Below, in pieces: positions 1 to 64,000 of a DNA stretch of 64,000 nt. The translations under genes were made by a program, and so were the position numbers. The stretch comes from Microbacterium schleiferi (GTDB taxonomy: Bacteria; Actinomycetota; Actinomycetes; Actinomycetales; Microbacteriaceae): positions 2,604,001-2,668,000 of the forward strand of contig NZ_CP064760.1 of assembly GCF_015565955.1 (NCBI RefSeq). The letters are read 5' to 3'. Numbering within the stretch: position 1 is the first letter of the stretch; each line of letters opens with the position of its first letter. Below the pieces are notes generated by a model that was not told the origin of the DNA, did no database searches, and saw nothing but the letters and a program-made list of their open reading frames with translations.

Positions 1-799
1 CGCTGAGCACCGAGCGGTAGCGCTGCCAGGTCGTCGTGCTGCCGCGGTCGTGGCGGCGCGCGGGCGGGAGTGTCTCGGGGATGAGGAAGACGGTGCTGGC
101 GAGCATCACGATGCCGTAGACGGCCAGGACGACGAAGATCCCCTGCCAGGGCATGACGATCAGGAGCGCCGACCCGATCAGCGGCGCGATGACGGGGGCG
201 ACGCCGCTCACCAGCGCGAGGCGGCTGAGCATGACGACGAGCCGCTTGCCGCCGAACAGGTCGCGCACGATCGCCATGGCGACGACGCCACCGGCAGCAG
301 CCCCGACCCCCATGAAGAACCGAGCGGCGCCGAGCGTGACGAGTGTCGGCGCCAGTGCCGCTGCGGCGCTGGCCAGCACGTGCAGCGCCGTCACGGCGAT
401 CAACGGCATCCGGCGGCCGACCTTGTCGCTGAGGGGACCCACGACAAGCTGCCCGACCGCGAATCCGATCATCGTTCCCGTAAGGGTGAGCTGAATAGCC
501 GCCGAGGTCGTTTGGAAGTCCGCCTCGAGCACCGGGAACGCCGGAAGGTAGAGGTCGATCGTGAACGGGCCGAGCGCCGTAAGCGCACCGAGCAAGATGA
601 TGTACAGCACGCGGCGGCGCGCGGGCAGGGCATCGCCCGGGTGCAGCATGACCGGCGCGGTGGCCGGGTTGGGTCCGAGGGTCCGGATCGCGCCGGTCGC
701 GGTGCGAAGTCGCACCGATCCCGTCGAGGTCGTGCTGTCGGGCCGATCGGCAGCGGAATCCGCTGCGGACGTGGCGGGGATGGAGGCAGTGTCGAGCAC
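1..799 (-). CDS. Bcr/CflA-type MFS drug efflux transporter (C-terminus beyond window)
   Basis: Reading frame open from the left edge on the minus strand; it translates as an MFS protein with a hydrophilic N-terminal tail of about 65 residues, then helices starting VLYIILLGALTALGPF, the motif GPLSDKVGRR of the A-loop, and MAIVRDLFGGKRL followed by a VSGVAPVIAPLIGS segment typical of the Bcr/CflA (DHA1) drug-proton antiporters. The first possible start is GTG at 799, directly after an in-frame TGA; an ATG at 649, just before the first helix, is an alternative because the tail is low-complexity. Only about the first two thirds of a normal 400-residue transporter are present. Substrate cannot be predicted. 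Confidence 0.85.
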   Translation of the reverse strand, partial: MLDTASIPATSAADSAADRPDSTTSTGSVRLRTATGAIRTLGPNPATAPVMLHPGDALPARRRVLYIILLGALTALGPFTIDLYLPAFPVLEADFQTTSAAIQLTLTGTMIGFAVGQLVVGPLSDKVGRRMPLIAVTALHVLASAAAALAPTLVTLGAARFFMGVGAAAGGVVAMAIVRDLFGGKRLVVMLSRLALVSGVAPVIAPLIGSALLIVMPWQGIFVVLAVYGIVMLASTVFLIPETLPPARRHDRGSTTTWQRYRSVLS

Positions 800-866
800 G
801 GGTTCCGTTCAGGGGGAGTCGAAAGAGGAGGATTCTCGGCGCTCGGGGATCGACACCCCGATCGGC

Positions 867-882
867 GTCGAATCGATTCGAC
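867..882. promoter_or_regulatory. 16-bp perfect palindrome, LacI-type operator candidate
   Basis: GTCGAATCGATTCGAC is a perfect even palindrome with a central CG, the architecture of LacI-family operators. It lies 68 bp upstream of the GTG start of the efflux gene and outside the aglEFG transcript, so it most likely controls the efflux gene. No regulator gene lies beside it in the window. Confidence 0.45.
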
Positions 883-921
883 CTCCATGATATCCGATGC
901 TCGCCCAGGGACGGACGACAA

Positions 922-953
922 CGAAGGGGCGCCCCTCCCGGGACGCCCCTTCG
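922..953 (-). terminator. Rho-independent terminator of the aglEFG operon
   Basis: Ten-base arms cgaaggggcg / cgccccttcg around a 12-base loop, placed 17 bp past the stop codon of aglG in the direction of its transcription. Confidence 0.75.
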
Positions 954-970
954 AGCTGGTGCTCTCGCGA

Positions 971-1957
971 TCAGCCCTTCGTGGAGCCTGCGAGCAGACC
1001 CCGGACGAAGTAGCGCTGGAGCGAGAAGAACACGATCAGCGGAACGATGATCGCAACGAACGCACCTGCTGTGAGCAGCTGCCACTCGTTGCCACGCGTT
1101 CCCGTGATCTCCGCCAGCAGCTTCGTGATCGGCGCGACCGGCCCGTCAGCGAAGATCAACGCGACGAGCAGGTCGTTCCACACCCACAGGAACTGGAAGA
1201 TCGCGAACGATGCCAGCGCCGGCATCGTCAGCGGCAGGACGATCCGGAAGAAGATCTGTCCGCGTGACGCGCCATCCACCCGCGCCGCCTCGATGATGTC
1301 AGCGGGAATCTGCGACATGAAGTTGTGCAGCAGATAGATCGCCAGCGGCAACGCGAACATCGAGTGCGCGATCCACACCTGCGCATATCCGCCGGCAGCT
1401 CCCAGTGGTCCCGTGATCTGAACCCCGAAGATGTTGAGCCCACGAGAGAACGAGCTCAGCAGCGGGATCAACGCCATCTGGATCGGGACGATCTGCAGCG
1501 CGAACACGAAGATGAACAGCCAGTCCCGGCCCTTGAAGTCGATCCACGAGAACGCGTAGGCAGCGAACGCCGCGAGGGTCAACGGCACGATCGTGGCCGG
1601 GATGGTGATGGCGATCGAGTTGATGAACGCCTCGGCCATCGTGAGCTGGGTATTGCCCGCCTGCAGGACCTGGATGTAGTTCTCCAGCGTTACCTGCGGG
1701 TCGGCGAAGAACGTCCACCAGCCAGTGGTCTTGATCTGCTGTTCCGGGCGGAACGACGAGATGAACAGGCCGAAGGTCGGGATCGTCCACGCGAGCGCGA
1801 TGATGATCGACGCGACCGTCGCCCACGGCTTCGAGAGCACCCGACGGACGCGCCCCGCCCGGCGGGAACCGCCGCCTTGGCTGCGGCGCATCCCCCGCTC
1901 GAGTTCTTCTTCGGTCTCCTTGTCCAGCGGGAGATCGACCGGCATGACCTCACTCAT
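971..1957 (-). CDS. aglG: Carbohydrate ABC transporter permease, MalG/AglG type
   Basis: 328 aa inner-membrane subunit with six predicted helices and a binding-protein-dependent permease EAA loop (EAARVDGA, residues 223-230) that contacts the ATPase. The C-terminus LLAGSTKG is characteristic of MalG-type sugar permeases. The first 45 residues are hydrophilic and charged. It is the last gene of aglE-aglF-aglG, 58 bp after aglF, and is followed by a strong terminator. No ATPase gene is present in the operon, so the transporter presumably uses a shared MsiK-like ATPase (inference). Assignment to alpha-glucosides rests on the binding protein. Confidence 0.88.
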   Translation of the reverse strand: MSEVMPVDLPLDKETEEELERGMRRSQGGGSRRAGRVRRVLSKPWATVASIIIALAWTIPTFGLFISSFRPEQQIKTTGWWTFFADPQVTLENYIQVLQAGNTQLTMAEAFINSIAITIPATIVPLTLAAFAAYAFSWIDFKGRDWLFIFVFALQIVPIQMALIPLLSSFSRGLNIFGVQITGPLGAAGGYAQVWIAHSMFALPLAIYLLHNFMSQIPADIIEAARVDGASRGQIFFRIVLPLTMPALASFAIFQFLWVWNDLLVALIFADGPVAPITKLLAEITGTRGNEWQLLTAGAFVAIIVPLIVFFSLQRYFVRGLLAGSTKG

Positions 1958-2015
1958 CGGATCGCCCCCTTCCGGCGATCAGCGCACGCAAGCGCGCCGG
2001 ATGCGTACCGCATAC

Positions 2016-3149
2016 TCATCGGATCTCCTTCTGCTTGCGGATTTGCCGGGCGTTGTAGATGACGATCGGCAGCACCAGGAGGAACAGGATGACGGCAAAC
2101 GCGGCACTTCGGCCGGCCTCGAACTTCGTGAACTGGGTGTACATCTCGTTCGCGATGACCGAGGTCCCGAAGTTTCCGCCGGTCATCGTGCGCACGATGT
2201 CGAAGACCTTCAGCGAAGCGATCGAGATCGTGGTGAGCACGACGATGATGGCGGGGGCGATCGCGGGAACGGTGACGTTGATGAAACGCTGCCACGCGTT
2301 CGTCCCGTCCAACTGCGCCGCCTCGAGCTGCTCAGTCGGGACGCCCTTGATCGCCGCAGACAGGATCACCATGGCGAAACCGGTCTGCACCCAGATCAGC
2401 ACGACGATCAGGAACAGCGTGTTCCAGGGCTCGTTGAGCAGCCATTGGACGGGGTCCCCGCCGAACCACACCACGATCTGGTTGAGGAGGCCGATCTGTG
2501 TGAACTCCGGGCCGCGGTAGGCGTATACGAAGTTCCAGATGATGCTCGCACCGACGAACGAGATCGCCATCGGCATGAACACCAGAACCTTGTAGACCTT
2601 CTCACCCCGTGTCTTGTCGATGAACACGGCGTAGGCAAGTCCGACGACTGTCGAGACCGTAGGCGCGATCAGAACCCAGATGATCGTGTTGACCACCGTG
2701 CGGATACCGTCCGGCTGCGTGAAGATCCAGACGAAGTTGTCCAGACCGACGAAGCTGTTGCCCGCAGCGTTCATGAACGACGCCACGAAGGTCTGAATCG
2801 ACGGGAGGATGAGGCCGATGAGCAACAGCAGCGCTGCTGGCGTCATGAAGGCCACCAGCTGGATGAAATAGCCCTTGCCGTTTCGTGATCGGAAGTCGAT
2901 CAGGAAGAAGAGTGCACCGATGAGCGCCGCAACGATCGCGGCCCACCAGACGGAATTGAAGAGAACGACCGTCACGACCGGGATGAGCACGCACATTGCG
3001 AGCCGGATCCAGGTATAGACGGGCCCCGACCGGGGCGCAATGTCGACGAGGAAGAGGATCAGGCCGATCACCGCGAGGAATGCAACGACCACGACGATCG
3101 CTTGCAGAATCGGGTGCATCGTGCCGACCCAGTTGAAGAAAGCGGTCAC
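2016..3149 (-). CDS. aglF: Carbohydrate ABC transporter permease, MalF/AglF type
   Basis: 377 aa integral membrane protein. The N-terminal 120 residues contain extra helices, as in MalF-type permeases, and the EAA loop (EQLEAAQLDGTNAWQRF) lies in the C-terminal third. GTG start at 3149, preceded by AAAGGAG. It pairs with AglG to form the translocation channel. Separated from aglE by about 100 bp holding a GC-rich hairpin, which may lower its expression relative to the binding protein. Confidence 0.88.
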   Translation of the reverse strand: MTAFFNWVGTMHPILQAIVVVVAFLAVIGLILFLVDIAPRSGPVYTWIRLAMCVLIPVVTVVLFNSVWWAAIVAALIGALFFLIDFRSRNGKGYFIQLVAFMTPAALLLLIGLILPSIQTFVASFMNAAGNSFVGLDNFVWIFTQPDGIRTVVNTIIWVLIAPTVSTVVGLAYAVFIDKTRGEKVYKVLVFMPMAISFVGASIIWNFVYAYRGPEFTQIGLLNQIVVWFGGDPVQWLLNEPWNTLFLIVVLIWVQTGFAMVILSAAIKGVPTEQLEAAQLDGTNAWQRFINVTVPAIAPAIIVVLTTISIASLKVFDIVRTMTGGNFGTSVIANEMYTQFTKFEAGRSAAFAVILFLLVLPIVIYNARQIRKQKEIR

Positions 3150-3209
3150 GTCGCTCCTTTCGAGTACGTCAGCGGACTCGCTGGAATCCTAGCCAGGAAG
3201 ACGGCGAAG

Positions 3210-3237
3210 GGGCCGCCCCGCCTGAGCGAGGCGGCCC
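3210..3237 (-). promoter_or_regulatory. Hairpin in the aglE-aglF intergenic gap
   Basis: GGGCCGCC (3210-3217) and GGCGGCCC (3230-3237) form an 8-bp stem with a further short stem in the loop, and no clear T-tract follows. In sugar-importer operons such hairpins commonly protect the binding-protein mRNA or attenuate the downstream permeases. A comparable hairpin lies at the same place in the second importer operon of this window. Confidence 0.55.
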
Positions 3238-3250
3238 TCTGCTGTCACTG

Positions 3251-4570
3251 TCAGCTGGCGGGCCAGCCGGCTTCGATCTGTGCGGTGACCTCGTCGACCG
3301 GGGTACCGCTGATCCACGAGACCATGCCCTTCCAGAAGGTCCCGGCGCCGACGGCGCTGGGCATGAGGTCGGATGCATCGAACCGGAACGTGGTGTTCGG
3401 GTCCTGCAGGATCTCGATCGCCTGGGTCAGGATGCCCGACGAGGCGTTCGCCGGGTCGAGGCCCGTGTTGGCCGAGATGACGCCACCGAGCGAGACGCGG
3501 TTGTTCGCCCACTCCGGGCTCGAGAGGTACTCGAGCACAGCCTGGGTGTCGGACTCGTCATTGAACGCACCGACGATCTCGCCACCGCCGGTGACGGCCG
3601 GAGCACCGGCAGTCTGACCGGGCATGATGAACGCCCACACGTCGCCGTCCTCAGCGACGGTGCCACCGGCATCCTCGATGAACCCGGTGAAGAACGATGC
3701 CTGGTGGTGCAGTGCGCAGTCGCCCGAGACGAGGGCGGCCGCAGGGTCGCCGAACTCGGTCGAATTGATGGACTGCACGTCACCGAAGCCGGCGTTCACG
3801 TAGTCGGGGTTCAGCAGGTACTCACCGGTCGCGTCGAACGCGTCGATGATCGGCTGGTCGGTGAACTTGACCTCGTTGGCAACCCACTGGTCATAGACCT
3901 GGGGTCCCGAGTCGCGAAGCACCATGTCTTCGACCCAGTCGGTGCCCGGCCAGCCGGTCGCGTCGCCCGAGCCGAAGCCGGCGCACCACGGCGCCTTGCC
4001 GGTCGTGGACTGGATCGTCTGGGTGACCTGCATGAGCTCATCGAGCGTCGTCGGAACCTCGAGGCCCCACTCGGCGAACTTCGCCGGCTGGTACCAGATG
4101 AAGCCCTTGACGGATGCCATCAGCGGCGCACCGTAGAGCGTACCGTCGACGGTGCCGTAGGCAGCCCAGTCGTCCGACCAGTAGTCGGCGACGTTCTGCT
4201 GCACGGCCTCGGGAGCCGGAACCAGGTAGCCGCGCGACGCGAGGTCGGCGAGCAGACCGGGCTGGGGGAAGATCGCGATGTCGGGCGGGTTGCCACCCTG
4301 GGCGCGGATGCCGATCTGAGACTCGAACTCCTTCGATGCCTCGTACTTGATGTCGATTCCCGACTCCTCTTCGAAGTCGGCCCACGACTGGTCGAGCAGC
4401 TCCGCCTCAGTGTCTGAAATCGTGCCGTAGATCGTGACGACGTTGTCGACGTCGCCGCCACCACCGTCAGTGCCACCGCCGCCGTCACCGCTACAGCCCG
4501 CGAGCGCAATGCCCGCGACGCCGGCGATAGCCACGGCACCGAGCACCTTGTGACGCTGTGTCATGCCCAT
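3251..4570 (-). CDS. aglE: Sugar-binding lipoprotein of ABC importer, AglE-like
   Basis: 439 aa extracytoplasmic solute-binding protein (family 1). The ATG at 4570 is chosen because GAGGAGG sits 10 bp upstream; the frame is open further upstream but lacks a ribosome site. The N-terminus is a lipoprotein signal peptide ending in LAGC, followed by a Gly/Asp-rich linker. Features recalled from alpha-glucoside binding proteins include TDWVEDMVLR and ALHHQASF, so alpha-glucosides such as trehalose, maltose or sucrose are the likely ligands (inference). First gene of the operon, divergent from a LacI regulator, with two LacI-type operators in its upstream region. Confidence 0.85.
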   Translation of the reverse strand: MGMTQRHKVLGAVAIAGVAGIALAGCSGDGGGGTDGGGGDVDNVVTIYGTISDTEAELLDQSWADFEEESGIDIKYEASKEFESQIGIRAQGGNPPDIAIFPQPGLLADLASRGYLVPAPEAVQQNVADYWSDDWAAYGTVDGTLYGAPLMASVKGFIWYQPAKFAEWGLEVPTTLDELMQVTQTIQSTTGKAPWCAGFGSGDATGWPGTDWVEDMVLRDSGPQVYDQWVANEVKFTDQPIIDAFDATGEYLLNPDYVNAGFGDVQSINSTEFGDPAAALVSGDCALHHQASFFTGFIEDAGGTVAEDGDVWAFIMPGQTAGAPAVTGGGEIVGAFNDESDTQAVLEYLSSPEWANNRVSLGGVISANTGLDPANASSGILTQAIEILQDPNTTFRFDASDLMPSAVGAGTFWKGMVSWISGTPVDEVTAQIEAGWPAS

Positions 4571-4625
4571 ATGAATGATTCCTCCTCGTTGAGCGCAAAC
4601 ATGGTTCCTTCGTAAGAGCCTCTCC

Positions 4626-4637
4626 GGAACCGTTTCC
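4626..4637. promoter_or_regulatory. LacI-type operator 1 (aglE/lacI intergenic)
   Basis: GGAACCGTTTCC, an imperfect 12-bp palindrome with central CG, 56 bp upstream of the aglE start. It shares the GGAACCG half site with the perfect palindrome at 4757. Confidence 0.6.
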
Positions 4638-4756
4638 ATGACACCGTATCGCCCTCTTCCCCCGGACACAACAGATGAACCATTACGAGCCGATAACTGC
4701 GGTTGGGAGCGCTCCTTTGCCTACATAGATAGGCATTGACGACACAGCAATCCTGT

Positions 4757-4768
4757 GGAACCGGTTCC
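4757..4768. promoter_or_regulatory. LacI-type operator 2 (aglE/lacI intergenic)
   Basis: GGAACCGGTTCC, a perfect 12-bp palindrome with central CG between the divergent aglE and lacI-family genes. The centre-to-centre distance to operator 1 is 131 bp, which would allow looping. Likely bound by the regulator encoded at 4871. Confidence 0.65.
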
Positions 4769-4870
4769 GCTTTTTGGTCGATGTCGTTTAGCCTGTCCCT
4801 ACAACAGATCGACGATCGATCGGACATGCGGTGTCGGTAACCGCAGAGAACTGCCGGAAGGTACAAGGAC

Positions 4871-5902
4871 GTGAGCGGCATCGAGGACGTAGCCCGCGCT
4901 GCGGGAGTCTCGAAAGCGACGGCAAGTCGTGCTCTCACCGGGCACGGGTACGTTTCGGCGGCCACCCGGGAGCGCGTAGCTCGCGTCGCCCAGGAGCTGG
5001 GATACGTTCCGTCTTCGAGCGCTGCGAGCCTCGCGACAGGACGCACGCGCAACATCGGTGTCGTCATGCCCTACCTGAACAGGTGGTTCTTCGCCGAGGT
5101 TCTCGAGGGCATTCAAGAGGTGCTGCTCGAGTCCGGCTATGACCTCACCCTCTACGACGCCAAGCCGGGGACGGAGGGCCGGCGACGTGTCTTCGACGAC
5201 TTCCTGGCCAGGAAGAGATTCGACGGGTTGATCGCCGTCGGCCTGGAGCCCGACCATCACGAGCTCGAGAGACTCGTCGCCATCGGCCGTCCGGTCGTGA
5301 GTGTGGTCGCCATCGGTGACAGCGCGGGCGTCGTGCGATTGGATGACGAGCACGCCGCCCGGCGCGCGACAGCCCATCTCATCGAGCTCGGGCACACCAA
5401 GATCGCCTTCGTCGGCGGCATCTCGGTCTCCCAAGGCCCCCACGTCGACCGGGCGCGCCTGGCGGGCTACCGGGCGACGATGGCCGAGGCAGGCCTGCCC
5501 GAGACGCACGTCAGGTCTGAGGTGACCCTCCCGGGCGGCTACGCGGCGGCGGTCGATCTGCTCGGAGACGCCGAGCGCCGCCCCACCGCGCTCGTGGCCA
5601 CCTGCGACGAGGTCGCGATCGGCGCCATCATCGCCGCCCGTCGCCTCGGCATCCCGGTGCCGGGCTCCTTGAGCGTCGTCGGGATCGACAATCACGAGTT
5701 CGCGGAGATGTTCGCCCTCACGACGCTCGAGCAGTCGCCGCGCAATCAGGGCGCCCAGGCGGCGCGGATGCTGCTGGAGCAGCTCGCGAATCCCGGCCAG
5801 GTTCCCCAGGATGTCAGCATCCAGGCCCGCCTGATCGTGCGCAGCTCGACAGCCCCGCCGCCCGGGACGCCCTCAGTGACAGTCGGAGTCGGCGTGCCCT
5901 AG
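4871..5902 (+). CDS. LacI-family transcriptional regulator of the aglEFG operon
   Basis: 343 aa. Residues 3-25 (IEDVARAAGVSKATASRAL) form the classic LacI helix-turn-helix, followed by the hinge and a periplasmic-binding-protein-like effector domain beginning RTRNIGVVMPYLNRWFF. GTG start at 4871 after GGAAGGT. It is divergent from aglE, with operators GGAACCG[G/T]TTCC between them, so it is very probably the local repressor that releases in the presence of the imported sugar. Confidence 0.9.
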   Translation: MSGIEDVARAAGVSKATASRALTGHGYVSAATRERVARVAQELGYVPSSSAASLATGRTRNIGVVMPYLNRWFFAEVLEGIQEVLLESGYDLTLYDAKPGTEGRRRVFDDFLARKRFDGLIAVGLEPDHHELERLVAIGRPVVSVVAIGDSAGVVRLDDEHAARRATAHLIELGHTKIAFVGGISVSQGPHVDRARLAGYRATMAEAGLPETHVRSEVTLPGGYAAAVDLLGDAERRPTALVATCDEVAIGAIIAARRLGIPVPGSLSVVGIDNHEFAEMFALTTLEQSPRNQGAQAARMLLEQLANPGQVPQDVSIQARLIVRSSTAPPPGTPSVTVGVGVP

Positions 5903-5920
5903 GGGCACCTCACTCTCCCC

Positions 5921-6004
5921 GAGACACCCCGCAGCCGGTGAGGCACCCTGCGGCGCGCGGTGTCTCACCCGGCGCGCGGTGTCTCACTGGGAGCGCGGTG
6001 TCTC
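5921..6004. repeat. Intergenic GCGCGGTGTCTC repeat array
   Basis: Three direct copies of a GCGCGGTGTCTC motif: GCGCGCGGTGTCTCAC at 5953-5968 and 5972-5987, and a shorter one at 5993-6004. They follow an inverted copy GAGACACCCCGC at 5921-5932, so the array can fold into alternative hairpins. It starts 18 bp after the lacI stop and probably acts as its terminator. A further copy (GCGGTGTCTCGCGCC) is found near 6553, at the end of the P-type ATPase gene. Confidence 0.6.
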
Positions 6005-6079
6005 GCGCTGCGGGCCGTCCCTGCGCCGCGTCCGCAGGTTCTGCATCCGGCGCGGGGGCATCCCGCTACAGTTGGTGCC

Positions 6080-6526
6080 GTGGACGACACGACGACCGGC
6101 GCGGACGCGGTCACCGCGACGACGGATGCCGCCCGCCGGCCCATCGTGGTGTCGGTGGCTGTCGCTTTCGTGTACGTCACGGGACTGCTGAGCATCCTGC
6201 TCGGCATCCTGGTGTTGCTGAGCCGCTACGACCAGTCCACCTCGGGCGAGGTGCTCGCGGTGTCGCTCATCGGGGCGGCCATCATCCTTCTCGGACTTCT
6301 GATCATCGGGATCGCCTCGGGCGTCGCGCGCGGCAGCCGGCTGTCACGGATCACCCTGACGGTCTATCTGGCGATTCAGGTGCCGTTGCACGTCCTGGCC
6401 ATCGCCACCGCCGATTTCGACTGGATCGCCACGGTGCAGCTCGCGCTGGAGGTCTTCACCCTCGTGGTGTTGTGGCTTCCACCGACGAATCGCTTTTTCC
6501 GCGCCGCCGCGGGCGCCGGGCGCTAA
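6080..6526 (+). CDS. Small four-helix membrane protein, function unknown
   Basis: 148 aa. The GTG at 6080 is chosen because TACAGT (6067-6072) stands 7 bp upstream, the spacing of a leaderless actinobacterial promoter, while the frame further upstream runs through the GTGTCTC repeats. After a 25-residue Thr/Ala-rich tail there are four hydrophobic segments and a short C-terminus LPPTNRFFRAAAGAGR. No recognised domain. Its last 71 bp overlap the end of the convergent P-type ATPase gene as read. Confidence 0.65.
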   Translation: MDDTTTGADAVTATTDAARRPIVVSVAVAFVYVTGLLSILLGILVLLSRYDQSTSGEVLAVSLIGAAIILLGLLIIGIASGVARGSRLSRITLTVYLAIQVPLHVLAIATADFDWIATVQLALEVFTLVVLWLPPTNRFFRAAAGAGR

Positions 6527-9005
6527 CACCCACTCCCCCCGCCGTTCGGGCAGCGGTGTCTCGCGCCACGAAGCGGCGGTGGATGAAGCGCACGACCTCG
6601 ACGCCCCCGATCGTCGCGACGATCACCGCGGTGAGCAAATACGCGGCTCCCTCACCCGGGTCCACGAGCTGGAAGAAATCCGTCGCCAGGGGCACCGAGA
6701 AGATCAGCACCAGTCCGATGAACATCGCGCCGATCACGAGCCCTTTGTAGCGGTTGATCGGGCGCGAGAGCACCGTGAGTATCCAGATGCCGACGATCGC
6801 GAGGATGATCGTGGCGCCGGTGCGCATCTGCTCCTCCGTGACACCGAGGGATTGCGCACCGAGCGTATAGAGCGTGAGCCCCGCTCCGACGACGACACCG
6901 GCGGGGATCGCGAAGCTCAGCGAGCGCCGCAGGAACCCGGGGATGTAGCGCTGCCGGTTGGGCATGAGGGCCAGGAAGAACGCCGGGATGCCGATCGTGA
7001 GGCCGTCGGTGATCGAGAGCTGCCGGGGCAGGAACGGAAACTGCAGCACCAGGATGCCGAAGACGATCGAGAGCACGAAGATGTAGGCGGTCTTGGTGAG
7101 GAAGAGCATCGATACGCGCTCGATGTTGGCGATCACCTGACGGCCCTCGGCGACGACGTCGGGCAGGTGCGAGAACTGGCCATCCAGCAGCACGAGGCGC
7201 GCGACGGCCTTCGTGGCCGCGGCCCCCGAGTTCATCGCGATACCGATGTCGGCGGTCTTGATCGCGAGCGCATCGTTCACCCCGTCACCGGTCATCGCCA
7301 CGGTGTGGCCACGTGACTGCAGGGCCGTCACCATCCGCTTCTTCTGCTCCGGCGTGACCCGACCGAACACGTGGTACTGCTCGAGCACATCCGCGAGCGC
7401 CTCGTCGTCGTCGGGGAGCTCTCGGGCGTCGAACCCCTCCGGCGTATCGACCCCGACCTCGCGGGCAATGGCCGCGACGGTGCGGGGATTGTCTCCGGAG
7501 ATGACACGGATGCCGACGCCCTGCTCCCGGAAGTACGCCAGCGTCTGCGCGGCATCCGGCCTCACCTGCTCGCGGAAGGTGAGCACGACGATCGGCACGA
7601 GGTCCTCGGGGATGCGCTCCGCCTCCGCCTGCTCATCCGAGATCTGATGCGGCGAGTGACCGAGCACGAGGGTGCGCCGCCCCGTCGCGGCGAGCTCTGC
7701 GACCAGCGATCCGAGTTCGGTCCCTGGTCCGGATGTGTCGGGAAAGACCATCTCCGGAGCGCCGAGCACCCACGCCCCACCCGGGCCGTCGACGAAGGAC
7801 ACGGCGCTCCACTTGCGTGCCGACGAGAACGGGATGACAGCTCCCGGCGCGAGGGGACGCTCGAGGGGATACGGGTCACGCAAGCACCGCGCCGTTGCAT
7901 TTGCCGCGGGGTCAGCGCCGTACCAGGCGAGCGCCTCGCCCCACCCGGGAGCCGATTCGGCGCCGACGGGGTGGACGGCATCGAACTCGATCTCCCCGGC
8001 GGTGAGAGTGCCGGTCTTGTCGAGGCAGACGACATCGACGCGGGCCAATCCCTCGACGGCAGGCAGTTCGTTCACGAGAACCTGGCGAGAGGCGAGCTTT
8101 GCCGCACCCACCGCAAAGGCGATGCTCGTCATAAGCACGAGCCCGAGCGGGATCATCGCGGTGACCGCGGCGATGGTGTTGACAGCGGCCTGCACCCAGT
8201 CGCCGTTCTCCCAGGCTGCGACCCATCCGCCGAACACCATCATCTGCGCGTTCAGAACCAGAAGCGCCATGGGCCCGATCGCCCAGCCGACGACGCGGAG
8301 CACGAGGTTGATCGAGGAGCGCAACTCGCTCGAGACGAGCGAGAACCGCTTGGCCTCGGCGGCGAAGCGGTTGGCGTAGGAATCGGCACCGACACGGATG
8401 ACGCGCGCCAGGCCCTCCCCCGCAACGACGATCGATCCCGACAGCGCTTCGGAGCCACTCCCGCCGTCATCACCGGGCCGCTTGTCGACGGCGTCCGACT
8501 CGCCCGTGAGCATCGACTCGTCGACCTGCAGGCCGCGCGCGTTCACGACCTCGGCATCGGCGGCGATCTGGTCGCCGGCGCGGAGCACGAGGATGTCGTC
8601 GATCACGACGTCGGTCGGGTGGATCTCGGCCTCGATACCGTCTCGCAGGACGCGTGCGGTCGGCGCGTTGAGCAGTGCGAGGCGGTCGAGCGCTGCCTTG
8701 GCCCGGAACTCCTGCCAGGCCCCGATGATCGTGTTGGCCAGGGCGCTCAGTCCGAAGATCGCGTCCTGCCACCTGCCGAGCAGAAGGAGCACGGCGAAGC
8801 ACGACCCGACGATCGCGTTGAAGATCGTGAAGACGTTGGCGCGGATGATGCTGCCGATGCTCCGACTGGAGTCGGCCTGATAGTCGTTGGTGCGGCCATC
8901 GGCCACGCGCTGCGCGACCTCCGCCGTTGTCAACCCGGTGATCTCCTCGGCGCTCCGGGCCGGCTCTGGCCCGGGCTGCATCGCCGCGTCGGTGGCGCTG
9001 GTCAT
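6456..9005 (-). CDS. Cation-translocating P-type ATPase, CtpE-like
   Basis: 849 aa. Actuator-domain LTGES near residue 166, TM4 motif VTAMIPLGLVL near 281, phosphorylation site DKTGTL at 329, hinge MTGDGVND near 571, and a C-terminal block of helices. The overall pattern resembles mycobacterial CtpE, associated with calcium transport; ion specificity is inferred. Leaderless start: TAGGGT, six bases, then ATG. The last 35 residues are basic, low-complexity and overlap the convergent gene. One extra C in the C6 run at 6535-6540 would end the protein so that the two stop codons just overlap, so the tail may be an artefact. Confidence 0.9.
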   Translation of the reverse strand: MTSATDAAMQPGPEPARSAEEITGLTTAEVAQRVADGRTNDYQADSSRSIGSIIRANVFTIFNAIVGSCFAVLLLLGRWQDAIFGLSALANTIIGAWQEFRAKAALDRLALLNAPTARVLRDGIEAEIHPTDVVIDDILVLRAGDQIAADAEVVNARGLQVDESMLTGESDAVDKRPGDDGGSGSEALSGSIVVAGEGLARVIRVGADSYANRFAAEAKRFSLVSSELRSSINLVLRVVGWAIGPMALLVLNAQMMVFGGWVAAWENGDWVQAAVNTIAAVTAMIPLGLVLMTSIAFAVGAAKLASRQVLVNELPAVEGLARVDVVCLDKTGTLTAGEIEFDAVHPVGAESAPGWGEALAWYGADPAANATARCLRDPYPLERPLAPGAVIPFSSARKWSAVSFVDGPGGAWVLGAPEMVFPDTSGPGTELGSLVAELAATGRRTLVLGHSPHQISDEQAEAERIPEDLVPIVVLTFREQVRPDAAQTLAYFREQGVGIRVISGDNPRTVAAIAREVGVDTPEGFDARELPDDDEALADVLEQYHVFGRVTPEQKKRMVTALQSRGHTVAMTGDGVNDALAIKTADIGIAMNSGAAATKAVARLVLLDGQFSHLPDVVAEGRQVIANIERVSMLFLTKTAYIFVLSIVFGILVLQFPFLPRQLSITDGLTIGIPAFFLALMPNRQRYIPGFLRRSLSFAIPAGVVVGAGLTLYTLGAQSLGVTEEQMRTGATIILAIVGIWILTVLSRPINRYKGLVIGAMFIGLVLIFSVPLATDFFQLVDPGEGAAYLLTAVIVATIGGVEVVRFIHRRFVARDTAARTAGGVGVSARRPRRRGKSDSSVEATTPRG

Positions 9006-9072
9006 GCGTTCACCCTAGCGGGCCGCCGCGCCCCGGCAGCGAGGCGAATACGACCGCCCGGCGCAGAAACGA

Positions 9073-9108
9073 CGAAGGCTCCGGATGCCGCAGCATCCGG
9101 AGCCTTCG
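9073..9108 (-). terminator. Strong terminator of rplJ-rplL
   Basis: Perfect 16-bp stem (9073-9088 with 9093-9108) and a four-base loop, followed on the transcribed strand by TCGTTTC. It begins 18 bp past the rplL stop. Confidence 0.9.
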
Positions 9109-9125
9109 GGGAAAGTCGCAGGGAC

Positions 9126-9515
9126 TTACTTGAGGGTGACGCTGGCGCCAGCCTCTTCCAGAGCAGCCTTCGCCTTCTCGGCGGTCTCCTTGTTGGCGCC
9201 CTCGAGGACAGCCTTGGGAGCACCGTCGACGACGGCCTTGGCCTCGCCGAGGCCGAGCGAGGTGAGCTCGCGGACGACCTTGATGACCTGGATCTTCTTG
9301 TCTCCAGCGGCCTCGAGGATGACGTCGAACGCGTCCTTCTCCTCGGCCTCTTCGGCGGGCGCGCCACCGGCGGGGGCACCCGCAGCGGCAACCGCGACCG
9401 GCGCGGCGGCGGTGACGTCGAAGGTCTCCTCGAACGCCTTGACGAACTCGGAGAGCTCGATGAGGGTGAGCTCCTTGAACGCGTCGAGCAGCTCTTCAGT
9501 GCTGAGCTTTGCCAT
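9126..9515 (-). CDS. rplL: 50S ribosomal protein L7/L12
   Basis: 129 aa. N-terminal dimerisation region ([20 protein letters not shown]), an Ala/Gly-rich flexible hinge around residues 40-55 and a C-terminal domain with the factor-binding [11 protein letters not shown] helix. Forms the ribosomal stalk with L10 and recruits translation GTPases. 42 bp downstream of rplJ in the same transcript, with a good ribosome site (AAGGAGAATC). Confidence 0.98.
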
Positions 9516-9557
9516 GATGATTCTCCTTGATGGGTGTGGTTATTGCCGGGGCCCGTC

Positions 9558-10073
9558 TCAGGCCGCGGACTCCTGCTTCTCGCGCAGCGCGTCGACCGTG
9601 CGAACGGCCTTCGACGGCAGCGCGTTGAAGACGAATGCTGCCTTGGTCATCGTTGCCTTCATCGCGCCGGCGAGCTTCGCCAGCAGGACTTCACGGCTCT
9701 CGAGGTCGGCGAGCTTGTTGACCTCTTCCGCGCTCAGGGGGGAACCGTCGAAGTATCCGCCCTTGATCACGAGAAGAGGGTGTGCCTTGGCGAAGGCGCG
9801 CAATCCCTTCGCGACGGTGACCGGGTCACCGTGCACGAACGCGATAGCCGAAGGCCCCTTGAGGTCTTCATCCATCGACGTGATCCCCGCGTTGTTCGCG
9901 GCGATCTTGGAGAGCGTGTTCTTCACCACGGCGTACTCAGCGTCCTGACGGATGCTGTTGCGGAGCTCCTTGAGCTCGGCAACCGTCAGGCCGCGGTACT
10001 CGGTGAGCAAAACAGCGGTCGAGTCCTCGAAGTTCTTCGTGAGCTCGGCAACCGTCGCTTCCTTCTGCGCCAT
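9558..10073 (-). CDS. rplJ: 50S ribosomal protein L10
   Basis: 171 aa from the ATG at 10073 (MAQKEATVAELTKNF), preceded by ACAAGGAGTGGCC. The frame stays open upstream through the leader RNA, which should not be counted as protein. Contains the LTEYRGLTVAELKELR region typical of L10 and a C-terminal helix that anchors L7/L12 dimers. Expression is expected to be feedback-controlled through the leader structure immediately upstream. Confidence 0.97.
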   Translation of the reverse strand: MAQKEATVAELTKNFEDSTAVLLTEYRGLTVAELKELRNSIRQDAEYAVVKNTLSKIAANNAGITSMDEDLKGPSAIAFVHGDPVTVAKGLRAFAKAHPLLVIKGGYFDGSPLSAEEVNKLADLESREVLLAKLAGAMKATMTKAAFVFNALPSKAVRTVDALREKQESAA

Positions 10074-10145
10074 GGCCACTCCTTGTGTCTTGTCCACGGT
10101 CCGCGGTGGCGGGCCGTGAGCCTCACACCCCCGGAACACAAAAAA

Positions 10146-10260
10146 GCTCCGGCGCAAGCGCACGGAGCTGAGTGATCCGGAATTCCGGAGAATCGTTCTG
10201 TGACACCTGCGCGGGCCCCTGCGATGCAGTGCTTCGATTGACGAGTGCTTGCGCACACGC
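10146..10260 (-). promoter_or_regulatory. L10 leader RNA with attenuator hairpin
   Basis: Between the promoter and rplJ the transcript carries a structured leader. The hairpin AGCTCCGTGCGC / GCCGGAGCT (10146-10170) is followed by a run of six U residues (A6 at 10141-10146 on the plus strand), which is a classic intrinsic terminator about 70 bases before the rplJ start. In many bacteria L10 or the L10-L12 complex binds this leader to repress its own operon; the precise L10-binding bases here are inferred. Confidence 0.75.
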
Positions 10261-10288
10261 CAATGACCGGCGGTCTTTGGCTTCGACA

Positions 10289-10318
10289 AGTGTACGCGCC
10301 TGTTCGATGCCGCGACAA
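10289..10318 (-). promoter_or_regulatory. Sigma-70-type promoter of rplJ-rplL
   Basis: On the minus strand, -35 TTGTCG (10313-10318) and -10 TACACT (10289-10294) with 18-bp spacing, upstream of the L10 leader. Confidence 0.7.
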
Positions 10319-10392
10319 ATCGGCGTCGGGGTGATCGCGATTCCTCGCGTGTACGGGCAGCGGGCGTCGGCGCCCGCGCTTAGGGTCGAGGG

Positions 10393-11052
10393 GTGACCCC
10401 CGAACTCCAAGCGCGCATCGTCGCCGATTCGCGCGACCGGGTGGCCTGGGTTCGGGCCCGATCACGAGGGATCACGGCAACGGATGTCGCGGCGCTCACG
10501 TCCGAGCGCGTGATTCCCCGCGCCGCCGACGCGAAGCTCATGGGCTCGGGGTTCTCCGGCAACGCATACACGGCCCACGGGCGACTGCGCGAACCCGAGA
10601 TCGCCCGCTGGGTCGCTGCAACGCACGGCATCCTCCCGTCGTCCGCGCTCTTCCATGCCGAGGTCGAGAAACGCCACCTCGCAACCCCCGACGGACTGAT
10701 GGTCGACAGCCAGGGCCGCGTGATCCTCGCGGAGATCAAGACGACGAAGAAGGCGTGGCGCTCCATTCCCCGGTCGTACCTACGGCAGGTGTGGTGGCAG
10801 CAGCACGTCCTGGGCGCGGAGCGGACTCTCGTCGCCTGGGAGGAGCACGACGGCTTCGTTCCCGTCGGCGACGAGCCGCAATGCGCGTGGGTCGACCGCG
10901 ACGATACCGAGATCGCGCGGCTGGTCGGCCTGGCAACGGCCCTGATCGACGAACTGTATATGCGCACGCAGCGCACGCGAAGCCTGCCCGCCGCGCCGGT
11001 CACCGCCGCCGCTTCCCGCGAGCCGTACCGCGCCCTGGCACTCTCGGACTGA
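10393..11052 (+). CDS. YqaJ-type viral recombinase/exonuclease family protein
   Basis: 219 aa. Signature blocks of the YqaJ (lambda-exonuclease-like, PD-(D/E)XK) fold are visible: GITATDVAALTS near residue 27, HGRLREPEIARWV near 62, TPDGLMV near 98 and the catalytic-type ILAEIKTTKK near 112, followed by YLRQVWWQQHVLG. Leaderless GTG start: TAGGGT, six bases, GTG. It stands alone, without a beta/RecT annealing protein or phage genes, so it is more likely a chromosomal domesticated nuclease than part of a prophage. Cellular role unknown. Confidence 0.8.
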   Translation: MTPELQARIVADSRDRVAWVRARSRGITATDVAALTSERVIPRAADAKLMGSGFSGNAYTAHGRLREPEIARWVAATHGILPSSALFHAEVEKRHLATPDGLMVDSQGRVILAEIKTTKKAWRSIPRSYLRQVWWQQHVLGAERTLVAWEEHDGFVPVGDEPQCAWVDRDDTEIARLVGLATALIDELYMRTQRTRSLPAAPVTAAASREPYRALALSD

Positions 11053-11126
11053 CCGCACGGTGACGGGCACGGCTCGTCGACTCCGCCACCGCGGGAGTCG
11101 CGCTGAACCGCGCACCCGCTAACTAC

Positions 11127-11169
11127 TTGACTCTTGTCAACTAGTCGGCGTATGGTTGACATTTGTCAA
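11127..11169 (+). promoter_or_regulatory. Promoter overlapped by two MarR-type operators
   Basis: Two copies of TTGAC-N4-GTCAA (11127-11140 and 11156-11169), centres 29 bp apart. The first includes the -35 hexamer TTGACT (11127-11132). An 18-bp spacer leads to the -10 TATGGT (11151-11156), which abuts the second copy. A dimer bound to either site would block RNA polymerase, so the efflux/marR pair is very probably autorepressed. Confidence 0.8.
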
Positions 11170-11220
11170 TGACTGCGCGATGACGAGCGCAGCCGCATCT
11201 CCGTCGTTGTGAAGGCACCC

Positions 11221-12945
11221 ATGGCATCCTCCTCTTCCCCCGCGCCCGCCGCGCTCACCGAGTCCGGCATGACGCACCGACAGGTTCTCGAGGCTCTCTC
11301 GGGCCTGCTCCTCGGCATGTTCGTGTCGATGCTGGCATCGACCGTCGTCTCCACCTCGCTCCCCGTGATCATCCACGACCTGGGCGGCGACCAAGCAGCG
11401 TTCACCTGGGTCGTCACCGCGACCCTGCTCACCACAGCGATCTCGACACCGGTCTGGGGAAAGCTCGCCGACCTGGTCAACCGCAAGTTGCTGTTCCAGC
11501 TGGCGATCGGCATCTTCGTCGTCGCAACCGCTGCGGCAGGGTTCGCCCAGAACCCCGAGTGGCTCATCGCCATGCGCGCGGTGCAGGGCCTCGGCGCCGG
11601 CGGTCTTGCGGCACTCAGCCAGGTCATCATGGCCGACATCATCAGCCCGCGCGAACGCGGACGCTACATGGGTCTGTTCGGCGCGGTCATGGCGCTGGCG
11701 ACAATCGGCGGGCCTCTCGTGGGAGGCCTCATCACCGACAGCCTCGGCTGGCGGTGGAACTTCTACGTCGCGCTCCCGTTTGCCATCGCCGCCCTGATCA
11801 TCGTGCAGCGCACACTTCATCTGAAGCCGTTCACGGCTCGCAAGGTGTCGATCGACTACGTCGGGATCATCCTTCTTTCCACCGCGGTGTCGTTGCTGCT
11901 CATCTGGGTGACACTCGCCGGCGACTCCTTCGACTGGTGGAGCATTCCCACCCTCCTCATGGTCGGCGGCGCCATCGTCGCCGCGGCGCTGTTCATCCTC
12001 GTCGAGCTCCGCTCTCGCGAGCCGCTGGTTCCCCTGTCGATGTTCCGCAACCGGACCTTCACCCTCGCCGTCCTCGCCTCGATCGCGACCGGTATCGCGA
12101 TGTTCGGTGCGTCAGTGTTCCTGAGCCAGTACATGCAGTTGGCCAGGGGCGCGACTCCCACCCAGGCGGGCCTCATGACGATCCCGATGATCGGCGGGCT
12201 CCTCGTCGCGTCGGTGGGCGTGGGACAACTCATCACCCGTTTCGGCCACTGGAAGCCCTACCTCATCGGCGGCGGTGTGTCCCTGATCGCAGGATCGTGG
12301 CTGCTCACGACCATCCACTACGACACCAACTTCGCGCTCGTGTCGGTGTACATGTTCCTGCTGGGCGCGGGCGTCGGCATGACGATGCAGAACCTCGTGC
12401 TGATCGTGCAGAACACGACGGAGCCCACCAAGATCGGCGTCGCAAGTTCCGGGGTCACCTTCTTCCGCAGCCTCGGCGGCAGTATCGGCGTCTCGGTTAT
12501 GGGTGCGGCGCTCGCGAGTCAGGTCACTGACCTCCTGGGCGGACGCAAGGCTGACATCACGGCAGCCTTGGCCACGCTGGGCGATCAGGCACCGACGTGG
12601 GCTCAACAGCTGCAGTCGGGCTCGCTCCCCCAGGTTTCCGCCATGCCGGATGCGCTGCGCGTCATCTTCGAAGACGTCTATGCCCAGGGGATCTCGCATT
12701 CCTTCCTGATCCTCGTCCCGTTCGCGATCATGAGCCTTATCGCTATCGTGTTCCTGCCAAACGTTCCTCTCACCCGGATGACGAACCGCGAAAGACTGGA
12801 AGCGGGCGAAGCCGACCTGGCTACCGTGTCAGTGAGCGAAGGCATGGACACACTCACGGCGACGGCCGCGTCTCCGGTGGATTCCGACCGCCACCGCCAC
12901 TCGGATGAGTCCCGCGCGGCTTCCCGCCCGGAGTCGCCACGGTGA
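11221..12945 (+). CDS. DHA2 (EmrB/QacA) family MFS drug efflux transporter
   Basis: 574 aa from ATG 11221, which has GAAGG 5 bp upstream; GTG 11209 is the alternative. Fourteen predicted helices, N-terminal SMLASTVVSTSLPVI (motif D1 of DHA2 pumps), WVVTATLLTTAISTPVWGKLAD (motif A region) and the motif C-like GPLVGGLITD. Proton-driven export of toxic compounds is the family role; substrate unknown. The stop overlaps the start of the MarR gene by 4 bp (GTGA), so the two are translationally coupled, and twin MarR operators cover the promoter. Confidence 0.9.
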   Translation: MASSSSPAPAALTESGMTHRQVLEALSGLLLGMFVSMLASTVVSTSLPVIIHDLGGDQAAFTWVVTATLLTTAISTPVWGKLADLVNRKLLFQLAIGIFVVATAAAGFAQNPEWLIAMRAVQGLGAGGLAALSQVIMADIISPRERGRYMGLFGAVMALATIGGPLVGGLITDSLGWRWNFYVALPFAIAALIIVQRTLHLKPFTARKVSIDYVGIILLSTAVSLLLIWVTLAGDSFDWWSIPTLLMVGGAIVAAALFILVELRSREPLVPLSMFRNRTFTLAVLASIATGIAMFGASVFLSQYMQLARGATPTQAGLMTIPMIGGLLVASVGVGQLITRFGHWKPYLIGGGVSLIAGSWLLTTIHYDTNFALVSVYMFLLGAGVGMTMQNLVLIVQNTTEPTKIGVASSGVTFFRSLGGSIGVSVMGAALASQVTDLLGGRKADITAALATLGDQAPTWAQQLQSGSLPQVSAMPDALRVIFEDVYAQGISHSFLILVPFAIMSLIAIVFLPNVPLTRMTNRERLEAGEADLATVSVSEGMDTLTATAASPVDSDRHRHSDESRAASRPESPR

Positions 12946-13427
12946 GCGAGACTGACGCACCCGAACCGGTCGACGCCGAGGCCCGCGATCACCGCGCGGC
13001 TGTCGACCGGCTCGAGGGCGCCATCGCTGAACTCATCTCACGCATCCGGCGCTTCTATGCCCAGATCGCTGACGAGGTGAGCCCCGGGATGCTGCCCGGG
13101 ACGTTCAAGCTCCTCGCGACGATCGGTCGCATCGGACCCACGACGTCCTCTGCCCTCGCGCACCGACTCACCGCCGACAAGGGCATGATCAGCCGGCAGA
13201 TCACCGACCTGGAAAAACTCGGCCTCATCGAGCGCACCGCAGATCCTGACGACCGTCGCTCGCGGCTGATCTCCCTCACCCCGCGCGGGCGGGAGCGTTT
13301 GGATGCTGCACGAGGACCCTACGAGCAGATGCTCTCCCAGACTCTCGCGGAGTGGCCTACTGCGTCGATAGATCAACTCACCGACCTGCTCACCGCCTTC
13401 GCGTCGGGCGAGATCCCCCAGCGCTGA
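12942..13427 (+). CDS. MarR-family transcriptional repressor
   Basis: 161 aa winged-helix protein. The recognition-helix region TTSSALAHRLTADKGMISRQITDLEKLGLI (about residues 67-96, read in two pieces) is followed by the wing DPDDRRSRLISLTPRG. GTG start overlaps the end of the efflux gene. By position it is the local repressor of the upstream TTGAC-N4-GTCAA operators, releasing when the pump's substrate binds (inference from family behaviour). Confidence 0.92.
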   Translation: MSETDAPEPVDAEARDHRAAVDRLEGAIAELISRIRRFYAQIADEVSPGMLPGTFKLLATIGRIGPTTSSALAHRLTADKGMISRQITDLEKLGLIERTADPDDRRSRLISLTPRGRERLDAARGPYEQMLSQTLAEWPTASIDQLTDLLTAFASGEIPQR

Positions 13428-13592
13428 CGAGCGGGTCTTATCGGTCCGGTGACACCGGCGTAACACGAGCGAGACAATCGCGCGATTGACTGAGAACACC
13501 TCGCGGAGGGCGGGGTTCCACTGGTCGTCATGTGCCACATCGATGCCGATGTGCACGGTCCGCTGACGACGAATTCGCGGAAGGAGCGACCG

Positions 13593-14624
13593 ATGCGATT
13601 CCGGCCGCTACGCCCATCCCCGGAAACCCGGGCATTCTCGACGGAACCGTCGCAGGTCCCCGAGGTGATGCGGGCGATCACCGTCGCGCAGTGGGGTGCT
13701 CCCCGTGTTCTGACCGAAGCCAGCGTTCCCGTGCCGCGCCCGGTTCTCAGCGAGGTCCTGGTGCGGGTCGTCGCGGCCGGGGTGAACCCGATCGACGCCA
13801 AAACCCGGGCGGGCAAGGGGCTCGCTCCCGCCGTCGACGCGCTGCCGGAGATTCTCGGTTTCGACTTCAGCGGCGTCGTGGTCGAGTCGCCCTTCGAGAC
13901 GCATCCGTTCCCCGTCGGCACTGAGGTGTTCGGCATGGCCGGTTTCCCCCGAACCCCGGGAAGCTACGCCGAGTACGTCGTCGCACCGACCCTGTCGATC
14001 GCGCGTAAGCCTGCCTCGCTCTCGCACGTCGAGGCGGCGGGCGTTCCGGTTGCAGCGCTCACAGCCTGGGGCCTGGTCGTCGAGACCGCTCATGCCCACG
14101 AAGGGCAGCGCATCCTCATCCACGCCGGTAGCGGGGGTGTGGGGCACTTCGCCGTGCAGTTCGCGGCCTACTTCGGAGCTCACGTGACCGCGACGGCATC
14201 CGGAGCCAACGCTCCGTGGCTCCGTGACCTCGGCGCCTCGGTCGTCATCGACCACACCTCGACGCGCTTCGAAGAGGTCGTGAACGATATGGATGTCGTC
14301 ATCGACCTCGTGGGCAACGTGACGGACTCGATCGGCTCGCGATCGATGTCGGTGCTGCGCCCCGGCGGGATCTACATCCTGGTGCCCACGGGATCGTGGC
14401 CGGACTATCAGGAGGCTGCGGCAGCGGCCGGCGTGCGTGCGACCAGCTACAAGGTGATTCCGGAAGGCGCGACCCTGGCGACGATCGCCCGCCTGCTGGA
14501 TTCCCGGTCGATCCAGGTGTACATCGACCACGTCCTGGATCTGTCCGATGCGGCAAAAGCTCACAGCGACATCGAGGGCGGACACACCCGCGGCAAGATC
14601 GTCCTGCGCGTCAGCGACGACTGA
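13593..14624 (+). CDS. NADPH:quinone oxidoreductase-like zinc-independent MDR protein
   Basis: 343 aa. The ATG at 13593 is chosen for the ribosome site GGAAGGAGCGACCG. N-terminal GroES-like domain with AAGVNPIDAKTRAG, and a C-terminal Rossmann domain with nucleotide-binding ILIHAGSGGVGHFAVQFA. Zinc-ligand cysteines of alcohol dehydrogenases are absent, as in quinone reductases. Substrate unknown. The 3' end overlaps the convergent lysG-like gene by 14 bp. Confidence 0.85.
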   Translation: MRFRPLRPSPETRAFSTEPSQVPEVMRAITVAQWGAPRVLTEASVPVPRPVLSEVLVRVVAAGVNPIDAKTRAGKGLAPAVDALPEILGFDFSGVVVESPFETHPFPVGTEVFGMAGFPRTPGSYAEYVVAPTLSIARKPASLSHVEAAGVPVAALTAWGLVVETAHAHEGQRILIHAGSGGVGHFAVQFAAYFGAHVTATASGANAPWLRDLGASVVIDHTSTRFEEVVNDMDVVIDLVGNVTDSIGSRSMSVLRPGGIYILVPTGSWPDYQEAAAAAGVRATSYKVIPEGATLATIARLLDSRSIQVYIDHVLDLSDAAKAHSDIEGGHTRGKIVLRVSDD

Positions 14625-15546
14625 CGCTGGGCTCGGGCCGAAGCACGCGACGGCCCTCCTCGACGATCTCGGCGGCAACCGCGTCCAGCAGGGGCGAGCG
14701 CAGGTTCCACTGCTGCCAATACAGCGGAACATCGATCGGCGGACCACCGAGGTGTCTGAGCGCTCCGTGCTCGAGTTCGGCAGCCGACTGGAAGCTCGGA
14801 AGCAGCCCCCAGCCGAACCCGAGCTTCACCGCCTGGGCGAAGTCATGGGATGCAGGCACGTAGTGCCGCGGCGCGCGAGAGCCGGAAATCCCCCGCTCTC
14901 TGACCCATTTGTCCTGCAGGTCGTCGCGACGATCGAACTGGACGACCGGGGCCGCAGCCAGCGCGACGAGGTCATCGAGCGAGGCGGGAAGGTATCGATC
15001 GATGAACGCCGGTGTTGCGACAGCCTCGTACCGCATGACGCCCAGGGCGGTGACGCGACACCCGGCGACGGGCTCCGCGCGGGAGGTCACAGCGCCCATG
15101 ACGGTGCCGCCCTCCAGGAGAGCCGCCGTGAAGTCCTGGTCATCGCGATGGAGATCGAACACGATCGGATGCCGCGCACTCAGGCGCGCGAGCGGCGTCA
15201 GAAACCAGGTGGCGAGCGAGTCAGCATTGACCGCCAGCGGCACCGACACGGGCTCCGGCGCGCCGCTCGTGCTGTCGCCGGCGCTGCTGGCACTGCCGAT
15301 GCCCGCGAGTGCGTCGTGTTCCAGGACACGTGCTTGACGGGCCAGCCGGATGACCGCATCCCCGGCATCCGTGGGATGAACGGGCTTCGAGCGCACGAGC
15401 AGCACACGTCCGACCTCATCTTCGATCGTGCGCAGTCGCTGGCTGACGGCGCTCGGGGTGATCTGCATTCGTCGGGCTGCAGCCTCCAGCGTCCCCTCCT
15501 CGGCGATGATCGCCACGGTGTCGGCCAGTTCGAAGTCGATCTTCAT
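14611..15546 (-). CDS. lysG: LysR-family regulator of lysE (ArgP/LysG type)
   Basis: 311 aa from the ATG at 15546; a TTG nine bases upstream is possible. N-terminal LysR helix-turn-helix (VAIIAEEGTLEAAARRM, then TPSAVSQRL), followed by an effector domain. TAGCAT lies 8 bp before the ATG, suggesting a leaderless transcript. It is divergent from lysE, the classic lysG-lysE arrangement in which LysG activates the exporter when cytoplasmic lysine or arginine is high. Confidence 0.88.
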   Translation of the reverse strand: MKIDFELADTVAIIAEEGTLEAAARRMQITPSAVSQRLRTIEDEVGRVLLVRSKPVHPTDAGDAVIRLARQARVLEHDALAGIGSASSAGDSTSGAPEPVSVPLAVNADSLATWFLTPLARLSARHPIVFDLHRDDQDFTAALLEGGTVMGAVTSRAEPVAGCRVTALGVMRYEAVATPAFIDRYLPASLDDLVALAAAPVVQFDRRDDLQDKWVRERGISGSRAPRHYVPASHDFAQAVKLGFGWGLLPSFQSAAELEHGALRHLGGPPIDVPLYWQQWNLRSPLLDAVAAEIVEEGRRVLRPEPSVSRR

Positions 15547-15617
15547 ATGAAGCAATGCTAATGCTCGAGCAGAATAATGAGCTGGAGTGAATGACGCCCG
15601 ACAACTAACGTCGAGTC

Positions 15618-16286
15618 GTGCTCACTCCCCTCCTGGCCGGCCTCGGACTCGGGCTGTCGTTGATCGTCGCGATCGGAGCACAGAACCTCTTCGTGCTCCG
15701 CCAGGGGATCCGCCGGGAGCACGTCCTGGCGGTGGTTGTGGTGTGCGCCACCTCGGATGCCATCCTCATCGCGCTCGGCGTCTCGGGAGTCGGGCTCGCC
15801 CTCACGGCGTTGCCGTGGCTGGTGACGGCGGTGCGGTGGGCCGGCGCAGCGTTCCTCGGGGGATACGGTCTCCTGGCGGCCAGGCGCGCGTGGCGCCCGT
15901 CCGGGGTGCTCGCGGTCACGGACGACCACGCGAACTCCGCCGGCGTTGACACCCGTCCCTCGGCGGGTACCCCGCAGAGCATTGCCGTCGCCCCCACACG
16001 GCTAGCGGGGACTGTTCTCACGGTCCTCGCGCTCACGTGGCTCAACCCGCACGTGTACCTCGACACGGTGTTCCTGCTCGGGAGCGTGTCCACCACGTAC
16101 GGCGATAGCCGCTGGATCTTCGCGCTCGGCGCCGTCATCGCCAGCGTTGTCTGGTTCAGCGTGCTCGGGTTCGGCGCACGATACCTCGGACGCTGGCTCG
16201 CGACACCACGGGCATGGCGCATCCTGGACGCGGTCATCGCGGTCGTCATGATCGCCCTGAGCGTGAGCCTCGTCGTCGGCGGATGA
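15618..16286 (+). CDS. lysE: LysE-family basic amino acid exporter
   Basis: 222 aa membrane protein. GLSLIVAIGAQNLFVLRQG in the first helix is the family signature; six hydrophobic segments and WLNPHVYLDTVFLLGS in the second half complete the fold. GTG start is leaderless (TAACGT, six bases, GTG). Exports L-lysine and L-arginine in studied homologues. Controlled by the divergent LysG, 71 bp away between starts. Confidence 0.9.
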   Translation: MLTPLLAGLGLGLSLIVAIGAQNLFVLRQGIRREHVLAVVVVCATSDAILIALGVSGVGLALTALPWLVTAVRWAGAAFLGGYGLLAARRAWRPSGVLAVTDDHANSAGVDTRPSAGTPQSIAVAPTRLAGTVLTVLALTWLNPHVYLDTVFLLGSVSTTYGDSRWIFALGAVIASVVWFSVLGFGARYLGRWLATPRAWRILDAVIAVVMIALSVSLVVGG

Positions 16287-16289
16287 ACG

Positions 16290-16321
16290 ACAACGGCCCC
16301 CGCCGAGGCGGAGGCCGTTGT
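16290..16321. terminator. Bidirectional terminator between lysE and rplA
   Basis: ACAACGGCC... / ...GGCCGTTGT hairpin located 3 bp after lysE and 15 bp after rplA, which converge here. Confidence 0.8.
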
Positions 16322-16336
16322 GCTGGTTCGTCCTGA

Positions 16337-17029
16337 TCAGGCGATGCTGTTCACGTCCAGCGGGATGCCGGGGCCGAACGTCGTCGAGACCGCACCCTTC
16401 TGGATGTAGCGACCCTTCGAGCTCGAAGGCTTCAGACGCACGATCTCGTCGAGCGCGGCCTTCAGGTTCTCATCGAGCTGGTCGGCCGAGAACGAGGCCT
16501 TGCCGACGACGAAGTGCACGTTGGCGTGCTTGTCGACACGGAACTCGATCTTTCCGCCCTTGATCTCCTCGACCGCCTTGGCAGGGTTCGGAGTGACGGT
16601 GCCGGTCTTGGGGTTCGGCATGAGACCGCGGGGACCGAGCACCTTACCGAGGCGCCCGACCTGGCCCATGAGCTCCGGGGTCGACACTGCAGCGTCGAAG
16701 GAGGTGTAGCCGCCGGCGACCTTCTCGATCAGCTCGGCGCCGCCGACCTCATCCGCACCGGCAGCGATAGCTGCCTCAGCGGCGGGACCGGTCGCGAACA
16801 CGATGACGCGCGCGGTCTTTCCCGTGCCGTGGGGCAGGATGACGGTGCCACGCACCATCTGGTCTGCCTTCCGCGGGTCGACCGAGAGCTTGAGGGCGAC
16901 CTCCACGGTGGAATCGAACTTCTTCGATCCCGTCTCCTTCGCGAGGCTCACCGCTTCGGTGGGCGAATAGAACTTGCCGGCCTCGATCTTCGCGGCGGCT
17001 TCGTTGTAGGACTTGGACTTGGTAGCCAT
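16337..17029 (-). CDS. rplA: 50S ribosomal protein L1
   Basis: 230 aa from ATG 17029, with GGGGGAGAAGAGTC before it. Contains the L1 signature [14 protein letters not shown] and [16 protein letters not shown]. Binds 23S rRNA at the L1 stalk and in many bacteria represses its own operon. 14 bp downstream of rplK. The frame is open upstream across rplK, but that stretch is not protein. Confidence 0.98.
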
Positions 17030-17043
17030 GACTCTTCTCCCCC

Positions 17044-17475
17044 TCAGTCCTCGACCGTGATGCCCATGGAACGGGCGGTGCCGGCGATGATCAGCGAGGC
17101 AGCCTCGATGTCGTTCGCGTTCAGGTCGGGCATCTTGGTCTCGGCGATCTGACGCACCTGGTCCTTGGTGAGCTTGCCCACCTTGGCCGTGTGCGGCGTC
17201 TTCGAGCCCTTCTGCACGCCCGCAGCCTTCTTGATGAGCTCGGCGGCCGGCGGGGTCTTGAGGATGAACGTGAAGCTGCGGTCCTCGTAGACGGTGATCT
17301 CGACGGGGATGACGTTGCCGCGCTGCGACTCGGTCGCGGCGTTGTACGCCTTGCAGAACTCCATGATGTTGACGCCGTGCTGACCGAGCGCGGGCCCGAT
17401 CGGCGGCGCCGGGTTGGCGGCACCGGCGTTGATCTGAAGCTTGATCAGGCCGGTCACCTTCTTCTTCGGTGCCAT
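17044..17475 (-). CDS. rplK: 50S ribosomal protein L11
   Basis: 143 aa. N-terminal [19 protein letters not shown] (thiostrepton/L11 signature region) and C-terminal rRNA-binding domain ending SMGITVED. Ribosome site GAAAGGAAAGAAAC. 117 bp after nusG; the gap contains a CTCCCG/CGGGAG hairpin. Confidence 0.98.
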
Positions 17476-17576
17476 GTTTCTTTCCTTTCATCGAGCTGAT
17501 GCTGTCGGCATCCGCTCTCCCGCAGCCCGGCCGTTCCGGGAGCGGTGGTCTGTGTCGCGCTGAAGCGCGGTGACGC

Positions 17577-17608
17577 TACTGCTTGGTGACTGTTACTGCT
17601 TGGTGACC
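17577..17608 (-). repeat. Tandem duplication of the nusG 3' terminus
   Basis: TACTGCTTGGTGAC occurs twice at a 17-bp interval on the plus strand. On the coding strand this reads GTCACCAAGCAGTAA then, after two bases, GTCACCAAGCAGTAG, so the last four codons and a stop codon of nusG are duplicated just past the true stop, in another frame. Confidence 0.7.
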
Positions 17609-18621
17609 TGGTCGAAGCTGAGCTCGACCGGGGTCTCGCGCTCGAACAGGGAAACGAGAACCGTGAGCTTGCCGCTCTCGGGCTTGATCTCGCTGATCGA
17701 GCCGGGCAGGCCCGCGAACGAGCCTTCCTTGATCGTGATGGTCTCACCGATCTCGAAGTCGACTTCGGTGACGATGCTGCGTGCAACGGGCTGACCCTTG
17801 GCTCCGCTGGCGCCGCCCTTGACCGGAGCCGCCTCCTTGACCTCGACGAGGGACTTCAGCATCGTGAAGGCCTCTTCGAAGCGCAGCGGCGTCGGGTTGT
17901 GGGCGTTGCCGACGAATCCGGTGACACCCGGGGTGTGACGAACGACCGACCAGGTGTCTTCGTTCAGCTCCATGCGCACGAGCACGTAGCCCGGGATGCG
18001 CACGCGGGTGACCATCTTGCGCTGGCCGTTCTTGATCTCGACGACATCTTCCATCGGAACTTCGATCTGGTAGATGTCCTCTTCGACCTCGAGCGTCGAC
18101 TTGCGCTGCTCGATGTTGGCCTTGACCTTGCGCTCGAAGCCGGCGTACGAGTGGATGACGTACCACTTGCCCGGCAGAGACCGCAGCTCGGCACGGAAGG
18201 CCTCGTACGGGTCTTCCTCGGTCTCGTCCTCGTCGGTCTCGTCCTTGTCGGCCTCATCGTCACCGAGTTCGGGCCCGTCGTACGGAGCCACCTCGTCGGC
18301 AGCGTGCGCCGCGCGCTCGGCTTCCTCTTCGGCGAGGTCGTCCGTCAGGACCTCGGCAGCGGCCTGTGCCTCTGCCGCCTCGTCGATCTCGAGTGCATCG
18401 TTCACGATCGCATCAGCCTCCGGGTCGCTCACCTCGACGTCGTCGTCGTCCGAGTAGTCCACATCGCCGTCCTGATCCTCGATGTGGATCGCGACATGTT
18501 CGGCCGCATCGCTCTGGTGCTCTTCACGCGCGAGCTCGTTGCCCTCCTGGGCCTCGTCCTCCTCGGAGGACTGCTCGGCCGAGGGCGCCCAGTCGGCATC
18601 GTCGAGAAATCGTTCAGACAC
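17593..18621 (-). CDS. nusG: Transcription termination/antitermination factor NusG
   Basis: 342 aa, about twice the length of E. coli NusG. Residues 1-145 are a strongly acidic, low-complexity extension (runs of Glu and Asp), as is usual in Actinobacteria. The NGN domain starts at WYVIHSYAGFERKVK and contains GYVLVRM and TPGVTGFVGN; the C-terminal KOW domain contains ETITIKEGSFAGLPGSI. Binds RNA polymerase and modulates elongation, pausing and termination. GTG start. 69 bp downstream of secE. Confidence 0.97.
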   Translation of the reverse strand: MSERFLDDADWAPSAEQSSEEDEAQEGNELAREEHQSDAAEHVAIHIEDQDGDVDYSDDDDVEVSDPEADAIVNDALEIDEAAEAQAAAEVLTDDLAEEEAERAAHAADEVAPYDGPELGDDEADKDETDEDETEEDPYEAFRAELRSLPGKWYVIHSYAGFERKVKANIEQRKSTLEVEEDIYQIEVPMEDVVEIKNGQRKMVTRVRIPGYVLVRMELNEDTWSVVRHTPGVTGFVGNAHNPTPLRFEEAFTMLKSLVEVKEAAPVKGGASGAKGQPVARSIVTEVDFEIGETITIKEGSFAGLPGSISEIKPESGKLTVLVSLFERETPVELSFDQVTKQ

Positions 18622-18690
18622 GTATTTCGTTCACTTCCATTTGATCGGGCGCGACATAGCCGAAGGCTCCGCGCCGGGAGGACGAACAGA

Positions 18691-18954
18691 TCAGGCGGGA
18701 ACGCCGAAGACCTGTGTCGTCAGCCACGAGGACACGTAATCCATTCCCCACACGAGAGCCATCATGATGACGACGAACCCGAGCACGACAAGCGTGTACT
18801 TGACGAGCTCCTGACGCGTCGGAGTGACGACCTTGCGGAGTTCGGCAAACACCTGACGGATGAACAGGGCGATCCGCGCGAAGACGTTCAGCTTCTTCTC
18901 GCGAGGAGCGTTGCCGCCGGCAACGATCTCGCCCTTGGCGTCATCCTGGACCAT
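18691..18954 (-). CDS. secE: Preprotein translocase subunit SecE
   Basis: 87 aa from ATG 18954 (preceded by GGTGGGATAC). Cytoplasmic amphipathic region ELRKVVTPTRQELVKYT, then one transmembrane helix LVVLGFVVIMMALVWGM. Clamps SecY in the SecYEG channel. Lies between tRNA-Trp and nusG in the usual order. Confidence 0.95.
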   Translation of the reverse strand: MVQDDAKGEIVAGGNAPREKKLNVFARIALFIRQVFAELRKVVTPTRQELVKYTLVVLGFVVIMMALVWGMDYVSSWLTTQVFGVPA

Positions 18955-18999
18955 GTATCCCACCTGGTTGCTTCTGTTGTGCCAGCTTGCGCTGACGCG

Positions 19000-19072
<73 letters not shown>

Positions 19073-19224
19073 AAAGGCCCGAAGACCTCGAGGTCTCTAC
19101 AGTCTTCTGCCGTGACACCGAAGAAGGGAGGCTACCCGATCGCGGGCACGGCGAAAGAATGCAGATTTCTACTGCAGGTCAAGTGTACGGCATGCCCTCC
19201 GGGCGGGCGAACCGCCCCCGAGCG

Positions 19225-19707
19225 TCACGATGCGTCGCGACACGGCGTGAAGGTTGCGATCACGAGAAGTGGCGAGTCATAGGTGACGGTCGCGACGACG
19301 CCGTTCTCATCGACCCAGGCGCCATCCCGGCCCGCAATCCCGTCGGCGGCGATGGGCGTCCACTCCTCGGGATCGATCACCGCGGTAACGGCATCGACGA
19401 GCGCATCCTCGGCGGCATAGTCTGCCCCCACCGAAACGGAACCGACCGCGACGTACGTTCGCTGTAGCCCGCGTCCCTGGTCGCCGCAGGTCTGCTCGTC
19501 TGGGCCCGTCACCTCGAGCGTGCGCAGCACACCCTCCTCGACCCCGTCGGCGGCTGCGACGAGGGCCCGAAACGCTCTCTCGGCATCCGTCTCGAGCTCA
19601 TCGATGCTGGGACCGGCACAGGCAGCGAGCATCACGGATGCCGACACCAGGCACACGGCGAGCAGTGTCGCTCTCCGCGCCGGTCTCGACCGCCGCTCAC
19701 CGATCAC
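19225..19707 (-). CDS. Putative lipoprotein coupled to an HExxH membrane protein
   Basis: 160 aa. Basic N-terminus, hydrophobic stretch and lipobox LAAC with Cys30 as the lipidation site. The mature part is acidic, has two cysteines that could pair (TCGDQG and TPCRD), and shows no recognised domain. GTG start 19707 overlaps the stop of the upstream gene (GTGA), so the two are translationally coupled and may act together at the cell surface. Confidence 0.75.
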   Translation of the reverse strand: MIGERRSRPARRATLLAVCLVSASVMLAACAGPSIDELETDAERAFRALVAAADGVEEGVLRTLEVTGPDEQTCGDQGRGLQRTYVAVGSVSVGADYAAEDALVDAVTAVIDPEEWTPIAADGIAGRDGAWVDENGVVATVTYDSPLLVIATFTPCRDAS

Positions 19708-20542
19708 GGGCGCACCACGCCGCTCACTTCGAACTCTTCCGGTGTCGGGGCGCTCGTGCGCACGCCGAGCGCGGCGAGCTGGTCGACAAACCACCCCTCG
19801 TACCAGTCCTCGAGGTCGCACGGCGACGAGGAATTCGCGAACGCGGAGCGGTCGATGCCGTGCTGGTAGACGGCTCGGCAACTGGCATCCGTCTCGAGCG
19901 CCCGTTCGTAGTCCTCGTCCGAAACGCCAGCTCGTTCGGCCGCGAGCAGATACGGGAAGTAGTTCTGATACTGGTACCAGTGCATGGCTTCGTGAACGAA
20001 CATCGGCCAGACCAGCCGTTCGATGCCCGGCTCCCACGCAACGAAGAGCCAGTCGGGGTAGGCGGTCTGGTAGCAGCCGCCGACCACGAGCGTCCGGGGC
20101 CATCGTCCTGGCTGGCATAGCCGCAGTTCTCGGCGCCCGCGTCGAAGATCACCTGGACATCGGTCGCTCCGATCGAGTCCAGGAACGCCCGGCCCTGCGG
20201 GTCATCTCCGGGGAAGCTCTGTCCGCCGGGATTGGCGACCGCGGGCTGAGGAGCCGCATCCTCGTCCAGCCAGTGCAGGATCCAGGTCGCGTCGGCTTCC
20301 CAGGCCGCTGCTGCCTCGACGTACTCCCCTCGGGCTCCGCGGATGTCAGCGGCGAAGGCCCGGTTCTCGGCGAGGACGTCGGCGATGACTCCCGCCTGGG
20401 ACGCGGTGATCGCGCTGGGTCGACGGTCAGCGGTGAGCCACTCGACCCCGACGACCGCCGTGATTCCGAGCGCGACCGTGAGCGCTCCGGCCAGCACCGG
20501 AATCCACAGGCGTGCGGGGTTCACCTCACCATGATCGGGCAT
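19704..20542 (-). pseudogene. Membrane protein with HExxH motif, frameshifted in this assembly
   Basis: As read, the frame from ATG 20542 breaks near 20096-20099, and a second frame (to 19704) continues the protein. One extra base in the C4 run (plus strand G4 at 20096-20099) restores a 279-aa product. It then has an N-terminal membrane helix (residues 12-33), an extracytoplasmic domain and HEAMH at 184-188, matching the zinc-metallopeptidase HExxH pattern, followed by aromatic residues WYQYQNYF. No known family is recognised, so peptidase activity is only a possibility. The break resembles the other homopolymer deletions of this window and is probably a sequencing error. Confidence 0.65.
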
Positions 20543-20570
20543 CTGACCGGGCGGATGCCTGAGGCCGGAC

Positions 20571-21011
20571 TCAATAGTCGGCGATGCCGTACCGATCCGG
20601 CTCCGGTCCGCGGCGAAAGCGACGACCCGACATGGACTCGGCGCGCACGCGGACGTACTGGTACTTCAACGTGGGAAGCCACGGGCGCAGCGGAAGCTCG
20701 TCAGCAGCCTCGACCTCTTCTTCGCTCGCGAGCCGATGAGCGCGCCCGCGGACGATCACGCTCCAGGCCATTGTCTCGGTGTAGTGATCGACCTCGAAGA
20801 GCACCTCGTCGTTGACGGTGAGCTCGACAAGCTTGCTTCCCTCGGCGGTGCGGAACACGACGCTCTCGCGATCGATCACGTAGTTGACCGGGAAGATGTC
20901 CAGGACATCTCCGACCCGGGTGACCAGGCGGCCGAGTTCTTCGCCCGCCAGAAGCTGCCAGCACTCGGCATCGCTGAGAGTGGCGACGACATCGTCCATC
21001 ATCTCTTCCAT
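20571..21011 (-). CDS. Pyridoxamine 5'-phosphate oxidase-fold flavin-binding protein
   Basis: 146 aa. The order LGRLVTRVGDVLDIFPVNYV, FRTAEGSKL, EVLFEVDHYTETMAWSVIVRG is that of the split-barrel PPOX/Nim-like family that binds FMN or F420. ATG start with CACAAT six bases upstream, suggesting a leaderless transcript. Could be a general flavin reductase or heme-utilisation-like protein; no closer assignment is possible. It is convergent with nothing and stands between the HExxH gene and gabD on the same strand. Confidence 0.8.
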   Translation of the reverse strand: MEEMMDDVVATLSDAECWQLLAGEELGRLVTRVGDVLDIFPVNYVIDRESVVFRTAEGSKLVELTVNDEVLFEVDHYTETMAWSVIVRGRAHRLASEEEVEAADELPLRPWLPTLKYQYVRVRAESMSGRRFRRGPEPDRYGIADY

Positions 21012-21097
21012 GCCCTCATTGTGGGGGCGCGTCGCGGGCGCCGCTAGGGACCCTTGGCCCTGGCGCCGCCCGCGATACGCCGTCAGAGATCTCAGGC

Positions 21098-22461
21098 TCA
21101 GGCGACGCGGATGAGCTTCTTGTTCACGAACTCGTCTGCAGCCAGCAACCCCATCTCGCGCGAGGTACCGGAGCGCTTGACGCCCCCGAAGGGAAGCTCG
21201 GGGCTGTCGGCGAGGGCGATGTTGACGTACACCATTCCAGCATCGACGGCATCGGCCACCCGCTCGGCCTGTGCCGGGTCGGTCGTGAAGACGTACGACC
21301 CGAGTCCGTAGCTGGTTGCGTTAGCGACCGTGACAGCCTCCGTCTCATCGCCCACCCGGTAGACGACACCCGCAGGACCGAAGAGCTCCTCGCGGTAGAT
21401 GTCGTTGTCGGCTGACACACCGGTGAGCACCGTCGCGGGGTAGAACGCCCCGTCTCGGGCCCCGCCGAGCTCGACAGTGGCGCCCTGCGCGACGGCACGG
21501 TTCACCTGCTCTTCGAGCCGCTCGGCAGCCGCGAGCGACGAGAGCGGTCCGATCACCGTGTCCTCGGCGAACGGATCCCCAGCGGCGCAGCCGCCATGGC
21601 GGCCACGAACTTCTCGAGGAACGCGTCGTAGAGCTCGTCGATGATGATGAAGCGCTTGGGCGCATTACAGGATTGCCCGTTGTTGTCGAGCCGCGCATCG
21701 ACAGCCATCTGCACCGTCGCATCGAGGTCATCGGTGGAGAGCACGATGAAGGGATCCGAGCCACCGAGTTCCAGCGCGACCTTCTTGAGGTTGCGACCAG
21801 CGATCTCGGCCACAGCGGCACCCGCGCGCTCCGAACCGGTGACCGAAACTCCCTGCACCCGCGGGTCGGCGATGACTGTCGCTGCCTGCTCGTTAGTCAG
21901 GCGCACATCGACGTAGGCCCCCTCCGGGAAGCCGGCATCCCGGTAGATCGCGGCAATCGCCGCTGCCGACTCGGGACACTGCGGGGCGTGCTTGAGCAGG
22001 ATCGTGTTGCCGATCACGAGGTTCGGGGCCGCGAACCGGGCCACCTGGTAGTAGGGGAAGTTCCAGGGCATGATGCCCAGCAGCACACCCAGCGGCGAAC
22101 GACGGATGACGGCGGTTCCCTCACCGAGGATGTCGATCGGCGTATCGCCGGTGATCTTCTCGTAGTTGTCGGCGTAATACTCGGTGATGTCGGCCGCGAA
22201 GTCGACTTCACCGATGGCCGCCGACAACGGCTTTCCCATCTCGCGCACGATGATCTCGGCCAGTTCGTCGCGCCGTTCGCGGTGCAGCTCCGCCGCGCGG
22301 CGCACGAGGGCGGCACGCTCGGCGGCTGTCGAGGTGCGGCCCCAGGTGCGGTACGCCTCCTCGGCCGACGTGATCGCCGCGTCGACCTCGGCATCCGTCG
22401 CGGTGGGGTAGGTGGCAAGCGTCTCCCCGGTGGCGGGGTTAACGACGGCGTAGGTACTCAT
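21098..22461 (-). pseudogene. gabD: NAD(P)-dependent succinate-semialdehyde dehydrogenase, frameshifted
   Basis: The N-terminal 300 residues and the C-terminal 150 residues of an aldehyde dehydrogenase lie in two frames. Adding one base to the plus-strand C4 run at 21577-21580 restores a 454-aa protein through LGDPFAEDTVIGPLSS. Catalytic elements are intact: LELGGSDPF (general base Glu) and NNGQSCNAPKRF (nucleophile Cys). ATG 22461 has GAGGAGG. 38 bp downstream of gabT, it would oxidise succinate semialdehyde made by GabT. The lesion is very likely a sequencing error because all motifs on both sides are conserved. Confidence 0.85.
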
Positions 22462-22499
22462 GGGTCCTCCTCGGTCGGCAGCGAACGGTGGTCGGTTGA

Positions 22500-23855
22500 T
22501 CACGACGATGTCAGCACGTGCGCCAACACGTCCAGAGCATCATCGAGCAGGTCATCACCGATGACCAGGGGCGGCAGGAAACGAATGACGTTGCCATAGG
22601 TCCCGCAGGTGAGCATCAGCACGCCCTCGTCGAGGGCTGCGCGAACAACGCGGGAGGTGAGGGCGGCATCCGGGTCACCGGTGGCGGGGTCGATGAACTC
22701 GACAGCCATCATGGCTCCCCTCCCCCGGATGTCGCCCAGGCGCGGGTCGGATGCCTGAATCTCCCGCAGGCGCCCCTCGAGAACCTCACCGATGTGCCGG
22801 GCCCGGGCCGACAGATCCTCGGTCTCGTAGACCTCGATGGCGGCGAGCGCGGCGGCGCACGCGACGGGGTTGCCGCCGTAGGTGCCGCCGAGGCCACCCG
22901 TGTGCGAGGCATCCATGATCTCGGCTCGACCGGTGACGGCAGCAAGCGGCAGTCCGCCGGCGATCCCCTTGGCGGTCGTGATGAGGTCGGGGACGATACC
23001 GAACAGGTCGCTGGCGAACATGGCTCCGGTGCGGGCGAAGCCGGTCTGGATTTCGTCGGCGATCAGGACGACACCGTTGGCGTTCGCCCACTCCTGCAGG
23101 GCGGGAAGGAAGCCGTCGGCGGGGACGATGAACCCGCCCTCACCCTGGATGGGTTCGATGATGATCGCCGCGACATCCGTCACGCCGACGTGCTTCTCGA
23201 TGACACCGATCGCCCTCTTGGCGGCCGCGGCACCGTCGAGCCCGTCGCGATAGGGATAGGACATCGGAGCCCGGTAGATCTCCGGGGCAAACGGCCCAAA
23301 CCCCGCCTTGTAGGGCATGTGCTTGGCGGTGAGGGCCATCGTCAGGTTGGTCCGGCCATGGTAGCCGTGGTCGAAGGCGACGACGGCCTGACGCCCGGTG
23401 TGCTTGCGCGCGATCTTGACCGCGTTCTCGACGGCCTCGGCTCCCGAATTGAACAGCGCAGTCTTCTTGTCGTGCTCGCCCGGAGTGATGCGATTGAGAG
23501 CCTCGGCGACGGCGACGTAGGGCTCATACGGCGCGACCATGAAACACGTGTGCGTGAACTGAGCAACCTGCTCCTGGACGGCAGCCACCACGGCGGGGTG
23601 CGCGTTGCCGACGGAGGTGACGGCGATGCCCGAGCCCAGGTCGACAATCGAGTTGCCGTCGGCGTCCAGCAGGATGCCTCCGCCTGCAGCCACGATCGAC
23701 AGCGGAGCCGTGTGCCCCACGCCTGCCGACACGGCAGCAGCCTTGCGCGCCATCAGCTCCTGCGAGCGCGGTCCCGGAATGGGCGTGACTAGACGCCGCT
23801 CCTGCGGGAGTGTGGGGCCGCCGAGCGGAACCGTGGGGCTATCGAGTTGGCTCAT
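22500..23855 (-). CDS. gabT: 4-aminobutyrate aminotransferase
   Basis: 451 aa class-III PLP aminotransferase. IADEIQTGFARTG is the family motif and ITTAKGIAGGLPLAAVTG carries the PLP lysine; also EAVENAVKIAR and IIEPIQGEGGF. ATG 23855 is leaderless (TATTCT, six bases, ATG); the frame upstream is open but overlaps the divergent oxidase. Converts GABA and 2-oxoglutarate to succinate semialdehyde and glutamate. Operon with gabD. Confidence 0.92.
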   Translation of the reverse strand: MSQLDSPTVPLGGPTLPQERRLVTPIPGPRSQELMARKAAAVSAGVGHTAPLSIVAAGGGILLDADGNSIVDLGSGIAVTSVGNAHPAVVAAVQEQVAQFTHTCFMVAPYEPYVAVAEALNRITPGEHDKKTALFNSGAEAVENAVKIARKHTGRQAVVAFDHGYHGRTNLTMALTAKHMPYKAGFGPFAPEIYRAPMSYPYRDGLDGAAAAKRAIGVIEKHVGVTDVAAIIIEPIQGEGGFIVPADGFLPALQEWANANGVVLIADEIQTGFARTGAMFASDLFGIVPDLITTAKGIAGGLPLAAVTGRAEIMDASHTGGLGGTYGGNPVACAAALAAIEVYETEDLSARARHIGEVLEGRLREIQASDPRLGDIRGRGAMMAVEFIDPATGDPDAALTSRVVRAALDEGVLMLTCGTYGNVIRFLPPLVIGDDLLDDALDVLAHVLTSS

Positions 23856-23966
23856 GTCGTGAGAATAGCTGGACGATCGATCGCGCGCGACCCGCGCGAC
23901 CTGAACGTCGGAATCCGTCGTCGACTGCCACTGACGCGACGGCTCCCGTCGTGGGAGAATCGTCGG

Positions 23967-25337
23967 GTGATCAATGGCGACGTGTCGTGGTGGTGGCGAG
24001 ACCTCGGCGGCACCCCACCCCTGCGCGCGTCGCTTTCCGGCGACCTCGCCGTCGACGTCTGCATCGTCGGCGCCGGCTACACCGGACTGTGGACGGCGTA
24101 CTACCTCAAGCGGGCACAGCCCGACCTGCGGATCTGCATCGTCGAGCAGAGATTCGCCGGCTTCGGGGCATCCGGTCGCAACGGCGGTTGGCTCACGAAC
24201 TCCGTGACGGGCGGACGCGCGCAGTACGTCGCTCGTCACGGTCGAGACGCGGCGATCGCTCAGCAACGAGCACTCAATGACACCGTGGACGAGGTCATCG
24301 AGGTCGCGCGGCGCGAAGGAATTGGCGCCGACATCGTCAAGGGCGGCGAGCTTGAGATCGCCCGCACGCCGGCGCAGCTCGCCAGGCTCCGGACGACCGC
24401 GGCCGAAGAGCTGTCGTGGCCGCACACTGACGTGACAGAACTGGATGCCGCAGCCACGCGCGACCGCGTCGAGGTTGCCGGGGTCCTGGGCGGCCTCTGG
24501 CATCCGCACTGCGCCCGCATCCACCCGGCAAAGCTCGCTGCCGGTCTCGCCGACACGGTCGAGCGGTCCGGCGTCACGATCGTCGAGAACACGACGGCTC
24601 GGTCCATCGAGCCCGGACGCGTGGAGACGGATCGCGGTACCGTGCGCGCGGATGCCGTCATCCGCGCCACCGAGGGTTTCACGGCGAACCTACGCGGCGA
24701 GCACCGCACATGGCTGCCGATGAACTCGTCGATGATCGTCACCGAGCCGCTGCCGAGCGGGGTGTGGGACACGATCGGCTGGGCGGGGAGAGACACCCTC
24801 GGCGACGCGGCGCACGTCTACATGTACGCGCAGCGCACCGCGGACGATCGCATCGCGTTCGGCGGCAGAGGGGTTCCGTATCGCTACGGGTCTCGCGTCG
24901 ACACGGATGGTCGGACGCAGGAGCGCACGATCCGTTCGCTCGCGGGTCTCTTGCACGACTTCTTCCCCGCGACGCGCGGTGTACCTCTCGCCCACGCGTG
25001 GGCGGGCGTCCTCGGTGTGCCGCGCGACTGGTCAGCGACCGTCGGTTTCGACCTCGCAACCGGGCTCGGGTGGGCCGGAGGTTACGTCGGGACGGGAGTA
25101 ACGGCGACGAACCTCGCGGGACGGACCCTGGCTGACCTCGTGCTGCGCCGCGACACCGACCTCGCCCGGCTGCCCTGGGTGGACCATCGCGCCAGGCGCT
25201 GGGAAATCGAGCCCCTGCGCTGGAGCGCCGTGAATGCCATCTACACCGCCTACCGCAGCGCCGACCGGATCGAGGCGCGGGGTGGGGCAAGAACGTCGGC
25301 GCTCGCCCGGGTCGCCGACCTCATCGCCGGTCGCTGA
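23967..25337 (+). CDS. FAD-dependent amine oxidoreductase (gamma-glutamylputrescine oxidase-like)
   Basis: 456 aa from leaderless GTG 23967 (GAGAAT, six bases, GTG). N-terminal dinucleotide-binding VDVCIVGAGYTGLWTAYYL and GFGASGRNGGWLTNS place it in the DAO family close to PuuB/OrdL. C-terminal AGGYVGTGVTATNLAGRTLADL completes the FAD site. It is divergent from gabT-gabD, so a role in putrescine to GABA catabolism is likely. Other amine or amino-acid substrates remain possible. Confidence 0.82.
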   Translation: MINGDVSWWWRDLGGTPPLRASLSGDLAVDVCIVGAGYTGLWTAYYLKRAQPDLRICIVEQRFAGFGASGRNGGWLTNSVTGGRAQYVARHGRDAAIAQQRALNDTVDEVIEVARREGIGADIVKGGELEIARTPAQLARLRTTAAEELSWPHTDVTELDAAATRDRVEVAGVLGGLWHPHCARIHPAKLAAGLADTVERSGVTIVENTTARSIEPGRVETDRGTVRADAVIRATEGFTANLRGEHRTWLPMNSSMIVTEPLPSGVWDTIGWAGRDTLGDAAHVYMYAQRTADDRIAFGGRGVPYRYGSRVDTDGRTQERTIRSLAGLLHDFFPATRGVPLAHAWAGVLGVPRDWSATVGFDLATGLGWAGGYVGTGVTATNLAGRTLADLVLRRDTDLARLPWVDHRARRWEIEPLRWSAVNAIYTAYRSADRIEARGGARTSALARVADLIAGR

Positions 25338-25358
25338 CCTCGACACGTGGCCGCGGGC

Positions 25359-26845
25359 TCAGTCGGGTGCGTGGGCCTCAAGAAACTCGTAGACATCCGT
25401 CGTGTCAACACCCGGGAACGCCCCGGTGGGGAGCGTGGCCAGCAGGGTGCGGGGGTACGCACGTTCGGCCAGGAGTGACCGCGCCAGGATGACTCGAGAT
25501 CTGCCGGCGCGCGGCGGCAGCACACCTCGACCGAGTGGCGCGACACCCCGCGGTTCGTGGTCTCGCGCCCGATGAACCACTTGGTGTCATCGAAGCGCAC
25601 GCCCACGCTGATCGAGTGCAGCCCCTCGGATGACGGTTCGACGCGGGCCGTGCACCAGTAGGTGCCGTTGCCGGTGTCGGTGTACTGGAAGTAGGGGTTG
25701 AACCGGTCGGGGATGTCGAACACGACGCGGCTGGTCCACTTCCGGCAGCACATCTGGCCTTCAATGGAACCGAACCGGTCGGTGGGGAAGTTCACGTCGT
25801 CGTTCTCGTACGCCTTCGTGATCGTGCCGGACTCGTGGACCTTCAGGAAGTGCACGGGTAGGTCCAGGTGCACGGTGGCGAGGTTCGTGAAGCGGTGCGC
25901 CGCCGTCTCGTACGAGACGGAGTACGCGTCGCGGAGGTCCTCGATCGAGAGAGCCCGGCGCGTCTTGGCCTCCCGCAGAAAGGGCACAACGTCATCTTCG
26001 GGCATCAGGAGCGCACCCGTGAGGTAGTTGATCTCCACGCGCTGGCGCAGGAAGTCACCGTAACTGGCGGGCTCGTCGTGGCCGAGAATACGGCTCGCCA
26101 ACGACTGCAGCACGGCGGTGCGGGCATCCCGCTTGCTCGCAATCGTGCTCGAAAGGTAGAGCCGCCCGTTCTTCAGATCGAGCACACTGCGGGTGGTCAG
26201 CGGAACATCCGAGACGTAGTGGATCGTGAAGCCCAGGTGCGCCGCGATATCGGATGCCGTGCGCTGCGTGAGTGGGCCGCCCGTGTGCCCGACGGCGGCC
26301 AGTAGATCACGCGCGTGCGACTCGAGGTCGGCGAAGTAGTTGTTCTGACCGGTCATGAGCCGGCGCAGCGACAGGTTCGCCCGGCGGGCCACCTCGGGCG
26401 TCGCCGCACGCTCGTCCCGGAGGCGCTCGATCTCTGCGTGGAGCGACAGCATCGCGGTCAGCACCTCGTCGGGAACGCCGCGGCCGATCCGGAACGGCGC
26501 GATCCCCAGCGCCTGGAACGTCGAGCCGCGCATAGCTCGTTCGAGCGAGACCTCCATGCTGGATCGCTCGTCGAGCGGCGCGGCCTCCAGCAGCACCTCG
26601 AGAGTTGTCCCCAGAGCCCGCGCGATCGCCTGCAGGAGGGTGAGTTTGGGCTCGCGCCGCCCGTTCTCGATCATCGAGAGCTGGCTCGGGGCCCGGCCCA
26701 CGGCCGCGGCGAGATCATCGAGAGTCATCCCGCGCTGGGTCCGCACCTGCCGGATGCGGCGCCCGATCGTGAGGGTATCGACGGCATCGTCGTCAGGGAC
26801 ACCGCCGAACTCTGTCATCTCTTCGGGCACACGCAGCTCGGTCAT
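25359..26845 (-). pseudogene. ramB: RamB-type regulator of acetate/glyoxylate metabolism, frameshifted near its C-terminus
   Basis: About 450 residues in frame: N-terminal XRE helix-turn-helix (IGRRIRQVRTQRGMTLDDL), a central IrrE-like peptidase-fold domain and the Cys-rich C-terminal domain (GSIEGQMCCRKW, VEVCCRRAP) of short-chain acyl-CoA regulators. The frame is then lost near 25485-25505 and the missing end (RTLLATLPTGAFPGV to the stop at 25359) lies in the next frame. One extra base (for example CTC to CTCC) gives 495 aa. It is divergent from aceB, as expected for the regulator of malate synthase and isocitrate lyase. Confidence 0.82.
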
Positions 26846-27042
26846 GGCCGCGATTCTGTCACATCAGCAGAATATTGATCAATCTTCACAGCCCAAATGG
26901 CCAGCTTCGGTCTCAAACTTCACGCACAGTGGTGTTCAGGACCCGCTACTGACCAGGACGCGGATCACGGAGACCCCGCACCGGAGCACCCGCCGGACGG
27001 AGCATCCTCGACCACTACTCGCTCGCCCAGGAAGGACGCGCC
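26846..27042. promoter_or_regulatory. Divergent ramB-aceB control region
   Basis: 197 bp, visibly less GC-rich than its surroundings. It contains the palindrome ATTGATCAAT (26874-26883), close upstream of ramB. No obvious match to the corynebacterial RamB half site TTTGCAAA was found. CAGAAT stands seven bases before the ramB ATG, suggesting a leaderless start. Confidence 0.4.
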
Positions 27043-28719
<1,677 letters not shown>

Positions 28720-28762
28720 CCGGCTCGACGAGCCGCCCGTCACCCCACGAAAAGGACAGGAC

Positions 28763-30358
28763 ATGACCGCCTACCAGGACGACATCGCCGCCATCCAGGA
28801 CCTCAAGCAGCAGCACGGCTCCAGCTGGGATGCCATCAGCCCCGAGTCCGTCGCACGGATGCGGGCCCAGAACCGCTTCCGTACGGGGCTGGAGATCGCG
28901 CAGTACACCGCCGACATCATGCGCCGCGATATGGCCGAGTACGACGCCGATTCCTCGCTGTACACCCAGTCACTCGGTGTCTGGCACGGCTTCATCGGCC
29001 AGCAGAAGCTGATCTCGATCAAGAAGCACCTCAAGAGCACGAACAAGCGCTACCTCTACCTCTCGGGGTGGATGGTCGCAGCTCTCCGCTCGGAGTTCGG
29101 GCCCCTGCCCGATCAGTCGATGCATGAGAAGACGGCGGTGCCGGCCCTCATCGAAGAGCTGTACACGTTCCTGCGCCAGGCCGATGCCCGCGAGCTCGAT
29201 CTGCTGTTCACGAAGCTCGACGCAGCCCGCGCCGCAGGCGACGAGACGGCAGCCGAGTTCATCCAGTCGCAGATCGACACGTACGAGACCCACGTCGTGC
29301 CGATCATCGCCGACATCGATGCCGGCTTCGGAAACCCCGAGGCCACGTATCTGCTGGCCAAGAAGATGATCGAGGCCGGCGCCTGCGCCATCCAGATCGA
29401 GAACCAGGTCTCGGATGAGAAGCAGTGCGGCCACCAGGACGGCAAGGTGACGGTTCCGCACGAGGACTTCATCGCCAAGCTCACCGCGGTGCGCTACGCC
29501 TTCCTCGAGCTCGGAATCGACAACGGCATCATCGTCGCCCGCACCGACTCGCTCGGCGCGGGGCTGACGCAGAAGCTCGCCGTCACCCACCAGCCGGGCG
29601 ATCTCGGTGACCAGTACAACTCCTTCCTGGATGTCGAGGAGATCTCGGAGGCCGAGCTCGGCAACGGGGATGTCATCATCAAGCGGGACGGGAAGCTGCT
29701 GCGACCCAAGCGTCTGCCCAGCAACCTCTACCAGTTCCGTTCCGGCACCGGTGAACAGCGCTGCGTGCTGGACTGCATCACGTCGCTGCGAAACGGCGCC
29801 GACCTGCTGTGGATCGAGACCGAGAAGCCGCACGTGGAGCAGATCGCGGGGATGGTCGACGCGATTCGGGAGGAGATCCCGAACGCGAAGCTCGTCTACA
29901 ACAACAGCCCGTCGTTCAACTGGACGCTCAACTTCCGTCAGCAGGCCTACGACACGCTCGCCGCGGAGGGGAAGGATGTCTCGGCCTACGACCGGTCAGA
30001 CCTCATGAGCGTGGAGTACGACGGCACCGAGCTCGCACGCCTGGCCGACGAGAAGATCCGCACGTTCCAGCGCGACGGGTCTGCCCGGGCCGGGATCTTC
30101 CACCACCTCATCACCCTGCCGACCTACCACACGGCTGCCCTGTCGACCGATGACCTGGCCAAGGGGTACTTCGGCGACGAGGGAATGCTCGCCTACGTGC
30201 GAGGTGTGCAGCGCCGCGAGATCCGCGAGGGCATCGCCACCGTCAAGCACCAGAACATGGCAGGCAGCGACATCGGCGACAACCACAAGGAGTACTTCGC
30301 CGGCGATGCCGCCCTGAAGGCCGGCGGTCAGCAGAACACGATGAACCAGTTCAGCTGA
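28763..30358 (+). CDS. aceA: Isocitrate lyase, long (531-aa, KQCGH) type
   Basis: 531 aa, longer than the roughly 430-aa enzyme of E. coli or mycobacterial Icl1. The catalytic loop reads DEKQCGHQDGKV rather than KKCGH, matching the long class known from Pseudomonas. Also ADIDAGFGNPEATYLL and IIVARTDSLGAGLTQ. Cleaves isocitrate to succinate and glyoxylate, forming the glyoxylate shunt with AceB. Ribosome site AAAAGGACAGGAC; strong terminator 13 bp after the stop. Confidence 0.95.
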   Translation: MTAYQDDIAAIQDLKQQHGSSWDAISPESVARMRAQNRFRTGLEIAQYTADIMRRDMAEYDADSSLYTQSLGVWHGFIGQQKLISIKKHLKSTNKRYLYLSGWMVAALRSEFGPLPDQSMHEKTAVPALIEELYTFLRQADARELDLLFTKLDAARAAGDETAAEFIQSQIDTYETHVVPIIADIDAGFGNPEATYLLAKKMIEAGACAIQIENQVSDEKQCGHQDGKVTVPHEDFIAKLTAVRYAFLELGIDNGIIVARTDSLGAGLTQKLAVTHQPGDLGDQYNSFLDVEEISEAELGNGDVIIKRDGKLLRPKRLPSNLYQFRSGTGEQRCVLDCITSLRNGADLLWIETEKPHVEQIAGMVDAIREEIPNAKLVYNNSPSFNWTLNFRQQAYDTLAAEGKDVSAYDRSDLMSVEYDGTELARLADEKIRTFQRDGSARAGIFHHLITLPTYHTAALSTDDLAKGYFGDEGMLAYVRGVQRREIREGIATVKHQNMAGSDIGDNHKEYFAGDAALKAGGQQNTMNQFS

Positions 30359-30371
30359 TCATCGACCAGAC

Positions 30372-30407
30372 ACGGATGCCCCGGACGACGCCGTCCGGGG
30401 CATCCGT
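30372..30407 (+). terminator. Terminator of aceBA
   Basis: Perfect 15-bp stem (30372-30386 with 30393-30407), six-base loop. Both aceA and the convergent acyl-CoA dehydrogenase gene end here, so it may serve both. Confidence 0.85.
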
Positions 30408-30487
30408 CATGTCGGCGCGCGAGCACTCAGGCGGTGCCGCGCTCCCACTCCGCGCACGTGCCAACCAGTGAGCTCTGCGCGGGCTCG

Positions 30488-32209
30488 TCAGCCGATCTCG
30501 CCGGCGGCAACGACGTCGGCGAGCCCCGCGACGCGCGACAGGTGATGCGCGCCATACGCGTCGGCATCACGGATGCGGCGGGCGTCGGCATCCGTCTGAG
30601 TCTCGTGAGCGAGCGTGGCAGCGAGCATCCGCGCGTGCATCAACCCGCCGGCGACGAACCCGAGGAGCATGAGGTACGGGACGCTCACGGCATATGCGTC
30701 GCGGGTCATCCCGAACGCGATCAGCTGTGCCGTGGCCGCCTCGGCCGCCACGCGGGCGCGTTCGAGGCGCTCTGCGGTGCGCGCCGCGACCGGGTGGTCG
30801 AGTCCCTCGAGCGCGGCGGTGGCCTCGGCGACCTCGTCGAGCACGCGGGCGACTGTCGCTCCGCCGTCACGGATGACCTTGCGGCCGATGAGATCGTTGG
30901 ACTGGATCGCGGTCGTGCCCTCGTAGATCGGCATGATGCGGGCGTCGCGGTAGTGCTGGGGCGCTCCGGATTCCTCGATGAAGCCCATGCCGCCGTGCAC
31001 CTGGATCGCATCCGACGTGATCCGTAGCGCCTCCTCGGTCGTCCACCCCTTGAAGATCGGGACGAACAGCTCGGCAAGACGGATGCCGTCGGCATCCTCC
31101 GCGCGATCGAAGAGGTCGCCAACGTAGACGCCGAGTGCGCGCATGGCGCTGATCTCGCTCGACATCGACAGCAGCAGGCGGCGCACATCGGGGTGCTCGG
31201 CGATCGGGGTTCCGTCTGGGCGATCCAGGACGGAACCCTGCATGCGCTCCTCGGCATACGCCCGCGAGCGCTGGTAGGCACGGTCGCTGATGCCGGTAGC
31301 CTGCAGCCCCATGCCCACGCGCGCGGAGTTCATCATGACGAACATTCCGGCCAGTCCCCCGTGGAGTTCTCCGACGAGGAAGCCGGTTGCGCCGTCGTAG
31401 TCCAGGACGCAGGTCGGGCTGCCGTGGATGCCGAGCTTGTGCTCGACCGAAACAGTCGTGATGGCGTTGCGCTCCCCCGGCGCCCCTGACGCGTCGGGGA
31501 GGAACTTCGGCGCAACGAACAGCGAAATGCCCTTCGCCCCTGCGGGGGCATCCGGGGTGCGCGCAAGCACGAGGTGCACGATGTTGTCTGCAACGTCGTG
31601 ATCGCCCCACGTGATGAAGATCTTCTGACCCTTCAACGACCAGGTGCCGTCATCGTTGGGCGTGGCCATCGTGCGGATCGCCCCGAGGTCGGTGCCCGCC
31701 TGCGGCTCGGTGAGGTTCATGGTGCCGGTCCACTCGCCGCTGACGAGCTTGGTCAGGTATTGCTCGCGCAGCTCGTCGGAGGCGTAGGCATCCAGCGCGT
31801 GGATCGCGCCGGTGGTGAGCGCACTACAGAGGGCGAACGAGGTGTTGGCAGCGTTCCACATCTCGCCGAGCCCCGCCTGAACGAGGGCGGGGAGCCCATC
31901 GCCACCGGCGGACTCGGGGGCCTCGGCGGTGATCCAGCCCGCCTCGACGACGGCACGGTACGCCTCGGGGAAGCCGGCCGGGGTCTTCGCCTGGCCGTCG
32001 ATGACCGTCACCCCCTCGCGGTCACCCGACATGTTCAGTGGCGCGAGCACCTCGGATGCCAGCTCACCCGCCGCTGCCAGCGCGTCGACGGCATCCTCTG
32101 CCGACAGCGCACCGCCGGTGGCACGGGCAACGACGTCCTCGCCGAACGCCTCAGCGAACAGAAACGCATAGTCATCGACGGGAGGGACGTAGGCGGAGGT
32201 GTCAGCCAT
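30488..32209 (-). CDS. Acyl-CoA dehydrogenase
   Basis: 573 aa flavoenzyme. FAD/substrate region GEWTGTMNLTEPQAGTDL, KIFITWGDHD, and C-terminal GGMGFIEESGAPQHYRDARI with the YEGTTAIQSNDL motif that carries the family's catalytic region. The extra C-terminal domain (about 130 residues) resembles the long FadE5/DmdC-like subgroup. Catalyses alpha,beta-dehydrogenation of acyl-CoA in beta-oxidation; chain length unknown. Neighbouring aceBA would use the acetyl-CoA produced. An inverted repeat TGAAACNGAG precedes it. Confidence 0.9.
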   Translation of the reverse strand: MADTSAYVPPVDDYAFLFAEAFGEDVVARATGGALSAEDAVDALAAAGELASEVLAPLNMSGDREGVTVIDGQAKTPAGFPEAYRAVVEAGWITAEAPESAGGDGLPALVQAGLGEMWNAANTSFALCSALTTGAIHALDAYASDELREQYLTKLVSGEWTGTMNLTEPQAGTDLGAIRTMATPNDDGTWSLKGQKIFITWGDHDVADNIVHLVLARTPDAPAGAKGISLFVAPKFLPDASGAPGERNAITTVSVEHKLGIHGSPTCVLDYDGATGFLVGELHGGLAGMFVMMNSARVGMGLQATGISDRAYQRSRAYAEERMQGSVLDRPDGTPIAEHPDVRRLLLSMSSEISAMRALGVYVGDLFDRAEDADGIRLAELFVPIFKGWTTEEALRITSDAIQVHGGMGFIEESGAPQHYRDARIMPIYEGTTAIQSNDLIGRKVIRDGGATVARVLDEVAEATAALEGLDHPVAARTAERLERARVAAEAATAQLIAFGMTRDAYAVSVPYLMLLGFVAGGLMHARMLAATLAHETQTDADARRIRDADAYGAHHLSRVAGLADVVAAGEIG

Positions 32210-32233
32210 GACGAACTCGCTTTCATGGAGAAA

Positions 32234-32270
32234 TGAAACTGAGGATCATCATACGTGACACTCCGTTTCA
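32234..32270. promoter_or_regulatory. Inverted TGAAACNGAG pair upstream of the acyl-CoA dehydrogenase
   Basis: TGAAACTGAG (32234-32243) and CTCCGTTTCA (32261-32270) are inverted with a 17-bp gap, and TTTCAT/ATGAAA arms occur at 32221-32235. The position just before the start codon suggests an operator for a fatty-acid or acyl-CoA responsive repressor (TetR or similar), not encoded nearby. Confidence 0.45.
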
Positions 32271-32300
32271 TCCCTGCTACCGGCGCCATCCCTCTCCTCT

Positions 32301-32383
32301 GCCGAACCCACACCTTCCATGCCGAACCCACACCTATCGGCGCGCGAAACCTGTGGGTTCGCGCCGATGGGTGTGGGTTCGCC
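32301..32383. repeat. GAACCCACACC repeat folding into a long hairpin; likely terminator
   Basis: GCCGAACCCACACCT occurs at 32301-32315 and 32321-32335. The second copy plus ATCGGCGCG (32336-32344) is inverted as CGCGCCGAT (32360-32368) and GGTGTGGGTTCG (32370-32381), giving arms of about 21 bp. It lies 18 bp past the response-regulator stop and most likely ends that operon. Confidence 0.6.
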
Positions 32384-32400
32384 GGAAGGGTGCAGGGGCG

Positions 32401-33024
32401 CTAGAGAATGCCGCGCTCCATGGCCACGGTCACGGCGTGCGTGCGGTCGGCCACCTCGAGCTTCTCGAAGACCTTGAGCAGGTGGGTCTTCACTGTCGAC
32501 TCGCCGATTCCGAGATCGGCACCGATGAGTTTGTTGCTGCGCCCCCGGGCCACGAGCCGCAACACCTCGATCTCGCGCGGCGTCAGAGTCACGGATGCCG
32601 CGGGTTCCCGCATCCGTGACACGAGCCGGGCCGCGACCGCCGGCGAGAGCGCCGTCTGCCCCGCTGCAACCGAGCGGATGCCCGCCACGATCTCGTCTTG
32701 GGGCGCCGCCTTGAGGAGGTAGCCCGCCGCGCCTGCCTCGATGGCCGCGAGGATCTGGTCGTCGCTCTCATAGGTCGTGAGGATCAGGACCCGGGGCGCG
32801 GGCGCGTCCAACGCCACGATCCGAGCGGTGGCGGCCACCCCGTCCAGCACGGGCATTCGCAGGTCCATGAGCACCACGTCCGGCCGCTCCTTCGCGGCGA
32901 TATCGATCGCGGCGGCTCCGTCGATGGCCTCACCGACAACCTCGAAGCCTTCCTCATCGGCGAACAGCCCCGCGAGACCGGCGCGGACGACGGGGTGGTC
33001 GTCGGCGATCAGCAGTCGAATCAT
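32401..33024 (-). CDS. NarL/LuxR-family response regulator
   Basis: 207 aa. Receiver domain with acidic pair IADDH, phospho-acceptor Asp54 (VVLMDLRMP) and Lys in YLLKAAP; C-terminal LuxR helix-turn-helix TLTPREIEVLRLVARGRSN with IGESTVKTHLLKVFEKL. Overlaps the histidine kinase gene by 4 bp. Last gene of an ATPase-permease-kinase-regulator operon, so it probably controls this exporter in response to envelope or drug stress (inference). Confidence 0.93.
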   Translation of the reverse strand: MIRLLIADDHPVVRAGLAGLFADEEGFEVVGEAIDGAAAIDIAAKERPDVVLMDLRMPVLDGVAATARIVALDAPAPRVLILTTYESDDQILAAIEAGAAGYLLKAAPQDEIVAGIRSVAAGQTALSPAVAARLVSRMREPAASVTLTPREIEVLRLVARGRSNKLIGADLGIGESTVKTHLLKVFEKLEVADRTHAVTVAMERGIL

Positions 33025-34187
33025 GCGCCGAATCCCTCTCTCGGCAGCCGCACGGAGACGACCACGCCCTTGTTCTCCTTCGCGTCGATCTCGACACTTC
33101 CCCCCGCGAGCGCGACGCGATCGAGCATTCCGTCGAGACCGAACCCTGACCGGGGCGCATCGGGATCGAATCCGACGCCATCATCACTGACGTGCAGAAC
33201 GACGAAGCCTTCATCCTCACCCACCACGACGGAGACCGTTGAAGCCTCCGCGTGCTTTCGCACGTTAGCGAGGGCCTCCTGCAGACATCGCAGCAACACC
33301 ACCTGCGCTTCCCGGTCGAGGGCGATCGTCTCTGAAATCTCGAGAGTGATCACCAAATCGGCCTCGCGCCGGAACCTCTCCGCAAGCCGTTCGATCGCTG
33401 CGGCGAGCGCATCGTCGGCGGGAACGGCAGCTGTCTGCGCGACGAGAGCCCGCGCTTCTGCCAGAGCCTCGCGAGCGGTCTGCTCGACGGTGGCGATACT
33501 CGCGGTCGCGGCAACCACATCACCTTCACGCGACTGTCTGCTGGCGCGCTCACTGAGCAGGACCAGCCCCGCGAGTGTTTGAGCAAGGGTGTCGTGGATG
33601 TCTCGGGAAACGCGCTCGCGCTCGGCCGCGACCCCGCGCTCGTGGTTCAGCGTGGCGAGTTCGCCTTGCGCGGCGGTGAGCTCGGTCAGCAGCTGCGCTC
33701 GTTCCGCGCCGTACTCGGCGATGCTCGTGATCCACAGTCCCAGGGCGCACGCGAAGATCACGGAGAGTCCGCCGGAGACCAGGCCCGATAGAAGTCCTCC
33801 CGCATCGAACCCCGCGGGCGCTGCGAACCCAATGAACACGCTGGCTCCGATGAGGACCGAACCCGCGATTCCTCCTCGGCGGCTGCGGGTTGTCACCCAC
33901 GCCAGCGGGTACGCGAGCGTTTGCATGATCGCCATGAAGGGCGACGCCGCCACGGCTACTGCCAAGCTCACCGTCATTGTCGCGAAAAAGGCGATCGCAC
34001 GTGGCCGAGAGAACGTGGCGAGGAGAGCGCGCCCCCAGAGGAAGTAGGCGACGACGAAGACGGCGGCGCTCCCGGCGGCGATAACACCATCGGGGCTCCC
34101 GACACCGTCGATCGCAAAGACCACGAGCGCGGCGATGAGAGCCGAGAAGAGGGGAACGGCAAGATCCCACCACTTTTTCTCGGTCAT
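33021..34187 (-). CDS. Sensor histidine kinase, HisKA_3 (NarX/DesK-like)
   Basis: 388 aa. About five membrane helices in residues 8-155 with very short external loops, then a coiled segment and the dimerisation box ERVSRDIHDTLAQTLAGL with phospho-His198. C-terminal ATPase domain has LQEALANVRKHAEAS (N box) and VSDDGVGFDPDAPRSGFGLDGM (G box). Intramembrane-sensing type, often partnered with ABC exporters. Overlaps its regulator gene. Confidence 0.92.
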   Translation of the reverse strand: MTEKKWWDLAVPLFSALIAALVVFAIDGVGSPDGVIAAGSAAVFVVAYFLWGRALLATFSRPRAIAFFATMTVSLAVAVAASPFMAIMQTLAYPLAWVTTRSRRGGIAGSVLIGASVFIGFAAPAGFDAGGLLSGLVSGGLSVIFACALGLWITSIAEYGAERAQLLTELTAAQGELATLNHERGVAAERERVSRDIHDTLAQTLAGLVLLSERASRQSREGDVVAATASIATVEQTAREALAEARALVAQTAAVPADDALAAAIERLAERFRREADLVITLEISETIALDREAQVVLLRCLQEALANVRKHAEASTVSVVVGEDEGFVVLHVSDDGVGFDPDAPRSGFGLDGMLDRVALAGGSVEIDAKENKGVVVSVRLPREGFGA

Positions 34188-34226
34188 CGCCGCGCTCTCT
34201 CCCTGATCCGGTTGACCGTTGTCAGG

Positions 34227-35072
34227 CTACGCGTCGCGGCGAATCCAGCGGAAGGTGACGCGACTGAGCACGAGTCCAACCACGAGCCAGATCGCCAGCA
34301 CGATCGCCGTCATCCCCAGATCCCACTGCCCGTTCTGCTCGAGCGCGGCGTACTCGGGCGGGAGGAACACGGCACGCATACCCTTGGCCATCCACGCGAG
34401 CGGGAGCAGATTCGCGACGTTCTGCAGCCACTCGGGCAGCAGCCAGAAGAACATGTACACACCGGAGATGAACTGCAGGATGAGGACCACCGGGATGACG
34501 ACCGCCGAGGCGCCACGCGTTGACCGCGGGATCGCCGAGATCGCGATGCCCAGCAGCGCCGACGTGGACAGCCCGAGGAGGAACACCCAGGCGAACGTCA
34601 TCCACGCATCCACGGTGTCGGGCAGAGTCGCCCCCAGTACGAACACGGCGAAGAGCAGGAGCGCGATGACCTGAGCGATGGCCGTCGCAAGAACCTGGCC
34701 GATCTTGCCGATGAAGTAGCTGACCGGCGCCAGGGGTGTTCCGCCGAGGCGCTTGAGGGTGCCGTCGTGGCGTTCCAGCGCAATGTCGATCGCGAGATTC
34801 TGGAGCCCCGAGAGCAGCACGCCCGCGGCCAGCAGCCCCGGCAGGTACATCTGCACAGCGGGGATCGCGGGGAGTCCCGGCCCATAGCTGGTCGCTCCGT
34901 CACCGCCGAAGACGACGCTGAAGAGTCCGAGCATGAGGATCGGAAACAGGAACGTGAAGAAGACGGTCTCGAACGACCGTGTGTACCCGCGAATCTCGTA
35001 GCCGACGCGCCGGACTCCTTGCGTGATGAGGTTCGCCGGCGCTCCGCGACGGGCCATAACCACAGTGCTCAT
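34227..35072 (-). CDS. ABC-2 type exporter permease
   Basis: 281 aa with six helices and the ABC-2 layout: cytoplasmic N-terminus, RGYTRSFETVFFTFLFPILML first helix region, LERHDGTLKRLGGTPL coupling segment, and a C-terminal WMAKGMRAVFLP. Works with the ATPase encoded directly upstream (4-bp overlap). Substrate unknown; drug or lipid export is typical. Confidence 0.88.
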   Translation of the reverse strand: MSTVVMARRGAPANLITQGVRRVGYEIRGYTRSFETVFFTFLFPILMLGLFSVVFGGDGATSYGPGLPAIPAVQMYLPGLLAAGVLLSGLQNLAIDIALERHDGTLKRLGGTPLAPVSYFIGKIGQVLATAIAQVIALLLFAVFVLGATLPDTVDAWMTFAWVFLLGLSTSALLGIAISAIPRSTRGASAVVIPVVLILQFISGVYMFFWLLPEWLQNVANLLPLAWMAKGMRAVFLPPEYAALEQNGQWDLGMTAIVLAIWLVVGLVLSRVTFRWIRRDA

Positions 35073-35965
35073 GCCGATACCTCCGTGTCTGTTGCCGCCG
35101 CGCTGGGCACGACGGACTCGTCTGCAGCCTCGGTGACCATCTCCAGGTAAATGTCTTCCAAGCTCGGACGGCGGATCTCCACGTCCTCCGGCTCGCCGCC
35201 GAGACGCTCGACCAGTGCGCGAACGAATTCTGCCGGTCGCGCGACCCGCTCCTGGTAGCGCGTGCCAGCCTCGGTCCAGGAGACCACCGGCATGCGCGCC
35301 TGGTCTCCCCCGAACGTCGCGACGGGGCCGATCGCCTGCAGCCGCCCACGGTCGATCACCGCGACACGATCGGCCAACTGAGCGGCCTCATCGAGGTAGT
35401 GCGTGGTGAGCAGGATGGTTGTGCCGTCGTTCTGAAGACGCTTGATGAGGGCCCAGAATTCGCGGCGTGCTTGCGGGTCGAACCCGGTCGTGGGCTCATC
35501 GAGAAAGAGCAGCTCGGGCGAACCGATGATCCCGAGAGCGACATCGACGCGGCGCTGCTGGCCGCCCGAGAGCTTCGCGATGCGTGTGTTCGCCTTCTCT
35601 TGCAGGCCGACGGCGGCGATGACCTCTTCGACGTCACGGGCACGCGGGTAGTAGCCCGCGAACTGGCGCAGCTGCTCCCGCACCGTGAACGTGGCAGCGT
35701 TACCCGTGGACTGCAGCACGATGCCGAGTCGGGACTTCCAATCCAGGCCGCCGTGGTTGGGGTCGACGCCGAGAACGTCGACCTCGCCGCTCGTGCGTCG
35801 CCGGTATCCCTCGAGAATCTCGACGGTCGTCGACTTACCAGCCCCGTTGGGACCGAGCAGAGCGAACGTCTCTCCCGCCGAGATCTCGAACGAGACGTCA
35901 TCGACGGCTGCTCGTGATCCGTAGGTCTTGCGCAGGTTCCGCACCCGCACCGCATCGTTTTCCAT
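35069..35965 (-). CDS. ABC exporter ATPase subunit
   Basis: 298 aa from ATG 35965. Walker [10 protein letters not shown] (residues 38-46), signature LSGGQQRR, Walker [13 protein letters not shown] and switch His in [10 protein letters not shown]: the DrrA/CcmA type with a C-terminal regulatory extension. The ATG follows GGAGG by only one base, and the frame is open further upstream to 36031, so the exact start is uncertain. First gene of the exporter/two-component operon. Confidence 0.92.
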
Positions 35966-36113
35966 GCCTCCAGCGTTCCGTGTCAACCACTCCCGCACCA
36001 GCGGCCATTGGGCGGGGCCGGCATCCCCCATTCGGTGGATGCCTGCAGACCCCCGGATGGAACACGGCGCACACTCGGGCGAGGATCACGACCCCCGACT
36101 ACGATGTGTTCTC

Positions 36114-37313
36114 GTGACCGACCGCACTCCCCTGTCTCGCAAACTATCCGCCATCGCCGAGTCCGCGACCCTGAAAGTCGATGCGAAGGCGAAGGCGCTT
36201 CAGGCCGCGGGGCGGCCCGTCATCAGCTACGCCGCGGGCGAGCCGGACTTCCCGACGCCGCAGTTCGTCGTGGATGCCGCTGCCGACGCGCTCCACGACC
36301 CCAAGAACTTCCGGTACACGCCCGCCGCGGGCCTCCCGGACCTGCGTCAGGCGATCGCAGACAAGACCCGGCGCGACTCAGCGCTGGAGGTTGCGCCCTC
36401 GCAGGTGATCGTCACCAACGGCGGCAAGCAGGCGGTCTACCAGGCCTTCCAGACCGTTGTGAACCCGGGCGACGAGGTGCTCCTGCCGGCGCCGTACTGG
36501 ACCACATATCCCGAAGCGATTCAGCTCGCCGACGGCATCCCGGTCGAGGTGTTCGCCGGGGCTGACCAGGACTACAAGGTCACCGTCGAACAGCTCGAGG
36601 CCGCGCGCACCGACCGGACGACCACCCTGGTCTTCGTGTCGCCGTCGAACCCGACCGGCTCGGTCTATACGGAGGAAGAGACCCGCGCGATCGGTGAGTG
36701 GGCCCTCGCCCACGGGATCTGGGTCATCACGGATGAGATCTACCAGCACCTCGTCTACGACGGCGCCCGTGCGGTCTCGATCGTCGAGGCCGTCCCCGAG
36801 CTCGCGCAGCAGACGATCCTCGTCAACGGCGTTGCCAAGACGTACGCCATGACGGGGTGGCGCGTGGGCTGGATGGTCGGTCCCGCCGATGCCATGAAGC
36901 TCGCCGCGAACCTGCAGTCGCACCTGACGAGCAACGTCAACAACATTGCGCAGCGGGCCGCGATCGCGGCGCTCACCGGGCCGCAGGACGAGGCCGAGCG
37001 GATGCGCGAAGCCTTCGACCGCCGCCGTCGCGTCATCGTTGCGGAACTCGCGAAGATTCCCGGCGTGACAGTTCCGACTCCGCTTGGGGCGTTCTACGCG
37101 TACCCGGACGTGCGCGGCCTGCTCGGACGCGAGTGGCGCGGCATCCGCGTGGAGACGTCGCTCGAACTGGCCGACCTCGTCCTCGACCAGATCGAAGTCG
37201 CTGTCGTGCCCGGCGAGGCTTTCGGTCCGAGCGGCTACCTGCGGATGTCGTACGCGCTCGGCGACGACGCCCTCCTCGAGGGCCTGCGCCGGATGCAGGA
37301 TCTGTTCTCCTAG
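36114..37313 (+). CDS. aspC: Aspartate aminotransferase (class I, subgroup Ib)
   Basis: 399 aa from GTG 36114 (TACGAT eight bases upstream, leaderless-like). [50 protein letters not shown] and the PLP lysine in [14 protein letters not shown] all match type-Ib aspartate/prephenate aminotransferases. Transfers the amino group between aspartate and 2-oxoglutarate. Divergent from the ABC exporter operon. Confidence 0.92.
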
Positions 37314-37350
37314 GCAGCGGCCGCTCCCGCCGGCCCGCCTGCGTGGGCGT

Positions 37351-37424
37351 AACGGCGCATCCTTTGCCCGACACCCCGGGCAGAGGCGCCATACACCGGG
37401 GTGTCAGAGAATCGATGCGCCGTT
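37351..37424. terminator. Nested bidirectional terminator between aspC and murB
   Basis: Outer arms AACGGCGCATC / GATGCGCCGTT (37351-37361, 37414-37424) enclose inner arms GACACCCCGG / CCGGGGTGTC (37370-37379, 37396-37405). Both stems are perfect. It separates convergent aspC and murB. Confidence 0.75.
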
Positions 37425-37484
37425 GCGACGGCACCGACACGGCGTTGCGTCGAAAGCTCCCGGGCGAGGAGCAGCCGGGCAGGC

Positions 37485-38636
37485 CTAGAGATCGACGTCG
37501 ACGAGCACGGGTTCAGGCTGCAGGATGAGCCCGAACTCGGCCTGCACCCGGCCCTGAATGAAGCGCGCGAGCTCGGCGATCTCGGCGGCTGTCGCGCCGG
37601 CGTGGTTGGTGAGAGCGAGCGCGTGCTTGCTGGAGAGTGCGGCACGCGAGCGCGGCAGATGGAAGCCCTTGCGGATGCCGGAGTGCTCGATGAGCCATGC
37701 GGCGCTGACCTTGACATCCGGCTCGGTTGTGTCGGCGGGCGGGATATATCCGTCGAAGGACTCGAGCGGGATGATCCGCACCGGATCGGCAGGCACGTCG
37801 AGCCCGTCGGGCCGCACGGGCCACCGCGGGCACTCCGGCGGTAGCGTTCGAGCGACGGATGCCGAGACCACGGCGTTCTGGAAGAACGAGCCCGCACTGT
37901 ACGTGTCGGGATCGGCGTCGTCGAGCACCATGCCTTTGCGGGCCCGGGTCGCCAGGACGTGATCGCGTACCCACTGCAACGTGACAGCGTCCTCGTCACC
38001 GAGGCCGAGCGCCTGCCGCAACTGTGCACCGCGCAGCCGCCGCGGCGCCGGGCCTACCTCGAGCAGGTCGAGCGTGACAGAGAGGATGACGGCACGGCGG
38101 ATCGGCTCGGAGCCGTGGTGATGCTTGAGGACGGACGTGCGGAAGCCGAGGCCGAGGTCGGCGGCGGGAACGGTCGAGACCTCGCCGGTGCTCTCATCGA
38201 TCAGTTCGACCTCGACGAGCGTCTGCACGATCTCCTGACCGTAGGCGCCGATGTTCTGAACGGGTGCGGCACCCACGGTTCCGGGAATGCCCGACATCGC
38301 AGCGATGCCCGAGAGGCCCTCGGCCACGGTGTACGCGACGAGCTCGTCCCAGTCGTGGCCGGCTTGGACGCGCAGGCGCGCAACCTGCGGCGCCGGGGCG
38401 GGGAGCCGCTCGATGCCGCGGGTCAGGATGCGGATCACGGCGCCCTCAAACGGCTCGTCTCCGACGAGAAGGTTCGACCCGCCCCCGAGGACGAACCAGG
38501 GCTCGCCCGTTGCCCAGACCGCACGAAGCGCCGCGATGAGGTCATCGCGATCGTGCGCGTCCCACATCCGCGCGGGTTCACCGCCGGTGCGAAGCGTTGT
38601 CAGGCTCGACAGGGGCCTGGGCGTGACCTCGGGCAT
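37485..38636 (-). CDS. murB: UDP-N-acetylenolpyruvoylglucosamine reductase
   Basis: 383 aa. FAD-binding FVLGGGSNLLVGDEPFEG, GIAAMSGIPGTVGAAPVQNIGAYGQEI and the catalytic Ser in DTYSAGSFFQNAVV identify MurB type I. C-terminal KVSAAWLIEHSGIRKGF contains the substrate-binding Trp/Glu region. Makes UDP-MurNAc for peptidoglycan. Its start overlaps the end of hadB, the common actinobacterial hadA-hadB-murB order. Confidence 0.96.
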   Translation of the reverse strand: MPEVTPRPLSSLTTLRTGGEPARMWDAHDRDDLIAALRAVWATGEPWFVLGGGSNLLVGDEPFEGAVIRILTRGIERLPAPAPQVARLRVQAGHDWDELVAYTVAEGLSGIAAMSGIPGTVGAAPVQNIGAYGQEIVQTLVEVELIDESTGEVSTVPAADLGLGFRTSVLKHHHGSEPIRRAVILSVTLDLLEVGPAPRRLRGAQLRQALGLGDEDAVTLQWVRDHVLATRARKGMVLDDADPDTYSAGSFFQNAVVSASVARTLPPECPRWPVRPDGLDVPADPVRIIPLESFDGYIPPADTTEPDVKVSAAWLIEHSGIRKGFHLPRSRAALSSKHALALTNHAGATAAEIAELARFIQGRVQAEFGLILQPEPVLVDVDL

Positions 38637-39061
38637 CAGCCTCGGCGGGCGCGCAGGCGTGCCTTGCCCAGCACTGCCGTGTCCGCGGCGGTCACGCTCA
38701 ACTCGATCGTGATCGCGTCGTCGTCGATCGTGATCACCTTCGCTCGGATGCCCACGTCGGCGCCGGCATCCGGGTCGACGACCACGGGCCGCGTGAAGCG
38801 CACACCGTAGTCGAGGATGCGGCCGGCATCGCCGAGCCAGGGCACGACGGTCTCGACGGCCAGGCCCATCGTGAGCATCCCGTGCGCGAGAACGCCGGGA
38901 AGCCCGACCGACGCCGCAACGTCATCGCGGTAGTGGATCGGATTGAAGTCCCCGGATGCTCCCGCGTAGCGCACGAGAGACTCACGGGTCAGGTGCACCG
39001 TGCGCTCGGCGACGATGTCACCCACGGCGAGCTCGGCCGAGTCGATGGTGTGCGCGCTCAT
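38636..39061 (-). CDS. MaoC-like (R)-hydroxyacyl dehydratase subunit, HadB type
   Basis: 141 aa hot-dog protein with the hydratase motif region YAGASGDFNPIHYRDDVAASVGLPGVLAHGM (Asp and His active-site pair, about residues 32-62, quoted in part). Forms a heterodimer with the upstream HadA-like subunit; dehydrates 3-hydroxyacyl intermediates in studied mycobacteria. In an organism without mycolic acids the true substrate is unclear. Overlaps both neighbours by 1-4 bp. Confidence 0.82.
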   Translation of the reverse strand: MSAHTIDSAELAVGDIVAERTVHLTRESLVRYAGASGDFNPIHYRDDVAASVGLPGVLAHGMLTMGLAVETVVPWLGDAGRILDYGVRFTRPVVVDPDAGADVGIRAKVITIDDDAITIELSVTAADTAVLGKARLRARRG

Positions 39062-39507
39062 TCCTCGTCTCCTCCCACCAGCAGCACGGAGGTCGCCGTG
39101 ACGACGTGCGCGTCATCGGCATCCGTGATGGTGGCCTCGCTCGTGACCATCGCGCCCTTGCCGAACGGACGCACCTGCGTGATCGCGAGTGTCGCGACCA
39201 GTTTGTCGCCCGCGACGATCGGACGCGCGTAGGCGAAGCGCTGCTCAGCGTGGATGAGTCGGTGCAGCTCGATTCCGGAGTCGGGCTCGGCGAGAAGCTG
39301 CTGCAGCGTGAGGTCTTGAATAACCATCGCGAAGGTCGGCGGGGCCACGACATCGGCGTACCCGAGGGCGCGCGCGGCGTCGGGGTCGGTGTGCTGAGGG
39401 TCGCCAGCGAACACGGCTCGCGCGAACTCCCGGACCTTCTCGCGTCCCACCAGATACGGGGCGGTCGGCGGGAACTCCCGCCCGACCAGTTCAGGGTTCA
39501 CAGGCAC
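39058..39507 (-). CDS. FAS1-like dehydratase N-terminal-domain protein, HadA type
   Basis: 149 aa hot-dog protein (VGREKVREFARAVFAGDPQH, APPTFAMVIQDLTLQQLL) lacking the catalytic Asp/His pair and so probably the non-catalytic partner of the HadB-like subunit. Leaderless GTG 39507: TAGGAT, six bases, GTG. First gene of hadA-hadB-murB. Confidence 0.8.
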   Translation of the reverse strand: MPVNPELVGREFPPTAPYLVGREKVREFARAVFAGDPQHTDPDAARALGYADVVAPPTFAMVIQDLTLQQLLAEPDSGIELHRLIHAEQRFAYARPIVAGDKLVATLAITQVRPFGKGAMVTSEATITDADDAHVVTATSVLLVGGDEE

Positions 39508-39566
39508 CAGTCCATCCTACCGAGCGAGGGCGGACCGTCCCGGGATGGAGGTCTTCTGCCGACAGG

Positions 39567-40754
39567 TCAGTTGTGGGCGGAGGCCGCCACTCGGTCCCAC
39601 CACGCGCGCGATGCTGCCCGCAGCCGGGGCCCGCGGGCTGCCGCCTCGTCGCGGATGGCGGTGGAGTCGGCCAGAAGCGTCGTGAGCCGCTGGGGGGCCT
39701 CGGGCAGATCGTCGAGATCGAGAACGCCGGTCTGACCCCAGTGCCCCAGGGCTCCGCCGAGCTTGATACGGGTGTAGCGGTCGGCCGAGAGCGCGAGCAC
39801 GGGAGTGCCGGCCGGCGCCGCGAAGACGGCGGGGTGGTAGCGGCCAGTGATGAGCAGGTCGGCCCCGCGCACGAGCGCTGCCGCATCGCGGGAGGTGCCG
39901 GTCGGGATGACGGTCGAGGGCTCCGACATCCGCTGCCGGATCCTCTCGTGAAGCGCGGCGTCGCCCCGTGCCGGTGCGGCGGGATCGAGCGGCCCGAAGT
40001 GTGCGTGAAATGCCACCGGTCCGACGGTTCGTGCCGCAGCATCCGCGAGCGCGGCGATGTGCTGCTCGACCTCGTCAGCGGGCCTTCCTGCGAACCACCC
40101 TGACAGGCTCACAACGACTCCTGCACGAGCCGCCTCTGCGCCTGCGGCATCGCCCTCCCCGAAACCCAGGAACGACGCGTCGTCGACGGTGAGTGTCGCC
40201 GCCAGCCCCCAGGACGCCACCAGGGCTGCCGTGTCGGGCTCGCGGACGCCCACGAGGGCTGCCTCGCGCAGCATCCGTGCCACGATCTGGTCGTCGGGCA
40301 GATCGAGGTCGGGGCCGAGCGTCTGGCCCGTGACGACGACGGGCAGGCCTCTCAGCCGGGCTAGACGCGCCAGGGTGCTCCGCTCGAACACATGGCTGTG
40401 CCAGCGTGTCGCGAGATTGCCGCCGCCGGCGTTGACGAGCATCCGCGCACCGTCCAGGGCCGCGAGAACCTCCCGCGCCGGGTCATCGGGTTCGAGCTCG
40501 GCCATTCCTGCGCCGACCGCGAGCAGGTGCTCGGCGCGCCGGGCGGACTGGGCGCGATCGAGCCCCGCGAACCCGAGGCGCCCCACCGCGGGGATGCCGT
40601 AACGCGCCGCGGTTTCGGTCGGATTCGAGCTCACGCCAACCGGTGCGAGGCCGCGCTGGACGAGCTCGTCCACGGCGACCTCGAACATCGCCTCGTCGCC
40701 GATGTGGAACATGCCGTCGAGCACGCCAACGTCACCGATGATGAGAACGGACAC
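39567..40754 (-). CDS. Polysaccharide pyruvyl transferase family protein
   Basis: 395 aa from GTG 40754 with AGGAG eight bases upstream. N-terminal LIIGDVGVLDGMFHIGDEAMF, central GTSRDAAALVRGADLLITGRYHPAVFA (residues about 294-320, quoted in part) and ADRYTRIKLGGALGHWGQ match the CsaB/WcaK-like family that adds pyruvate ketals to surface glycans or otherwise modifies them. Divergent from the HEAT-GT4 gene, 150 bp between starts. Acceptor glycan unknown. Confidence 0.82.
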   Translation of the reverse strand: MSVLIIGDVGVLDGMFHIGDEAMFEVAVDELVQRGLAPVGVSSNPTETAARYGIPAVGRLGFAGLDRAQSARRAEHLLAVGAGMAELEPDDPAREVLAALDGARMLVNAGGGNLATRWHSHVFERSTLARLARLRGLPVVVTGQTLGPDLDLPDDQIVARMLREAALVGVREPDTAALVASWGLAATLTVDDASFLGFGEGDAAGAEAARAGVVVSLSGWFAGRPADEVEQHIAALADAAARTVGPVAFHAHFGPLDPAAPARGDAALHERIRQRMSEPSTVIPTGTSRDAAALVRGADLLITGRYHPAVFAAPAGTPVLALSADRYTRIKLGGALGHWGQTGVLDLDDLPEAPQRLTTLLADSTAIRDEAAARGPRLRAASRAWWDRVAASAHN

Positions 40755-40904
40755 CGCTATCTCCTGCACTGCACGGATGGGGGAAGACGCCACGGATCGG
40801 TGGCGTTGTCAACCCTACGGGCGACGAGTCACAACGGTCGCCCGACGGCAGTACGATCACGGTGTCCGGGTGGCGGTGCCGGGACAGGTCAAGAGAGGTC
40901 CGCC

Positions 40905-43058
40905 ATGGGGATTCAAGCAGCGATGGACCGGGGCACCGGTGCTTCAACGATCGTCGAAGCGCTGCGCGCCGCCGACGATCTCGCCTTCGAGGCGGGCCGC
41001 GATCCCGGGGTGCGCACCCTGCGCGTGCTGTCGGCAGCGCTGGCGGGTGGTGACGATATCGCGGCGATTGCCGCGGTGCACGCCCTGTCAGAGATGTTCG
41101 ACGAACAGGCCGCGTCGCGTCTGGTCTCGCTTCTGGACGACCCCCGACCCTTCATCCACGAACACGCGGCGTGGGCGCTCGGCCAGGGGCTGCCACGGTT
41201 CTCTGCGATCGCGCGCTTGATCGCCCTGGTCCGGCGCGGTGGGTTCACGGGGATGCTGGCGCAGCACACGCTCGAGAAGTGGTCGGTGGCCGCGGGCGAT
41301 GTGCTGGCAGTCGCCCTCGAGTCGGTGCTGGCGGTCTCGGCAGGCGCGACGGATGCCGCGGGCCGGGCACGGCTGGTCGAGACGCTGGGCCTCGTGCGCC
41401 AGTCCTCCGCGACGCGAACGCTCCTGACGATCGCTCGTGACGGCGCGGAGCATCCCGGTGTTCGCGAGGCTGCGGTCGCTGCCCTGGGTCAACGCGCAGG
41501 TGAGCCGGGCGTACGGCGGATGCTTGAGGACCTCGTCGCCGCCGGTGGAGACCTCTCGGACCACGCGCGCCTCGCGGTCATTGACCTGGAGCCGGCTCGG
41601 GTACCCGCTCCCGGTGAGGCCCCCAGCGGTCTCACTATCGCGCAGCTGTTCCTGCACGCCGACATCGACCCGTCGCTCAGCGCCGCGGGCTCGGGCGACA
41701 ACGGCGGAATTGCTACCCTGCTGGTGCGCTTGGGTGACGCGCTGACCCACGAGCATGGTGTCGTGGAACGCGTCCTCACCCTCTCTCGGGGGTCGATCGC
41801 GCAGGCCACATCGGACCTGCTCGATGTCGCATCGTTGGAGAGCGGGCACCTCTACGGGCATGTTCCGCTCGCGGAGCGTCCCATGCCGTCGGCCGCAGCG
41901 TGGCCGTTGCGCGTCCGGGCGCGGCGCGGCATCCGTCGGCTGCTTCGCTCTGCCGGCCACATCGACGTGCTGCACCTGCGGATGGCAGATGTCGGATCGC
42001 TCGCCGCTGCCGACGTCGCGCGCGAGCTCGGCATCCCGACGGTCTTCACGCTCGCGCCCGATCCGCACGGCGTCATCCAGTCGCTGGACCGGGCCGGCAC
42101 GCTCACGCGCGAGAACTTCGGTGAGACCGACCTCGCCGAGCACTTCTGGTTCCGCACGAGCCTGGTGCGTTCGCTCGCGGGGTCCGCCTCGCACAGCGTG
42201 CTGTTTCCTCGCCCGAATCTCGCCGACGACATACGCGCGCTCGTGGGCATCGACATCGACAGTGTCCCCGACCGGCACACGATCGTCGCCGAGGGCGTGG
42301 ATCTGGAGGTCGTCGATCGATCGGTCGCGCTCGTTTCCGGCGGCGCGACGGATGCCGATCCCGCGCTGGTCGAGCTCGTCGAGCTCGTCGGCGAATTGGC
42401 CCCCGATCGCCGCGATCTGCCGCTGATTGTCAGCGTCGGTCGCATGCACCGCGTGAAAGGGATGGCAACCCTCGCCGAGACGTGGGCTGGCAGCAGCCTC
42501 AGCGAGCGCGCGAATCTGCTGATCATCGGCGGCGATCTCGACAACCCGTCGCTGGATGAGCGGGAGCAGATGGATCGCCTCGAGCTGGCGGTCCCTGCCA
42601 CCGAGCGCGCAGCACGCGGCCTCATCCTCGCCGGACACCGTCCGAATGACGTCGCCGCACGCTGGGTGGCGGCGGCACGGCTCGGCATCCCCGGCAGTGT
42701 CGCGGGCTGCGGAGTCTACGTGTGCGCGAGCATCAAAGAAGAGTTCGGGATTGCCCTCTTGGAGGCGCTCGCGACCGGGCTCGTCGTCGTCGCGCCCGAT
42801 GGCGGCGGACCGGCGACCTACGTCGCCGATCAGGACACCGGCTTTCTCACCGCCACGTGGGACACCCAGGCGCTGGAGGAGGCGACACACCGAGCGCTCG
42901 ACCGAGCGGCGCTGGCAGACCCGGCGATCGCTGAGCGAGCCCGGGCGATGGTCGCCGAGCGCTTCACGATCCAGGCGATGGCTGCAGCCCTCGCGCCGGT
43001 CTATCGGCGGGTCGCCGAGCAGGAAGCGGAACTCGTGCGGGCGGCGGGCGCGGCATGA
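40905..43058 (+). CDS. HEAT-repeat/GT4 glycosyltransferase fusion
   Basis: 717 aa from ATG 40905 (GAGAGGT upstream). Residues 1-220 are helical repeats of HEAT/PBS-lyase type (SEMFDEQAASRLVSLLDD, HEHAAWALGQGL, HPGVREAAVAALGQRAGEPG). Residues about 245-710 are a GT-B glycosyltransferase: FTLAPDPHGVIQSLDRAG, ISVGRMHRVKGMATLAETW and the GT4 donor motif SIKEEFGIALLEALATGLVVVAPDGGG (quoted in parts). The fusion is unusual: the HEAT part may scaffold a partner or sense the acceptor. Overlaps the next gene by 4 bp. Confidence 0.85.
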   Translation: MGIQAAMDRGTGASTIVEALRAADDLAFEAGRDPGVRTLRVLSAALAGGDDIAAIAAVHALSEMFDEQAASRLVSLLDDPRPFIHEHAAWALGQGLPRFSAIARLIALVRRGGFTGMLAQHTLEKWSVAAGDVLAVALESVLAVSAGATDAAGRARLVETLGLVRQSSATRTLLTIARDGAEHPGVREAAVAALGQRAGEPGVRRMLEDLVAAGGDLSDHARLAVIDLEPARVPAPGEAPSGLTIAQLFLHADIDPSLSAAGSGDNGGIATLLVRLGDALTHEHGVVERVLTLSRGSIAQATSDLLDVASLESGHLYGHVPLAERPMPSAAAWPLRVRARRGIRRLLRSAGHIDVLHLRMADVGSLAAADVARELGIPTVFTLAPDPHGVIQSLDRAGTLTRENFGETDLAEHFWFRTSLVRSLAGSASHSVLFPRPNLADDIRALVGIDIDSVPDRHTIVAEGVDLEVVDRSVALVSGGATDADPALVELVELVGELAPDRRDLPLIVSVGRMHRVKGMATLAETWAGSSLSERANLLIIGGDLDNPSLDEREQMDRLELAVPATERAARGLILAGHRPNDVAARWVAAARLGIPGSVAGCGVYVCASIKEEFGIALLEALATGLVVVAPDGGGPATYVADQDTGFLTATWDTQALEEATHRALDRAALADPAIAERARAMVAERFTIQAMAAALAPVYRRVAEQEAELVRAAGAA

Positions 43059-44359
43059 CACTGCTCGTCATCAGTCCCGACTACGCATCGCACCTGCTCC
43101 CCCTGGCAACCCTCGCAACCGCGTGGCGCGAGCGCGGCGAGGAGGTTGTCGTGGCGACGGGCCCTGCGACGGACCCCATCGTGCAACGCTTCGGGTACCG
43201 GCGGGTCGATCTGCCCCTCGGTCGCGGCGCGAATGCGGGCATCATCCGCACGGCGCAGCAGCAGGCCGAGGAAGCGGCGTCGCTGGAAGGCTTCTTCGAC
43301 GCGACACGCCACGGCATGATCCCGACGCTTCTCTATCAGGCCCGGGAACGACTGACCGACCTCATGTGGCAGCCCGAGGATCGTGCGTGCGCGACCCTCG
43401 CGGTGATCGAGGATGTCGCACCCGACGCGATCCTGGTCGATCACCTCGCCTTCAGCGCACGGCTCGCGCTCCACACCGCTGGGATCTCGTATGGCGATGT
43501 CGTGCTCGGCCACCCGAGCGCCCTGCCGGTGGCCGGCGAGGTGTACGGCTTCCCGCCCGCGTGGCCGGCCGCCTTCGCCCCGACGACGGACGAACAGCGG
43601 GCGCTGCGGGATGTCTGCGTCGAAGTCTCCGAGAGATTCACGGCGCAGTGGAACGAGGTCGCCGCCCGTCTCGACTCGAACGCGCCCGGCGTCGAGGACG
43701 CGTTCGCGGCCCACGGCGAGCGCGTGCTCTACAACTATCCCGGTGAGCTCGCCCGAACCGACGGACGCGTGCTTCCGCCGCACGTGTTCCTCGGTTCTAC
43801 CCGACGCGCCGAACCGGAAGACGATGAGGTAGCCGCGTGGCTCGCTGCGGGCGAGCCGTTCGTCTATGTGAGCTTCGGCAGCTTCCTGTCCGTTCGCGGT
43901 GACGTGCTCGCACGCGTCGCCGAGGCACTTCGCCGCATCGGCATCCGCGCCGCCATCTCGACCGGCGCCACGGACGCGGCCGAGCTGGGGCCGCTCCCGC
44001 AGAGCTGGCTGGTCCGCGAGTACCTGCCGCAGGTGCGGCTGCTCGATCACGCCACCGCCGCCGTCACCCACGGCGGCAACAACTCCGTGACCGAAGCCGT
44101 CGGAGCGGGCGTGCCCCTGCTCGTGCTGCCGTTCTCGACCGACCAGTTCGCGGGGGCGGCAGCGATCGAGCGCGAGAATGCGGGACGCGCGCTCGACCCG
44201 AATGCGGCGGGCGTCGAGGATCTCGCCCGGGCACTTTCGGAGCTCCTCGATCCGGCCTGGACGGGCCGAGGCACCCTGTCAGCGATCAGCGCCGACCAGC
44301 GCACCGACCCCGGCCCCGAGCGGGCCTACCGGGCACTCACCGGCGCTGGACCGGCCTAG
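43055..44359 (+). CDS. GT1 (UGT/MGT-like) glycosyltransferase
   Basis: 434 aa GT-B protein. N-terminal LLVISPDYASHLLPLATLA, middle EPFVYVSFGSFLSVRGDVL, and the C-terminal donor site YLPQVRLLDHATAAVTHGGNNSVTEAVGAG of macrolide-type glycosyltransferases (quoted in part). Translationally coupled to the HEAT-GT4 gene, so both likely build the same glycan or glycolipid. Confidence 0.85.
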   Translation: MTLLVISPDYASHLLPLATLATAWRERGEEVVVATGPATDPIVQRFGYRRVDLPLGRGANAGIIRTAQQQAEEAASLEGFFDATRHGMIPTLLYQARERLTDLMWQPEDRACATLAVIEDVAPDAILVDHLAFSARLALHTAGISYGDVVLGHPSALPVAGEVYGFPPAWPAAFAPTTDEQRALRDVCVEVSERFTAQWNEVAARLDSNAPGVEDAFAAHGERVLYNYPGELARTDGRVLPPHVFLGSTRRAEPEDDEVAAWLAAGEPFVYVSFGSFLSVRGDVLARVAEALRRIGIRAAISTGATDAAELGPLPQSWLVREYLPQVRLLDHATAAVTHGGNNSVTEAVGAGVPLLVLPFSTDQFAGAAAIERENAGRALDPNAAGVEDLARALSELLDPAWTGRGTLSAISADQRTDPGPERAYRALTGAGPA

Positions 44360-44368
44360 GCTCAGCCC

Positions 44369-45064
44369 CTAGCCAGAGAGACCGATAAGCGCCGCCATGG
44401 CAGTGCGGTCGCCCGCGGCGTCACGGTATTGCTGCATCCGCGCAGCATTGGCCTCGTATCCCTCACCCGCACGAACCTCGCCGACGTGGTGAAGCGCGTA
44501 GACGCGACCCTCGTGACGGCGCGGCGGCTCGCCGAGCAGGGTCTGATGGGCAAGGTTCCAGGCAGCGTCCTCGAACCCCCACCCGCGGAACCCGGCATCC
44601 TGTCCGCCGTGCCGCTTCCAGGTGCGCGGCGTCGCGATGTACACGCCCGAACACGCCCCCGAAACGAACTGCTCGACAGTGCAGTCGACGAGCGGGACGC
44701 CCCGCGCGTAGTCGGCTGACCCCGTGGCGCCAAGCCACCGGTACTCCGTGTACGGCAGGTGGACGACACCGCTCGTGGCGGCGCCCCTGATCGCCTCACG
44801 CACCGGCCCAACCTCGGGGATCGTGTCGGCATCGCCGATGACGACGACCTCGTCGGGCTCCGCCTCCGCCATCGCCCGGTTCCGGCATGCGGCAAGCACG
44901 AACGGTACATCTCCCGTGTCGACCGTGGTCAGCGGCAGTTCGGGGAGATTCTCGCGGTACCAGGCGGTGACGCGCTCGAACGCGTCGAGTCGTGAGGGCG
45001 CTGGACGCCAGGGCAGCACGATACGCGCGGCGGGCAGGACATCGTCGGGAGAGAGAGAATCCAC
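44369..45064 (-). CDS. GT2/galactosyltransferase-like glycosyltransferase
   Basis: 231 aa GT-A fold: CRNRAMAEAEPDEVVVIGDADTIPE carries the metal-binding DxD equivalent (GDAD), and DAGFRGWGFEDAAWN is the ED catalytic motif of the family. GTG start 45064 is adjacent to GGGGGA. Convergent with the GT1 gene, 9 bp apart. Acceptor and donor unknown. Confidence 0.75.
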   Translation of the reverse strand: MDSLSPDDVLPAARIVLPWRPAPSRLDAFERVTAWYRENLPELPLTTVDTGDVPFVLAACRNRAMAEAEPDEVVVIGDADTIPEVGPVREAIRGAATSGVVHLPYTEYRWLGATGSADYARGVPLVDCTVEQFVSGACSGVYIATPRTWKRHGGQDAGFRGWGFEDAAWNLAHQTLLGEPPRRHEGRVYALHHVGEVRAGEGYEANAARMQQYRDAAGDRTAMAALIGLSG

Positions 45065-45091
45065 TCCCCCATCATGAGGCCGTGGCGAGAG

Positions 45092-45888
45092 TCAGGAACC
45101 CGACCGCTGGGCGCGGATCGCCCGCAGCGCCATCTGGATGGCGATGAAGGCGACGAAGATCGAGAACAGGACGTTGCCGACGAACGGGTCGACGAGCGTC
45201 GCGATCCACGCCCCAGCGCCGTCGTCGTACACGCCGCAAGGCCGATGGCAATCGCCGCTTTCAGATCCACGTTCTTGCGGCGGAGGTTTCCCACGGTGCC
45301 CGACACTGCCGTCGGGATCATCATCAGCAGCGACGTGCCCTTGGCTTCGAGGTCGCTCGCCCCGAACAGGATGATGAGGACGGGCACGACCACGATCCCG
45401 CCGCCCACACCGAGGAGCCCCGCCAGGATGCCGGTGATGAGGCCGAGGATGACCAGACCGATCGTGGAGAGGATCGTGAACTCAATCTCGGCATCCCGCG
45501 ACGGAATCACGAGGTAGAGGCTGATGATCACCAGCACGAGGAACCCGACGAAGCCCCAGCGCAGCACCGGCAGCGGCAGGCGCTGAAGCAGCCACGTACC
45601 GATCTGCGCACCGACGATCGCTCCAGCCGCAAGGATGAGCGCGGCGATCCACGACACCGAACCGGTGGTCGCGTAGGAGATGACGCCGACCGTCGCCGTG
45701 GGAACGATCGCCGCGAGCGAGGTGCCCGCCGCAAGGCGCTGGTTGAAGCCCAGGAAGAAGACGAGCGCCGGTACGATGACCGTTCCGCCGCCGACACCGA
45801 ACAAACCCGACAAGAGGCCCGCAGCCAAGCCCACCACAATCGCGACGATGTAGAAGCGCGCGGTGCGCGGCTGAGGTGTCGTGGTCAT
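45092..45888 (-). pseudogene. TauE/SafE-family sulfite exporter-like membrane protein, frameshifted
   Basis: Two internal repeats GLFGVGGGTVIVPAL and GLLGVGGGIVVVPVL identify the TauE/SafE family. After ACTTTALG the frame is lost; adding one base to the plus-strand C4 run at 45211-45214 restores AWIATLVDPFVGNVLFSIF and a 265-aa protein ending at 45092. As read, the frame instead runs on into the upstream part of the GT2 gene. Probably an assembly error. Confidence 0.85.
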
Positions 45889-45972
45889 GTGCTCGCTTTC
45901 GTCGGCGCCGGAACGCCGGCCGTGCCAGCCTACTCGTCTGGCGTGGTCGCTCTGGCGCCAGCAGGGGCGGCG

Positions 45973-46734
45973 TTACTCGACGCTGACGAGGTCGTAGACG
46001 GCCCAGCCGTCGTCATCCGGGACCAGCGTGTACTCGTACTCGACGACCTCCCGCACGCCCGGTTCGATCGGCTCGCCCGCCTGGTCGAAGTGGGCGATGT
46101 AGCTCTCTTGCGTGGCGACCGTGTACTCATATCCCGGGCCACGGATGTCGGTCACGACGATCTCGTAGTCCGAGTACCACTCGGTGAAGGCGTCGGATTG
46201 ACCCGTGAACGTGCCGCAGTCCTTGATCTGCACGATCTCGCGCAGGCGCTCGGTCGTGACGCCGAGGAAGAGGTCGCAGTCTGCGGTTTGCCACGCTTCG
46301 TCGAACTCGTAGACGGCGTCGACGGCGCCGCGCTCGGCGTCGTTCGTCGGCTCGACGACGGCCGCGGCATCGACCCTTCCGAAGCCGAGGATCGCCAGCG
46401 GGATGAAGATGGCGGCGAGCGCGACGACGACGAGCATCACCACTCCGACGATGACCCACACGATCCAGGTCTGGCTGCGCTGGGGCGCGGTAGCGGCAAC
46501 GAAGATCCCCGACGGGGCACCGCCGGGCGCGGGAGCACCGTCGGGCGGAGCGGGCTCGCCGGTCGCGTCAGGTGACTGCTGGGACCGTTCGGGCACGGGC
46601 GTCGAGCGGGGACGTTGCCACGGATCGGGCATGCCGTTCGGATGCGGCTGCACGTGCTCGGTCCACTGCTGGCCGTCCCACCATCTCAGGGCGCCGTGGC
46701 CGTCGTCGTACCAGCCGGGGGCAATCGCCGACAT
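45973..46734 (-). CDS. DUF2510-domain membrane protein
   Basis: 253 aa. N-terminal DUF2510 (PGWYDDGHGALRWWDGQQWTEH), a Pro-rich linker, one membrane helix (WIVWVIVGVVMLVVVALAA) and an extracytoplasmic domain with two cysteines (TADCDLF, KDCGTF). The C-terminal domain resembles Mce-associated or NTF2-like small domains, but this is uncertain. Function unknown. Confidence 0.78.
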   Translation of the reverse strand: MSAIAPGWYDDGHGALRWWDGQQWTEHVQPHPNGMPDPWQRPRSTPVPERSQQSPDATGEPAPPDGAPAPGGAPSGIFVAATAPQRSQTWIVWVIVGVVMLVVVALAAIFIPLAILGFGRVDAAAVVEPTNDAERGAVDAVYEFDEAWQTADCDLFLGVTTERLREIVQIKDCGTFTGQSDAFTEWYSDYEIVVTDIRGPGYEYTVATQESYIAHFDQAGEPIEPGVREVVEYEYTLVPDDDGWAVYDLVSVE

Positions 46735-46793
46735 CCGCTCTCGTTCCTCGTCGTTCAGGGGTCGCCTTCAGCCTATGCGCGAGGGCGCAGCGG

Positions 46794-47159
46794 TCAGTAG
46801 CTCGCGAGGTAATCGCCGGCGGTGAAGCCGCCCGTGATCAGCCACAGCGGCGCGACGACAAGGATCAGGGAGAGGATGACGGACACGATCGACCACGCGA
46901 GCACCCGCCGCGCACGGATGTCGAGGATCAGCGCGATGATCCCGAGCACCAGCGCGATCGCCCCGACGAGGATGGCGAACGGCAAGGTGAGGATCAGCAG
47001 CCACCAGGCCGCCGACATGTCGGGCAGGAATCCGTACAGGAAGACTCCGAGGGAGGGCAGGAGAGCGACCATGGCCACGGCGAACGCGATGATCCCGAGG
47101 ATGGGGATGCGGCGGGTGGCTGGCGCGGGCGGCGATGCGGGCGAAACGGATTCGGTCAC
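46794..47159 (-). CDS. Small DUF4190-like membrane protein
   Basis: 121 aa with a Pro-rich tail and three to four hydrophobic segments (ILGIIAFAVAMVALLPSLGV, GAIALVLGIIALILDI, VSVILSLILVVAPLW). Leaderless GTG 47159: TAGACT, six bases, GTG. Function unknown. Confidence 0.7.
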   Translation of the reverse strand: MTESVSPASPPAPATRRIPILGIIAFAVAMVALLPSLGVFLYGFLPDMSAAWWLLILTLPFAILVGAIALVLGIIALILDIRARRVLAWSIVSVILSLILVVAPLWLITGGFTAGDYLASY

Positions 47160-47294
47160 GAGCGCAGTCTAGAGCGCACCCTGCTTGCCGCACAGGTGCC
47201 TTCAGTAGCACCCGTCGGCGCAGCTGACAAGGGCGGGCGGCGGCGGAGGCGGACGATTACAGTGCCGTCCGACGCAACGTCGAAAGGAACACCG

Positions 47295-47882
47295 ATGGCA
47301 ACGCAGTCCGACACACTGACGAAGACGAAGAGCTCCGCCTCCGGAGCGCCCCGCAACGCCCGCAAGGCAGCGAAGGGCGGCGCTGGGGCCAAGCTCACCA
47401 ACGAGCAGAACGCGGAGAGCGGATTCCACGCCTCGAAGCAGCTGAGCGAGAGCCTGCAGCGGGTGCTCGTCGACCTTCTCGAGCTGTCACTTCAGGGCAA
47501 GCAGGCGCATTGGAACGTCGTGGGACGGAACTTCCGCGACACCCACCTGCAGCTCGACGAGATCATCGACGCCGCTCGCAGCCTCTCGGATGTCGTCGCC
47601 GAGCGGATGCGTGCGCTCCACGCTCTGCCCGACGGCCGCAGCGACACGATCGCCGAGACCACGTCACTTCCCGAGTTCCCGCACGGCGAGGTCGACACGG
47701 ACGAGGTCGTCGACCTGATCACCGAACGCCTCGAGGCCGTAGTCGCGACTTGCCGTGAGGTGCACGACGAGGTCGATGACGAAGACCCCACCAGTGCCGA
47801 CATCCTGCACGAGGTTCTTGGCCAGATGGAACAGTTCGCCTGGATGGTCAGCGCCGAGCGCCGCACCCCGCAGGGCCGCTGA
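47295..47882 (+). CDS. dps: Dps-family DNA-binding ferritin-like protein
   Basis: 195 aa from ATG 47295 (GAAAGGAACACCG). Residues 1-40 are Lys/Arg/Ala-rich, a likely DNA-binding tail. The core has KQAHWNVVGRNFRDTHLQLDEIID with the inter-subunit ferroxidase residues His, Asp and Glu. Twelve-subunit iron storage and DNA protection under starvation or peroxide stress. Followed by its own terminator. Confidence 0.93.
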   Translation: MATQSDTLTKTKSSASGAPRNARKAAKGGAGAKLTNEQNAESGFHASKQLSESLQRVLVDLLELSLQGKQAHWNVVGRNFRDTHLQLDEIIDAARSLSDVVAERMRALHALPDGRSDTIAETTSLPEFPHGEVDTDEVVDLITERLEAVVATCREVHDEVDDEDPTSADILHEVLGQMEQFAWMVSAERRTPQGR

Positions 47883-47890
47883 CCCCGACG

Positions 47891-47933
47891 GAACACCCCG
47901 CGCCATCGATCTCCGGTGTCGCAGGGTGTTTTC
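47891..47933 (+). terminator. Terminator of dps
   Basis: AACACCCCGCG / CGCAGGGTGTT arms followed by TTTCG, 9 bp after the dps stop. Confidence 0.7.
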
Positions 47934-47940
47934 GTTCGTC

Positions 47941-48023
47941 GTAGCAGGAGCGGGGCTTGTCCCCACCGCCCCTCCACGCGCCGCTTCGCAGCGCGCGGAG
48001 CCTCCGGCGGCGTGGGCCCACCC
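47941..48023 (-). repeat. tRNA-end repeat, copy A (64-bp core + 19-bp tRNA-Met 3' end)
   Basis: 47960-48023 is a 64-bp core beginning (minus strand) GGGTGGGCCCACGCC and ending GCGGTGGGGA. It is followed by CAAGCCCCGCTCCTGCTAC (47941-47959), identical to the last 19 bases of the tRNA-Met gene locus at 49606-49624. The similarity to copy B extends through the flanking terminator to 48092. Defines one end of a small island. Confidence 0.85.
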
Positions 48024-48054
48024 GCGCGTGACCGCTCCAACCACCCGCCCCGGA

Positions 48055-48092
48055 ACGAAGAAAGAGGCCCTCAGCGGGGCCTCTTTCTTCGT
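48055..48092 (-). terminator. Terminator-like hairpin beside repeat copy A
   Basis: 16-bp arms acgaagaaagaggccc / gggcctctttcttcgt (48055-48070 and 48077-48092). It is a close relative of the terminator directly behind tRNA-Met, though no intact tRNA precedes it here, only GGCTCTAC. Confidence 0.7.
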
Positions 48093-48180
48093 AGAGCCGT
48101 TAAACGGCTACTCCAACAATTCACTTCTTCTCCCGCCGCAGGCGACGGAACTCAGCAAGCTGGCGGCAGCCGCAGCACGA

Positions 48181-48684
48181 ATGCCAGATCCAGCAGCGAA
48201 GCCACCACCGCCACCACACCGCCTCTCGCGGCGCCTGAGCCCGGAAACCTGCGCCGAGATCGCGGAGAAGTGCAGAGCCGGAGCGACGACTCCATCACTG
48301 TGCGCCGAGTACGGCATCTCGAAGGGCGGATTGCTTCGACTACTCCGCGACCGAGGTGTCGAGATGCGCCGCCAGCCACTCGCCCCGGAACACGTCGAGC
48401 AAGCCGCCGCCCTCTACCGGTACGGCTTCTCGATCGCCGCCATCGCCAGCTACCTCGACGCCAGCTACAACAACGTCAGACAGAACTTCGTGCGGCTCGG
48501 CATCGAGCGCAGACCACGCGGCGGATCCCAGCCAGTCTCCGGCCGAGTCAATCACTCCACTCTCGATGAGCAGCAGGGCATGGCCGCGGTCCTCCTCTAT
48601 ATCGCAGGTGGCCCGCTTGAAACAGCATTTGTACCTGAAACGCGGGTCTTTTGCTGCAGCGGCGTTGCTTGGCTTCCGGGATGA
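48181..48684 (+). CDS. Helix-turn-helix domain protein of the repeat-flanked island
   Basis: 167 aa from ATG 48181; the frame is open upstream, so the start is uncertain. Pro-rich beginning, then two successive helix-turn-helix-like blocks: SPETCAEIAEKCRAGATTPS with CAEYGISKGGLLRLLRDRGV, and PEHVEQAAALYRYGFSIAAI with YLDASYNNVRQNFVRLGI. These resemble the DNA-binding ends of recombinases or small homeodomain-like phage proteins. No catalytic recombinase domain is present. The last 35 residues may be read-through of low meaning. Confidence 0.6.
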   Translation: MPDPAAKPPPPPHRLSRRLSPETCAEIAEKCRAGATTPSLCAEYGISKGGLLRLLRDRGVEMRRQPLAPEHVEQAAALYRYGFSIAAIASYLDASYNNVRQNFVRLGIERRPRGGSQPVSGRVNHSTLDEQQGMAAVLLYIAGGPLETAFVPETRVFCCSGVAWLPG

Positions 48685-48711
48685 GTCTGCGGTCCCGCCT
48701 ACGGTGGAGAA

Positions 48712-49248
48712 GTGACCTTCCAGCCCGCTGACCGCGTATACGTCGATGAGTCGAAGGCCCGCGGCTACTACATCGTTGCTACTGCCACTGCAATCGGTGA
48801 CGTTCAGGCATCCGAACGGGCGCTGCGCGATCTCCTCAAGCCGGGTCAGCGACGCATCCACTTCAAGAGTGAGAGCGACAGTCGACGCCGCCAGATCCTC
48901 TCGCGCATTTGCGCTCTCGAGGTACGCGTGTCCGTGTGGGTTGTCAAGGAGCGGTCAGACAAGGAAGCGCGGCCACTGTCCCTCGGCGCACTCGCTGAGG
49001 AAGCCGCCCGCACTGGTGTGGCACAGCTGATCATCGAACGAGACGAGTCCCTCGAGCGTGCCGACCGCCGACTGATCGCCGATGTGATCCGCCGCGCAGG
49101 ATCACCAGATATGCAGTACCGGCATGTCGCGCCGCACGAGCATCCGCTGCTCTGGGCGAGTGATGCCGTCGCCTGGTGCTACTCGAACGGCGGCGACTGG
49201 ATCCGTCGCGTCAATGCGATCGTTGAGTCCCGAGTCACCCGGCTGTAG
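48712..49248 (+). CDS. DUF3800-like protein of the repeat-flanked island
   Basis: 178 aa, GTG start with GGTGGAGAA upstream. Begins with RVYVDESKARGYYIVATATA, a YVDES acidic motif followed by conserved HFKSESDSRRRQIL and a C-terminal SDAVAWCYSNGGDWIRRV, the pattern of DUF3800-like RNase-H-fold proteins often found in mobile or defence loci. Function unknown; catalytic role suggested only by the acidic residues. Shares the island with the HTH gene, 27 bp downstream of it. Confidence 0.6.
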   Translation: MTFQPADRVYVDESKARGYYIVATATAIGDVQASERALRDLLKPGQRRIHFKSESDSRRRQILSRICALEVRVSVWVVKERSDKEARPLSLGALAEEAARTGVAQLIIERDESLERADRRLIADVIRRAGSPDMQYRHVAPHEHPLLWASDAVAWCYSNGGDWIRRVNAIVESRVTRL

Positions 49249-49426
49249 AAACACGTGAGCCTGGCTCGTCATACCGTCCGGAAGACTGCCAGGCTCCGAG
49301 GGCTACTGCCCGCCGTGCTTCAAGTGTACCTCGACGGGGCCGCGACGGGCCAGCGTGGCTGTTCTCGACGTCTCAACCGGCACAACCCGCGTCATCGCCG
49401 ATCGAGCGGCCCTATCCGGATACGAC

Positions 49427-49452
49427 AAAGCCCCGGGAATCCGGGGGTCTTG
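49427..49452 (-). terminator. Hairpin downstream of repeat copy B
   Basis: AAGACCCCCGG / CCGGGGCTTT on the minus strand, 5 bp beyond the duplicated tRNA-Met end, as if it terminated a vanished tRNA. Confidence 0.55.
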
Positions 49453-49456
49453 ATCT

Positions 49457-49539
49457 GTAGCAGGAGCGGGGCTTGTCCCCACCGCCAGTCCACGCGCCGC
49501 TCCGCAGCGCGCGGAGCCACGGGCGGCGTGGGCCCACCC
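49457..49539 (-). repeat. tRNA-end repeat, copy B (64-bp core + 19-bp tRNA-Met 3' end)
   Basis: 64-bp core at 49476-49539, nearly identical to copies A and C, followed on the minus strand by CAAGCCCCGCTCCTGCTAC (49457-49475), a perfect 19-bp duplicate of the adjacent tRNA-Met 3' end starting at the T-loop C56 position. Confidence 0.85.
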
Positions 49540-49570
49540 GCGGGTGACGGCTTCACCCACCCACCCCGGA

Positions 49571-49607
49571 ACGACGAAAGAGGCCCACGAGGGGCCTCTT
49601 TCGTCGT
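49571..49607 (-). terminator. Terminator of tRNA-Met
   Basis: 15-bp arms acgacgaaagaggcc / ggcctctttcgtcgt (49571-49585, 49593-49607), directly abutting the tRNA 3' end. Confidence 0.85.
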
Positions 49608-49680
49608 AGCAGGAGCGGGGCTTGAACCCGCGACCTCACGATTATGAGTCGTGCGCTCTCACCAACTGAGCTACCCTGCC
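49607..49680 (-). tRNA. tRNA-Met (anticodon CAU, elongator-like)
   Basis: 74-nt cloverleaf: acceptor GGCAGGG / TCCTGCT (G-U at both ends), D stem GCTC/GAGC, anticodon stem CACGA/TCGTG with loop CTCATAA, T arm GCGGG TTCAAGC CCCGC, discriminator A. It lacks the initiator-specific GGG/CCC anticodon-stem pairs, so elongator Met is favoured; an Ile2 (lysidine-modified CAU) tRNA cannot be excluded. Confidence 0.93.
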
Positions 49681-49715
49681 GCACGGCATCCGTCGGTCAC
49701 GATATGGATGCTGCG

Positions 49716-49787
49716 AGCCCCGAGTCAGGATTGAACTGACGACCCCTTCCTTACCATGGAAGTGCTCTGCCACTGAGCTATCGGGGC
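49716..49787 (-). tRNA. tRNA-Thr (anticodon GGU)
   Basis: 72-nt cloverleaf: acceptor GCCCCGA / TCGGGGC, D stem GCTC/GAGC, anticodon stem CTTCC/GGAAG with loop ATGGTAA, T arm GTCAG TTCAATC CTGAC, discriminator T. 35 bp upstream of tRNA-Met in the direction of transcription, so the two may be co-transcribed. Confidence 0.95.
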
Positions 49788-49860
49788 GAAGCCCGACGTG
49801 CGGGCAACTAGAAGAGAATATCAGAGCGCTGTGATCCGAGAGAATCGACAGCGGCCGTGA

Positions 49861-51429
49861 TCACTGGTCGACAGTGACCGGCGCCTCGGGCACCGTGACG
49901 ACCGTCGAGGGAACGTTGTGGGCTGCCAACCAGGCCATCGGCTCCGTCGGAGTCTTGCCATTCAGCAACACCTCGAAGTGCAGGTGAGGGCCGGTGGAGT
50001 GGCCCGTCGTCCCCACAGTTCCAACGACGTCACCGAGCTTGATGACCTGCCCCGCCTGGACCCGGAGCGAGCCGTACTGCATGTGCGCGTAGTTCGTCGA
50101 AACCAGTTCGCCGTCCACGATGCTGTCGATCACGACATGTACGCCGTAGGCGCCGCCAGCCTCGGTCGCGATGCGGACGATCCCGTCGGCCACTGCGTGA
50201 ATCTCAGCGCCCTGGCCACCGGGTGCGAAGTCAACACCCTCGTGCATCCGGCCCCACCGCATCCCGTAGGGAGAACTGATCGGCACACCGACCGCGAAGG
50301 GGTATTGCACGGCTGCCGAGGCGTTGTTGACGTAGGTCGACGCGACCTCGCGCACGCCCGCTTCGACAGCCAGCTCGGCCATCGAGACAGCCGAATAGCC
50401 TTCCTCGCGGCTCAGAGTCGCTGTGGCTGCCTCCGCCGGCGCAACGTAGGCCTGAATGTCTTCCTCGGGCGAGGCGGTCGGCTCAACATCGCCGAGCGCG
50501 ACGATCGACGCGGTGGGCCCCTCGCCCCCGCCGACGGCTGCGACGGCCTCGACGGGCGTCGTCATTCCCACGGCGAGCAAGCCGACGATTCCCATGACTC
50601 CGACCGAGAAGGACGTGGCAGCGAACTTGCGCACGGACCCGGTGCGGGGGCGACGGCGAGCAACGTGCTCGGATGCCGCGGGCTGCGCCTCGGCGTCTGC
50701 CGGCGCATCCGCCGTGGTGGATGTTTCCCGAGCGAGTGTCGCGGTCTCCCCCGTCACTCCGAAGGTGCGGACGACTTCCTCAAACAGGTCACGCGCGGAC
50801 TCGCTCGCCGGCATCTGCGGCTCATCCGCGACAGGCAGTTCCTCCGCGCGGGGTGACTCCTCCGCGGCGGGTGGCTCCGGGGCGTCTGCCACGGGAGCGA
50901 CATCTTCGACGGGAGTCTCATCGACATCATCCGTCGGCGCGATCGCCGCCGCGTCGTTGTGGGGAGCCTCGTCGACCGAGACGAACCCAAGCACCTGGTC
51001 CGCCACAACAGGCTCGGGTGCCGGGGCGGCCTCGGATGCCGGGGCGGCGGGCGCGGTACCGGCACGGCGGGCGCGACGGGTCAAGGGGACTTCGGTGGCG
51101 ACGCCCTCTGCGGCGACGACGGTCTGGTCGGGCTGCCGGGCAGAGTCGATTCCCGCTCCCGAGAGCGCCTCGGCTTCGGTATCCGTGAGCGGCACATTGT
51201 GGAGGCGTGACCGTAGCCCTGCCGGCCGCGGAGCGAGCTCACCGGCCGAAACCTCAGCGTCGTGCGGGCCTGTCGTCACGGGGGCAGACACCGGGTTGTC
51301 GAGGCGACGACCGCGGCGCAACTCCGCTCGAGAAGAACCCGATGACTCCGACGCCTGCACAGGCGTGGGAGTCGTGCGACTGGAGCGGCGCGTTGGCGCT
51401 GCGTCAGGCGCAGGGGTATCGGGGGTCAC
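49861..51429 (-). CDS. M23 (LytM/LysM-type) metallopeptidase, cell-wall hydrolase
   Basis: 522 aa. Residues 1-270 are a long Ala/Pro/Glu-rich cytoplasmic tail, followed by a single membrane helix (FAATSFSVGVMGIVGLLAVGM), a spacer and the M23 domain with zinc ligands in RMHEGVDFAPG and HLHFEVLLNG. Expected to cut peptidoglycan peptides at the cell surface, or to activate an amidase. The very long disordered intracellular tail is unusual. An MtrA-like box lies about 90 bp upstream. Confidence 0.9.
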   Translation of the reverse strand: MTPDTPAPDAAPTRRSSRTTPTPVQASESSGSSRAELRRGRRLDNPVSAPVTTGPHDAEVSAGELAPRPAGLRSRLHNVPLTDTEAEALSGAGIDSARQPDQTVVAAEGVATEVPLTRRARRAGTAPAAPASEAAPAPEPVVADQVLGFVSVDEAPHNDAAAIAPTDDVDETPVEDVAPVADAPEPPAAEESPRAEELPVADEPQMPASESARDLFEEVVRTFGVTGETATLARETSTTADAPADAEAQPAASEHVARRRPRTGSVRKFAATSFSVGVMGIVGLLAVGMTTPVEAVAAVGGGEGPTASIVALGDVEPTASPEEDIQAYVAPAEAATATLSREEGYSAVSMAELAVEAGVREVASTYVNNASAAVQYPFAVGVPISSPYGMRWGRMHEGVDFAPGGQGAEIHAVADGIVRIATEAGGAYGVHVVIDSIVDGELVSTNYAHMQYGSLRVQAGQVIKLGDVVGTVGTTGHSTGPHLHFEVLLNGKTPTEPMAWLAAHNVPSTVVTVPEAPVTVDQ

Positions 51430-51517
51430 GGATCTCGCTCTCGGTCGTCGGGTACGACACGGGTGTTCGAAGGGTACTCAGCCTGCTCTGCCCCGGTTTC
51501 CCGGATGCGCAAAGAAG

Positions 51518-51533
51518 GTAACGATACGGTAAA
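51518..51533. promoter_or_regulatory. MtrA-like box upstream of the M23 peptidase
   Basis: GTAACGATACGGTAAA matches the direct repeat GTAAC-N6-GTAAC of MtrA sites except for the last base. In corynebacteria, mycobacteria and streptomycetes MtrA controls cell-wall hydrolases, so the site is sensible 89 bp upstream of this peptidase start. The wider sequence GGTAACG...CGCTACC is also an inverted repeat. Confidence 0.5.
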
Positions 51534-51575
51534 CGCTACCTGGTCGCGCCTGAGAAAGCCATGGACGATCCCCAT

Positions 51576-51604
51576 TCTGCGGATTCCACAGTGGTATCCG
51601 CAGA
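51576..51604 (-). terminator. Terminator of the inositol-phosphatase-like gene
   Basis: Nine-base arms TCTGCGGAT / ATCCGCAGA with an 11-base loop, 7 bp past the stop codon at 51612. Confidence 0.65.
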
Positions 51605-51611
51605 TCCGTTG

Positions 51612-52412
51612 TCAGGGTTGCGCGAGGGTCAACAGTCGATCGAAGACGCCGGGGACCGCGGCGATCACCAGAACGCGACCGGTGTCATCCGCGGGCAGAA
51701 GTGCGAAGCGTCCGCCGGCTTCTGTCACGATGAGCGCCGCGGCGGCGTGATCCCAGGGTTTGAGCCCTCGCTCGAAGTAGCCGTCGACGCGGCCGGCGGC
51801 CACCGAGCACAGGTCGATGGATGCTGCGCCCATCCGTCTGATGTCTCGGGCTATCGGCATGACGCGGGCAACCCGACCCAGGTCACCCGCGTGGGTGGCG
51901 GGGTCGTATCCGAAGCCGGTTGCCAGCAGCGCACCCGCGGCGGAGACCTCAGCCTCGACGTGAAGTCGCCGGTCGCCGAGCCAGGCCCCCGCGCCCTGGG
52001 CCGCATGGAACATCTCGTCCAGCGACGGCACATACACGGCGCCGGCCAGCGCGGTCCACGTCTGCGGGTCGGACGTTCCCTGCACGGCCGCAATGCTCAC
52101 GGCATAGAACGGGATGCCGTAGGCGTAGTTGACCGTCCCATCGATCGGATCCACGACCCAGGTGGTGCCGCTGCTTCCGGGGTCGGCATCCGATTCTTCA
52201 CCGAGAAAACCGTCCGTCGGTCGAAGCTCGCGGAGCCTGGAGCGGATGAGGGCCTCGACCTCGCGGTCAGCCTCGGTGACGATGTCTGCGAGCGCGGACT
52301 TGGTAGCCGCGATCGAGACGCCCGCGCTGCGACGCTCGCGCGCCAGCTGCCCTGCCTCGCGGGCAAGGTCGATGGCGATGTTCTCGAGTTCTCGCGGGTC
52401 GGCGTCAGTCAC
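51612..52412 (-). CDS. Inositol monophosphatase-family phosphatase
   Basis: 266 aa. Metal- and substrate-binding motifs are intact: GEESD (motif 1), DPIDGTVNYAYG (motif 2) and KPWDHAAAALIVTEAGG (motif 3). Leaderless GTG 52412: TAGCGT, six bases, GTG. Family members hydrolyse inositol-1-phosphate, fructose-1,6-bisphosphate, histidinol phosphate or PAP; the exact substrate is not evident. Confidence 0.9.
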   Translation of the reverse strand: MTDADPRELENIAIDLAREAGQLARERRSAGVSIAATKSALADIVTEADREVEALIRSRLRELRPTDGFLGEESDADPGSSGTTWVVDPIDGTVNYAYGIPFYAVSIAAVQGTSDPQTWTALAGAVYVPSLDEMFHAAQGAGAWLGDRRLHVEAEVSAAGALLATGFGYDPATHAGDLGRVARVMPIARDIRRMGAASIDLCSVAAGRVDGYFERGLKPWDHAAAALIVTEAGGRFALLPADDTGRVLVIAAVPGVFDRLLTLAQP

Positions 52413-52432
52413 CCCTTCACGCTAGCGTCCGA

Positions 52433-53521
52433 TCACGACTGGCGCGGCGGCTCCGCGGGATCGTCAGCGTCGCTCTCCGGGGACGACTCGACTGCGGGGT
52501 CGGCGCTCACGTCCGGCTCGACCGTGGCCGGTGCCTCGGGCGCAGCTTCAGCACTCGCAGGTGCGGGCGGTGCAGCGTCGGGGGCTCCGGCAGCACTTCC
52601 AGGCGCGGCCGGAGCAGGCGCAGCCGGGGCGGGCGGCGGCGACACCGGAGCGAAGATCTGCGCGCCGGGCGTGGGGTGACCCGTGTAGTACGCGTTCCAG
52701 TCCGGCGAGCCATCGGGCAGCATCGGCAGGGGTGTCACGCCGTCGATGTACATCGGCCACGGGAGCAGGTCTTGTTCAGCGCTGGCAGCGGGTGCGGAGG
52801 GCGCCGACGTCGTGGCGACCGGGGCCACACCGACGGGACGGGGCGCGAACAGCAGATTCACGAGGGGTACGAGCGCCGTGCCGACGGCGGCCAGGATGAC
52901 GACGGCAACGACGATCCGCCAGTAGAACTCCGCGAAGAAGATCCAGTCGCTGAAGATCAGCGGCAGTAGCAGGAGCAGTGCGAGGAGCGCGACCAGCCCC
53001 ACCGTGACGGGGGCGAGGATGCGGTTGATGGGCGTGACGTGCCGCAGGGCAGCCCGAAGGAAGAACCGGGCATGCAGGAGGGCGAGCTGGAGCACGAGGA
53101 CGACCAGGAGGAAGCGGAGGAACCGTCCGGGTCCGACGAAATCCCACCCGTAGAACGACCAGGGCTCGGGCATCCAGATCAAGATGATGCCGGCCAGGAG
53201 CGCGACAACCCACGTGGCGATGCTGGCGATGGCGAACCACGCAGGACGGCGCGGGGCAAGCCGCGCTTCCATGATGGCGATCCCCGCGAAACCGGCGAAC
53301 AGCAGCACGGTGATGAACGCACGGACAATCGAGCCGGTCTGCGGACCGACGAGGACCCAGACGACGCAGATGAGGGCTGCGGCGACGAGCGCACCGATCG
53401 CAACCCAGATCGCTGCGCGCGCGTAGGGGGACCGCGTCGCGAAGGACTGTTCGTCCGTTCCGGCAGCCGGAGGGGGCGACGGGACGTGCGGTGTGGGTGC
53501 GTCGGACGACGGGGTGGTCAT
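52433..53521 (-). CDS. Multi-pass membrane protein with Pro/Ala-rich C-terminus
   Basis: 362 aa. Six or so hydrophobic segments between residues 33 and 230, then a long Ala/Pro/Glu-rich tail of about 120 residues likely to be disordered. Ribosome site GGGAGGATTC. 20 bp upstream of the phosphatase gene and possibly co-transcribed with it. Function unknown. Confidence 0.75.
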   Translation of the reverse strand: MTTPSSDAPTPHVPSPPPAAGTDEQSFATRSPYARAAIWVAIGALVAAALICVVWVLVGPQTGSIVRAFITVLLFAGFAGIAIMEARLAPRRPAWFAIASIATWVVALLAGIILIWMPEPWSFYGWDFVGPGRFLRFLLVVLVLQLALLHARFFLRAALRHVTPINRILAPVTVGLVALLALLLLLPLIFSDWIFFAEFYWRIVVAVVILAAVGTALVPLVNLLFAPRPVGVAPVATTSAPSAPAASAEQDLLPWPMYIDGVTPLPMLPDGSPDWNAYYTGHPTPGAQIFAPVSPPPAPAAPAPAAPGSAAGAPDAAPPAPASAEAAPEAPATVEPDVSADPAVESSPESDADDPAEPPRQS

Positions 53522-53659
53522 GAATCCTCCCGAGGATCGATGTCGCTGTCATCCTCGCACGCGAGCCTTAGATCCAAACCCCCCGGTTCGCCCCGATTGT
53601 GGACGATCTGGCCGCGGCGCGCGGGTAGGAGGAGGCGATTTCTGACAGCCCGTCACTCG

Positions 53660-53666
53660 CTGTAAT
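53660..53666 (+). promoter_or_regulatory. Probable -10 element of the tRNA-Tyr promoter
   Basis: GTAATAT about 50 bp before the tRNA, in an otherwise very GC-rich stretch, with CTGACA about 16 bp further upstream as a weak -35. Confidence 0.4.
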
Positions 53667-53717
53667 ATTGCTAGTCGCGCCTCCGGTCGACTGTACAAGC
53701 TGGGCGGGTGCGCATTC

Positions 53718-53799
53718 GGCAGGTTACCCAAGCGGCCAAAGGGATCTGACTGTAAATCAGCCGGCATAGCCTTCGGGGGTTCGAATCCCTCACCTGCCA
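53718..53799 (+). tRNA. tRNA-Tyr (anticodon GUA)
   Basis: 82-nt class-II tRNA with acceptor GGCAGGT / ACCTGCC, anticodon stem CTGAC..., loop CTGTAAA with GTA, long variable arm, T arm GGGGG TTCGAAT CCCTC and discriminator A. Confidence 0.95.
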
Positions 53800-53801
53800 C
53801 T

Positions 53802-53845
53802 CAACGAATAACGGGTCTCGCGAAAGCGGGGCCCGTTATTCGTTG
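53802..53845 (+). terminator. Terminator of tRNA-Tyr
   Basis: Perfect 14-bp stem caacgaataacggg / cccgttattcgttg with loop TCTCGCGAAAGCGGGG, 2 bp after the tRNA. Confidence 0.85.
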
Positions 53846-53871
53846 ATCGAGCACTACGGGTTCGAACCCCC

Positions 53872-53954
53872 GGGTGGGCCCACGCCGCCCGAGGCTCCGC
53901 GCGCTGCGCAGCAGCGCGTGGAGGGGCGGTGGGGACGAATCCCTCACCTGCCAC
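53872..53954 (+). repeat. tRNA-end repeat, copy C (64-bp core + 19-bp tRNA-Tyr 3' end)
   Basis: 53872-53935 is the same 64-bp core as copies A and B in the same orientation relative to the tRNA. It is followed by CGAATCCCTCACCTGCCAC (53936-53954), identical to the last 19 bases of the tRNA-Tyr locus (53782-53800). The duplicated end thus belongs to Tyr here and to Met in copies A and B. Confidence 0.88.
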
Positions 53955-53955
53955 A

Positions 53956-53998
53956 AAATGTTCAAGGGCTCTCGCGAAGCGGGGGCCCTTAAACATTT
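53956..53998 (+). terminator. Second terminator after the duplicated tRNA-Tyr end
   Basis: Arms AAATGTTCAAGGGC / GCCCTTAAACATTT (one mismatch) with loop TCTCGCGAAGCGGG, almost the loop of the first terminator but with an entirely different stem. Confidence 0.75.
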
Positions 53999-54023
53999 CT
54001 GAGCACTGCGGGTTCGAGCCGCC

Positions 54024-54051
54024 GGGTGGGCCCACGCCGCCCGACGCTCCG
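54024..54051 (+). repeat. Truncated copy D of the 64-bp core
   Basis: The first 28 bases of the core (GGGTGGGCCCACGCCGCCCG and onward), preceded by GAGCACTGCGGGTTCGAGCC, which parallels the sequence before copy C. It then runs into the pfkB terminator. Confidence 0.7.
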
Positions 54052-54071
54052 AGCCCGAGCGGGCTGGGAGC
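54046..54071 (-). terminator. Terminator of the pfkB-type gene
   Basis: GCTCCGAGCCC / GGGCTGGGAGC arms with loop GAGC, 5 bp past the kinase stop. Confidence 0.65.
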
Positions 54072-54076
54072 AGGCC

Positions 54077-54988
54077 TCAGGTGCCGATGCGGTCCATGTC
54101 GCCGCCGGTGAGCGCGTCCGGGGTGCGCAGCAGCGCGCCGTGGAAGCGGCACGTTGCTGCGGCGATGTCCATCGCAGTGCCGAGGACGTCGGCCCACTCG
54201 TCGGCGGTCGTCGGATCGCGCTGCACCATGCCCGCCACGAGCGCGGCGAGGGATGCATCCCCGGCGCCCATCGTGTCGATGACGTCTCCCGGCAGCGACG
54301 AGACGGGCTTGGTCACCGACGCCGGGTCGGTGATCAGTGTTGCTCCCGCAGAGCCGCGCGTTGCCAGCACCGTCGGCACGCCGAGCTCCCGCATCCGCGC
54401 CGCCGCGGCATCCAGGTCCGACGTGTAGAGCAGCGTTGCGTCGTCATCACCGATCTTCACCGCACCGGCACCGCGTGCCAGTGCCTCGAAGCCGCGTCGA
54501 AACTCATCCAGGTCCGTCATCATGCCCGTGCGGGGGTTGGGGTCGATGACCAGCCGCGAGGATGCCTCGCCGACGGCATCGATGAGCTGTGCCGTCTGCT
54601 CGACGTCATCGAACGGATAGCAGCTGACGACGATGCGGTCGGCATCCGCGATCGCTGCCCGCTGGGCGGGGTCGAACTCCAGCCGCCGCGCCTGCGCAGC
54701 CTCGTTGAAGACATAGGTCGGTTCGCCATCGACGCGCACGCTCACGGCTCGCGAACTGCCGAGCGCGGAGGGGGACGCCAGCAGCTTCACACCGTAGTCG
54801 GCGAGGTAGGCACGGATCTTCGCACCGGCGTCGTCGTCGCCGACCATCGCGATCAACGTCGTCGGCACGCCGAGACGTGACAGCCCGACCGCCACGTTCA
54901 GTGCAGCGCCGCCCACGAATTCGCGAACGCCGGTGTCATCGCGTAGTTCATCGATCAGCGCGTCGCCAATCACCACCACCGAACTCAT
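54077..54988 (-). CDS. PfkB-family carbohydrate kinase
   Basis: 303 aa. N-terminal GDALIDELRD and GGAALNVAVGLSRLGV, C-terminal DTMGAGDASLAALVAGM with the catalytic Asp of the PfkB signature. Fructokinase- or ribokinase-like; the sugar is unknown. ATG overlaps the end of the FBP-domain gene by 4 bp. It is the last gene of the series malE-malF-malG-amylase-GH13-FBP-pfkB, so it may be co-expressed with maltodextrin use. Confidence 0.9.
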   Translation of the reverse strand: MSSVVVIGDALIDELRDDTGVREFVGGAALNVAVGLSRLGVPTTLIAMVGDDDAGAKIRAYLADYGVKLLASPSALGSSRAVSVRVDGEPTYVFNEAAQARRLEFDPAQRAAIADADRIVVSCYPFDDVEQTAQLIDAVGEASSRLVIDPNPRTGMMTDLDEFRRGFEALARGAGAVKIGDDDATLLYTSDLDAAAARMRELGVPTVLATRGSAGATLITDPASVTKPVSSLPGDVIDTMGAGDASLAALVAGMVQRDPTTADEWADVLGTAMDIAAATCRFHGALLRTPDALTGGDMDRIGT

Positions 54989-55485
54989 GCCGGGGCTTCT
55001 CCGTTCTCGAGGACGCGCGCAACGAAAGCCTCGGTGCGGCGCCGTGTCCCATCGATCTTCAGGTCGACGCTGCCGCGCACCTCGCTGGGCGCGAGCGGGG
55101 CGGCAAGGCGAACGTTGTCATGGCAGGAGAGGTCGCTGCAGATGTAGGTGCCGACGCTGTCACCGTGGGCTCCGGCATCGCCGGCGCGACGTGCGGTGAA
55201 GAGTGAGACCTGATTGCCGGGCTGCATCGTGTGGCACAGGTTGCACATCGCCGCCCGCGAGCGCGACGAGCTCTCGGATGCCCGGAGCACGACTCCCCGC
55301 GGCTCTCCCTCGACCTCGGCCACCAGGTATCCGCGGCCCCGGAACTCGGGGTCGCGCCAGGCGAGAAAGTCGAAGTGGTACCAGTCGGTCGTTCGAGCAC
55401 TCAGCGGAACCTCGATGACGCGAAGCTCATCGGGTGCCGCGTTGACAAACGATGCACGAAGTTCCTCTTCGGTGAGCGGGCGCAT
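54985..55485 (-). CDS. FBP-domain (FusB-like EF-G-binding) zinc-finger protein
   Basis: 166 aa from ATG 55485 (GGGAGGAGGTGGC). A C-terminal treble-clef zinc finger, MCNLCHTM ... ICSDLSCHDNVR, is preceded by the region DWYHFDFLAWRDPEF. This is the FBP domain of FusB/FusC, which bind elongation factor G and release it from the ribosome. Widespread in Actinobacteria without fusidic-acid exposure, so a ribosome-rescue role is more likely than resistance. 19 bp after the GH13 gene. Confidence 0.82.
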   Translation of the reverse strand: MRPLTEEELRASFVNAAPDELRVIEVPLSARTTDWYHFDFLAWRDPEFRGRGYLVAEVEGEPRGVVLRASESSSRSRAAMCNLCHTMQPGNQVSLFTARRAGDAGAHGDSVGTYICSDLSCHDNVRLAAPLAPSEVRGSVDLKIDGTRRRTEAFVARVLENGEAPA

Positions 55486-55504
55486 GCCACCTCCTCCCGA
55501 CATC

Positions 55505-57419
55505 CTATGAAGCCGGAGCCTCACTGTCTCCCGTCGGAGCACTGACGCCTGGCAGCACCCAGGCAGCGAACGCCGGGCCCTCAGCCGCGATGAGGACGGC
55601 ACCGTCCGACGCTGCCGCGAGCGTCGCATCCCCGACGAGCGCGATCGCCCGGTCGGCGCCGAGCACGGCGGCGGAGGGAAGCGTGAGGTCGGCATCCGTC
55701 GTGGTCACGAGCACGAGGACCGACTCGTCTGCGCTCTCGCGCACGAACACGACGGTGTTCTCGTCGACGTGAACCCACCGCAAACCGCCTGTCGCGAGCG
55801 CAGGATGCTGGCGCCGAAGCGCGATCAGCTCCCGGTAGAGCCCCAAGCGCGCGGCGACGGCGGGATCTGTCTCGGTGCCCCACGGCATCGGGGTGCGGCT
55901 CGCCTCGCCGTCCGCACCGACGAGGCCGAACTCATCACCGGCGAACAGCACCGGCATCCCGGGCAGTGTCATCGACAGGCCCACGGCTAGCGGGATGACC
56001 TCTGCCGGCGCGTTGGTCGCGAACCGCGCGGTGTCATGGCTGTCGAGGGTCTGCATGTTTCCCAGCCGCACGCGCCACGGAATGCCCGCCGTGAAGCGAG
56101 TGACCGCCCCGACGAACTGCGTCGCGTCGTACCGCGGGATGCCGCCGATCGGCTGCCCGAAGAACCACGGCTCGGTCCGCTTCTCCCCCTCGCCGGAGTA
56201 GTAGGGCTCGCCGGTCGGTTCGCACAGCCACGCCCACAGGGGCCGCGCGAACGAGGGGTAGGTCATGGCGCCGTGCCAGCCGTCGCCGGTGAGATCGCTC
56301 GACGCGTCGTTGGTGATCTCGGCGATGAGGACGGTGTCAGGGTTGGCCTCGATCATCGTCTGACGGGTGATCTGTCGCACCTCGGCGTTCAGGTCGACGT
56401 CACCGAGGCGTCCCGTCATGTTCGCGACATCGATGCGCCAGCCGTCCAGCGAGAACGGCGGCTTCAGCCACTGCGCGACGACCGAATCGCCTCCCTCGAC
56501 GAACCGGCGACGCAGCTCCGCGGATGCCCAATTGAACTTCGGCAGGGTCGGGGTGCCGAGCCAGGACTCGTAGCGGGTGTGCCCGGCATCCGTGAAGTAG
56601 TAGAACTCGCCCTCGGGCGCTTCGGGATTACCCAGGGCCGCCTGGAACCACTCGTGACGATCGCCGGAGTGGTTGGTGGTGAGGTCACCGATGACACGGA
56701 TGCCGCGGTCATGCGCAGCCTCGACCAGCCGTACGAGGGCCTCATCGCCACCCAGCAGCGGATCGACGCTCGTGAAGCTCGACGCGTCGTAGCGATGGTT
56801 CGAGGCAGCGGGGAAGAAGGGGTGAGGTAGAGCAGGTTCACGCCGAGGCCCACGAGGTGGTCGAGGTGCTCACGGATGCCGTCGAGGTCGCCGCCGTAGA
56901 ACTGCTGCGAGCGCCCCGGCATCACGGGGTCGACGGCCTCGTCCCACGCGGCGGGAATGGCCCAATCGGGAGTGGGGTGCTGGTCCGCGGTTGCGGAGCG
57001 AGCGAACCGGTCGGGAAACACCTGGTACATGACCGCGTCGTACATCCACGCGGGCGGTGCTGGGTGGGCGACCAGGGCGAAGTCGTCGGCGTCGCGGGTT
57101 TCGAGGTCTGACAGACCGGCTTGGTTGAGCCAGTGGACGCGACCGGACTCGTGCACGAGAAGCCACCGGTACCCGTGCCGGCGGTTGCGGACGACGATCG
57201 GCGCTTCCCACCACGTCCAGCCGTCGGCGCTCCCGATCTCGGTCGCCTCGGTCCAGGCCGGTTCGTGATCGGGGTTCGACAGGGTCCGGACGGCCCGCAG
57301 CGGCGGGTAGGAGGCGGGAACACGGAGGCGGACGCGCACCACCTCGCCGAGTCCGGGCGTCTGCGTGGAGACGTGCAGGGGGATCCGTCGTGGTGCGGGA
57401 GGAGGGCAGGCAGGGTCAT
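55505..57419 (-). pseudogene. GH13 alpha-glucosidase/cyclomaltodextrinase-like enzyme, two frameshifts
   Basis: The protein runs through three frames. One extra base in the plus-strand G5 run at 57378-57382 joins the start (MTLPALLPHHDGSPLHVS) to VRVRLRVPASYPPL. Another in the G4 run at 56819-56822 joins NLLYLTPFFPAASNHRYDAS to the catalytic part. The corrected enzyme has 638 aa with an N-terminal beta domain and GH13 motifs DGWRIDVANMTGR (nucleophile Asp), LIAEITND (acid Glu) and LDSHDTARF. No signal peptide, so intracellular hydrolysis of imported maltodextrins is likely. The lesions are probably assembly errors. Confidence 0.85.
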
Positions 57420-57537
57420 GATCGGTCCGTTTCGAAGGGTCGGCGCACGCGCCGTCGGTCGGGGAATCGTGGTTGCACGGCCGCGGCCATGACAGAGCCC
57501 TCAGGTTGTTGTTCAGTTGTGGAGTCGGATCTGGCGG

Positions 57538-59012
57538 TCACCGTCTCGAGCCGAGATGGATGGCGGCAGCGGCGTGCGGGTCCAGGTCGAACGTGGCGAC
57601 GCCATTCGAGACGGCATACTCACGTCCGGCGCATCCGCCGTCGCCGGCTGCTCCGGCACCCCGGAGACGACATCACAATACGCACCGTCGGGCATCGTGG
57701 TGGGAACCTCCAGGCGCTGCACGTCGTCGCCGACGTTCACGGCGACCACGCCGCGGCCCTCCCGCTCGAACCCGTAGGCATCCCCCTCGTCGACTCCCGG
57801 CATCCGGGGCGTGCCGGCGGCCATCGCACGGAACTCGAGCATCCCGGCGATGGCGGGCCAGCTCTGGACGCAGGTCCGGTCGCCGTCGGCGAGGTCCTCG
57901 GCCGGGCCGCTCGCGTTGACGCACGTGGCGTCGAGGACGCGACCGTCGGCATCCGTCGGCGCCCCCGCGTCGCGGTCGCTGAAGGCGTACCCGGAGAAGA
58001 GCACCGGAGTGCCGTAGTCGTCGGCGAGCATCAGTGCGTTGGCGATCACGTACAGCTCGGGGTCCCTCGCCGTCACGTTCGCTTCGCCGCGCTCGGTGTC
58101 GTGGTTGTCGACGAAGACGATCGCCGCATCCGAGGGCACCTGCTGGGGCCGATCGTCGCTGAGCACCGGATCGGCGAACACACCGTTTTCGAGCGGCGGC
58201 GTCAGCTCGCGGGCGTAGGTGAACTCGAAGACCTCACCGAAAGCCGAGTACTCCTCGGGGGCAATAGGCTCGCCCGCCCCGCGGATGACCTCGCTCATGA
58301 TCCTCGTGCCCTCGGGCAGCTGCGACACGATCGCTTCGACATCGTCTGCGGGAATGTGCTTGGCAGCATCGATGCGAAAGCCCGAGACTCCGAGCGAGAG
58401 CAGGTCGTCGAGGTAGGCGACGATGGTCGCCTGCACGTCGGGGTTCGCCGTGTCGAGATCGGCGAGGTTTACGAGCTCGCAGGTCTGCACCTGCTCGCGG
58501 TTCTTATAAAGCTGGATGTCGTCGCCTGCGGTGAGCCCGCAGTGGTGAAAGTCCGACTCGTCGTAGATGCCGGGGTACTCGTAGTGCGCGTAGGAGCTGC
58601 CGGCATATCCGATGCCCGGCGCGTCCTGCCCCGTCATGTGGTTGATGACGGCATCCGCGATCACCTCGACACCCGCAGCGGTGCACCGCTGCATCATGTC
58701 GGCGAACTCGGCTCGGGTGCCCAGGCGCGACTCGATCTGGTAGCTGACCGGCTGGTAGGAGGCCCACCACTCATCCACGTCGATGTGCTCTTGGGCCGGC
58801 GAGAGCAGCACCCACGCGATCCCCGCGGGCGCCAGGGTCGATTCGCACTCCTGCGCGACGGAGGTCCACGGGAGTTGGAACAGCTGGATGCCGACATCCG
58901 GCGCCGCGGGCTCGGGAACCTCGATCGAGGCTTGCGTGCACCCGGCGAGCAGAAGCACCGCGGCGGTGAGGGCCGCGAGGACCCCACGACCGCGGGCACG
59001 AAGGCCCGGCAT
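57538..59012 (-). pseudogene. Secreted lipoprotein alpha-amylase, frameshifted at the C-terminus
   Basis: Lipoprotein signal ending LLLAGC, then a GH13 amylase: region I VIADAVINHMT, region II GFRIDAAKH (nucleophile), region III RIMSEVI (acid), region IV FVDNHDTE. At the end the frame as read (stop at 57513) turns into a basic nonsense tail. One extra base in the plus-strand C4 run at 57659-57662 gives SGGAGAAGDGGCAGREYAVS and an end AAAAIHLGSRR at 57538, a normal C-terminal beta domain of 491 aa total. Start 3 bp after malG. Exo-cellular starch or maltodextrin cleavage is expected. Confidence 0.85.
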
Positions 59013-59015
59013 CCG

Positions 59016-60005
59016 TTACTTCACGCTTCCCGCGGTCAGTCCACCGACGATGTAGCGCTGCAACGAGAGGAACAGCGCGACCGGCAGGATTGCGGCCAGC
59101 ACGGCCCCGGCGGCGAAGACCGACCAGTTCTTGGAGAACTCGTCAGAGATGAACTTGTAGAGCCCGACGGCGAGGGTCTGCTTGTCGGGGTCGATCAGGA
59201 TGACGCTTGCGAGCACGAACTCGCTCGAGGTTCCGATGAACGACAGCAGCCCGACCACGGCGAGGATCGGCGCGACCAGCCGCAGGATGATCGTGAAGAA
59301 GATGCGCGCGTGGCCTGCGCCGTCAATCTTGGCGGCCTCATCGATCGATGACGGAACCGTGTTGAAGAACCCGTACATGAGGTAGGTGTTCACCCCGAGG
59401 GCGCCACCGAGGTAGACCATGATGAGCCCGATCTGGGAGTTCAGACCGATCGCCGGGAAGATGTCGCCGATCGCGACCATCAGCAGGAAGATGGCGACGA
59501 CCGCGAGCAGCTGCGGGAACATCTGCACGACCAGGAGGGTCGTGAGCCCGAAGCGGCGCCCGGTGAAACGCATGCGCGAAAACGAATACGCCGCGAGCGC
59601 ACCGAGGAACACGGTTCCCGCGGCGGTGATCAGCCCGATGATGAGGGTGTTGAGGAACCACGCGCCGTACGGATGCTGCGCGCTCGTGAACAGCGACACG
59701 TAGCTGTCGAAACTCACGCGCTGGAACAGACCGTTGGCCGTCAGCAGGGTGCCGTTGGGGTTGAAGGATGCCGACAGGACGTACAGCAGCGGGAAGATCG
59801 CGAAGATGCCCACGACGATCCCGATGAGGTGGCGCCATCCGGTCTCGCGGAAGTAGCGGCGGAACGGCCGCCGCGGTGCGGGTGCTCCCCCGGGGATGCC
59901 GGCTCCCCCGCCGCCGCGACGGCTGGAGGTGATGTCGGTGTCTTCGTCGGCGACCTTGTCGAGAAGGCCCTTGGCGGCAGGGGCGCCGGGACGGAAGTCG
60001 CTCAT
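59016..60005 (-). CDS. malG: Maltodextrin ABC transporter permease MalG
   Basis: 329 aa. Six helices, EAA loop IDEAAKIDGAGHARIFFTII and the MalG C-terminus YIVGGLTAGSVK. ATG lies one base after the malF stop, and the stop is 3 bp from the amylase start, so the genes are tightly coupled. The N-terminal 45 residues are cytoplasmic, Gly/Arg-rich. Confidence 0.93.
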   Translation of the reverse strand: MSDFRPGAPAAKGLLDKVADEDTDITSSRRGGGGAGIPGGAPAPRRPFRRYFRETGWRHLIGIVVGIFAIFPLLYVLSASFNPNGTLLTANGLFQRVSFDSYVSLFTSAQHPYGAWFLNTLIIGLITAAGTVFLGALAAYSFSRMRFTGRRFGLTTLLVVQMFPQLLAVVAIFLLMVAIGDIFPAIGLNSQIGLIMVYLGGALGVNTYLMYGFFNTVPSSIDEAAKIDGAGHARIFFTIILRLVAPILAVVGLLSFIGTSSEFVLASVILIDPDKQTLAVGLYKFISDEFSKNWSVFAAGAVLAAILPVALFLSLQRYIVGGLTAGSVK

Positions 60006-60006
60006 G

Positions 60007-61635
60007 TCAGTTCAACTCCTCGAGTGCCTTGGTCCGTCGGAACGCGACGATCGAGATCGTGCCGACGATGAGGAAGATGATGATCGAGAAGGCGCTTGCC
60101 AGACCGTAGTCGGCCGTCGACCCGACGAAGGCGACCTTGTAGACCATCGTGATGAGGATGTCGGTAGCGCCGACGTTGACGCCCGCTGTCGCATCCCGCG
60201 GCCCACCACCGGTGAGCATGTAGATAAGGCTGAAGTTGTTGAAGTTGTAGGCAAAGGATGCGATCAACAGCGGGGCTACGGCCACGAGCAGCAGGGGGAA
60301 TTTGATGGAACGGAACACCTGCCACGCGTTGGCGCCGTCAACCCGGGCAGCTTCCTGCAGGTCATCCGGAATCGACTGCAGCGCCCCCGTGCTGATGAGG
60401 AACATGTAGGGGAACCCGAGCCAGAGGTTCACCAGAAGGATGCTGAACTTGGCGAGCCACTCGTTCGTGAGCCACGGGATGTCTGCCCCGCCGAACAGCA
60501 CGACGTTGATGAAGCCGAACTCCTGGTTCATCATTCCGGCCCACACCAGCGCCGAGAGGAACCCCGGGAAGGCGTACGGGAGGATCATGAGCACCCGGTA
60601 GTACTTCTTGGACTTCATCCGGGGGTCGTTGAAGACGATCGCGAGGAACAGCCCGAGCACGAAGGTCGTCGCCACGGAGAGGAAGGCGAAGGCGAACGTC
60701 CAGATGAGCACCGAGAAGAACGGTCCGCGGATGGACTCTTCCGTGAAGGCTCGGGTGAAGTTGTCGAAGCCGACGAAGATCTGCCAGCCGGGGAGAAGTT
60801 CGGTGCCGTCCTCGGCGGTGAATGCTCCCGTGCCGATGTCGTAGTAGACCGTTCCCGTTCGGGTATCGGTCATCGTTCCGGCCTGCTCGTCGTAGACGAG
60901 CTTCGACAGGTACACGTACGCGCTGGAACCGTCCGGGGTGCGCAGCGCCCCGTCGTTGGGATCATCGCTGATCGGGACCGCCATTGCGGCGATCTCCTGC
61001 TGGTTGGCGACGATCTCGGAGAAGCTGAAGCTGTTGTAGCCGTCGAGGCCGACGGCCTTGCCGCCGTCCATCTGGGCGTTCTCGACAGGCTCGAGCGGGG
61101 TGTTGTCGTTTCCGATCTCGACCGTCCCGTCAGGGTCGGTGACCAGGAACGAGAGCTCGCCGAGACGCTCGACGATCGTGAGCTTGTAGGCGGGAGAGTC
61201 GGGGACGCGTTCCTGCGCCTGCAGGAGCAGCGCGTTGACCGCGCTCTCTTTGTCGCTGTTGTGGCCGGTGCCGTAGTTCGTGAAAGCGACGTAGGCGGTG
61301 TAGCCGGCAGCGAAGATCTGGAAGACGAAGAGGAAGATCAGGCCCGGGATGAGGTACTTCGCGGGGAGGTTGCCACGGCTGAAGTAGATGTAGTTCGCGA
61401 ATCCGGTGACCAGAAGGATCACCACGATCGGGATCCACTGTTCGCTCTGCATGAGCACCAGCACCGAATACAGTGCGAGCGCGTCGATGATCGCCATCGC
61501 GATGATCTTCAGCAGAAGAACCTTCCAGCCGACACCGGCGGCATCGGCGATCCGGCGAGCGCGCGCGGATCTCTTCACGCGCTGCGGGTCGGCCGCTGGG
61601 TCGCGGCTCTCAGTGGTCGGAGCAGACATCCTCAT
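60007..61635 (-). CDS. malF: Maltodextrin ABC transporter permease MalF
   Basis: 542 aa, the long MalF type: two N-terminal helices, a large extracytoplasmic domain of about 180 residues (MalF P2-like), then the permease core with LQEAARVDGANAWQVFRSI as the EAA loop. Contacts MalE on the outside and the shared ATPase inside. Directly upstream of malG. Confidence 0.93.
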   Translation of the reverse strand: MRMSAPTTESRDPAADPQRVKRSARARRIADAAGVGWKVLLLKIIAMAIIDALALYSVLVLMQSEQWIPIVVILLVTGFANYIYFSRGNLPAKYLIPGLIFLFVFQIFAAGYTAYVAFTNYGTGHNSDKESAVNALLLQAQERVPDSPAYKLTIVERLGELSFLVTDPDGTVEIGNDNTPLEPVENAQMDGGKAVGLDGYNSFSFSEIVANQQEIAAMAVPISDDPNDGALRTPDGSSAYVYLSKLVYDEQAGTMTDTRTGTVYYDIGTGAFTAEDGTELLPGWQIFVGFDNFTRAFTEESIRGPFFSVLIWTFAFAFLSVATTFVLGLFLAIVFNDPRMKSKKYYRVLMILPYAFPGFLSALVWAGMMNQEFGFINVVLFGGADIPWLTNEWLAKFSILLVNLWLGFPYMFLISTGALQSIPDDLQEAARVDGANAWQVFRSIKFPLLLVAVAPLLIASFAYNFNNFSLIYMLTGGGPRDATAGVNVGATDILITMVYKVAFVGSTADYGLASAFSIIIFLIVGTISIVAFRRTKALEELN

Positions 61636-61658
61636 CCCTCTTCCTGAGCAGGCTACGA

Positions 61659-61688
61659 GGTGGGGTGGCGCGTGCGCACCACCCCACC
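61659..61688 (-). promoter_or_regulatory. Hairpin in the malE-malF intergenic gap
   Basis: Perfect 10-bp stem GGTGGGGTGG / CCACCCCACC with a 10-base loop and no T-tract. It parallels the hairpin between aglE and aglF and likely sets a higher binding-protein yield. Confidence 0.6.
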
Positions 61689-61701
61689 CGCGTGACTCGG
61701 A

Positions 61702-62937
61702 TTACTCGATCGCAGCCTGGACGTCGGCCGCCATCTGCGTCCACAGCGCCGGCGCGTCGCCGCCGTTGATGATCGCAGCCTCGGTCACCCCCCAGTACTG
61801 CCAGACCGAACCCATCTCGGGGATGCTCGGCATCGGCACGGCGTTGGCGCCAACCTGTCCGAAGCCCGCGACGACCGGGTCGCTAGCCTCGACCTGGTCG
61901 AAGGCAGCGGTCAGCGCGGGAGCGCGGCCACCGACCTCGTAGAGGGCCATCTGCACGTCTTCGCTGCCGATGTAGTTCACGAGGAACTCGTTGGCCGCGA
62001 GGGTGTTCTCGCTCTCGGAGCTCAGGAAGAAGCCCTGCACACCAGCGAACGGCTGTGCGTCCTGGCCACCGGCCGAGGGGATCGCGTCAACGGAGAAGTT
62101 GATGCCCGCCTCTTCGATCGCCGGAACGTTCCACGGGCCGGTCAGGAAGAACGGAGACTTGCCCGACGTGAAGTTCTCGAGTGCCAGGTCACCGGTGATG
62201 TTGGTGTTCAGGATGCCAGCGGCGCCCTGCTCACCCAGCCAGTTCGCGAACTCGATGCCACCCTCGTTGCCGATCTGGAGGTCGTCGGCGTTGTAGCTGC
62301 CGTCGGCGTTCTGGCCGAAGACGGGGGCGCCGAACGACGTCTGGAAGGGGTAGAGGTGGTACGGGTCGGCAGCCTCAGGGTCGAGGCCCACGAGGAACGG
62401 GTACTCGGTTCCTGCGGCCTGGCCCTTGGCGATCATGTCGTTGTAGTCGGTCGCAGCCTCGGAAACGAGGTCCGTGTTGCGGATGAGGGCGATGTTCTCG
62501 ATCGCGTAGGGGACGGCGTAGGTCTGACCGTCATAGGCCCACGCGTTGATGGCGACATCCTCGAAGTCGCCCGACTTGTCACCGAGCTCGACCGGGGCGA
62601 CGACGCCGTTGGTCACGAGGGTGCCGAGCCAGTCGTGAGCACCCACCGCGATGTCGGGGCCTTCGCCCGTGGGAACCTGCTGCACGAACTGGTCGCGGAT
62701 CTCGCCGAACTCCTTCTGGACGAGCGTGACCTCGACACCGGTCTGCTCGGTGAAGTCGGCCGCGGCTGCCTCGAGGACGTCCGCACGGTCGGCGTCGACC
62801 CACACGGTGATGGAGCCGGACATGTCCGGAGCCGTGGTCTCGCCACTGTCTGAGCTGCCCGCGCAACCGGCGAGGGTCAGAGATGAAATCGCAGCGATCG
62901 CGCCAAGGGCGACGACGCTCCTCATGTTCACCTTCAT
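61702..62937 (-). CDS. malE: Maltose/maltodextrin-binding lipoprotein MalE
   Basis: 411 aa. Lipoprotein signal with LAGC near residue 24; mature protein begins SSDSGETTAPD. ITVWVDADRADVLEAAAADF, VPTGEGPDIAVGAHDWLG, YAVPYAIENIALIRNTDL and FFLTGPWNVPAIEEAGINF are close to MalE/MdxE features. Ribosome site GAGAGG. Two LacI-type operators lie upstream. First gene of the maltodextrin operon. Confidence 0.93.
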   Translation of the reverse strand: MKVNMRSVVALGAIAAISSLTLAGCAGSSDSGETTAPDMSGSITVWVDADRADVLEAAAADFTEQTGVEVTLVQKEFGEIRDQFVQQVPTGEGPDIAVGAHDWLGTLVTNGVVAPVELGDKSGDFEDVAINAWAYDGQTYAVPYAIENIALIRNTDLVSEAATDYNDMIAKGQAAGTEYPFLVGLDPEAADPYHLYPFQTSFGAPVFGQNADGSYNADDLQIGNEGGIEFANWLGEQGAAGILNTNITGDLALENFTSGKSPFFLTGPWNVPAIEEAGINFSVDAIPSAGGQDAQPFAGVQGFFLSSESENTLAANEFLVNYIGSEDVQMALYEVGGRAPALTAAFDQVEASDPVVAGFGQVGANAVPMPSIPEMGSVWQYWGVTEAAIINGGDAPALWTQMAADVQAAIE

Positions 62938-63015
62938 TGGTGTGTGCCTCTCTTGAGTGCTGATGTGATCGGCCGCCGCGAGTGTTCCGCGTCGAACCTG
63001 TGTGCTCGCGGGTTC

Positions 63016-63029
63016 TGCAAGCGCTTACA
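63016..63029. promoter_or_regulatory. LacI-type operator O1 of the mal operon
   Basis: TGCAAGCGCTTACA, a 14-bp palindrome with one mismatch and central CG, 79 bp upstream of the malE start. Close to operators used by MalR-type LacI regulators; no such regulator lies in the window. Confidence 0.65.
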
Positions 63030-63102
63030 TTTGTAACACCCATCGATGATTGGCGCGAGTGCGAGCTCCCGGATCGATACCAGTTCGTGACTCTGAACAG
63101 TA

Positions 63103-63116
63103 TGGAAACGCTTCCA
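63103..63116. promoter_or_regulatory. LacI-type operator O2 of the mal operon
   Basis: TGGAAACGCTTCCA, a 14-bp palindrome with central CG, 87 bp centre-to-centre from O1. The pair could support cooperative or looped repression of malE. Confidence 0.6.
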
Positions 63117-63220
63117 TCGCGGGCGGGTCGTAGAATTCCCCCATGGCTGATTCATCGTTCGACAACGATGAAGGATAGCCGTGGTGCGAGCGCGAAACGC
63201 CGCGCTGTGGGCGTGGCGCG

Positions 63221-64000
63221 CTAGGCAGGGTCGACTACATCGCCCCAGGACGTAACGATCGTCCAGCGGCGCGCACGGTCCCCACGATGCGCCGCGGGCC
63301 GGACGTCGATGCGTTCGATGAGCGGCCGGACGATGAGGTTGCGCTGATCGGGCGTTGCCGCGGGCCACACGGCGGCGAGATTGGCGGGAAGCGACTGCGG
63401 GGCTGCTGCCCGCACAGGGTTCGAGGTTGCGGCGCGACGTCGGCGCTCGGCGTCCTCGCGCTCGGCGTCGATCGCGGCGGCCGCCTGGCGATATGCCGTG
63501 TCGGTGATCGTGCCGTCGGCGAGGCGGAGGCTGAGGGTTAGCATCCGCTCCTCTGCGCGTTTGATCTGCTGCTCGGCGCGCCTCGCGGTCATGTCTGCCG
63601 CGGCGACTCTCTTGTCTGAGCGCTGCTGTGCCGCGAGGCGTGGGGCGAGGTCGGTGGCGAGGGCCAGGACCCACGCCTCGACTTCGGCCTCTACCCGGTG
63701 CGCGCGAACGCTGACGATGCGATGGTTGGTGGTCGTGCTCCCGCGTGAGCACAGGTAGACCCGCCCGTCTTTCGCCGCGTTGTGGTGCATCGGCCCGCCG
63801 CAGTCGACGCAACGCAGCAGTCCAGAGAGGAACGATGCCCCGGGCTGTACTCGTACGCGGCGGCGCTCTTCGCGTGCCGCGAGGTAGGCCTCCCACGTCG
63901 CACGGTCGATGACGGGCTCGTGTGCGCCCTGACGGAACTCGCGATCCCACACTGGCGCGTGCGGGCCGGACTTGACGAGAAGCCCTGCCCCGAACCCGGC
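63221..64000 (-). CDS. Large serine recombinase, C-terminal part (N-terminus beyond window)
   Basis: Frame open from the right edge; about 260 residues visible. SGPHAPVWDREF and PVIDRATWEAYLAAREE belong to the recombinase domain, and SFLSGLLRCVDCGGPMHH with a later YLCSR is the zinc-ribbon of large serine integrases. The long coiled region ARRAEQQIKRAEERM and LADGTITDTAYRQ follow. The catalytic N-terminal resolvase domain lies beyond the window. Such recombinases belong to phages, ICEs or IS607-like transposons, so a mobile element probably starts here. Confidence 0.9.
   Translation of the reverse strand, partial: AGFGAGLLVKSGPHAPVWDREFRQGAHEPVIDRATWEAYLAAREERRRVRVQPGASFLSGLLRCVDCGGPMHHNAAKDGRVYLCSRGSTTTNHRIVSVRAHRVEAEVEAWVLALATDLAPRLAAQQRSDKRVAAADMTARRAEQQIKRAEERMLTLSLRLADGTITDTAYRQAAAAIDAEREDAERRRRAATSNPVRAAAPQSLPANLAAVWPAATPDQRNLIVRPLIERIDVRPAAHRGDRARRWTIVTSWGDVVDPA

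Follow-up and report, generated by a model that had tools for sequence, protein, structure and literature searches.

How did one and the same 64-bp core come to lie, three times within a single stretch of DNA, against a perfect copy of a tRNA 3′ end, and in two different tRNA species? The stretch in question, hereafter the window, comprises 64,000 nt of Microbacterium schleiferi, and its first-pass annotation had described three such cores with perfect 19-bp tRNA ends; the coordinates and the tRNA-Met and tRNA-Tyr matches are as described (Table 1), and all three tRNA end copies run from C56. Its picture of a gene-less unit, in which the same core is joined to a locally matching tRNA end in constant orientation, is likewise supported, except that copy A does not sit beside a tRNA, lying ~1.4 kb beyond unit B. 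Cores A and C differ at 3 of 64 positions, and A and B, as well as B and C, at 5 of 64 each. Two ORFs occupy the A–B insert, a helix-turn-helix ORF with an HTH_58 score above the Pfam cut-off and a 178-aa ORF with a weak DUF3800 likeness below it, and a fourth, truncated 5′ core fragment begins at 54024.

Table 1. Features of units A, B and C, in window coordinates.
Feature	Position	Strand	Basis
tRNA-Met (CAT), host gene of unit B	49606..49680	-	ARAGORN, Rfam
Palindromic terminator-like hairpin 3′ of tRNA-Met; unit A has a similar one	49570..49607	-	sequence
Hairpin core, copy B	49476..49539	-	sequence comparison; family covariation
tRNA-Met 3′ end, 19-bp copy, C56 to one base past the discriminator	49457..49475	-	sequence
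Terminator-like hairpin 5′ of core A, resembling the post-tRNA-Met hairpin	48054..48092	-	sequence
Hairpin core, copy A; ~1.4-kb insert between core A and tRNA-Met	47960..48023	-	sequence
tRNA-Met 3′ end, 19-bp copy behind core A	47941..47959	-	sequence
Insert between units B and A: HTH_58 ORF and 178-aa ORF	48190..49248	+	Pfam
tRNA-Tyr (GTA), host gene of unit C	53718..53800	+	ARAGORN
Terminator-like hairpin 3′ of tRNA-Tyr	53801..53846	+	sequence
Left arm of unit C with T-arm-like GGGTTCGAACCC	53849..53868	+	sequence, complementarity test, folding
Hairpin core, copy C	53872..53935	+	sequence comparison; family covariation
tRNA-Tyr 3′ end, 19-bp copy	53936..53954	+	sequence
Second terminator-like hairpin of the tRNA-Tyr array	53956..53998	+	sequence
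Second left arm, then the 5′ part of another core, truncated; array end	54012..54054	+	BLASTN

The core recurs well beyond the window. With the Tyr core as BLASTN query, 15 places were found at E ≤ 4.4e-8 in the 3.30-Mb one-contig genome, the fragment at 54012–54054 included, which excludes chance as the source of the recurrence. Fourteen of the copies are full cores, and 12 of these lie directly behind 11 intact tRNA genes: Tyr, two Met genes, Ser-TGA, Leu-GAG, Leu-CAA, Leu-TAA, Gly-TCC, Thr-CGT, Arg-CCG and Pro-CGG. The other two, copy A and L010, have been displaced by inserts and retain the tRNA end in the absence of a neighbouring intact tRNA; L010 follows a partial tRNA-Gly, the intact tRNA-Gly-CCC being ~4.9 kb away. 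All 14 full copies terminate in at least 8 nt of a tRNA 3′ end, and it was from these 14 that we built the covariance model used to search the genomes of relatives.

When the sequence following the tRNA was aligned, locus by locus, with that following the core, the repeated segment proved to consist of tRNA 3′ end, terminator, spacer and core. The 19-bp copied segment of the first-pass annotation stands as a description of the perfect copies in the window; the repeat itself is longer and takes in terminator and spacer. At better-kept loci, the tRNA end, terminator and spacer are all repeated, often continuing into a truncated or further core (L001, L012, L013, L037, L043, L047, L049 and L105), while at less-kept loci the likeness is limited to the tRNA end and is absent even there in L064, L070 and L074. 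Several tRNA loci carry the family as tandem arrays or single copies, with one to a few units each. A unit is ~150–200 bp long, gene-less and encodes no integrase. It begins with the local tRNA 3′ end in inverted and often decayed form; next come a small hairpin and the 61–62-nt core hairpin, and then the tRNA 3′ end in direct orientation, starting in the T loop and usually followed by a terminator. Because two terminator types stand in differing order at the Gly loci, and also in two tRNA genes of one genome, units seem to have been exchanged. As a single strand, a well-kept unit is an acceptor/T-arm minihelix with the core filling the T loop; when chosen units were folded, the result was often, although not always, a minihelix stem on the outside with the small and core hairpins inside.

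The join of the tRNA copy is concentrated in the T loop. A recognisable tRNA end copy is present in 58 of 74 units, the other 16 having none within the 90 nt scanned, and 48 of those 58 join at positions 55–57 (34 at position 56, nine at 55 and five at 57). Four join at 66 (Arg-CCG, two Pro-CGG and one Met) and two at 51, and the remaining four, at 62, 62, 65 and 74, we judge to be mis-scored or altered. A start at C56, as described for the copied segment, holds in the window but not at every locus.

Joins that fall in the T loop lend themselves to an explanation by integrase scars, in which phage or island tyrosine recombinases left the tRNA end copies behind and the core is an arm of their attachment site. 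The ~1.4-kb insert separating units A and B, the unit lying ~4.9 kb away from tRNA-Gly-CCC with its partial tRNA copy, and an ORF matching Phage_integrase (E 4.1e-19) that comes immediately after the tRNA-Gly-TCC unit, outside it, point the same way. However, terminators are repeated along with the tRNA ends, the same core occurs in genes that lack tRNA ends, the exact core pattern had no matches (0) in viral contigs, and arm-binding sites are not expected to show the hairpin covariation described below; we therefore regard such scars as quite improbable. The first-pass annotation had envisaged a single integrase-type insertion leaving a 19-bp target copy, and in that form the proposal lacks support, given that terminator and spacer are duplicated too and that the joins vary, that the core also lies in genes and terminator loops with no tRNA end, and that sequence complementary to the tRNA 3′ end precedes the core.

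The core forms one long hairpin, and its pairing covaries: among 92 distinct sequences 98.2% of cells are paired versus 89.1% after shuffling, with 13 of 22 pairs changed on both sides. The covariation score of 0.245, from an alignment that had been fitted to the tested hairpin structure, compares with 0.086 for shuffled alignments and with at most 0.043 when the structure is slid. An Rfam search of the cores returned no family at gathering score.

The flank before the core, or left arm, is related to the local tRNA. Over 74 units and 23 tRNA species (L040 Thr and L090 being kept though apparently mis-assigned), its mean pairing energy with the local tRNA 3′ end was –14.5 versus –12.4 kcal/mol, and none of 5000 shuffles was as good, kinship among loci inflating this and the other shuffle tests. 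In many units the complementarity is weak: the local tRNA ranked first in 9 of the 74 units and among the top three in 19, with a median rank of 8 of 23. Similarly, the left flank carries the local T-stem 5′ strand above chance (61 loci, 0/5000 shuffles), and complementarity between left and right over 8 nt was equalled in 2 of 500 shuffles; complementarity restricted to the T-loop half was not local-specific, with 96 of 1000 shuffles as good. The best left arms, those of Ala-CGC (L269), Ala-TGC (L272) and Leu-GAG (L032), span acceptor and T stem. In unit C the match is poor, the local tRNA-Tyr ranking only 19th of 23, and we read that arm, from its sequence, as a probable decayed inverted copy of the tRNA 3′ end. 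A left arm copied from the tRNA 5′ strand was considered and rejected: 7 of 10 diagnostic positions follow instead the Watson–Crick complement of the 3′ strand, and the other three, which agree with the 5′ strand, rest in our judgement on poor arms.

This complement at 7 of 10 positions, together with the palindromes that make up the unit and the truncated cores that often end arrays, is what might be left by passive instability, whereby a palindrome once behind tRNAs underwent template switching and tandem duplication with no dedicated mover. On its own, such instability leaves unexplained both the presence of the same core behind 23 tRNA species and the net 60-nt insertions in genes, and we consider it very unlikely.

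Core covariation and a left arm that on average fits the local tRNA would also be consistent with an inherited structured RNA, that is, small RNAs immobile at tRNA loci, cut from tRNA read-through transcripts and selected as regulators or decoys for 3′ processing. The recurrence of particular tRNA kinds across species and genera (Pro-GGG, Ser-TGA, Gly and Leu-GAG) favours this too, as does the precedent of three rRNA-linked members of the E. coli tRNA-linked repeats (TLRs), rrA/rrB/rrF, which the available text of PMC8144298 describes as transcribed by terminator read-through and as binding Hfq and CsrA in vitro. The distribution of the family speaks against it. Presence is patchy, with model matches in 94 of 149 genus genomes, our own included (E ≤ 0.01), and in 29 of 249 genomes and 17 of 85 genera of a family draw (E ≤ 1e-4). 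At tRNA-Tyr, the core lies beside the tRNA at only one of 30 loci, the window's own (29 loci from relatives, 38 genomes searched; a contig end cuts L155, and L170 has a weak match ~1.4 kb away). Moreover, copies in genes and terminators require movement, and truncated end copies suggest decay. An inherited, immobile RNA is accordingly an unlikely account of the family.

Members of the family lie behind 23 tRNA species, and over the 94 genus genomes the model matches, whatever their kind, sum to ~440. An order draw gave matches in 8 of 297 genomes, seven inside the family; the sole match outside it (G153) is weak and has no tRNA, and a further match in another genus (G619, locus L280) is not tRNA-linked. 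The exact core pattern occurred in 34 stretches, namely 30 from Microbacterium (some of them MAGs), three from Protaetiibacter mangrovi and one from an unplaced Actinomycetota MAG. Among 97 best-scoring Microbacterium copies, only 36 are behind a tRNA, 23 are in long open frames and 38 are elsewhere, the last group taking in some nested pieces of core and three copies that have tRNA ends. By contrast, in 16 other Microbacteriaceae genera a same-strand tRNA lies just upstream at 37 of 41 loci (42 listed places covered), and 14 of these 16 genera have a tRNA-linked copy. One exception, L239, has a tRNA-Pro end and no tRNA within the locus, and neither tRNA nor tRNA end is found at L241, L252, L275 or, from the order draw, L280. 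The first-pass annotation had held that a core mostly away from tRNAs would speak against insertion at tRNA ends; this describes Microbacterium, but not the other genera. A uniform arrangement in distant relatives, which it took as pointing to an inherited structured RNA, is likewise borne out only by half, 14 of the 16 genera having a tRNA-linked copy while most Microbacterium copies are elsewhere. From the two proportions, 37 of 41 versus 36 of 97, the tRNA niche therefore looks ancestral and dispersal a Microbacterium trait.

Dispersed copies offer a view of movement. For the three genes checked, which we take to encode a helicase, a DNA ligase and a PPK2-type kinase, orthologues free of the tract were found, each gene carrying a net +60 nt relative to its closest-aligning orthologues; with the tRNA-Tyr loci of relatives that have no core beside the tRNA, these are empty sites. 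The junctions suggest that ~62 nt replaced 2 nt, and if the most similar orthologues are taken as ancestral, the replaced pair may tentatively be GT (core orientation) in two genes; other orthologues differ at this presumed target pair. All 23 in-frame copies are 66 nt by the model, and 13 of 15 antisense and 6 of 8 sense copies share one phase; some (e.g. L053, L077 and L100) belong to arrays of core pieces, in which the reading as a gene is questionable. Several intergenic copies occupy the loops of terminators, the longest flanking stem (22 bp) being that at L071, and the 38 copies neither behind tRNAs nor in frames lie within palindromes beyond shuffled expectation (mean flank stem 5.53 versus 4.28, best shuffle 5.05). 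Flank stems at tRNA loci and in genes did not exceed the best shuffles.

Short palindromes with in-frame copies in genes, as in Rickettsia (available text of PMC3733652), recall REP/RPE-type elements moved by a Y1 (RAYT) transposase. The Y1 domain PF01797 was found in one of 149 genus genomes (G041), which has no core, and no conserved GTAG end was seen in the 97 Microbacterium copies listed. With PF01797 lacking from every core carrier among the 149 genomes, Y1 transposase was rejected as mover, and we give this explanation almost no weight.

On balance, we think it probable that these are TLR-type units, whose core would be an enzyme-less mobile palindrome, multiplied at tRNAs and also settled in terminators and genes. 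The core would be single-stranded and folded on entry, and hairpin loops would often be the site. Events in a tRNA gene would survive only where the tRNA remained intact, after which tandem duplication and exchanges among related tRNAs would multiply the units. Terminator loops and, in frame, protein genes may be further places where this core settles in Microbacterium. A unit transcribed by read-through, as in E. coli rrA/rrB/rrF, could act as a mimic of the tRNA 3′ end and a target of tRNA processing enzymes. As to function, our favoured guess is a selfish hairpin whose presence at tRNA ends is tolerated since it leaves the tRNA whole; the main rival would be a read-through RNA acting on tRNA 3′ processing. 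With ~440 matches in 94 genomes and with both filled and empty sites, many natural examples exist on which movement versus RNA function is testable. In-frame insertions of 20 residues in Microbacterium proteins would find an explanation in the family as well.

The class to which such units belong is not new, and the supposition that a small non-coding unit of this kind was undescribed proved wrong. According to the available text of PMC8144298, TLRs were first described in 1978, comprise 22 genes at ten loci in E. coli, share as hallmark 18–19 bp identical to the 3′ end of the tRNA or rRNA upstream, and by 2021 had not been assigned a function as a group. What is new is the occurrence of a TLR-like family, on 23 tRNA species, in actinobacteria, together with the dispersal of its core in Microbacterium, where some copies form in-frame tracts within genes; in the literature searched, which takes in few subscription papers, these actinobacterial tRNA-linked units are not described. 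Integrative elements with T-loop attachment sites also break the T loop and restore the tRNA end; unlike them, the present units are gene-less, repeat the terminator and have insertions outside tRNAs. Integron attC sites form a folded single-strand hairpin beside the joined ends, which is no more than a likeness. Rickettsia palindromic elements (RPE) are short palindromes in frame within protein genes, as the available text of PMC3733652 has it, and the core resembles them in its in-frame palindromic tracts, 23 copies in all, the three checked having tract-free orthologues. It differs from RPE and REPs in that carriers lack a Y1 transposase and that copies outside Microbacterium are mostly at tRNA ends.

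The likeness to E. coli TLRs is closest. As a control, eight E. coli K-12 loci were scanned, three of which hold seven distinct units in total (four at tyrT/tyrV, two at argQ/argZ and one at lysV), all joining at T-loop positions 58–59, compared with mostly 55–57 here. Both families lie directly downstream of the tRNA, end in its last 18–19 nt (for E. coli, on the text available) and have a T-loop join, a hairpin-rich core and tandem units. In RtT (RF00391), the 178-bp repeats of tyrT, an outer stem pairs GGGGAAGGAU with the tRNA-Tyr end, a logic like that of the left arm. Homology to RtT by covariance model was rejected, similarity being absent up to E = 5 in 11 loci versus E. coli scores of 133–137 bits. 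We note as mere hints of a relation that GGATGAGAAGC is common to E. coli tyrT and L272, and that GAGAA-type motifs occur in 13 of 74 left arms (mononucleotide-shuffled mean 1.6, maximum 7). E. coli TLRs differ in that the present family repeats a terminator-like hairpin, occupies 23 tRNA species and has its core dispersed in genes. By architecture this is a TLR-type family, not a proven homologue of the E. coli TLRs, and a second family on the TLR plan, in Actinomycetota, with the same T-loop join and no detected sequence relation, suggests that the plan recurs. If the same hairpin has escaped into terminator loops and reading frames in Microbacterium, this genus could be the missing step in a broader scheme, which we put forward only tentatively: TLRs, those of E. 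coli included, may be the tRNA-resident state of mobile hairpins that enter hairpin loops, above all the T loop.

A core variant is located behind tRNA-Met (locus L244, genome G034). Its left arm, the flank that precedes the hairpin core, carries T at the position where the first base of the tRNA acceptor 5′ strand is C, which is mismatched to A72; at this position the left arm complements the tRNA 3′ strand.

Intact tRNA-Gly-CCC and a partial tRNA copy that carries a core unit lie ~4.9 kb apart (L260:4907-9954); this stretch is an island, with the core unit at the end distant from the intact tRNA. The unit at tRNA-Gly-TCC has an integrase neighbor (table). The open reading frames between units A and B, the two window units with tRNA-Met ends, are perhaps remnants of a mobile element.

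Features near core units
Feature	Coordinates	Position
HTH ORF (HTH_58) and weakly DUF3800-like ORF	window 48190-49248	between units A and B
Phage_integrase ORF, 258 aa	L259:6546-7322	opposite strand to tRNA-Gly-TCC unit, directly behind it

In some Microbacterium genomes, cores also lie within arrays made up of core pieces, arranged in tandem or nested (L053, L100, L104 and L115). Separately, a tandem peptide repeat, GCMPDEPDAHP, was observed in one frame close to an in-frame core (L088, genome G131).
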